A DNA stretch of 25,761 nucleotides from a virus, in the IMG/VR virus record IMGVR_UViG_3300020179_001579, positions 1 through 25,761 of that record. One strand, written 5' to 3'. Each line of letters starts with the position of its first letter. Position 1 is the stretch's first letter. The notes beneath the pieces are model-generated. The model had not been told where the DNA came from and ran no database searches. It saw only the letters and a program-made list of their open reading frames with translations. The translations under genes were made by a program, and so were the position numbers. Below are positions 1-25,761 of this stretch, in pieces.

Positions 1-57
1 ACCCACAGGGAAGATAAAATTAAAGCCTATTGTTTAGCTAAAGAAATCAATGAATGA
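1..57 (+). CDS. C-terminal end of an unidentified protein (partial)
   Basis: Frame 1 is open from the window edge and reads 18 residues, ending KAYCLAKEINE before a TGA at 55-57. The stop overlaps the ATG of the next ORF at 50 by 8 bases, the same kind of coupling seen between many genes here. Too little remains to assign a family, and a chance open frame of this length is quite possible. Confidence 0.4.
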   Translation, partial: THREDKIKAYCLAKEINE

Positions 58-259
58 CATAGAGCAATTAAGAGTATTAGCTGGCATTGGTAATCGTGCA
101 GTGATGCAAGAATACCGGGGCTTTGCTGGTAGTAACATAAGTGTAACCGGAAATGAAAAAGGCGAACTTATGAAAAAACATAATATTCGCCCCGGTACAG
201 AAGAGTGGTTTCGACTTTGGTTTGCCCGTCCATATCTCACAGGCGAACAGCCCATTTAA
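50..259 (+). CDS. Small hypothetical phage protein with an N-terminal LRxLAG motif
   Basis: A 69-residue ORF whose start overlaps the preceding frame by 8 bases and whose stop overlaps the end of the HNH gene on the other strand (256-259). The function is not recognised. Its first residues, NDIEQLRVLAGI, resemble the extreme C-terminus of the 479-residue protein downstream (EELQSIRKLAGL), so the two may share a short interaction motif. The rest is mixed, charged and soluble-looking (WFRLWFARPYLTGEQPI at the end), with no membrane segment or cysteine motif. No clear Shine-Dalgarno sequence is seen, so translation probably depends on the upstream frame. Confidence 0.55.
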   Translation: MNDIEQLRVLAGIGNRAVMQEYRGFAGSNISVTGNEKGELMKKHNIRPGTEEWFRLWFARPYLTGEQPI

Positions 260-786
260 GCCACATCCGCATTTTTACCTAAATATTGATTCCATTTGGG
301 ATCTCTAACTCTAAACGGACTATGCTTCCAAGCAGCGGCCAACGCATAATAGTCTGGCTTATATGGTTTTCGAAGAGGTTTTACATTGTGTTTGTCTGCT
401 TTGTGCCAGTTACATGATTTGCAGCACGTCACACAATTTGTCCATTCAGTTTTTCCGCCACGACTAATAGGAACCACATGGTCAATCGTCAATTGATCAA
501 AATCAAATGTATCTAAACAGTATTGGCATTGATACAAATCACGTAGGTACATGTTGTAACGAGTAAAATTAACTCTACGTTTGAAATTAAAATATTCAAG
601 TGTAATGGCAACACTAGGCACATTTAATGCTAATTTTTCGCTATGCACAATCCAATTTGGATATGTTTCAATTACCTGTATTCTACCTAAATACATCAAT
701 TTGACAGCATGCTGCCAGTGGATAACACTTAGCGGTAGTACGCTGATTGGTGTGTAATCTTTGTTTAAAAGTAAAGTATGACTCAT
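256..786 (-). CDS. HNH endonuclease
   Basis: A 176-residue protein of the HNH nuclease superfamily, predicted to cut DNA with a single metal ion. The N-terminal half (about 1-80, LLLNKDYTPISVLPLS) is the conserved lead-in of stand-alone HNH proteins in bacteria and phages. The catalytic part has a CxxC knuckle (C87, C90), the DH pair (D102-H103), N117, a second cysteine cluster (C118, C121, C122, C125) and H128, so the zinc-supported HNH fold looks complete. I chose the ATG at 786: the upstream in-frame ATG at 807 adds only MFFILIL and would overlap the divergent terminase start. Ten bases separate the two divergent genes. It may be a homing-type nuclease or may help the terminase in packaging; some phages pair HNH proteins with terminases. 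The family call is firm, the role is not. Confidence 0.88.
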   Translation of the reverse strand: MSHTLLLNKDYTPISVLPLSVIHWQHAVKLMYLGRIQVIETYPNWIVHSEKLALNVPSVAITLEYFNFKRRVNFTRYNMYLRDLYQCQYCLDTFDFDQLTIDHVVPISRGGKTEWTNCVTCCKSCNWHKADKHNVKPLRKPYKPDYYALAAAWKHSPFRVRDPKWNQYLGKNADVA

Positions 787-796
787 AAGTATTAAT

Positions 797-2362
797 ATGA
801 AAAACAATGATACAGCTAGTATTATAAAGTCGCCGTATCAAAAGGTCAACTTTTCTGAAGAGCAAATTGTAGAGTTTATGCGGTGTGCAGATCCTGACAC
901 AGGACCTGAGTATTTTATAAGCAATTATTTCTACATTCAGCACCCGGTACGGGGAAAAATGCTATATCAACCTTTTGAGTATCAACGGAAACTTATAGAT
1001 ACTTATCATAACAATAGATTTAGTGTTTCGTTGATGCCTCGACAAACTGGTAAGACAACATCGGCAGCAGGTTATTTACTATGGTTTGCCATGTTCCGTC
1101 CAGATTCAACAATACTAATCGCAGCACACAAATATCAAGGCGCACAGGAAATCATGCAGCGTGTGAGATATGCCTATGAGTTGTGTCCTAACTGGATAAG
1201 AGCCGGAGTTACCAGTTATAACAAAGGATCAATTGATTTTGAAAATGGTTCAAGAATAGTAAGTCAAACCACTACGGAAACTACTGGTCGTGGTATGAGT
1301 ATAACACTACTTTACTGTGACGAATTTGCGTTTGTTAGACCCACTATTGCAAAAGAATTTTGGACAAGTATTTCACCTACACTAAGCACAGGTGGTAAAG
1401 CTATAATAACCAGCACTCCAAATTCAGATGAAGACCAATTTGCATTTATATGGAAACAGGCAAACAGGTGTGTGGATGAATTTGGAAATCCTACACCACT
1501 AGGTATTAACGGATTTCGAGCATATCAGTCCAGTTGGTGGGAACATCCGGACCGTGATGAAAAATGGAAGTCAGAAGAAATTGGTCGTATTGGTGAAGAA
1601 CGCTTTAGACGCGAGCACGGCTGTGAATTTTTAATTTACGATGAAACTTTAATAAACAGCATTGCATTATCAGAGCTAGAAGGTAGAGATCCAATTGAAT
1701 GCCAAGGACAAGTTCGTTGGTATCAACGACCGCAACCAAATCGCACTTATGTTATTGGATTAGATCCTAGTTTGGGAACAGGTGGAGACCCCGCTGCTAT
1801 ACAAGTAATTGAACTTCCTACCATGATTCAAGTAGCAGAATGGCAACACAACCGTACACCTATACAAAGACAAATCACAATCCTTAAAGAAATTTGCGAG
1901 TATATACATGACACAATTGGTACGCAAAATGACATTTATTACAGTGTAGAAAACAATACATTAGGAGAAGCAGCACTAATTGTTATAGCGGAATTTGGCG
2001 AAGAAAATATAAAAGGAACATTCTTAAGCCAGCCCATAAAACCCGGTCAAGCAAGACTACACAGAAAAGGTTTTACTACCACAAACAAAAGCAAACTAGC
2101 AGTGTGTGCTAAATTTAAAAATCTCATTGAAAATCGCAAAATGATTATTTGCAGTAAAAACTTGATCAGCGAATTGAAAACATTTGTTGCTAGCGGCGCA
2201 GGATTTGCAGCCAAAATAGGAGAAACGGATGATTTAGTCTCTGCTACGCTGCTTAGTTTAAGGATAATACAAGCCTTACAAAGCTATGACGCAGATCTAG
2301 ATGAAAAACTTCGCGATAACACAGATGACTACATAGCACCTATGCCTTTTATAATGATCTAA
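797..2362 (+). CDS. terL: Terminase large subunit (T4 gp17-like)
   Basis: The DNA-packaging motor and headful nuclease. The 521 residues contain the N-terminal ATPase with an adenine-binding region (FEYQRKL, about 60-66), Walker A MPRQTGKTT (80-88), Walker B LLYCDEF (171-177) and the coupling motif IITSTPN (203-209). The C-terminal RNase H-like nuclease has acidic residues at D323 (GLDPSLG), E385 (VENNTLGEAA) and D478/D479 (ETDDLVSATL). Length and motif order fit gp17-type terminases of myoviruses. It would dock on the portal and feed DNA into the prohead. It diverges from the HNH gene and precedes an unknown protein. No strong Shine-Dalgarno sequence precedes the ATG. No sign of truncation or intron. 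Confidence 0.97.
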   Translation: MKNNDTASIIKSPYQKVNFSEEQIVEFMRCADPDTGPEYFISNYFYIQHPVRGKMLYQPFEYQRKLIDTYHNNRFSVSLMPRQTGKTTSAAGYLLWFAMFRPDSTILIAAHKYQGAQEIMQRVRYAYELCPNWIRAGVTSYNKGSIDFENGSRIVSQTTTETTGRGMSITLLYCDEFAFVRPTIAKEFWTSISPTLSTGGKAIITSTPNSDEDQFAFIWKQANRCVDEFGNPTPLGINGFRAYQSSWWEHPDRDEKWKSEEIGRIGEERFRREHGCEFLIYDETLINSIALSELEGRDPIECQGQVRWYQRPQPNRTYVIGLDPSLGTGGDPAAIQVIELPTMIQVAEWQHNRTPIQRQITILKEICEYIHDTIGTQNDIYYSVENNTLGEAALIVIAEFGEENIKGTFLSQPIKPGQARLHRKGFTTTNKSKLAVCAKFKNLIENRKMIICSKNLISELKTFVASGAGFAAKIGETDDLVSATLLSLRIIQALQSYDADLDEKLRDNTDDYIAPMPFIMI

Positions 2363-2363
2363 C

Positions 2364-2371
2364 GATAAATA
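2364..2371 (+). promoter_or_regulatory. Putative T4-type late promoter box (GATAAATA)
   Basis: GATAAATA differs from the T4 late consensus TATAAATA only at the first base. It ends 8 bases before the ATG at 2379. The gene at 13513 has GGTAAATA in exactly the same position. If it is a late promoter, transcripts would begin almost at the start codon. Confidence 0.5.
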
Positions 2372-2378
2372 ATATATT

Positions 2379-3818
2379 ATGCGCGAACTAAACAAAACAG
2401 CATCAGAACTCTTTGACAAAATCCGTAGTAGATTTGACAGTGTTAACATTGGAGACAAAAAAGCTCAAAGAATTACCGATCCTGAACAGGCTAGATTCTT
2501 TAACTTTGATTACATTAGTAGTGACGGCGAAAACTTTGGAAATGTTACCATCAGCTTAATCGACGAAAATAGTTTAAAAATCTATTATGGATCAAATATA
2601 ACAGATAGTTTAGATGAAGCACAAAGCAAAGAGTGGTTCGGTTTTTTACGCGACTTAAAGAATTTTGCCCGCAGAAATATGTTAACATTTGACACTAGAG
2701 ATATTAATCGCAGCAACTTAGACTTAAAAGACATTAGACAACAAGCAGGTTCAGATGCTACATTTAACAAAGACGAACTGGCTATCAGTGAAGGTCGTTT
2801 ATACGGTATGGGTAACAACAAGCGTATGAGTTTTGGCGATGTTGGTACGCACAAAATTATTATCAAACACAGAGATCAAATTGACCCAGAAAAGCGTGGC
2901 GATCGTGGCAGACAAATTGAACATGTTTTTATTGAAACTCCTGTAGGGGAAAGATTTTTACTAGATCATACTAACCTACACGGTGCCAGGGCACTTGCCA
3001 ATCACATGCGCCATGGTGGAAAACACATGGATGAAGGTGGCCAATTAATTAATGAAATGGTCAAAGAAATGGCATCAATGAGACATTTTGTTCGTGCCAT
3101 GCGTAATCGTACATTCGAAGATGCGGAAACCACTGGTATGGTAGAAGCAGCCATGCACAGGTACAATGAAGTTAGAGAGAATCTAAAAAAATTCCAAGGA
3201 CGCCATGGACAAGCATTGTTAATGAATATGATGGCAGATCCTGGTGAACCACTTGATGAAGTTGATGTAGATGGCTTGAGAGAAAGATTTGTTAAGAAAA
3301 TCTATGACGACCGCTTCAACGAAGCATTACCATATGTATATAAAGCCTATCAAACTAGGAAACGAATGAACACCGCAGAAACTAATGAATTTGAATCTTG
3401 GGCCAATAGTGTTACCGAAAACACATGGGATGCAGACACAGATGATATGGACGAAGAAAATCTAACAAGATTGTTTCAAAAACCAATTGCAGCCGGTATG
3501 GACGGTGTAGATGCAGTAGCAGCCATTGCTGACATTCAAGAACTTGATGCAGACGATCTTAAAAATTCAATCAAAAAATTGGCCAGCGTACAAGGACCAG
3601 ATGCAGATGTACGCAATACCATTATAGGTTGGTTGATGTCCAATGGCGAACGAGCATTAGCTCAAAGCTTGTTTCAAATTTTGCAACAACAAAACGCCAA
3701 TACTCAGCCAGCGCCTACACAACCCCAACCACAACCACTGCCAGTAGGTGTAAGTAAAATAGACGAACCGGTTGTGCAAGAAGAATTACAATCAATTCGC
3801 AAGTTAGCCGGGCTGTAA
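2379..3818 (+). CDS. Unrecognised phage protein, possibly virion-associated
   Basis: A 479-residue soluble protein without a motif I can assign. It is highly charged and probably largely helical. An N-terminal region (about 1-120) contains SSDGENFGNVTISLIDEN, followed by a central region rich in Met, His and Arg (about 150-280). An acidic helical stretch comes next, then a low-complexity linker rich in Gln, Pro and Thr (about 447-458) before a short C-terminal tail EELQSIRKLAGL. The tail resembles the N-terminus of the small ORF at 50. The first codons and upstream bases match those of the gene at 13513 (17 identical bases over the start). Position after the terminase, a late-type promoter box and the tail point to a head or tail protein, by inference only. 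Start choice is supported by the box 8 bases upstream. Confidence 0.85.
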   Translation: MRELNKTASELFDKIRSRFDSVNIGDKKAQRITDPEQARFFNFDYISSDGENFGNVTISLIDENSLKIYYGSNITDSLDEAQSKEWFGFLRDLKNFARRNMLTFDTRDINRSNLDLKDIRQQAGSDATFNKDELAISEGRLYGMGNNKRMSFGDVGTHKIIIKHRDQIDPEKRGDRGRQIEHVFIETPVGERFLLDHTNLHGARALANHMRHGGKHMDEGGQLINEMVKEMASMRHFVRAMRNRTFEDAETTGMVEAAMHRYNEVRENLKKFQGRHGQALLMNMMADPGEPLDEVDVDGLRERFVKKIYDDRFNEALPYVYKAYQTRKRMNTAETNEFESWANSVTENTWDADTDDMDEENLTRLFQKPIAAGMDGVDAVAAIADIQELDADDLKNSIKKLASVQGPDADVRNTIIGWLMSNGERALAQSLFQILQQQNANTQPAPTQPQPQPLPVGVSKIDEPVVQEELQSIRKLAGL

Positions 3819-3822
3819 AAAT

Positions 3823-4803
3823 ATGAACTGCAAAGTCATATATGGAGGATTTAATCCTGCATGGCGTGCTGGGCAATTGGAACGTGAATTAGTGAACTGT
3901 CTAGTACAAAATTTTAACAATCAATATCCCAAACTGAGAAAAGCAGTTGTTGTAACCAGCTGGCACGAACCCAAAGAATTAATTTCGCAACTGCAAAAAT
4001 TACAGCCCGAAGTAACTATGCTTTGCAGTTTAACTGATCCTTTAGGGCCAATTGAAAATTTAATTGATCAAATACCAGGTCAGGTAATTTTGGTTGGTTA
4101 CGTAAACGGCGACTATTTTTTTGATTTCTGGGCAGTGGCATGTGCTAGATTTTTCAAGCAATATTCAATACTAGATCTAGAACCTAATACATTTGACAAT
4201 TTGTTTTTGAATTACAATCGCAAGCCGCACACACACAGAACAGAATTAGTGGCATTGTTTGAAACTTCAGGATGTATCAAACATGGTTGTGTAACTCTAG
4301 GTAATAGCAAGTATACAGTAAACGACCATGACTTGGATTACCAAAATTATGGAGCAGACGATGTCGTTGGTGATGTAGGCATCCCAAATGATGTTTATAG
4401 CTTAGGTCAATTAAAAATATGGAACGCAAGTTTTATTAATGTAGTCAGTGAAACACAATATGAATACAGTAAAAATGTTTTTCTAAGCGAAAAAGTATTC
4501 AAACCAATAATTGGTCTAAGGCCGTTTATAATTAACGGTAGTCCGGGCATATACAGATTATTAAAACAAGCAGGGTTTGATTGTTTTCAAGATTTATTTC
4601 CTGTTCAGCAATTACAAGATGAAAATTCAAATCACGAGTGGAAATTTAGAAATCATCAACTAATAGTAAACTCTATTAGTGAATTTCAAAACAAAAATTG
4701 CATGGAGCTTTTTGCTCAAATTAAAGATAGACTGCATTATAATCGAGAACTTTTTTATGCATACGCATCAAATCAATCAACTAATTTCAAATTTGAATTT
4801 TGA
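3823..4803 (+). CDS. Putative glycosyltransferase-like protein, first of a tandem pair
   Basis: A 326-residue protein starting 4 bases after the preceding stop. The N-terminal 110 residues form an alpha/beta region (MNCKVIYGGFNPAWRAG; QVILVGYVNGDYFF). The C-terminal half has the segment FLSEKVFKPIIGLRPFIING followed by SPGIYRLLKQAGFDCF (about 224-260). This recalls the EK-x-F/x-P nucleotide-sugar region of GT10-type transferases and is common in phage proteins of uncertain function. The next gene carries the same segment (FFTEKSLKNFHLGKPFLLF), so the pair is probably an old duplication. The likely role is transfer of a sugar to a surface or virion target, but donor and acceptor are unknown. 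It could equally be a non-enzymatic relative. Confidence 0.75.
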   Translation: MNCKVIYGGFNPAWRAGQLERELVNCLVQNFNNQYPKLRKAVVVTSWHEPKELISQLQKLQPEVTMLCSLTDPLGPIENLIDQIPGQVILVGYVNGDYFFDFWAVACARFFKQYSILDLEPNTFDNLFLNYNRKPHTHRTELVALFETSGCIKHGCVTLGNSKYTVNDHDLDYQNYGADDVVGDVGIPNDVYSLGQLKIWNASFINVVSETQYEYSKNVFLSEKVFKPIIGLRPFIINGSPGIYRLLKQAGFDCFQDLFPVQQLQDENSNHEWKFRNHQLIVNSISEFQNKNCMELFAQIKDRLHYNRELFYAYASNQSTNFKFEF

Positions 4804-5752
4804 AAAGGTAGTGACTTTAGTCGAAAATTTTGTTTTTGTTAATCTTGATTGGCTCACTAATCGAGAGTATCAAAATCAAGGGGTCAACGAATTGCTTTAC
4901 GTATTAGGACAGTATAAGAACAAAATTTTTGTTTTTTTGATAAGAGATGGTGTAAATTGCAAATACACAGGACTAAACAATTTAATAAGCACAACTATTA
5001 AAAATTTCAATCTCAACCGGGACACCTGTTATATTTACAGTTACGAAAATCTTGAAATAAATGATACCACATTTATAGAATTAGATGCAATTCAGATGTG
5101 GTGTGGTAATATTGGTCAACACCTTAACCTACCACTTTCTCGTCCATTTTGTAACAAGAAGTTTGCCGGGCTTTTTGGAAGACATGATATCTATAGACTC
5201 AAGTTCTTTAAACATTTATACGATAATTACAAACAAGATAGCATACTCAGTTATAATGCTACCAAGGCTACATGGCACTATAGATTTGAACAAGATTTTG
5301 GTCATGACATACAATGGTACAATGAAAATTGTCCAGTACTATTAGATTTTGAAAAGGCCAGCGGTTGGGTACCTTTTCAAGATAGTTTAGCCAACATAGG
5401 CAAATATTACAATTCTTATTTTGTTGAAATTGTTTGCGAGACTGATATATACTCAAATAGATTTTTTACAGAAAAAAGTTTGAAAAATTTTCATTTGGGA
5501 AAGCCTTTCTTACTTTTTTCCGGTCCAGGCAGTTTAGAACATCTAAGATCTAAGGGATTTTTAACATTTGATCCATTTATCAATGAACATTATGATATTA
5601 TTGATTGTCCTCATGCTAGATACCATGCTATAATCAATGAAATAGATAGATTGGCCCAGCTGTCAAATTTTGATTTACAAACTATTTTACATCAATTGAC
5701 GCCAATTTTTGAGCATAACAGACTTAAATTTAATCAACTTAAATTAGGTTAA
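4757..5752 (+). CDS. Putative glycosyltransferase-like protein, second of the tandem pair
   Basis: The ORF is open from 4679, but that start would overlap the previous gene by 125 bases. I prefer the ATG at 4757 (MHTHQINQLIS, 331 residues), which overlaps by 47. A TTG or GTG nearer 4800 is also possible and no Shine-Dalgarno sequence decides it. The C-terminal half carries VCETDIYSNRFFTEKSLKNF and then GKPFLLFSGPGSLEHLRSKG, matching the first gene's VSETQYEYSKNVFLSEKVFK, RPFIINGSPGIYRLLKQAG. The N-terminal region (FVFVNLDWLTNREYQNQG) is more divergent. Very AT-rich. The likely function is a sugar transferase or related protein acting with its neighbour. Confidence in the gene is high, in the function modest. 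Confidence 0.72.
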   Translation: MHTHQINQLISNLNFEKVVTLVENFVFVNLDWLTNREYQNQGVNELLYVLGQYKNKIFVFLIRDGVNCKYTGLNNLISTTIKNFNLNRDTCYIYSYENLEINDTTFIELDAIQMWCGNIGQHLNLPLSRPFCNKKFAGLFGRHDIYRLKFFKHLYDNYKQDSILSYNATKATWHYRFEQDFGHDIQWYNENCPVLLDFEKASGWVPFQDSLANIGKYYNSYFVEIVCETDIYSNRFFTEKSLKNFHLGKPFLLFSGPGSLEHLRSKGFLTFDPFINEHYDIIDCPHARYHAIINEIDRLAQLSNFDLQTILHQLTPIFEHNRLKFNQLKLG

Positions 5753-5769
5753 AATTAACAGTTTTTTAT

Positions 5770-5797
5770 TTGACTTGCTAAATATACTTGTTATACA
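5770..5797 (+). promoter_or_regulatory. Putative promoter(s) for the gp32 gene
   Basis: Two overlapping readings are visible. TTGACT (5770-5775) and TATACA (5792-5797) are 16 bases apart, a plausible sigma70-type pair. Inside the spacer lies CTAAATA (5778-5784), close to the late-promoter box of T4-like phages. An early and a late promoter may both serve gp32. The sigma70-type start would fall near 5804, in the centre of the palindrome at 5793-5817. Confidence 0.5.
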
Positions 5798-5817
5798 ATT
5801 GCACGGTGCAGTTGTAT
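5793..5817. repeat. 12-bp palindrome at the gp32 promoter (operator or leader hairpin)
   Basis: ATACAATTGCAC (5793-5804) and GTGCAGTTGTAT (5806-5817) are inverted copies around one base, with a single T:G mismatch. As DNA this is a good dimer-binding operator centred on the predicted transcription start; as RNA it would be a hairpin upstream of the gp32 ribosome site. It lacks a T run, so a terminator is unlikely. Confidence 0.7.
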
Positions 5818-5827
5818 ATCTAGGCAC

Positions 5828-5864
5828 AAACATTATGGCATTTTATAAGGAGAAACATTATGGC
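5828..5864 (+). repeat. 12-base direct repeat duplicating the gp32 start region
   Basis: AAACATTATGGC occurs at 5828-5839 and again at 5853-5864, 25 bases apart; the second copy contains the gp32 ATG. The first copy offers a decoy ATG at 5835 in another frame, opening 18 codons (MAFYKEKHYG...) that end at 5891 inside gp32. The strong ribosome site TAAGGAG (5846-5852) lies between the copies and fits only the second ATG. Confidence 0.7.
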
Positions 5865-6867
5865 CACATCACTAGCAGAAATTCGCGCTAAACTACAAGC
5901 GCAAGAAAACCGTCAATCGGGCGGTCAATCACAAGGCGACAACGCCATCTATGCACACTGGAACATTCCAGAAGGCTCAAGTGCAAAAATCCGTTTTCTA
6001 CCAGACGCTAATACACAGAACTCATTCTTCTGGGTCGAACGATTGATGATCAAACTTCCGTTCGCAGGAATCAAAGGACAAGCAGACTCAAAACCTGTTG
6101 TGGTACAAGTTCCTTGCGTAGAAATGTATGGTGACGCATGTCCTGTCTTGGCCGAAGTAAGAACATGGTTCAAAGATCCAGGCCTGGAAGAAATGGGTCG
6201 TAAGTACTGGAAAAAGAAATCATACCTGTTCCAAGGTTTTGTAAGAGAAAATCCACTAGCGGACGACAAAACACCTGAGAATCCTATTCGTAGATTCGTT
6301 ATTAGTCCCCAGATTTTTAATTTGATCAAGGCTGCACTAATGGACCCAGAACTAGAAAGCATGCCAACCGATTACACCGCCGGTTTAGATTTTACTGTTA
6401 CAAAAACTAGCAAAGGTGGCTATGCAGACTACAGCACCAGTAAGTGGAGCCGAAAAGAGACTGCACTGACAGCACAAGAACAAAGTGCGATTGATAGCTT
6501 TGGTCTTTACAATCTAAGTGACTTCCTACCCAGGCGTCCTGGTGAGGTAGAACTCAAGGTTATCAAAGAAATGTTTGAAGCGTCGGTGGATGGTCAAGCA
6601 TACGATCCTGATCGTTGGAGCCAATACTTTAAGCCTAGCGGATTCCAGGGTAAAGGCGGTAACGACGATACAGAAACAACAGCGTCTGCACCAGTAGTCA
6701 AAGCAGCACCTGCACCAGTACAATCTTCTAGTTCCTTTGTTGGCGATGATGAAGAAGATGATGCTCCTCCTGTAGCCACTGCACCTGTGCAAGCCGCTGC
6801 TACTAAACCTTCCAGTCAACGAGCCGAGGACATCTTGGCCATGATTCGTAATCGCAGCAAACAGTAA
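5860..6867 (+). CDS. gp32: Single-stranded DNA-binding protein (T4 gp32-like)
   Basis: A 335-residue homologue of T4 gp32, which coats ssDNA in replication, recombination and repair. The basic N-terminal segment (about 1-20, SLAEIRAKLQAQENRQ) fits the cooperativity domain. The OB-fold core runs to about residue 250 and includes NIPEGSSAKIRFLPD, the Cys pair C86 and C94-P95 in the zinc-site region, KDPGLEEMGRKYWKKKSYLFQGFV and FEASVDGQAYDPDRW. The C-terminal tail is Ala/Pro/Ser-rich with the acidic patch GDDEEDDAPP, as expected for the protein-recruiting tail, and ends in a short basic helix (AEDILAMIRNRSKQ). TAAGGAG seven bases before the ATG supports the start. Fewer zinc ligands are visible than in T4 gp32. 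T4 gp32 represses its own translation, and the leader here has elements that could serve the same end. A terminator follows. Confidence 0.95.
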   Translation: MATSLAEIRAKLQAQENRQSGGQSQGDNAIYAHWNIPEGSSAKIRFLPDANTQNSFFWVERLMIKLPFAGIKGQADSKPVVVQVPCVEMYGDACPVLAEVRTWFKDPGLEEMGRKYWKKKSYLFQGFVRENPLADDKTPENPIRRFVISPQIFNLIKAALMDPELESMPTDYTAGLDFTVTKTSKGGYADYSTSKWSRKETALTAQEQSAIDSFGLYNLSDFLPRRPGEVELKVIKEMFEASVDGQAYDPDRWSQYFKPSGFQGKGGNDDTETTASAPVVKAAPAPVQSSSSFVGDDEEDDAPPVATAPVQAAATKPSSQRAEDILAMIRNRSKQ

Positions 6868-6876
6868 GTTAGATAA

Positions 6877-6905
6877 AAAGGGTACGTAATTCTTGCGTAC
6901 CCTTT
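6877..6905 (+). terminator. Hairpin terminator after gp32
   Basis: AAAGGGTACG (6877-6886) pairs perfectly with CGTACCCTTT (6896-6905) around a 9-base loop, 10 bases after the gp32 stop. Only a short T stretch lies at the stem end, so termination may be partial and let the following run be read. The stem ends 6 bases before the next ATG. Confidence 0.75.
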
Positions 6906-6911
6906 CGGATT

Positions 6912-7541
6912 ATGTTTACACCAATAGATAAATTTTTGTATTCTGATAACATTACAGTTGTCAAAATAGGGAAAGAGTATATTTTTCCTATATATAAAAA
7001 TGGATCAAGCAGTTTACTTCGTCACTGTCAAAATGTGAGTGGAATGCAACTTTATCATTCTGATTTACATAGTATTTCTGATGACATTACTGTGATTTTA
7101 AGAGATCCAATTGAAAGATTCCAGTCAGGATTGGCAACAGTAATTTTTAATCTTAAAACTCAAAATCCAGAGTTAGATTCTAACACCATTGAGTTTTTAT
7201 TGAAAAAATACTTGTACCTGGATATTCACTATATTCCGCAATTTCATTGGATACTGAATTTGTCACGCTTCATAAAACCTGAAGTTAAATTTCATTTCCG
7301 ATCAATGCAGTATTTGAAAAAAATAACTTCATTAAATGAAACTCCACGGAAAGCTAACGGAATAAATGTAGATTATCAAATCGCACAAGATCTTTATTTG
7401 CAATTAGATACTATACTTTATAATCAGATAGGAAATAAATTAACTTTTCAAGAAATAATGACTATCATAAAAAATGATAAAGATAGTGGCTATTATGATA
7501 TTATCAATATACCTTTATCGCTAATTGATTTAATACAATAA
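6912..7541 (+). CDS. Putative sulfotransferase (PAPS-dependent)
   Basis: A 209-residue protein resembling the carbohydrate sulfotransferase families. YKNGSSSLL (28-36) is a good match to the 5'-phosphosulfate loop that binds PAPS (typically K-x-G-[ST]-T/S), and VILRDPIERFQSGL (61-74) matches the 3'-phosphate motif, with R64 and S72 in the expected places. Length is somewhat short for the family. It would move a sulfate from PAPS to a hydroxyl or amino group of a glycan. The gene begins right after the gp32 terminator and its stop shares one base with the next start (TAATG at 7538-7542). It is clearly more AT-rich than gp32 and uvsX, suggesting separate acquisition. Acceptor unknown; it may act with the glycosyltransferases elsewhere in the window. 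Confidence 0.75.
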   Translation: MFTPIDKFLYSDNITVVKIGKEYIFPIYKNGSSSLLRHCQNVSGMQLYHSDLHSISDDITVILRDPIERFQSGLATVIFNLKTQNPELDSNTIEFLLKKYLYLDIHYIPQFHWILNLSRFIKPEVKFHFRSMQYLKKITSLNETPRKANGINVDYQIAQDLYLQLDTILYNQIGNKLTFQEIMTIIKNDKDSGYYDIINIPLSLIDLIQ

Positions 7542-8563
7542 TGTTTTGTCCTAGATTAACGCATAATATAAGACTAGCTGAAAATTCAATGTTTCAGGTA
7601 TGTGGTCATATGATAAATGCGCCATCATTTAATAGTATTGAAAATTTACGAAATAGTTCTTGGTTAAAAAACACCCTTAATAAGTTTACTAACAATGAGT
7701 GGCCAGACGAATGTAAGCGTTGTAAAGAAGTAGAAAATACTAATCATCAAAAGAGTGTGAGAGAACATTCGGTTGAAGCGCATACAAAATATATACAATT
7801 AAATCCAGATTATTTGTTTGTTTCGGGAATACTCGATAATGTTTGTAATTCAGCATGCATAAGTTGTTCAAATAAAAATAGCACTTACATTGGAAAGTTA
7901 TCCAAGACTGTAATAAAAATAGATAATTCAAACATTTTCAATCAAATATCAGCAGACAAGATTTTAGTTTTTGAAATAACCGGTGGAGAACCAACATTTA
8001 GTAAGTTGTATAAAGAAAAATTGATGTCATTAAAGCATGCCAAGTTTATACGAATAAACACAAACGCAAGCAAATTTATGCCAGAAATAGAGAATCTATT
8101 AGAAAAAAACATTGAAATAACTATAACGTTTAGTATTGACGGTGTAGAAAAGGTATTTGAATATACTAGATGGCCTTTAAAATGGGCAACAACACTTGAA
8201 GTTATACAAAAGTATAAAAATTTACAAACAAAATTTGAAAATTTAAAATTGAACATTTGGACTACTTTGAGTGTGTTAAATGTAAATGATTTTTCAAGGA
8301 TTAAAGAATTCTCACGCGAGGTTAATATTCCAATGTCATATGGATTACTTCATTATCCAGCGGAGCTAAGTGTTCAACATAGAAATCAATTTACAATTGC
8401 TGCCAAAAATTCTTTACCAGAATTTGATAATTTGGTTGCAACAGGCGACGATAATAGTTTATTTTTAAACACATTTATTGAAGAGCAGGACAAGATCAGA
8501 AACATAAGCATAGATAATTTTATTAAAATAAAGGAAAATAATCATGGCAACCAAACCCTTTGA
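7541..8563 (+). CDS. Radical SAM protein, twitch type (first)
   Basis: A 340-residue radical SAM enzyme. The 4Fe-4S site is C102-x3-C106-x2-C109 (VCNSACISC), followed by ITGGEP (147-152), the SAM-binding GGE motif, and a beta/alpha barrel. The N-terminal 80 residues hold a second cysteine region (VCGH near 20; ECKRC at 57-61; SVRE at 72-75) like that of twitch/SPASM proteins, which bind an auxiliary cluster. Such enzymes often modify peptides or sugars by radical chemistry. It overlaps the sulfotransferase stop by one base and runs 20 bases into uvsX, so it sits inside the recombination operon. It is very AT-rich. Substrate unknown; the C-terminus is less typical. Confidence 0.82.
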   Translation: MFCPRLTHNIRLAENSMFQVCGHMINAPSFNSIENLRNSSWLKNTLNKFTNNEWPDECKRCKEVENTNHQKSVREHSVEAHTKYIQLNPDYLFVSGILDNVCNSACISCSNKNSTYIGKLSKTVIKIDNSNIFNQISADKILVFEITGGEPTFSKLYKEKLMSLKHAKFIRINTNASKFMPEIENLLEKNIEITITFSIDGVEKVFEYTRWPLKWATTLEVIQKYKNLQTKFENLKLNIWTTLSVLNVNDFSRIKEFSREVNIPMSYGLLHYPAELSVQHRNQFTIAAKNSLPEFDNLVATGDDNSLFLNTFIEEQDKIRNISIDNFIKIKENNHGNQTL

Positions 8564-9611
8564 TGTATCAAAATTTCGCAAAAGTATTACAAAAAGTATT
8601 GACGGTATCAGCGTGGGATTCAATGACCCCACAGACTGGATCTCAACCAACAATTACGCTCTCAACTATCTTATCAGCGGGGACTTTAATAAGGGCATTC
8701 CATTGGGTAAAGTTACAGTATTTGCTGGCGAATCTGGTGCAGGCAAATCCTTTATCTGCTCAGGAAATCTTGTCAAAAACGCACAAGAACAAGGCATTTA
8801 CGTTATTCTTATCGATAGTGAAAACGCACTTGATGAGGCGTGGTTACATGCGCTTGAAGTTGATACCAGTGAGAATAGACTCCTCAAGATTAATATGGCT
8901 ATGATTGATGATGTAGCTAAGGTTATTCATGACTTTGTTAAAGAATATCGAACACTTCCAGAAGATCAAAGACCAAAAGTATTGTTTGTGATTGACAGTT
9001 TGGGAATGTTGCTAACACCTACCGATGTCAATCAGTTCGAAGCCGGAGACTTAAAAGGTGACATGGGTCGTAAGCCCAAGGCACTAACAGCACTTGTTCG
9101 TAATTGTGTTAATATGTTCGGTAGTTTGAATATTGGCTTAGTAGCAACCAACCACACATACGCTAGTCAAGACATGTTTGATCCAGATGACAAGATCTCA
9201 GGTGGTCAAGGTTTTATCTATGCCAGTTCAATTGTTGTTGCCATGCGTAAGTTGAAGCTAAAAGAAGATGAGGATGGAAACAAGATTTCGGAAGTAAAAG
9301 GTATTCGTGCAGCCTGTAAGATTATGAAAACACGCTATGCCAAACCATTTGAAAGTGTACAGGTTAAGATTCCTTACGAGCAGGGGATGAATCCTTATAG
9401 TGGATTGGTAGACATGTTTGAAGGTAAAGGTTTATTACAGAAAGAAGGCAACAGTCTTAAATACACGCTAGCAGATGGTACTGTAATTAAGCAGTTTCGT
9501 AAAGCCTGGGAGCGTAACGAAGGCGGTAGTCTTGATAGTGTAATGGCAGATTATTCTGTCAATCCACATAAACAATCTGCTGATCAACCAGAAGAGGAAA
9601 CAGTTGAATGA
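8544..9611 (+). CDS. uvsX: UvsX, RecA-like recombinase
   Basis: A 355-residue homologue of T4 UvsX, which forms filaments on ssDNA and drives strand exchange for recombination-dependent replication and repair. Walker A is GESGAGKS (62-69) and Walker B is KVLFVIDS (145-152). The loop regions are recognisable (FEAGDLKGDMGRKPKALTAL; ATNHTY; KISGGQGFIYASS). The C-terminal 25 residues are acidic (DQPEEETVE), as usual in this family. The ATG at 8544 lies within the end of the radical SAM gene and has AAGGAAAATAAT upstream as ribosome site. It overlaps the following small gene by ATGA. Partners are gp32 and the UvsY-like protein, both encoded here. Base composition is richer in G and C than the flanking cargo. 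Confidence 0.96.
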   Translation: MATKPFDVSKFRKSITKSIDGISVGFNDPTDWISTNNYALNYLISGDFNKGIPLGKVTVFAGESGAGKSFICSGNLVKNAQEQGIYVILIDSENALDEAWLHALEVDTSENRLLKINMAMIDDVAKVIHDFVKEYRTLPEDQRPKVLFVIDSLGMLLTPTDVNQFEAGDLKGDMGRKPKALTALVRNCVNMFGSLNIGLVATNHTYASQDMFDPDDKISGGQGFIYASSIVVAMRKLKLKEDEDGNKISEVKGIRAACKIMKTRYAKPFESVQVKIPYEQGMNPYSGLVDMFEGKGLLQKEGNSLKYTLADGTVIKQFRKAWERNEGGSLDSVMADYSVNPHKQSADQPEEETVE

Positions 9612-9829
9612 GCATTGATGTTGAAGTTCTAATAGAAACTTACATTACATTAAAAGAATATATTCCTGCCAAAGAAAGACAGGCTGCTACTGACAATTTA
9701 GTAAGCATGCTGGTAGATAATTTAAGCGATAAAGAACTCAGAGAGTTTGGTAGTGCTGACAATTATACCAAAAGATCACTGGAAGAGTATTTAGACGACG
9801 AAGATGACGAAGTAGATTATGAGGAATAA
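9608..9829 (+). CDS. Small acidic protein downstream of uvsX
   Basis: A 73-residue ORF coupled to uvsX by an ATGA overlap and overlapping the next start by 11 bases. It is probably helical at first (VEVLIETYITLKEYIPAKE) and ends in a strongly acidic tail (YLDDEDDEVDYEE). No recognised domain. An acidic tail of this kind could mimic DNA or regulate UvsX or gp32, but this rests only on position and composition. Confidence 0.8.
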   Translation: MSIDVEVLIETYITLKEYIPAKERQAATDNLVSMLVDNLSDKELREFGSADNYTKRSLEEYLDDEDDEVDYEE

Positions 9830-11003
9830 TACTCACATCAGAGACTATTACTGTAATTATAAATTTCAATGCATAAAAATTGACATTGAAAAGAGAGTTA
9901 TTTACAATTGTGACGCTGCTTACCCGCAACATGTTGATTTAAATTGGATAGAACTTAATCCAGGACAGCTATTTAATACGCCATTAAACGTTAACGAACG
10001 TGGAATGATGTTATCTAACACGCGAAATCACAGTTGCGAAAATAATTGCTTCAAGGCAGAAGATGTTGGCGCTATTAGTCCAAGAATTATTCGAAAAGGT
10101 TATGAAAAAACACATTTTGATACAATTACACATCCTAAAATTGTAGATATAACATTAGGAAGCGATTGTAATTTGTCATGCAGCTATTGTACAAAAGAAT
10201 ACAGCAGTGCATGGAGAAAAGACATTTTAAATAATGGTAACTATCCGGTCACGATCGATGATGATAGGTATCAAATAGACTCTAAAGATCTCATCATTCA
10301 TAAACTATCTCAATCTAAAAAAAACAATACTAAACATTATAAATTGATTCTTAAAGAAATAGAATTAATGACGCCTCATCTACAAACCGTATATATCACA
10401 GGTGGAGAATCTTTATTAAACAATAATTTGTTTGACATTCTAGATTCACTTAGTGGTGTATCTGAAGTAAAGGTGTTTAGTGGATTAGGTCTAAGTATCA
10501 GTAGATTCGAAAAATTTTTATCAAAACTACAAAAATATAAAAACGTAATTATAAAACTCAGTTGTGAGAACATAGGATCATATTTAGAATTTAATAGATA
10601 TGGTATAATTTGGGATCAGTATAAAGCCAAACTTGATATACTAAATCAATTTCAAATTGATTACATGTTTCATTCAACTTTGAGTAATTTAAGTTTATTT
10701 GGGTATCATGAATTTTTGGAATATTTTTCCGAGTCTAAAAAAGAATACGATTTTGTTTACAAGCCAGATTTTATGTCGCCGTATGTAATGGATCCAAAAA
10801 GCAAAAGTGATATAATCAAATTATTTGAAAACAATCCTTTGCCTTGGTCAAAGCACATAATTGAAAGTTTACAACCTGATCCCACTATGTCACAACTGCA
10901 AAATCTAAAAACCTTTGTGAAAGAATTTACAAAAAGAAGAAACATTAGTATACTAGATACCTATCCCAAACACTTTGTTGACTGGCTTGATAATGTGGTA
11001 TAA
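9819..11003 (+). CDS. Radical SAM protein, twitch type (second)
   Basis: A 394-residue radical SAM protein with the cluster motif C117-x3-C121-x2-C124 (CNLSCSYC), preceded by IVDITLGSD and followed by YITGGESLL, the GGE motif, and a barrel to about residue 330. The N-terminal part has Cys groups CENNC (73-77) and a following ED-x-G-x-x-SPR stretch, similar to the first radical SAM protein, which suggests the same twitch-type architecture. The two are related but clearly diverged. It overlaps the small acidic gene by 11 bases and the uvsY-like gene by 11. Unusually for a cargo gene, it is locked between recombination genes by translational overlap. Substrate unknown. Confidence 0.85.
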   Translation: MRNNTHIRDYYCNYKFQCIKIDIEKRVIYNCDAAYPQHVDLNWIELNPGQLFNTPLNVNERGMMLSNTRNHSCENNCFKAEDVGAISPRIIRKGYEKTHFDTITHPKIVDITLGSDCNLSCSYCTKEYSSAWRKDILNNGNYPVTIDDDRYQIDSKDLIIHKLSQSKKNNTKHYKLILKEIELMTPHLQTVYITGGESLLNNNLFDILDSLSGVSEVKVFSGLGLSISRFEKFLSKLQKYKNVIIKLSCENIGSYLEFNRYGIIWDQYKAKLDILNQFQIDYMFHSTLSNLSLFGYHEFLEYFSESKKEYDFVYKPDFMSPYVMDPKSKSDIIKLFENNPLPWSKHIIESLQPDPTMSQLQNLKTFVKEFTKRRNISILDTYPKHFVDWLDNVV

Positions 11004-11445
11004 TCGTGTTGTTGCAGATCTTGGCGAAATTCCAGCCTTCATTAATTATTATGAAGGTGAACTTGTACAGGCAAAAACAGAGACATTTATACGAGGTAAT
11101 GTTGAAAAGTCCGCTGCGAATTTACCGGGTATTACAGAGCAAAGATTTAACCAGCTTCAAGAGATTGAGGCTATACTTAACTATCTTAATATACAACTCC
11201 GCAAGATTAGACGAAAGCATTTTCAAAAATACCTGGAATCTTATGCCCGAGCTCTTACAAGTCGCGACGCAGAAAAATATACAGATGGTGAAGACGAAGT
11301 CATTGACTTTGAAACTATCATTAACGAAGTTGCTCTTCTTAGAAACAAATGGCTTGGAGTTATGAAAGGCCTTGAGAGCAAGAATTTTATGCTAGGACAT
11401 GTGGTTAGATTACGTACCGCAGGTATGGAAGATATTGTTGTATAA
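10993..11445 (+). CDS. uvsY: UvsY-like recombination mediator
   Basis: A 150-residue protein. The ATG at 10993 (MWYNRVVADLG) gives a small overlap with the previous stop; an upstream ATG at 10975 adds six residues. The body is helical and basic (IQLRKIRRKHFQKYLESYAR), then TSRDAEKYTDGEDEVID. Its C-terminus, NKWLGVMKGLESKNFMLGHV, aligns by eye with the T4 UvsY C-terminus (YWGILLDFCSGALDAIKSRG, then FAIKHIQDMR). UvsY loads UvsX onto gp32-coated ssDNA. Position after uvsX with gp32 nearby supports the call. The similarity is limited, so treat it as probable. Confidence 0.72.
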   Translation: MWYNRVVADLGEIPAFINYYEGELVQAKTETFIRGNVEKSAANLPGITEQRFNQLQEIEAILNYLNIQLRKIRRKHFQKYLESYARALTSRDAEKYTDGEDEVIDFETIINEVALLRNKWLGVMKGLESKNFMLGHVVRLRTAGMEDIVV

Positions 11446-11696
11446 TGGATTATCAAGAACACGCTAAAAATATTTTAAGAGAATGGACATTATGCTCGAA
11501 TGCCCGTCCTAAGAATAATGCAGTTGATATACAAATAGAAAAAGATGCTTGTGGTCGTTGGGCCACTAATCTCATTTATAATCTTAATTGGGGATCCAAT
11601 ATAGAATTAGCAGAAGCATGCATACAATTTGAATCAAGATTAAAAACATTAAAAGAAAAAATTATCATTGAGGTGTTAACAAATGGCACTTTTTAA
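11445..11696 (+). CDS. Small hypothetical protein
   Basis: An 83-residue ORF starting in a TAATG overlap with the uvsY-like gene and ending 14 bases inside the methyltransferase gene. Sequence features: a Trp-rich first half (REWTLCSN, CGRWATNLIYNLNWG) and a charged helix (ACIQFESRLKTLKEKIIIEV). No known domain or membrane segment. The tight overlaps on both sides argue that it is translated. Confidence 0.78.
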   Translation: MDYQEHAKNILREWTLCSNARPKNNAVDIQIEKDACGRWATNLIYNLNWGSNIELAEACIQFESRLKTLKEKIIIEVLTNGTF

Positions 11697-12444
11697 GAAT
11701 TCTGAAGCTAGTTTCCAACACACACAATTTATTCGAGATCTATTGTATCAATATGACAGTTTTTTAGATAGTTTAGAAGTTGTAGCAGACTTTGGTTGTG
11801 GCGAAGGATTGGATTTAGAATGGTGGGCACTACTTGAAACTAGAGACGAGCCTCCCGAACCTAGGAATTATTTGTGTTACGCGGTAGATAGAAATATTAA
11901 ACAAATTAAAAAAGAAGTTGCAAATTTACCAAACGTTCGACTGGTAGAAGCCAATTTAGAAGATGCAGATAGATTTATTTCCCGACAAATTGATTTAGTT
12001 TGGTGTCACGATGTTTTTCAATATATTACTAATCCATTAGGCACATTACGACAATGGAACGACATGATGAACGTAAATGGTATGTTGGTTTTATCACTTC
12101 CGCAGGCAGTTCATTATGAACACAATAGATTAAACAACCTCAGTCACAACGGATGGTACTTTAATCACAATGTGGTGAACATGATGTACATGTTAGCAGT
12201 AAACGGATTTGATTGTAGGGATGCCTATTTTTATAAAGACATGAACGATATGTGGTTGCACATTGCTGTTTATAAAAGTGACATTGCACCCATGAATCCA
12301 CAAACTACAACATGGCATGACTTAGTTAATGCTAATTTAGTCAATGAAAGTGTACGGCAATGCCTGGATCGCTATGGATATGTGAGGCAAGAAACCTTAC
12401 TAACAACCTGGTTGAATAAAGATTATTACAGAATTCAAGAATGA
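11683..12444 (+). CDS. SAM-dependent methyltransferase (class I)
   Basis: A 253-residue Rossmann-fold methyltransferase. Motif I is VADFGCGEGLDL (34-45), followed by an acidic-ended second strand (CYAVDRN, about 67-73), LVEANLED (about 90-97) and the motif IV region IDLVWCHDVFQYITNP (about 105-120). NGMLVLSLPQ then fits the post-motif strand. The C-terminal part carries extra Trp and Tyr-rich helices. The substrate is unknown; similar stand-alone enzymes methylate sugars or small molecules. It overlaps the previous gene by 14 bases and the next by ATGA, so it is probably made together with the nucleotidyltransferase fusion, which favours a sugar-related role by inference. Confidence 0.87.
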   Translation: MALFKNSEASFQHTQFIRDLLYQYDSFLDSLEVVADFGCGEGLDLEWWALLETRDEPPEPRNYLCYAVDRNIKQIKKEVANLPNVRLVEANLEDADRFISRQIDLVWCHDVFQYITNPLGTLRQWNDMMNVNGMLVLSLPQAVHYEHNRLNNLSHNGWYFNHNVVNMMYMLAVNGFDCRDAYFYKDMNDMWLHIAVYKSDIAPMNPQTTTWHDLVNANLVNESVRQCLDRYGYVRQETLLTTWLNKDYYRIQE

Positions 12445-13220
12445 AAATTGTATTAGCAACCGGAGGATTTGATCCGCTACATTCAGGGCATATCTCTTAT
12501 CTAAATCATTGTGATCATTTAGGCGATTGGCTTGTGGTTGGTTTAAATTCAGATGCCTGGCTTGCACGAAAGAAAGGGCGGGCGTTCATGACATGGTACG
12601 AACGCATGACAATTCTAGACAACTTACACATGGTAGATCGTGTAATTGAATTTGATGACAGCGACGGCACTGCATGTGACGCTATAAGAAAAGTTAAGGA
12701 TATGTTCCCTGGCGACAAAATCGTTTTTGCCAATGGTGGAGATAGAACAGCCGAAAATACACCAGAAATGCCAGTCAATGACACAAACATTGAATTTGTG
12801 TTTGGTGTAGGCGGAGAAGATAAAAAAAACAGTAGCAGTGATATTCTTAAACAATGGCGATCATATGAAGTCGAAAGAGCCTGGGGCTCATACACAGTTT
12901 TGAACGAAATACCTGGCGCTAAAGTTAAAACTCTTACCGTAATGCCCGGGCAAACCTTAAGTATGCAAAGACATCAATATCGAAGCGAGTTCTGGATGGT
13001 TACTGAAGGCACTTGTATGATTAACATGGCGCTTCCCGGGGATCTTTCTAATCCACCTAAAATATTAAGCAAATATGATGAATGGCGTGTTCCGCGAAAT
13101 TCTTGGCACCAGTTGACAAATCCATTCACTCATCCCTGTACCATTGTTGAAATACAGTATGGTGAACGGTGCGTAGAAGAAGATATTGAACGATTAATTT
13201 CTGTTGATAAGACAGCGTAA
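12441..13220 (+). CDS. Nucleotidyltransferase fused to a phosphomannose-isomerase-type cupin
   Basis: A 259-residue two-domain protein. The first part (1-140) is an HxGH nucleotidyltransferase of the TagD/RfaE-C group: GGFDPLHSGH (8-17), NSDAWLARKKGR (36-47) and the closing SSSDIL (131-136). It would join a nucleotide to a phosphorylated sugar or polyol. The second part (about 145-259) is a cupin like the isomerase domain of type II phosphomannose isomerases: MPGQTLSMQRHQYRSEFWMV (168-187), then VPRNSWHQLTNP, which gives likely metal ligands. The usual bacterial fusion joins such a cupin to a different, GT-A type transferase, so the domain pairing is noteworthy. It overlaps the methyltransferase by ATGA. 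Substrate not predictable. Confidence 0.88.
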   Translation: MKIVLATGGFDPLHSGHISYLNHCDHLGDWLVVGLNSDAWLARKKGRAFMTWYERMTILDNLHMVDRVIEFDDSDGTACDAIRKVKDMFPGDKIVFANGGDRTAENTPEMPVNDTNIEFVFGVGGEDKKNSSSDILKQWRSYEVERAWGSYTVLNEIPGAKVKTLTVMPGQTLSMQRHQYRSEFWMVTEGTCMINMALPGDLSNPPKILSKYDEWRVPRNSWHQLTNPFTHPCTIVEIQYGERCVEEDIERLISVDKTA

Positions 13221-13277
13221 ATATAGGTCTGCTTGTTTCTGACGATAGTCAATGATAGCTTGAATTAATTTACGCAT
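13194..13277 (-). CDS. Possible 27-residue basic peptide
   Basis: On the - strand, an ATG at 13277 overlaps the stop of the next feature upstream (bases ATGCGTAA) and opens 27 codons starting MRKLIQAIIDYRQKQADLYL. The N-terminal helix looks like that of small bacterial DUF1127-type proteins. The frame ends inside the fusion gene on the other strand. Very short, so it may be chance. Confidence 0.3.
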   Translation of the reverse strand: MRKLIQAIIDYRQKQADLYLRCLINRN

Positions 13278-13437
13278 TTGGAAACCAGTCTTGATGTTTT
13301 TTATAGCTATACTGTTGTAACCAATGCTCTATATCAGCAGCATTTTTTGGGTCTTTTGATTCAATATAAATTTCTAAATCACTTTTAAATTTTGGTAATA
13401 GTTTGTGCAAATGTTCTATCAAACCTTGAAAATTCAT
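13270..13437 (-). CDS. Small hypothetical protein on the opposite strand
   Basis: A 55-residue ORF in the gap between two + strand genes, starting MNFQGLIEHLHKLLPKFKSD and ending YKKHQDWFPNA. AAGGAG at 13443-13448 sits five bases before the ATG, one of the best ribosome sites in the window. A late-type box on the same strand (AATAAATA, 13455-13462) lies just upstream. The product is helical, soluble and basic-acidic mixed; no family recognised. Strand switching to hold a single small gene suggests an independently inserted element. Confidence 0.7.
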   Translation of the reverse strand: MNFQGLIEHLHKLLPKFKSDLEIYIESKDPKNAADIEHWLQQYSYKKHQDWFPNA

Positions 13438-13454
13438 TTTTTCTCCTTGTACGG

Positions 13455-13462
13455 TATTTATT
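13455..13462 (-). promoter_or_regulatory. Putative late promoter box for the small - strand gene
   Basis: AATAAATA read on the - strand, differing from TATAAATA by one base, 17 bases before the ATG at 13437 and upstream of its ribosome site. It faces away from the box at 13498-13505, so this 60-base gap could be a divergent late promoter pair. Confidence 0.4.
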
Positions 13463-13497
13463 GCGCTGCAACATGAATAAACAGAATATAAAAAACC

Positions 13498-13505
13498 GGT
13501 AAATA
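13498..13505 (+). promoter_or_regulatory. Putative late promoter box (GGTAAATA)
   Basis: GGTAAATA ends 8 bases before the ATG at 13513, the same spacing as GATAAATA before the gene at 2379. It matches the TAAATA core of the T4 late consensus. Confidence 0.45.
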
Positions 13506-13512
13506 TGTTATT

Positions 13513-14691
13513 ATGCGCGAACTAATCAACATTCTCACAGAAGCAGCTACCAAGCAAGAAATTCAGGATATACTTGCTCAAAACGGCTATACAGACTTAA
13601 AAATTGATGGAAATAAGATAGCTGTGCTTGTACAAATTCCTGACGGACAAATTAAAGACGATTTTAGAATGAAAGTTTTGCAAGACCTGCCACAAACTAT
13701 TAATGCAGCAAATCCTGATTTGGACGCCAGATACAGTCCTTATGGGGGAAGCAGCCTTGGTCATGTAGAATTTTGGCAGAGTAAGGTAAAATTATTTGTA
13801 AAAGATATTGGTAAGCAAGGGGACAAAAGTGCAGGTGTTGCCAATGAAATTGAACTTGCTGGTATATTACAAAGCGTAATTGAAAAATACGGATCCGTAC
13901 ACACTACTTTTGTTGATCCGCGGGGAAAAACCCTGACATTAAACAACTGTAACAAAGTTAATATATCTGGCAGAGATACAAAAGCAAGGAAAAAGGCTGA
14001 TGTAGTTCTGGTAAGTCCTGACAGTAATCTTCCTATTAGTATTAAAAAGTTGAATGCTGAAGCATGGGAAAGTGCAGATACTGCCTTTGGTCAAAAGGCT
14101 CGAGACATTATAGATCGACTAAGAGATAAAGGTGTAGTCGAATTAATTCAACTAGAAAATAGCCCATCCTATAACCCGGTGTTTAGACTAAGCAGAGAGA
14201 TTGTTGTAGAGCCTACTGAACAAGAAGCCTTGGAGGCAATTTTTGGTAGCGATTTGAATCCTCGGGGTGGTATAGTTATTCAGACATTCAAACCAGAACA
14301 TTTTGTGCAAAACGGCAATCAAGTTCGGGTTGAATGTCATGCTGTTATAGCTACAAGACAAGATATTCCTGAAAGCCATGCCATGGTTTGGTTGATACGC
14401 AACGATCCAGGCAGGAATAATAAATCTCTCGGAATCCGTGGCATTAGAACTATGGCAGTAACATTGTCCAGAGGTATTGGTAAAACAGGTAAAAAAAATC
14501 CTATATTAGTTGATAAAGATGGTAATCTTGTAGATAAAAATTACGATCCAAATGGTGAACAAGATCAAGAAGTAAGTAGTAAAGAATTAAAACAGTTTGA
14601 CCCAGAAAAAACTAGAGTTAAAATAACACATCCTGGACGACTGGCTGAACCTCGAGACAAAGATACTACTCCTAGACAAAAAAGAGATTGA
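13513..14691 (+). CDS. Putative PD-(D/E)xK nuclease-like protein with a capsid-targeting-like N-terminus
   Basis: A 392-residue protein. The centre holds a possible restriction-endonuclease fold: NEIELAGILQ (111-120, E112 or E114), then KADVVLVSPD (161-170, D163) and PISIKK (174-179, S176-x-K178), in the order E...D...xK expected of PD-(D/E)xK enzymes. The first residues MRELINILTEA resemble T4 capsid-targeting sequences (MKTYQEFIAEA), and LTE fits the L/I-x-E site cut by the T4 prohead protease. The C-terminal 70 residues are polar and charged (NKNYDPNGEQDQEVSSKELK-like composition, ending TPRQKRD), consistent with DNA contact. It could be an internal head protein delivered with DNA. The gene is certain; both functional readings are inference. 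Confidence 0.72.
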   Translation: MRELINILTEAATKQEIQDILAQNGYTDLKIDGNKIAVLVQIPDGQIKDDFRMKVLQDLPQTINAANPDLDARYSPYGGSSLGHVEFWQSKVKLFVKDIGKQGDKSAGVANEIELAGILQSVIEKYGSVHTTFVDPRGKTLTLNNCNKVNISGRDTKARKKADVVLVSPDSNLPISIKKLNAEAWESADTAFGQKARDIIDRLRDKGVVELIQLENSPSYNPVFRLSREIVVEPTEQEALEAIFGSDLNPRGGIVIQTFKPEHFVQNGNQVRVECHAVIATRQDIPESHAMVWLIRNDPGRNNKSLGIRGIRTMAVTLSRGIGKTGKKNPILVDKDGNLVDKNYDPNGEQDQEVSSKELKQFDPEKTRVKITHPGRLAEPRDKDTTPRQKRD

Positions 14692-14716
14692 GTTTCTCTG
14701 TAATTTCAACTATAAT
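14688..14716 (+). promoter_or_regulatory. Putative sigma70-type promoter before the MazG gene
   Basis: TTGAGT (14688-14693) and TATAAT (14711-14716) are 17 bases apart. The -10 is perfect and the -35 has five matches of six counting TTGACA loosely at four. The predicted start falls at the ATG itself (14722), so transcripts would be leaderless for this gene or serve mainly the downstream genes. Confidence 0.5.
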
Positions 14717-14721
14717 ACATT

Positions 14722-14991
14722 ATGAATGATAAGCAACGAGAAATTCTTGTGATCACGCAAGAAGAATGTGCAGAGGTCATACAAGAAATTTCTAAAATCT
14801 TTAGATTTGGAATCAATCAGTTGCACAAAGACGGAATGCCACATCAACTTAAACTTGAAATGGAAATTGGCGATTTAATTTGTATGATAAATTTATTAAC
14901 AGAATATGGCGTTGTAACACAACAAGGTATAAATCAATCTGTACAGGCCAAAGAAATCAAATTAAAAAAATGGAGCAAAATATATGACTGA
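14722..14991 (+). CDS. mazG: MazG-like nucleotide pyrophosphohydrolase
   Basis: An 89-residue all-alpha NTP pyrophosphohydrolase. The metal-binding motif EECAEVIQE (14-22) is followed by EMEIGDLICMI (46-56), giving the paired ExxE and ExxD acidic sites of the MazG/dUTPase superfamily. The length fits the small phage and bacterial type with a single domain. It would hydrolyse NTPs or dNTPs to monophosphates; phage copies are proposed to tune nucleotide pools or alarmone levels. Its stop overlaps the next gene by 8 bases. A sigma70-like promoter immediately precedes it. Family call firm, substrate open. Confidence 0.88.
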   Translation: MNDKQREILVITQEECAEVIQEISKIFRFGINQLHKDGMPHQLKLEMEIGDLICMINLLTEYGVVTQQGINQSVQAKEIKLKKWSKIYD

Positions 14992-15337
14992 TTTGTATCG
15001 AGGATTGTTGCAAATTTTAGTAATGCGTTGCATAGAACAAATTGAATCATTTAGAACGCACATTAGATCACATAACTCTGGTTGCGCCAAGCACTTTGAA
15101 TTAGATATCGGAGTAGCAGGATTTTGGAATCTAATGTTAGAAACAGTGTTTACACTTTTAAGTGTAATTTTTCTAACTGCAGGTATTATAGTTGCTGCCT
15201 CATTAGCAATAGCATTTTATCCATTTGCAGCATTTATCAACTATGGTGCTTGGTTGTTAAAAAATACAAGAAATCCTGCCCCAGAATCTGAAAGCCCGGT
15301 AATTATCAAGACCTCAGATGGCCAAGAAAAAAAGTAA
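14984..15337 (+). CDS. Small membrane protein, function unknown
   Basis: A 117-residue protein with a long hydrophobic stretch from about 45 to 92 (FWNLMLETVFTLLSVIFLTA, then GIIVAASLAIAFYPFAAFIN), probably two transmembrane helices. The N-terminus is soluble with His and Cys (RSHNSGCAKHFELD), and the tail is polar (PAPESESPVIIKTSDGQEKK). GGAG at 14972-14975 supports the start. It could act at the inner membrane, for example in lysis timing or host-surface change; nothing specific identifies it. Overlaps both neighbours. Confidence 0.8.
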   Translation: MTDLYRGLLQILVMRCIEQIESFRTHIRSHNSGCAKHFELDIGVAGFWNLMLETVFTLLSVIFLTAGIIVAASLAIAFYPFAAFINYGAWLLKNTRNPAPESESPVIIKTSDGQEKK

Positions 15338-15812
15338 CGTTGCCAAAGGCAAAGACAGTTACGATGCAGAAATAGGCGGCGAATTAGTCGCCTTTTTTAA
15401 TAAAAACATCACTCCTTACGCCACCGAAGTAGGTGGTCCTGCCTTTGATTTAATACCCATAGAAAAACAAAAAGACATCATGGTCAATGTTGCTCGTATG
15501 CATGCCGAGCAAGAATACAATCGTATCATGGACCTGGTGAGAGTGTTACAAAAACAAGCAGATGATATCAAACGTAGATTGTATATCACAGATGCAGTAC
15601 ATGCAGCTGAATATCAATTTCAAATCTATCACGGACAAACATATTGGTTGTGTTTTGATAGCAAAATAAATCGTACTAGATTATGCCATCAAGGGCCTAA
15701 AGAATGGACCACTGGACCACCCGAGCATTACAGCTATATTGCTCAGGTAAAATGGTTAGGTGATTATACTTGGAAAGAAGTTACCACACAAACGTATGAC
15801 GATAGTACTTAA
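15318..15812 (+). CDS. Conserved phage-type protein, possibly DUF2452-like
   Basis: A 164-residue soluble protein. A Lys-rich N-terminus (MAKKKSNVAKGK) is followed by YATEVGGPAFDLIPIEKQKD, then a helical, probably coiled-coil region (about 55-95, EQEYNRIMDLVRVLQKQADD). A C-terminal beta-rich part follows, with GQTYWLCFDSK and GPKEWTTG. The order of helical pair, GxTYxL strand and a closing P/E-W motif recalls DUF2452 proteins, whose function is not known. It overlaps the preceding membrane-protein gene by 20 bases. Its end runs 32 bases into the convergent dehydratase gene, and no terminator hairpin is visible there. Confidence 0.7.
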   Translation: MAKKKSNVAKGKDSYDAEIGGELVAFFNKNITPYATEVGGPAFDLIPIEKQKDIMVNVARMHAEQEYNRIMDLVRVLQKQADDIKRRLYITDAVHAAEYQFQIYHGQTYWLCFDSKINRTRLCHQGPKEWTTGPPEHYSYIAQVKWLGDYTWKEVTTQTYDDST

Positions 15813-16722
15813 CAATCTTAATTAATTCTTGGTCAAAATTGGCTTGTGGTTGCCATCCCAGCTGCTTTAATTTCATATCATTTATGGAATATCTTACATC
15901 TTGCCCGGGGCGTACAAGATCGGTAATATGTTTTTGATAATCAAATGTTATTTCAAAGTTATTAAATATTTTTTTAACTACATTCAAGTTTGAATCTTCG
16001 TAGTTTCCGGAAATATTAAATATCTCATTTTGTACACCAGATTGAATAATCACATTCACAGCATTAGCAGTGTCGTTGACATGAAGCCAGGTTCTACGTG
16101 GTTCACCTCGATCGTGTAAATCAATTGTTCTATCCAGTTGTAGATATTTTACAGTCTTTGGAATCAGTTTCTCAACATATTGCCCTATGCCGTAATTGTT
16201 AGTTGGACGAACAATAATGTAAGGAATGTTAAAAGTTCTTGCCCATGCCTGGACCAACATGTCTGCCGCGGCCTTTGTTGCCGAATAGGGATTACTAGGT
16301 TTAAGCAGGTCAGTTTCCACATGAGCACCATTTACTATATCGCCATACACTTCGTCTGTGCTGAAATGAATCAAGGTGGGCATTTTAAATCTGCTTTTCT
16401 GTTGAATAAGATTAAGTAAATTGTGTACGCCGTTTACATTACTCTTTAGAAATACATCTGAGCCAACAATGCTGTTATCTACATGTGTTTCTGCTGCTGT
16501 ATTAACTACATAGTCGCAATCAACTAGTCTTTCGAGGTTATTGATGTCGGATTTGATATATTTAAAACGTAAATTTTGTTGAAATTCATCTAAGAAATTG
16601 CGATTACTTGCATAGGTCTCGTTATCTACACCTAGCACATAGTTACCTTCGGCTAATAATTTTCTAGTTACTTCTGCGCCAATTAAACCTAAACAACCAG
16701 TTACATATACAATTTTGCTCAT
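15781..16722 (-). CDS. NAD-dependent sugar-nucleotide 4,6-dehydratase (RmlB-like)
   Basis: A 313-residue extended SDR. The NAD loop is TGCLGLIG (8-15, GxxGxxG), and AAETHVDNSI (76-85) matches the RmlB signature. The catalytic TDE is present (122-124, STDEVYGD), with Y146-x3-K150 and RPTNNYG typical of nucleotide-sugar dehydratases. It would convert an NDP-glucose to NDP-4-keto-6-deoxyglucose, the entry compound for deoxysugars. The AAxTHVD form is closer to dTDP-glucose than CDP-glucose enzymes, though specificity cannot be proven by eye. It is about 30 residues shorter than typical RmlB. It is the last gene of the operon, overlapping its neighbour by ATGA, with AGGAAA before the ATG. Confidence 0.9.
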   Translation of the reverse strand: MSKIVYVTGCLGLIGAEVTRKLLAEGNYVLGVDNETYASNRNFLDEFQQNLRFKYIKSDINNLERLVDCDYVVNTAAETHVDNSIVGSDVFLKSNVNGVHNLLNLIQQKSRFKMPTLIHFSTDEVYGDIVNGAHVETDLLKPSNPYSATKAAADMLVQAWARTFNIPYIIVRPTNNYGIGQYVEKLIPKTVKYLQLDRTIDLHDRGEPRRTWLHVNDTANAVNVIIQSGVQNEIFNISGNYEDSNLNVVKKIFNNFEITFDYQKHITDLVRPGQDVRYSINDMKLKQLGWQPQANFDQELIKIVKYYRHTFVW

Positions 16723-17459
16723 ATTTTTCCTAGAACTGCTAATACCCGTAAATCATAATCAACTGCGGTATCTACTATATTGATATTGTGTTTATTTAAC
16801 AGTGCGTGAAGTGACTGTTCTCTAAAGAAGTTAATATGCTCACCTATAATTATATTTTCTGGTGGTGGTACACAATATGCTGGTACTTCAATGTACAAAT
16901 ATTTTTTTGTTCTTGATTTTAATTGATCTATTAATTCATCAATATTAGAAACATGCTCTAACACTTGACAACTCATAACCAAATCAAAATTGTCAAAATT
17001 TCTTAAATGATACTGATGCACACCTGGAATTGGATTTACACCACTAATATCATATACAAATTTAATAGGCACATCTGGAATATATGTTCCGTCATCTCCG
17101 CCATAATCTAATACAGAAGTTAGATTGTTCACATGTTGGTTGATTACAGCAGTAATAAAATCTTTTCTTTGTTGAATATATTCAGTGGAGTAAACATCAA
17201 GTTTGTAATTAGGTTCACATTCTTGTCTTTGGCGATTATATGTCTCATCTCGGTAGCCCGCATATAATCTATCTAATTCTACATCATCAAATCGTGTAGT
17301 TGAAAAATAAAAATCACAATTTTCGCAATGACCTAACTGAGTAGGTTGATTGCATTCAGGTTTAGTTCCAGTAGCACGCCATACCACAAACTGCGAAAAG
17401 TATGCAGGTTGAGAAGTTGTTTGAGCATCGCAGCACGGACAAGTCAATTGAACGTACAT
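16719..17459 (-). CDS. Zinc-ribbon SAM methyltransferase
   Basis: A 246-residue protein starting MYVQLTCPCC. I chose the ATG at 17459 because it overlaps the stop of the mini-SDR frame as TAATG; the longer frame from 17480 has no support. The N-terminus has CPCC and CENC (about 7-10 and 44-47), a zinc-ribbon pair. The Rossmann part begins VLDYGGDDGTYIP (motif I), with MSCQVLEHVSNIDEL as motif IV region and YLYIEVPAYC after it. This architecture is that of sugar C-methyltransferases and hypothetical O-antigen methyltransferases. Very AT-rich compared with the operon's 5' genes. In a sugar operon it probably methylates a nucleotide sugar or glycan. Confidence 0.85.
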   Translation of the reverse strand: MYVQLTCPCCDAQTTSQPAYFSQFVVWRATGTKPECNQPTQLGHCENCDFYFSTTRFDDVELDRLYAGYRDETYNRQRQECEPNYKLDVYSTEYIQQRKDFITAVINQHVNNLTSVLDYGGDDGTYIPDVPIKFVYDISGVNPIPGVHQYHLRNFDNFDLVMSCQVLEHVSNIDELIDQLKSRTKKYLYIEVPAYCVPPPENIIIGEHINFFREQSLHALLNKHNINIVDTAVDYDLRVLAVLGKI

Positions 17460-17614
17460 TATTGTGGTAAAACTCCGCAATCAACATTTATATTTTGACT
17501 AGTAATTGCACTTGCAGCGTCGCTAGCCATAGCACCACACAAATGTCCACCGGCACCAGTTACAACAACGTGTTTGTTTGTTAAATCAAATAATTGGTTA
17601 ATATAAGGGTTCAT
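17459..17614 (-). CDS. Miniature SDR: start and end of a dehydrogenase fused in frame, middle lost
   Basis: A 51-residue frame. The first 30 residues (LTNKHVVVTGAGGHLCGAMA) are the cofactor loop of a short-chain dehydrogenase; the last 21 (SDAASAITSQNINVDCGVLP) are its C-terminal end, where full enzymes read S-D-x-S-x-x-x-T-G-Q-x-x-x-V-D-G-G. About 200 residues that normally lie between, including the catalytic Ser-Tyr-Lys, are absent. The frame stays open. The ATG lies 17 bases inside the end of the epimerase gene and the stop overlaps the methyltransferase ATG as TAATG. So it is either a collapsed gene kept as a coupling bridge, or a small peptide with a new role. It cannot be a dehydrogenase as it stands. 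Confidence 0.75.
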   Translation of the reverse strand: MNPYINQLFDLTNKHVVVTGAGGHLCGAMASDAASAITSQNINVDCGVLPQ

Positions 17615-18407
17615 TGTAATATCTAAGTTCATGTTGTAATCCTAACAATTGTACAGGAAGTTCACTTAAAATTCTACCACTACCTGTGTATCTAGGACCA
17701 CCCGTCGATTCAATTATATAATTTTTATCTAAATCATTAAGTGTACAAAATTGATCTAATACTTCACTTATTTTGTATTTGGTATTGTATACAGCATTAA
17801 TATCTTTAGCTGCCGGTGAATGGTGAACTACATAATCAGTCAATCTACAAAGATCTCTAATGCCAAAATAATCAAACTCTCGATCATTGGTTATCTTTAT
17901 CGGTTGTCCTGATACGGCCTGTAGTAGTTTTGGAAATATTCTTGTAACGATTTCGCCTTTACCAAAGCAGTTGAAAATTCTGATAGTATAAAAGTTTGGA
18001 GTATCCCACGAAATTCTGCTTTTCATGTTTTGGCCAAATCCATAGCTGTCCGTAGGCAATACCGTAAAAATATTTTTTTCGCTGTACTGATCGATATCAT
18101 TTCTACGATCAAATTCTGCACCTGAACTGAAGTTTACGAATTTACCAAAAGTGTCTCTATGGTTATAAAAATTCATGAACAGTCCTAGATTATTTCTAGT
18201 ATCACCAAGCAAGTCAGGATCGTTCATAGTGGTAGCAGCATTGATAACGACGTCAAAACGATTGGCTTGTAACCATTTAGCAACTACTACAGGTTCCAAT
18301 AAACTTAATGTTTCTCTAGTCACAGGAATAACTAAATTATCTCCTGCAAAATACTTTGCTATGCTAGATCCAACAAAACCTCTAGCGCCAAGGACGGCTA
18401 TTTTCAT
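17598..18407 (-). CDS. NAD-dependent epimerase/reductase-like protein (extended SDR)
   Basis: A 269-residue protein starting MKIAVLGARGFVGSSIAKYF, with GxxGxxG at G7-G10-G13. FVNFSSGAEF (90-99) supplies S95 and the active-site Tyr is Y122. The usual YxxxK reads YGFGQ, with K129 three residues further on, so the catalytic lysine is displaced or lost. RIFNCFGKGE resembles GDP-fucose synthase and dTDP-4-dehydrorhamnose reductase types. In this operon the likely role is the final 4-keto reduction or epimerisation of a deoxysugar. It overlaps the mini-SDR by 17 bases; the FkbM gene ends 3 bases upstream. Whether it is catalytically normal is doubtful. Confidence 0.83.
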   Translation of the reverse strand: MKIAVLGARGFVGSSIAKYFAGDNLVIPVTRETLSLLEPVVVAKWLQANRFDVVINAATTMNDPDLLGDTRNNLGLFMNFYNHRDTFGKFVNFSSGAEFDRRNDIDQYSEKNIFTVLPTDSYGFGQNMKSRISWDTPNFYTIRIFNCFGKGEIVTRIFPKLLQAVSGQPIKITNDREFDYFGIRDLCRLTDYVVHHSPAAKDINAVYNTKYKISEVLDQFCTLNDLDKNYIIESTGGPRYTGSGRILSELPVQLLGLQHELRYYNEPLY

Positions 18408-18409
18408 AA

Positions 18410-19492
18410 TTAATTGGGTACTGCGTAGAACACAACATCAAAGCTATTGTTGTCGTGTTGTCTTATGTAAAATTTGTAATCATTAACCAACTGATTGACT
18501 AGCAAAGGTAATTCCCACATGTCTCCGGGTCTATGATACAAGGCCATGGTTATCACTGGTCTGCATTTTTCTAGTAGTTTTTTTGCTCCACGCAATGCAT
18601 CTGCTTCGCTTCCTTCTATGTCTAATTTAACAAAATCTATGTGTGTGTTTGAAAATAGTTTATCAATACTAGACGCTTCAATTTTGATATTACCGTGATC
18701 AATAGCTGCACTACTTGGGCCCACTCCACTGGCGAATACAATTGTTTTTTCTGAATCAGAAAGTGCATACGGATAACAGATAGCATCGTCGCCCACGGAT
18801 TGGGTCAATTGACCAAAGTTTTTTGGATCAGGCTCAAACAGATATGCCATATCAATGTTTAAATTTTCTTTGGCTTCTTGATAGCTATCTCCAGTATAGG
18901 CACCACCATCAATGATTCGTATTTTTTTCTTTTTGAATTTTGCAGTGCTTAATTCATTAAAGTAATGTTGGTCCTGACTTCGGTAATCCGCGTACTCTGG
19001 TAGTTGCCCAGTTCTAAATAGTAATACATTCAACAAACAATCTACGCTTTCTTGATCGGCTAGTAGGTGTGTGGCCGATTGTATTTTTGCAAGATTATCT
19101 GTAATGTAATTTAATGGAGTCAACCAATAACGCCATCCCAGTTGAGCGCCAAATTGTGCGTATAGTTCCCAAGGCATAAAAACTTTACTGAATCCAGCAT
19201 CAGCAGCTTCGTTTAAAATTTTAGTGTATGAAGTCATGTGACTAAAAACACCCATAGCCAATTGAACGTTTTCCCATGTCACCTCTGACCAATCCACCAC
19301 GGGTAAATCTAGTAATTTTGTATTGGTTGGACTAGATGTAATAAAACCATAAACTTGAAAACCTTCATCTAATAGAACTTGACCTAGTGCTCGAGCAAAT
19401 CCTCCTGCTCCAAATATCCAAACAGGTTTACTATGATCCAGTGTTTCAAAATTATTATATGAAATGGTTCGTGCAAATTGTTCAAAGTTCAT
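18410..19492 (-). CDS. FkbM-family methyltransferase with an N-terminal Rossmann domain
   Basis: A 360-residue protein. The N-terminal part (about 20-110) is a nucleotide-binding-like fold (VWIFGAGGFARALGQVLLDE) similar to those fused to sugar-modifying proteins. The C-terminal part (about 190-340) is an FkbM methyltransferase: IRIIDGGAYTGDSYQEA (motif I), YLFEPDPKNF, then IDFVKLDIEGSEADALRGAK, the FkbM signature. FkbM enzymes add O-methyl groups to sugars or small molecules. It overlaps the thiamine-diphosphate enzyme gene by 11 bases. A methylated sugar product is likely; the exact hydroxyl is unknown. The N-terminal domain may bind the nucleotide sugar or simply hold the complex together. 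Confidence 0.88.
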   Translation of the reverse strand: MNFEQFARTISYNNFETLDHSKPVWIFGAGGFARALGQVLLDEGFQVYGFITSSPTNTKLLDLPVVDWSEVTWENVQLAMGVFSHMTSYTKILNEAADAGFSKVFMPWELYAQFGAQLGWRYWLTPLNYITDNLAKIQSATHLLADQESVDCLLNVLLFRTGQLPEYADYRSQDQHYFNELSTAKFKKKKIRIIDGGAYTGDSYQEAKENLNIDMAYLFEPDPKNFGQLTQSVGDDAICYPYALSDSEKTIVFASGVGPSSAAIDHGNIKIEASSIDKLFSNTHIDFVKLDIEGSEADALRGAKKLLEKCRPVITMALYHRPGDMWELPLLVNQLVNDYKFYIRQHDNNSFDVVFYAVPN

Positions 19493-21332
19493 GTTGATCC
19501 TTAATAATATTTTGTTCCATTTCTGAATCAGGCAAGAATGGGCTCATGTATTCTAAACTGGGTGCCAGTAATGTACCGTCTTCTAATTTTCTTGCGGCAA
19601 GCTTGGGTGCAAACATTTGATCCGGATCTACTATGACTTCAATCAATGCAGGCAAATCACTTTTTAACAACATTTGCACCATGTCGCTATTCCAGGCATC
19701 CATGTGAGATACCCTATGTGACATGATGCCTAATGCAATGCCTAGTGCTACAAAATCAGGCAAGCATACTCCGTCTTGGGGACTAGTACCAAACACATTA
19801 TCGCTAAAGTAAGCTCGCTGCGTTTGTTTTATGGAATGATACCCTTGGTTGTTGACCACGATAATTTTTATCGGTAGACGATACCCTACCACAGTTGATA
19901 GTTCTTGTAAATTCATCATAATGCTACCGTCACCGGCTATGCAATAAACTGGCTGCCTGCTGGCAATACAGGCGCCAATGGCCGCAGGCAAATCATATCC
20001 CATACTGGCATTACCGCTGTTGGAATAAAACCTTTGTCCTTGTTTTAGTCGACCGGCTTGCCCACTAATTACGCTGGCACTACCATTACCACACACCACA
20101 ATTGCTGTGTTATCCAATTGATCAAAAAATTCTCTAAAAAACAAATAAGGATTCAAACTGTCTGATGTGTGTTGATATTCTGACAATACAGGATCGTATT
20201 TTGTCACACGCTCACGACACCAATCAAGATATTTGGTGTGCGCCTGTGGAATTGAATAATTGTGTGTGCTACCTAACATTTCGAGAATAAAATGCCGGAG
20301 ATCCATGTTTATTTTTTCATCAATTGCTAGTGTAGGTTTATCTAATTCGGCACGGTCAATATCAACCATGACTTTGTAGGCACGGCTTGCAAAATTTTTA
20401 AAGTTATAGCTGATCATTCTTATGTTAAGCCTACTACCAAGTATCAAAACAAAGTCGGCATTTTGTACAGCAAAGTTACCGGCACGATCACCAACCATGC
20501 CCGGATGGCCTGCATACTGCGGATGGTCATTGGTCAATGTGTCGTAGGCATTGAAACTGGTCACAACAGGAATACCCAATGTTTCTACCAACTGTAAAAA
20601 TTCTTTATGGCTATTTGATATTCTTACTCCAGTGCCTGCATATATAACTGGTCGTTTGGCAGATTTCAATCTCTCAACTAGATCGTCGGCACTGAACTCA
20701 GGATCATCTCTCGTGCCAGTTAGTTCTAAACGAGTGTTCGGAGTTACATCATTGTCAAGACCCAATTCAATCTCGCTACCATCCCAGCCTCGTAACAGTT
20801 CGGGAGCTATCTTTGTACCTTGCATATCAATTGGAATATCTACCCAAACAGGACCTGGTCTACCATTTGTAGCTAGAAATATAGCCTTATCCATAACTTC
20901 ACGTATTTGTTTAGGATCTTTTAACGTAGTGGCATATTTTGTAATTGGGCGAACCATTGAAACAATGTCTACTTCTTGATCACCCAGTTGCCGCACAGGA
21001 ACATCGTAATTGCGTAGATAAGTTTCATTTTTAACTTGTCCACTAACTATTAACATGCCGCAGCTATCTACATAAGCACCAAACACACCGTTAAGTGCAT
21101 TGATACCGCCGGGTCCTGTGGTTACATTTAGCACACAGAGTTGATTATTAATACGATAATAACTTTCTGCGGCAATAGCTGCCGCTTGCTCGTGATGAAA
21201 GCATACTGCGGTCATATCGGGATGGCGCCCAAAAGCATCGTTAAGATGCATGGCACCACCTCCGGTAACTAAAAAGGTATGCCTAGCGCCTGCATCCACA
21301 CACCTTTGTGCCACATAATCAGCTAGTCTCAT
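19482..21332 (-). CDS. Thiamine-diphosphate enzyme, acetolactate-synthase-like
   Basis: A 616-residue three-domain enzyme. The PYR domain (1-180) has TGGGAMHLNDA and the cofactor-activating glutamate E48 (HHEQAAA). The middle domain (about 210-350) has YAGTGVRIS and LILGSRLNIR, as in FAD-carrying members. The PP domain (about 400-560) has GDG (467-469) and NN (494-495), the Mg-ThDP motif. It resembles IlvB but lies in a sugar operon rather than with amino-acid genes. In yersiniose-type pathways a related flavoenzyme (YerE) adds a two-carbon unit from pyruvate to a 4-keto-3,6-dideoxysugar, and with the RfbH-type neighbour this role is attractive. Acetolactate synthesis is the alternative. It overlaps NeuB by ATGA. 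Confidence 0.9.
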   Translation of the reverse strand: MRLADYVAQRCVDAGARHTFLVTGGGAMHLNDAFGRHPDMTAVCFHHEQAAAIAAESYYRINNQLCVLNVTTGPGGINALNGVFGAYVDSCGMLIVSGQVKNETYLRNYDVPVRQLGDQEVDIVSMVRPITKYATTLKDPKQIREVMDKAIFLATNGRPGPVWVDIPIDMQGTKIAPELLRGWDGSEIELGLDNDVTPNTRLELTGTRDDPEFSADDLVERLKSAKRPVIYAGTGVRISNSHKEFLQLVETLGIPVVTSFNAYDTLTNDHPQYAGHPGMVGDRAGNFAVQNADFVLILGSRLNIRMISYNFKNFASRAYKVMVDIDRAELDKPTLAIDEKINMDLRHFILEMLGSTHNYSIPQAHTKYLDWCRERVTKYDPVLSEYQHTSDSLNPYLFFREFFDQLDNTAIVVCGNGSASVISGQAGRLKQGQRFYSNSGNASMGYDLPAAIGACIASRQPVYCIAGDGSIMMNLQELSTVVGYRLPIKIIVVNNQGYHSIKQTQRAYFSDNVFGTSPQDGVCLPDFVALGIALGIMSHRVSHMDAWNSDMVQMLLKSDLPALIEVIVDPDQMFAPKLAARKLEDGTLLAPSLEYMSPFLPDSEMEQNIIKDQHEL

Positions 21333-22435
21333 AATCCGCGATTTTTAATTAAATTTTTAAGAGTTGAATTGGTTGCATATGGTCCGTCGATATGATCAAT
21401 TGTTAACGGCTCGTCTGCCTGTATTGCCTGCGTAAGTGTTTCGCCGTTCATGATTTCTCTGCAACTGAGCTGACCTTTGCGTAGAGGAATGGCAAGGTAA
21501 AAGTCTTTTTCAAAACTATCTTTGTGAATCCGGTAACCAGGCTCTAAATTTCTACGAGCATAAGCACCTCGAACCAATTGATCCAGATATTCTGTCTCTT
21601 TTCGAGAAATAACGCGGCGTGTGGTTGTGCGTCCTCCACACATTTCTATTGCCCTGTGATATGCTTTAAACCATGTGTCGCACTGTTCCGGTAATGAACA
21701 ATACGAACTGACAGGAACTGCATTGTAGTCGATATCAATATGACGTTCCCAAGTTCTAGCACCTTTGGCATATGAAATTAACATACTGGATGACCAATCG
21801 TGATATTCGTGTGTGCTTAGACCTATTACATTATCCTGATAACGATTGCGTAGGTAATCAATTTGATCTAGTTCTAGCTCATTGTCCTCGCTAGGATATA
21901 AACTAACGCAATGATTGATTGCTAGCGGAATATCGCGTTTGGCAAAGTAAGCAACAATATCATCCAGATCTTTTTCACTGGCACCGCCGCTACTTATAAT
22001 TGTTGGACGGCGTGTACTAGCAATCTTGCTAATCAGCGGCCAATCGTTGACATCGCTAGAAGCAATTTTGATAATTGGCATATCAAATTCAAGACAAAGG
22101 TCCACCGACTTTTCGTCAAATGGAGTACTCATTGGAATACAGCTCATGTCCCGAATCTTGTTAACCATAACAGCAAAATCATCCCTGCTTAATTTGGTTT
22201 GTTCGGTTTTCTTGATATATCTGTTATCCTGATCGCCTTTGAACTCAGGATGCACAAACTCATCAACATCTCTAAACTGTAGTTTAATTGCAGCCTTGAC
22301 ATTGTTAATTCTAGCAATGCTACCGTGTTCATAAATGATCTTAAGGCCGCGTTCCACACTGCCCCAATGATTGTTTGCTAGTTCTAGTACAAATAGATTT
22401 TCAAAAATCTCGTTGCCTTTTTTACGATATGACAT
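21329..22435 (-). CDS. NeuB-type sialic acid synthase family protein
   Basis: A 368-residue protein of the NeuB family, which condenses PEP with an aldose to form nonulosonic acids. The barrel part carries VLELANNHWGSVERG, MSTPFDEKSVDL, IIKIASSDVNDWPLI, NHCVSLYPSEDNELEL and IGLSTHEYHD, all strong family landmarks. The C-terminal 70 residues look like the SAF domain (YAIPLRKGQLS-like arrangement, FYLAIPLRKGQL). AAGGA at 22441-22445 serves the ATG. The usual CMP-transferring partner (NeuA) is not seen in the window. So either the host supplies it or this member makes another keto-sugar acid. It lies between the RfbH-type dehydrase and the ThDP enzyme. Confidence 0.92.
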   Translation of the reverse strand: MSYRKKGNEIFENLFVLELANNHWGSVERGLKIIYEHGSIARINNVKAAIKLQFRDVDEFVHPEFKGDQDNRYIKKTEQTKLSRDDFAVMVNKIRDMSCIPMSTPFDEKSVDLCLEFDMPIIKIASSDVNDWPLISKIASTRRPTIISSGGASEKDLDDIVAYFAKRDIPLAINHCVSLYPSEDNELELDQIDYLRNRYQDNVIGLSTHEYHDWSSSMLISYAKGARTWERHIDIDYNAVPVSSYCSLPEQCDTWFKAYHRAIEMCGGRTTTRRVISRKETEYLDQLVRGAYARRNLEPGYRIHKDSFEKDFYLAIPLRKGQLSCREIMNGETLTQAIQADEPLTIDHIDGPYATNSTLKNLIKNRGL

Positions 22436-22443
22436 ATTTTTCC

Positions 22444-23763
22444 TTAAATGAATAAACTCATAAAGCCATCAACCTTTTCGCCAATGTAGGCAATTTGTTC
22501 TGGCGTAATAACCGGACTGGTGCCATGGAAATAAGTATGCGTCATGGCGTGTGTTGCATTTGGATAATTGTCTCTTGCATTCCGTGGATCCATTAAATGG
22601 CTGTATGCTGGTTGCAGCATGATATTACCAGCAAAGTAAGGACGAGTTTGAATTAAATTTTCTTCCAAGTAGTCCACAATGTCTGCTCTTGTGAATGGTG
22701 CACCTTGACGCACAGTGAGAGGAAAAGCAAACCACGATGGATCACTGTTTTCTTGTGCTCTAGGCAAGTGGAAAAATTCTTCGTACCGTTCGTATATGGC
22801 AAATAACAATTGATAGTTTCGTCTACGCAGGGCATGAATTTCAGGAAGCTTTTTTAACTGCTGCATGCCCATGGCACACTGTAGTTCAATTGGTTTTAAA
22901 TTATACCCAATTTCATCATAAACGTATTTGTGATCAAAGATTTCATCTGGTAATTCAGGAATCCAGTTATTAAAACGTTTACCGCATGTACCGCATTTGA
23001 GTTTGTTGGCATCTGGTCCTACACAGTAACAACCTCGACCCCATTCACGGAAGCTGCGTAGTATGACATCATGATTGGCATCGTTGGTTGCAACATACCC
23101 ACCTTCACCCATGGTCATATGGTGTGCTGGATAGAACGAGCAACTGGCCATTAATCCAAAACTACCCAATGGTCGGCCGTTGTATGTGCTACCCAATGCA
23201 TCACAGCAATCTTCAAGCAGAATAAGTTTATACCTGTCGACTAGGGCCATTACCTGATCCATGTTGGGAGGATTGCCTAGTACATGTGCAAAAGTAATAA
23301 CACGAATATCTGGGTCGGCTTCCAAAACACGTTCACATTGCCTTACATCCAAGTTGAGTGTGTTAAGTTCGATATCTACAAACACAGGAGTAAAGCCAAC
23401 TTGCAGTGTTGGATTAAGCGTTGTTGGAAATCCTGCAATAGGCATCAGTACCTTGGTGCTTTTAGGCAAGTTATAACCACGTTTACTGGTAAGAGCCGAC
23501 ATCATCAGCAGGTTACTAGAGCTTCCTGAATTAGTTACAATGCCACGGGTTTTTCCAAATTGTTTTGGGAACTCACGTTCAAAGCGTAGACTTTCGTTGC
23601 CCATGGCAAGCCAACCTTTGAGTAGGCTTTCAACACCGGCCACATACTCGTCTGAATCATAGTAGGCACCTGCATAGTTGACAAAGTCTCGGCCAGCAGT
23701 CCATGTTTTTGCAGACTGCTTTTCTTCTATGTGTTTCTTGACTAAATCTAAGATTTCTTTCAT
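22444..23763 (-). CDS. rfbH: CDP-4-keto-6-deoxyglucose 3-dehydrase (RfbH-like)
   Basis: A 439-residue protein from the ATG at 23763; the longer frame (to 23856) would run into the preceding gene, whereas 23763 gives an ATGA overlap. It is a DegT-fold PLP/PMP enzyme, but the Lys that normally binds PLP is His: SFYPAHHMTMGEGG (209-222, H214). This is the hallmark of RfbH (E1). The iron-sulfur ligands also fit: C187, C245, C247, C257, a C-x57-C-x1-C-x9-C pattern against the known C-x57-C-x1-C-x7-C. It removes the 3-hydroxyl of CDP-4-keto-6-deoxyglucose, with an E3 reductase normally supplying electrons. No E3 gene is visible here. Confidence 0.92.
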   Translation of the reverse strand: MKEILDLVKKHIEEKQSAKTWTAGRDFVNYAGAYYDSDEYVAGVESLLKGWLAMGNESLRFEREFPKQFGKTRGIVTNSGSSSNLLMMSALTSKRGYNLPKSTKVLMPIAGFPTTLNPTLQVGFTPVFVDIELNTLNLDVRQCERVLEADPDIRVITFAHVLGNPPNMDQVMALVDRYKLILLEDCCDALGSTYNGRPLGSFGLMASCSFYPAHHMTMGEGGYVATNDANHDVILRSFREWGRGCYCVGPDANKLKCGTCGKRFNNWIPELPDEIFDHKYVYDEIGYNLKPIELQCAMGMQQLKKLPEIHALRRRNYQLLFAIYERYEEFFHLPRAQENSDPSWFAFPLTVRQGAPFTRADIVDYLEENLIQTRPYFAGNIMLQPAYSHLMDPRNARDNYPNATHAMTHTYFHGTSPVITPEQIAYIGEKVDGFMSLFI

Positions 23764-24416
23764 TGTATTATTTGAGTTAACATTTGTTGAGCTAGTGGAA
23801 TTCTGCGATCGTTGGGAATACCAGGCCACTGAATCAGGAAATCTCCTGGTTGCCATTGCCCGTCATTGCCAAAAATATCTCGTTTATACACATGCGGAAC
23901 AGATCCTGGATACTGATCGTAATCGTATGAATTGATCATGCGTTGTGGAACAATTCGTAATCCATCACCCAGACGTTCAATGTTGTCGATCATGCATTGC
24001 TGATCATTCCATGGATGCTTCATGCAGTATTGATCCTGTTGTGTGTCCAAATACTTTAACCATGCAATACAGTTCTCAGTATTGTGCGCTAGATAGCTGT
24101 CATTGTTGATATTAAAGCAGTCTGTGGCAATGATAAAATCTGCTGTGTTGTCTACAATATCTTCTAACCTGATATTAAAATTGGTAATCATGGTATCGCA
24201 ACCAACTGCATGTACCCAATCGTAGCCAGATTCTAATAGTTCTACTACCTTTCTGGTTCTAGCCCAGGCAATGTCTCCAAGATTGGCAAATCCGTCAGTG
24301 ACTTCATAGGTATCGTATCCCCATCGTTTGGCGTACAACTTTTTATTTTTATCCCAGGTAAGATCTGCTAGCGGTTGGTAATTTTCATCAAAAGCAGTGA
24401 CTAGTGCAAATTTCAA
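23760..24416 (-). CDS. Glycosyltransferase, GT34 (GMA12/MNN10)-like
   Basis: A 218-residue protein, first gene of the operon. Landmarks are LVTAFDENYQPLADLT, YAKRWGYDTYEV, ARTRKVVELLESGYDWVHAV, GCDTMITNFNIRLEDI, HPWNDQQCMIDNI and GDFLIQWPGIP. This order fits the GT34-type galactosyl/mannosyl transferases. The metal-binding DxD of the family reads G72-C73-D74, so its first Asp is replaced; the enzyme may use the remaining Asp or be altered. AAGG seven bases upstream of the ATG and a good promoter support the start. The role is probably attaching a sugar to a surface glycan. Acceptor unknown. Confidence 0.83.
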   Translation of the reverse strand: MKFALVTAFDENYQPLADLTWDKNKKLYAKRWGYDTYEVTDGFANLGDIAWARTRKVVELLESGYDWVHAVGCDTMITNFNIRLEDIVDNTADFIIATDCFNINNDSYLAHNTENCIAWLKYLDTQQDQYCMKHPWNDQQCMIDNIERLGDGLRIVPQRMINSYDYDQYPGSVPHVYKRDIFGNDGQWQPGDFLIQWPGIPNDRRIPLAQQMLTQIIQ

Positions 24417-24440
24417 TTGAATACCTTATCGTTGAATGTT

Positions 24441-24470
24441 ATTATACTATTTAAGAAATCTCTAAGTCAA
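24441..24470 (-). promoter_or_regulatory. Sigma70-type promoter of the sugar operon
   Basis: On the - strand, TTGACT (24470-24465) and a perfect TATAAT (24446-24441) are 18 bases apart. Transcription would start near 24434, leaving an 18-base leader with AAGG before the ATG at 24416. It is the strongest such match I saw and suggests reading by the host polymerase early in infection. Confidence 0.7.
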
Positions 24471-24493
24471 CAATTTTTAAAATAAGTATCATT

Positions 24494-25348
24494 ATGAAAA
24501 TATACGATTGCTTTCCATTTTTCAATGAACTAGATTTACTAGAGGTAAGATTTCAAGAACTTTATGATTATGTGGATCATTTTGTTTTAGTAGAAGCATC
24601 GACAACATTTACAGATATTCCAAAACCTTATTATTTTGAAGAAAATAAAACAAGATACTCTAAATGGGTAGATAAAATTATACATGTAAAAGTAGATGAT
24701 ATGCCTCATAGTACAGAAGCATGGGATAATGATATATGGCAAAGAAATAGTATCAATCGTGGTATTGTAGATGCTGACGACGATGATATAATAATTATAT
24801 CGGATTTAGATGAAATTCCTAGACCAGAAACTGTAGATATTATGCGTTTAGACGACGAAACTCAAGTTTGGGGTTTGAGAATGCCGCTGTTTTATTTCAA
24901 GTTTAATCATATGTTAACAACAACTCTTAGTCAGTATATGGTTTGGGGTATGGCAACTAGGAAAAAACTTATGGTTCCGGCAGATGAATTTAGATTTCAA
25001 CGGTTTCAATTAGCTAATTTACCTTATGGATATTCCAATAATGGTGTAAGAGTAATGGAACATGCAGGCTGGCAATTTAGTTATCTTGGCGATACTGAAT
25101 TTGCTAAAACTAAGATTCGCAGTTTTGCTCATCAAGAGACTAATCGCCCTGATGTCTTAGATCAAATTGATGTAGAGACTAGCGTTGAAAAAGGATATGG
25201 ACTAGGACCTAATAATACCGAAGTTTTTGTTAATATAAAATTAGATGAGTACATGCCAAAAACTGTTGTAAATGATGTTAATAAATATAGCAAATACATA
25301 GCAACTAACCAAACACATACTGTAAGAGATTTTTTACCATTTAACTGA
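24494..25348 (+). CDS. Glycosyltransferase family 17-like protein
   Basis: A 284-residue protein similar to the GT17 family (beta-1,4-mannosyl-glycoprotein GlcNAc transferase type), which also occurs widely in bacteria and phages. Landmarks are MKIYDCFPFFNELDLLEVRF, FVLVEASTTFTDIPKPYYFE, NDIWQRNSINRG, IIISDLDEIPRPETV (about 100-114, DxD at D104-L-D106) and FSYLGDTEFAKTKIRSFAHQE. The catalytic region looks complete. It diverges from the sugar operon with a 77-base gap that holds the operon's promoter. It ends one base before the radical SAM start. The ATG has no strong ribosome site, only the ATT-ATG context common in this window. It probably transfers a sugar to a glycan; donor and acceptor unknown. 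Confidence 0.87.
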   Translation: MKIYDCFPFFNELDLLEVRFQELYDYVDHFVLVEASTTFTDIPKPYYFEENKTRYSKWVDKIIHVKVDDMPHSTEAWDNDIWQRNSINRGIVDADDDDIIIISDLDEIPRPETVDIMRLDDETQVWGLRMPLFYFKFNHMLTTTLSQYMVWGMATRKKLMVPADEFRFQRFQLANLPYGYSNNGVRVMEHAGWQFSYLGDTEFAKTKIRSFAHQETNRPDVLDQIDVETSVEKGYGLGPNNTEVFVNIKLDEYMPKTVVNDVNKYSKYIATNQTHTVRDFLPFN

Positions 25349-25349
25349 T

Positions 25350-25761
25350 ATGAATTTTTATCAACTTGAAATTACAACCATGATAGGTTGCCCTTTAATG
25401 TGTACATATTGCCCGCAAGATAATTTGCGTGATGCCTATGGCGATGATGTAAAATACATGAGTCTTAATGATTTTAAAATCATGATAGACAAAGTTCCTG
25501 ACTATGTAAGAATAGATTTTAGTGGGCAAGCTGAACCTTGGATTAATCCAAGTTGTACAGATATGTTAGAATATGTATTAGATAAAGGACATAGAGTAGC
25601 AGTTTTTAGTACGTTGTATAATTGGGACAATGACACAGTTCATAGGGTAGGTGAAATAATTTTAAAATATGCAGATAAGTTTGATATTTTTAAAATACAC
25701 TTTCCTGACGCGGCAGGAAATATGAAAGGATGGAAACACAGTGAGGAATGGGAATACGCTT
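25350..25761 (+). CDS. Radical SAM protein (third), cut by the window end
   Basis: From ATG 25350 the frame is open to the window edge (137 residues seen). It begins MNFYQLEITTMIGCPLMCTY, giving C14-x3-C18-x2-C21, the radical SAM cluster. DFSGQAEPWINPSCTDML takes the place of the GGE region, and VAVFSTLYNWDND fits the next strand. Unlike the two upstream radical SAM proteins, the cluster lies at the very N-terminus, with no twitch-type lead-in. It starts one base after the GT17 stop, so the pair is probably co-translated. Substrate unknown. Confidence 0.85.
   Translation, partial: MNFYQLEITTMIGCPLMCTYCPQDNLRDAYGDDVKYMSLNDFKIMIDKVPDYVRIDFSGQAEPWINPSCTDMLEYVLDKGHRVAVFSTLYNWDNDTVHRVGEIILKYADKFDIFKIHFPDAAGNMKGWKHSEEWEYA

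Follow-up and report, generated by a model that had tools for sequence, protein, structure and literature searches.

A conserved hairpin at a predicted late transcription start and GGCA repeats form a candidate control region in the gp32 leader of a T4-like phage

We analysed the region upstream of a gp32-like gene in a 25,761-nt viral fragment, IMGVR_UViG_3300020179_001579 (positions 1 to 25,761) of IMG/VR, the whole of which we call the window. With genes for terminase, a virion protein, gp32 and a UvsX-like protein, the window represents part of the genome of a T4-like phage. Genes for radical SAM proteins, a methyltransferase, a TPP enzyme, a DegT/DnrJ aminotransferase and a family 17 glycosyltransferase are found between 7541 and 25348. 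The gene upstream of gp32 ends at 5752 and gp32 starts at 5860, leaving a leader of 107 nt. The features of the locus are:

5770 to 5799, plus strand: sigma70-like promoter TTGACT-N18-TACAAT (10 of 12 matches), with a predicted start at about 5805-5806, in the hairpin loop
5779 to 5784, plus strand: TAAATA, a T4-type late promoter core recognized by conservation, with a predicted late start at 5790 (sixth base after)
5792 to 5818, plus strand: predicted 5'-terminal RNA hairpin of 12 pairs (5792-5803/5807-5818) with loop 5804-5806, supported by folding, covariation and position
5822 to 5827, plus strand: first GGCA motif, AGGCAC, supported by GGCA enrichment
5833 to 5840, plus strand: second GGCA motif, TTATGGCA, in the repeat copy at 5828-5839 and originally read as a decoy initiation site
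5847 to 5852, plus strand: Shine-Dalgarno site AAGGAG, assigned by sequence and common among relatives
5860 to 6867, plus strand: gp32-like single-strand DNA binding protein of 335 amino acids (phrog_1192, E 4.9e-69)

The gene that follows the leader is also matched by phrog_224 (3.2e-8), in keeping with its assignment as gp32. We compared the leader with those of relatives retrieved from IMG/VR with five gp32 queries, taking the best 80 of about 600 matches per query; the sample thus consists of near relatives of the queries used. A first set comprised the window and 80 loci (81 leaders), of which 75 were retained after removal of 6 with <100 nt of upstream sequence. In total, 359 loci had a start, and removal of 16 with too little upstream sequence left 343 usable leaders from IMG/VR and named phages, 197 of which are distinct (185 environmental, 12 from named phages). 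The 185 leaders are mutually related, and the counts given below are thus not independent.

The 12-bp inverted repeat noted in the original prediction is present, with arms at 5793-5804 and 5806-5817 around a centre at 5805. Its arms are complementary at 11 of 12 positions, and the twelfth (T5799/G5811) would be a G-U pair in RNA. The innermost C-G pair (5804/5806) cannot form in RNA and is kept in 11 of 24 relatives. Folding of 5786-5827 yields -14.4 kcal/mol (z -3.46), with 1 of 200 shuffles equally good. Covariation in the stem, which had been suggested as a check, was borne out by an alignment of 24 distinct leaders of equal length: 95.8% of the 288 cells pair and 32 carry two-sided changes, a number matched by 0 of 500 shuffles, and slid controls pair at 14-56%. 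The non-Watson-Crick cells comprise 26 G-U but only 1 A-C combination, pointing to an RNA read from the plus strand, unlike a DNA palindrome. Stem pairs 8-22 and 10-20 underwent 7 and 5 state changes, respectively, on the gp32 DNA tree, and both are paired in 24 of 24 rows. Sign tests for independent compensation found 3 or 4 pairs, none in the wrong direction and too few for significance. The sequence of the arms is barely conserved across clades, and the size of the hairpin varies (13 pairs in G017, 23 in G016) while its foot stays at the predicted late start; in another clade TAAATA sits further upstream and the hairpin is longer. By these comparisons, the palindrome is best read as a conserved hairpin of the sense-strand RNA rather than as a DNA operator.

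The palindrome had been described as centred on the predicted transcription start, which holds for the sigma70-like promoter (about 5805-5806) but not for the predicted late start at 5790, which lies at its foot. If the hairpin were centred on the sole start it would never be transcribed as a whole, a problem that the late promoter resolves. The core of this promoter, TAAATA, was missed in the original prediction. It is found in 75 of 75 leaders of the first set, within the last 110 nt of 147 of the 185 distinct leaders (compared with 39 by shuffling) and at -115 to -50 in 149 of the 197. In the 176 of 185 leaders with a usable sigma70/TAAATA pair (9 were without one), TAAATA is preceded by A or C in 175, and the predicted +1, six bases downstream of the motif, is a purine in 167 of 176 (125 G, 42 A). 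The locus and its relatives agree with the hallmarks of T4-type late promoters, namely a TATAAATA-like core, a start (here predicted) about 6 nt downstream and, in related records, a gp55-like sigma. The gp55-like sigma family phrog_12791 was detected in 5 of 10 related records versus 0 of 14 controls; none was found in the 25.8 kb of the window. Hairpin and promoter keep a fixed register: among 178 leaders (7 of the 185 had no usable TAAATA), the foot falls exactly on the predicted +1 in 127 (shuffles 24%) and the hairpin starts within 4 nt of it in 168 (shuffles 39%, a high null). Class A leaders begin their hairpin with a TTA that lies 6 nt after TAAATA in 38 of 38. A stem that begins near the RNA 5' end is obtained for the predicted late start only, which at 5790 coincides with the hairpin foot. 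For CBB, a distant relative, PMC5259590 predicts an ATAAATA late promoter before structural genes, a gp55-like sigma and a different type of promoter close to genes of DNA synthesis, gp32 among them.

The linker that follows the hairpin is mostly unpaired in predicted folds and contains GGCA at 5823-5826 and 5837-5840. Across positions -65 to -6 of the 185 leaders we counted 311 GGCA, compared with 115 by shuffling; at least one is present in 174 of 185 leaders (shuffle mean 91) and at least two in 97 (shuffle mean 21). GGCA is preceded by A in 77% and followed by A, C or T in 97%. AAGGAG occurs in 77 of the 185 distinct leaders versus 4 by shuffling. The predicted 12-nt repeat, AAACATTATGGC, does exist at 5828-5839 and, over the gp32 ATG, at 5853-5864, with a spacing of 25, and the decoy ATG at 5835 is out of frame, its frame ending at the stop 5889-5891 (by eye). 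Repeats of at least 8 nt of the ATG-spanning word are found in 27 of 185 leaders, mostly close kin, versus 0.5% of shuffles, and exact repeats of at least 12 nt over the ATG in 6 of 185. As a conserved design, the duplicated initiation site did not hold up: only 40 of the 185 distinct leaders have an upstream ATGGC, and it is missing from L005, which keeps the hairpin and is, by path on the gp32 tree, among the two rows of the 24 closest to the window. The three bases before the upstream ATGGC agree with those before the true start in 25 of 40 leaders (permutation 19, maximum 28). Judged by its distribution, the apparent duplication of the initiation site is a variant of the GGCA repeat confined to one clade. 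An optional AAGACCATCTT element, with its core in 75 of 185 leaders, was considered for covariation; it is mostly fixed sequence, and we make no claim for it.

We assessed the specificity of the leader with a covariance model, R1. At E<=0.01, all R1 matches in 41 sources (409 kb) were gp32 leaders, two of the matches being the reverse strand of the same gp32 leaders. In 11 larger records, the 4 matches below 1e-6 are the window leader and the gp32 loci of G017, G007 and G018; weak matches elsewhere lie in G016 (E 0.002) and G010 (E 0.009). Genome-wide AGGCA pairs were uninformative because the word is common in coding strands, and we instead scanned 202 predicted leaders from 20 segments of four contigs. 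There, gp32 has at least two [AT]GGCA in 3 of the 4 contigs; 6 non-gp32 leaders also have at least two, 4 of them judged by eye to be coding sequence with a wrongly predicted start. Among these leaders GGCA repeats are rare outside gp32, but they are not strictly gp32-specific. A GGCA-repeat leader precedes a 111-amino-acid gene in one related contig (L400:931-1266, minus strand), and a similar leader is found in a second (L408:8582-8914, plus strand, about 110 amino acids). The N-termini of the two proteins are alike (MATEKLFTVAG and MATDKLFTVA), both leaders have a sigma70-like promoter, a short hairpin and AGGCA motifs, and a PHROGs search with the L400 protein gave no match.

TAAATA is found within 150 nt upstream in 56 of the 202 predicted leaders from the four related contigs, about half of which would have a length of 10-29 nt. 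Some other late genes of related contigs likewise carry a hairpin at or adjoining the predicted +1. A common late leader with a 5' hairpin at +1 lies upstream of 19416 in L405 and of 6301 (minus strand) in L416; these leaders and that upstream of 4344 in L407 have ACTTGCTTA or ACTCGCTTA ahead of their Shine-Dalgarno sites. In the window itself, the genes at 2379 and 13513 share the start TTATGCGCGAACTAA (2366-2382 and 13500-13516), with TAAATA ending 8 nt before the ATG; their predicted late leader of about 2 nt would make a near-leaderless mRNA. The Rfam family freshwater-2 (RF02980) comes from the same phage group and is also a cis-regulatory leader ending at the start codon. The window scores 20.1 bits against a gathering cut-off of 49.9 and is not a member, and members above the cut-off precede other, virion-like genes and not gp32. 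Such RNAs lie at L402:1317-1390 and L403:2256-2329 (both minus strand), and a look-alike lies in L415 upstream of 7498-8244 (minus strand); the next genes in all three are virion-like and start MGRP[ILV]K. In L415, the 5' end of the leader coincides with the predicted late +1. This suggests that freshwater-2 is a phage late-gene leader.

Among the named phages, Sinorhizobium phage Phosso (50% identity) has a leader in which TAAATA, hairpins and two GGCTC motifs can be read by eye, and those of the RaK2, CBB, GAP32 and PBECO4 types, distant named phages with TATAAT promoters, are unlike that of the window. PA5oct (L095) has an apparent H-type pseudoknot about 80 nt before gp32, directly after a TTGACA/TATAAT promoter (by eye), and its leader resembles that of T4 more than the window's does. 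Of the contigs placed in bacterial or archaeal genome bins, seven encode gp32 at 51-61% identity, and 7 of 7 leaders have a hairpin and at least one AGGCA (by eye; L385 and L392 are identical and L387 comprises only 55 nt). TAAATA is present in L385/L392, L386 and L388 and absent from L389 and L391 (by eye).

We tentatively favour, at somewhat less than an even chance, a bipartite gp32 leader in which a hairpin protects the 5' end and the GGCA tract serves translational control with gp32 as candidate repressor, a reading that draws on the hairpin, its covariation, its fixed register with TAAATA and the repeats. Late transcription from TAAATA would start at 5790, and the late gp32 mRNA would open with the 12-bp hairpin and almost no unpaired 5' base. 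The hairpin would most likely block pyrophosphohydrolase and 5'-end-dependent ribonuclease, and this shielding would prolong the late gp32 message. The A/U-rich GGCA linker up to the Shine-Dalgarno site would most likely be the site of translational control, and gp32 is the first candidate repressor by analogy with T4; transcription starts, 5'-end protection and gp32 binding are what we infer from the comparisons. Protection of the 5' end is the most likely role of the hairpin because its position is kept rather than its sequence and because it recurs in some other late genes, as expected of a general function at the 5' end. An early RNA from the sigma70-like start would be without the hairpin, so that a pure stability role would be late-only. 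A 5' stem-loop protects ompA mRNA from 5'-end-dependent attack. As in ompA-type stem-loops, the stem in our leader has at most a few bases between it and the predicted 5' end; unlike them, the leader is viral, has a T4-type late promoter and carries a gene-specific repeat tract after the hairpin. That RNA structure can protect 5' ends is also described in PMC3997798.

It is less likely, and on balance we think unlikely, that the leader is a T4-like autogenous operator, with gp32 nucleating on the hairpin and spreading over the repeats and the Shine-Dalgarno site, without 5'-end protection. The gene is the same, and the order of parts is that of T4 and RB69, whose operators comprise a structured element, a repeated short motif and a Shine-Dalgarno site according to PMC535899, PMC3014915 and the T4 leader sequence. 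As in the T4/T2/RB69 operator described there, a structured element lies tens of bases upstream of gp32, and a short motif is repeated in an A/U-rich linker that reaches the Shine-Dalgarno site; the repeats in our linker are mostly unpaired in predicted folds. The T4/T2/RB69 operator has a pseudoknot and a UUAA(A) linker, whereas the window has a simple hairpin at the predicted 5' terminus of the RNA, placed there by a late promoter directly upstream, and a linker with GGCA repeats and no UUAA(A) repeats (5819-5846). The only candidate that we noticed for the second helix of an H-type pseudoknot, RTGY/GGCAY, has 4 bp and 0 two-sided changes in the 24 aligned leaders. Pairing of RTGY in the 3' arm with GGCAY in 168 of the 185 leaders (17 left out) gave 70 G-C, 32 A-T, 18 G-T, 9 A-C and 39 others; these counts do not go beyond shared ancestry, the association of R and Y being non-significant on the tree (129 rows, 7 independent pairs, median p 1; 168 rows, 11 independent pairs, median p 0.375). 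The scarcely conserved hairpin sequence, the 5' hairpins of other late genes, the unsupported pseudoknot and the GGCA repeats of a second gene all argue against this operator. Of the T4-like control proposed originally, the conserved RNA hairpin and the order of structure, repeats, Shine-Dalgarno site and start stand; the duplicated initiation site does not.

A choice between promoters appears distinctly unlikely. An early sigma70 RNA would start in the loop and lack the hairpin, a late RNA would start at the foot and contain it, and leader structure, and with it expression or repressibility, would shift with the stage of infection. The positions of both promoter elements are conserved: in 109 of 176 leaders the distance from TAAATA to the first base of the -10 is 6-9 nt, and 114 of 178 have the predicted sigma70-like start in the loop or close to it. 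In 38 class A leaders, the mean fold energy is -10.5 for the late start and -5.7 for the early one. T4 gene e and I-TevI also let promoter choice determine whether a leader hairpin forms, in the mirror image, with the hairpin in early RNA and none in late RNA (PMC3014915). The window's sigma70-like match by itself is, however, at chance level (1 found, shuffle mean 1.4), and five L072-type leaders have the sigma70-like promoter upstream, so both RNAs would contain the hairpin. A second 5' arm for the early RNA of this type was rejected, as 4 of the 5 leaders preferentially fold into the ordinary hairpin. Still less probable is a stage-dependent RNA operator in which nested promoters share the hairpin and only the late gp32 mRNA is hairpin-bearing, stable and repressible by gp32 through GGCA; the early RNA would lack the hairpin only if the sigma70-like promoter is used.

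We consider it very improbable that the upstream ATGGC competes with the true start as a decoy or standby site of initiation. The 12-nt repeat of the window and its close kin speaks for this, but ATGGC occurs in only 40 of 185 leaders, others carry AAGGCA, TAGGCA or AAGACCATCTT in the linker instead, and the window has no Shine-Dalgarno match directly upstream of it. Least probable of all is a DNA operator bound by a dimeric repressor at the sigma70 promoter start: the near-perfect inverted repeat does cover the -10 region and the predicted start, but a DNA palindrome should show G-U and A-C cells equally, its central pair is kept in fewer than half of the relatives, its arms vary freely among clades, and it is single-copy in the window.

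Our survey of literature on the motif family, gp32 operators and jumbo-phage late promoters, which covered few subscription journals and is thus weak evidence of novelty, yielded no description of this leader. The review PMC3014915 notes that RB49 has neither the pseudoknot nor the A/U-rich sequence of T4 and calls for work on a wider range of relatives. Our comparisons suggest that the leader is a new-looking counterpart of the T4 gp32 control region, and possibly an autogenous operator of non-T4 design. For gp32 control outside the T4 coliphages, a covarying leader tied to a late promoter in well over 100 environmental relatives would represent a second design. More broadly, it hints that these phages may cap some of their late messages with 5' hairpins.
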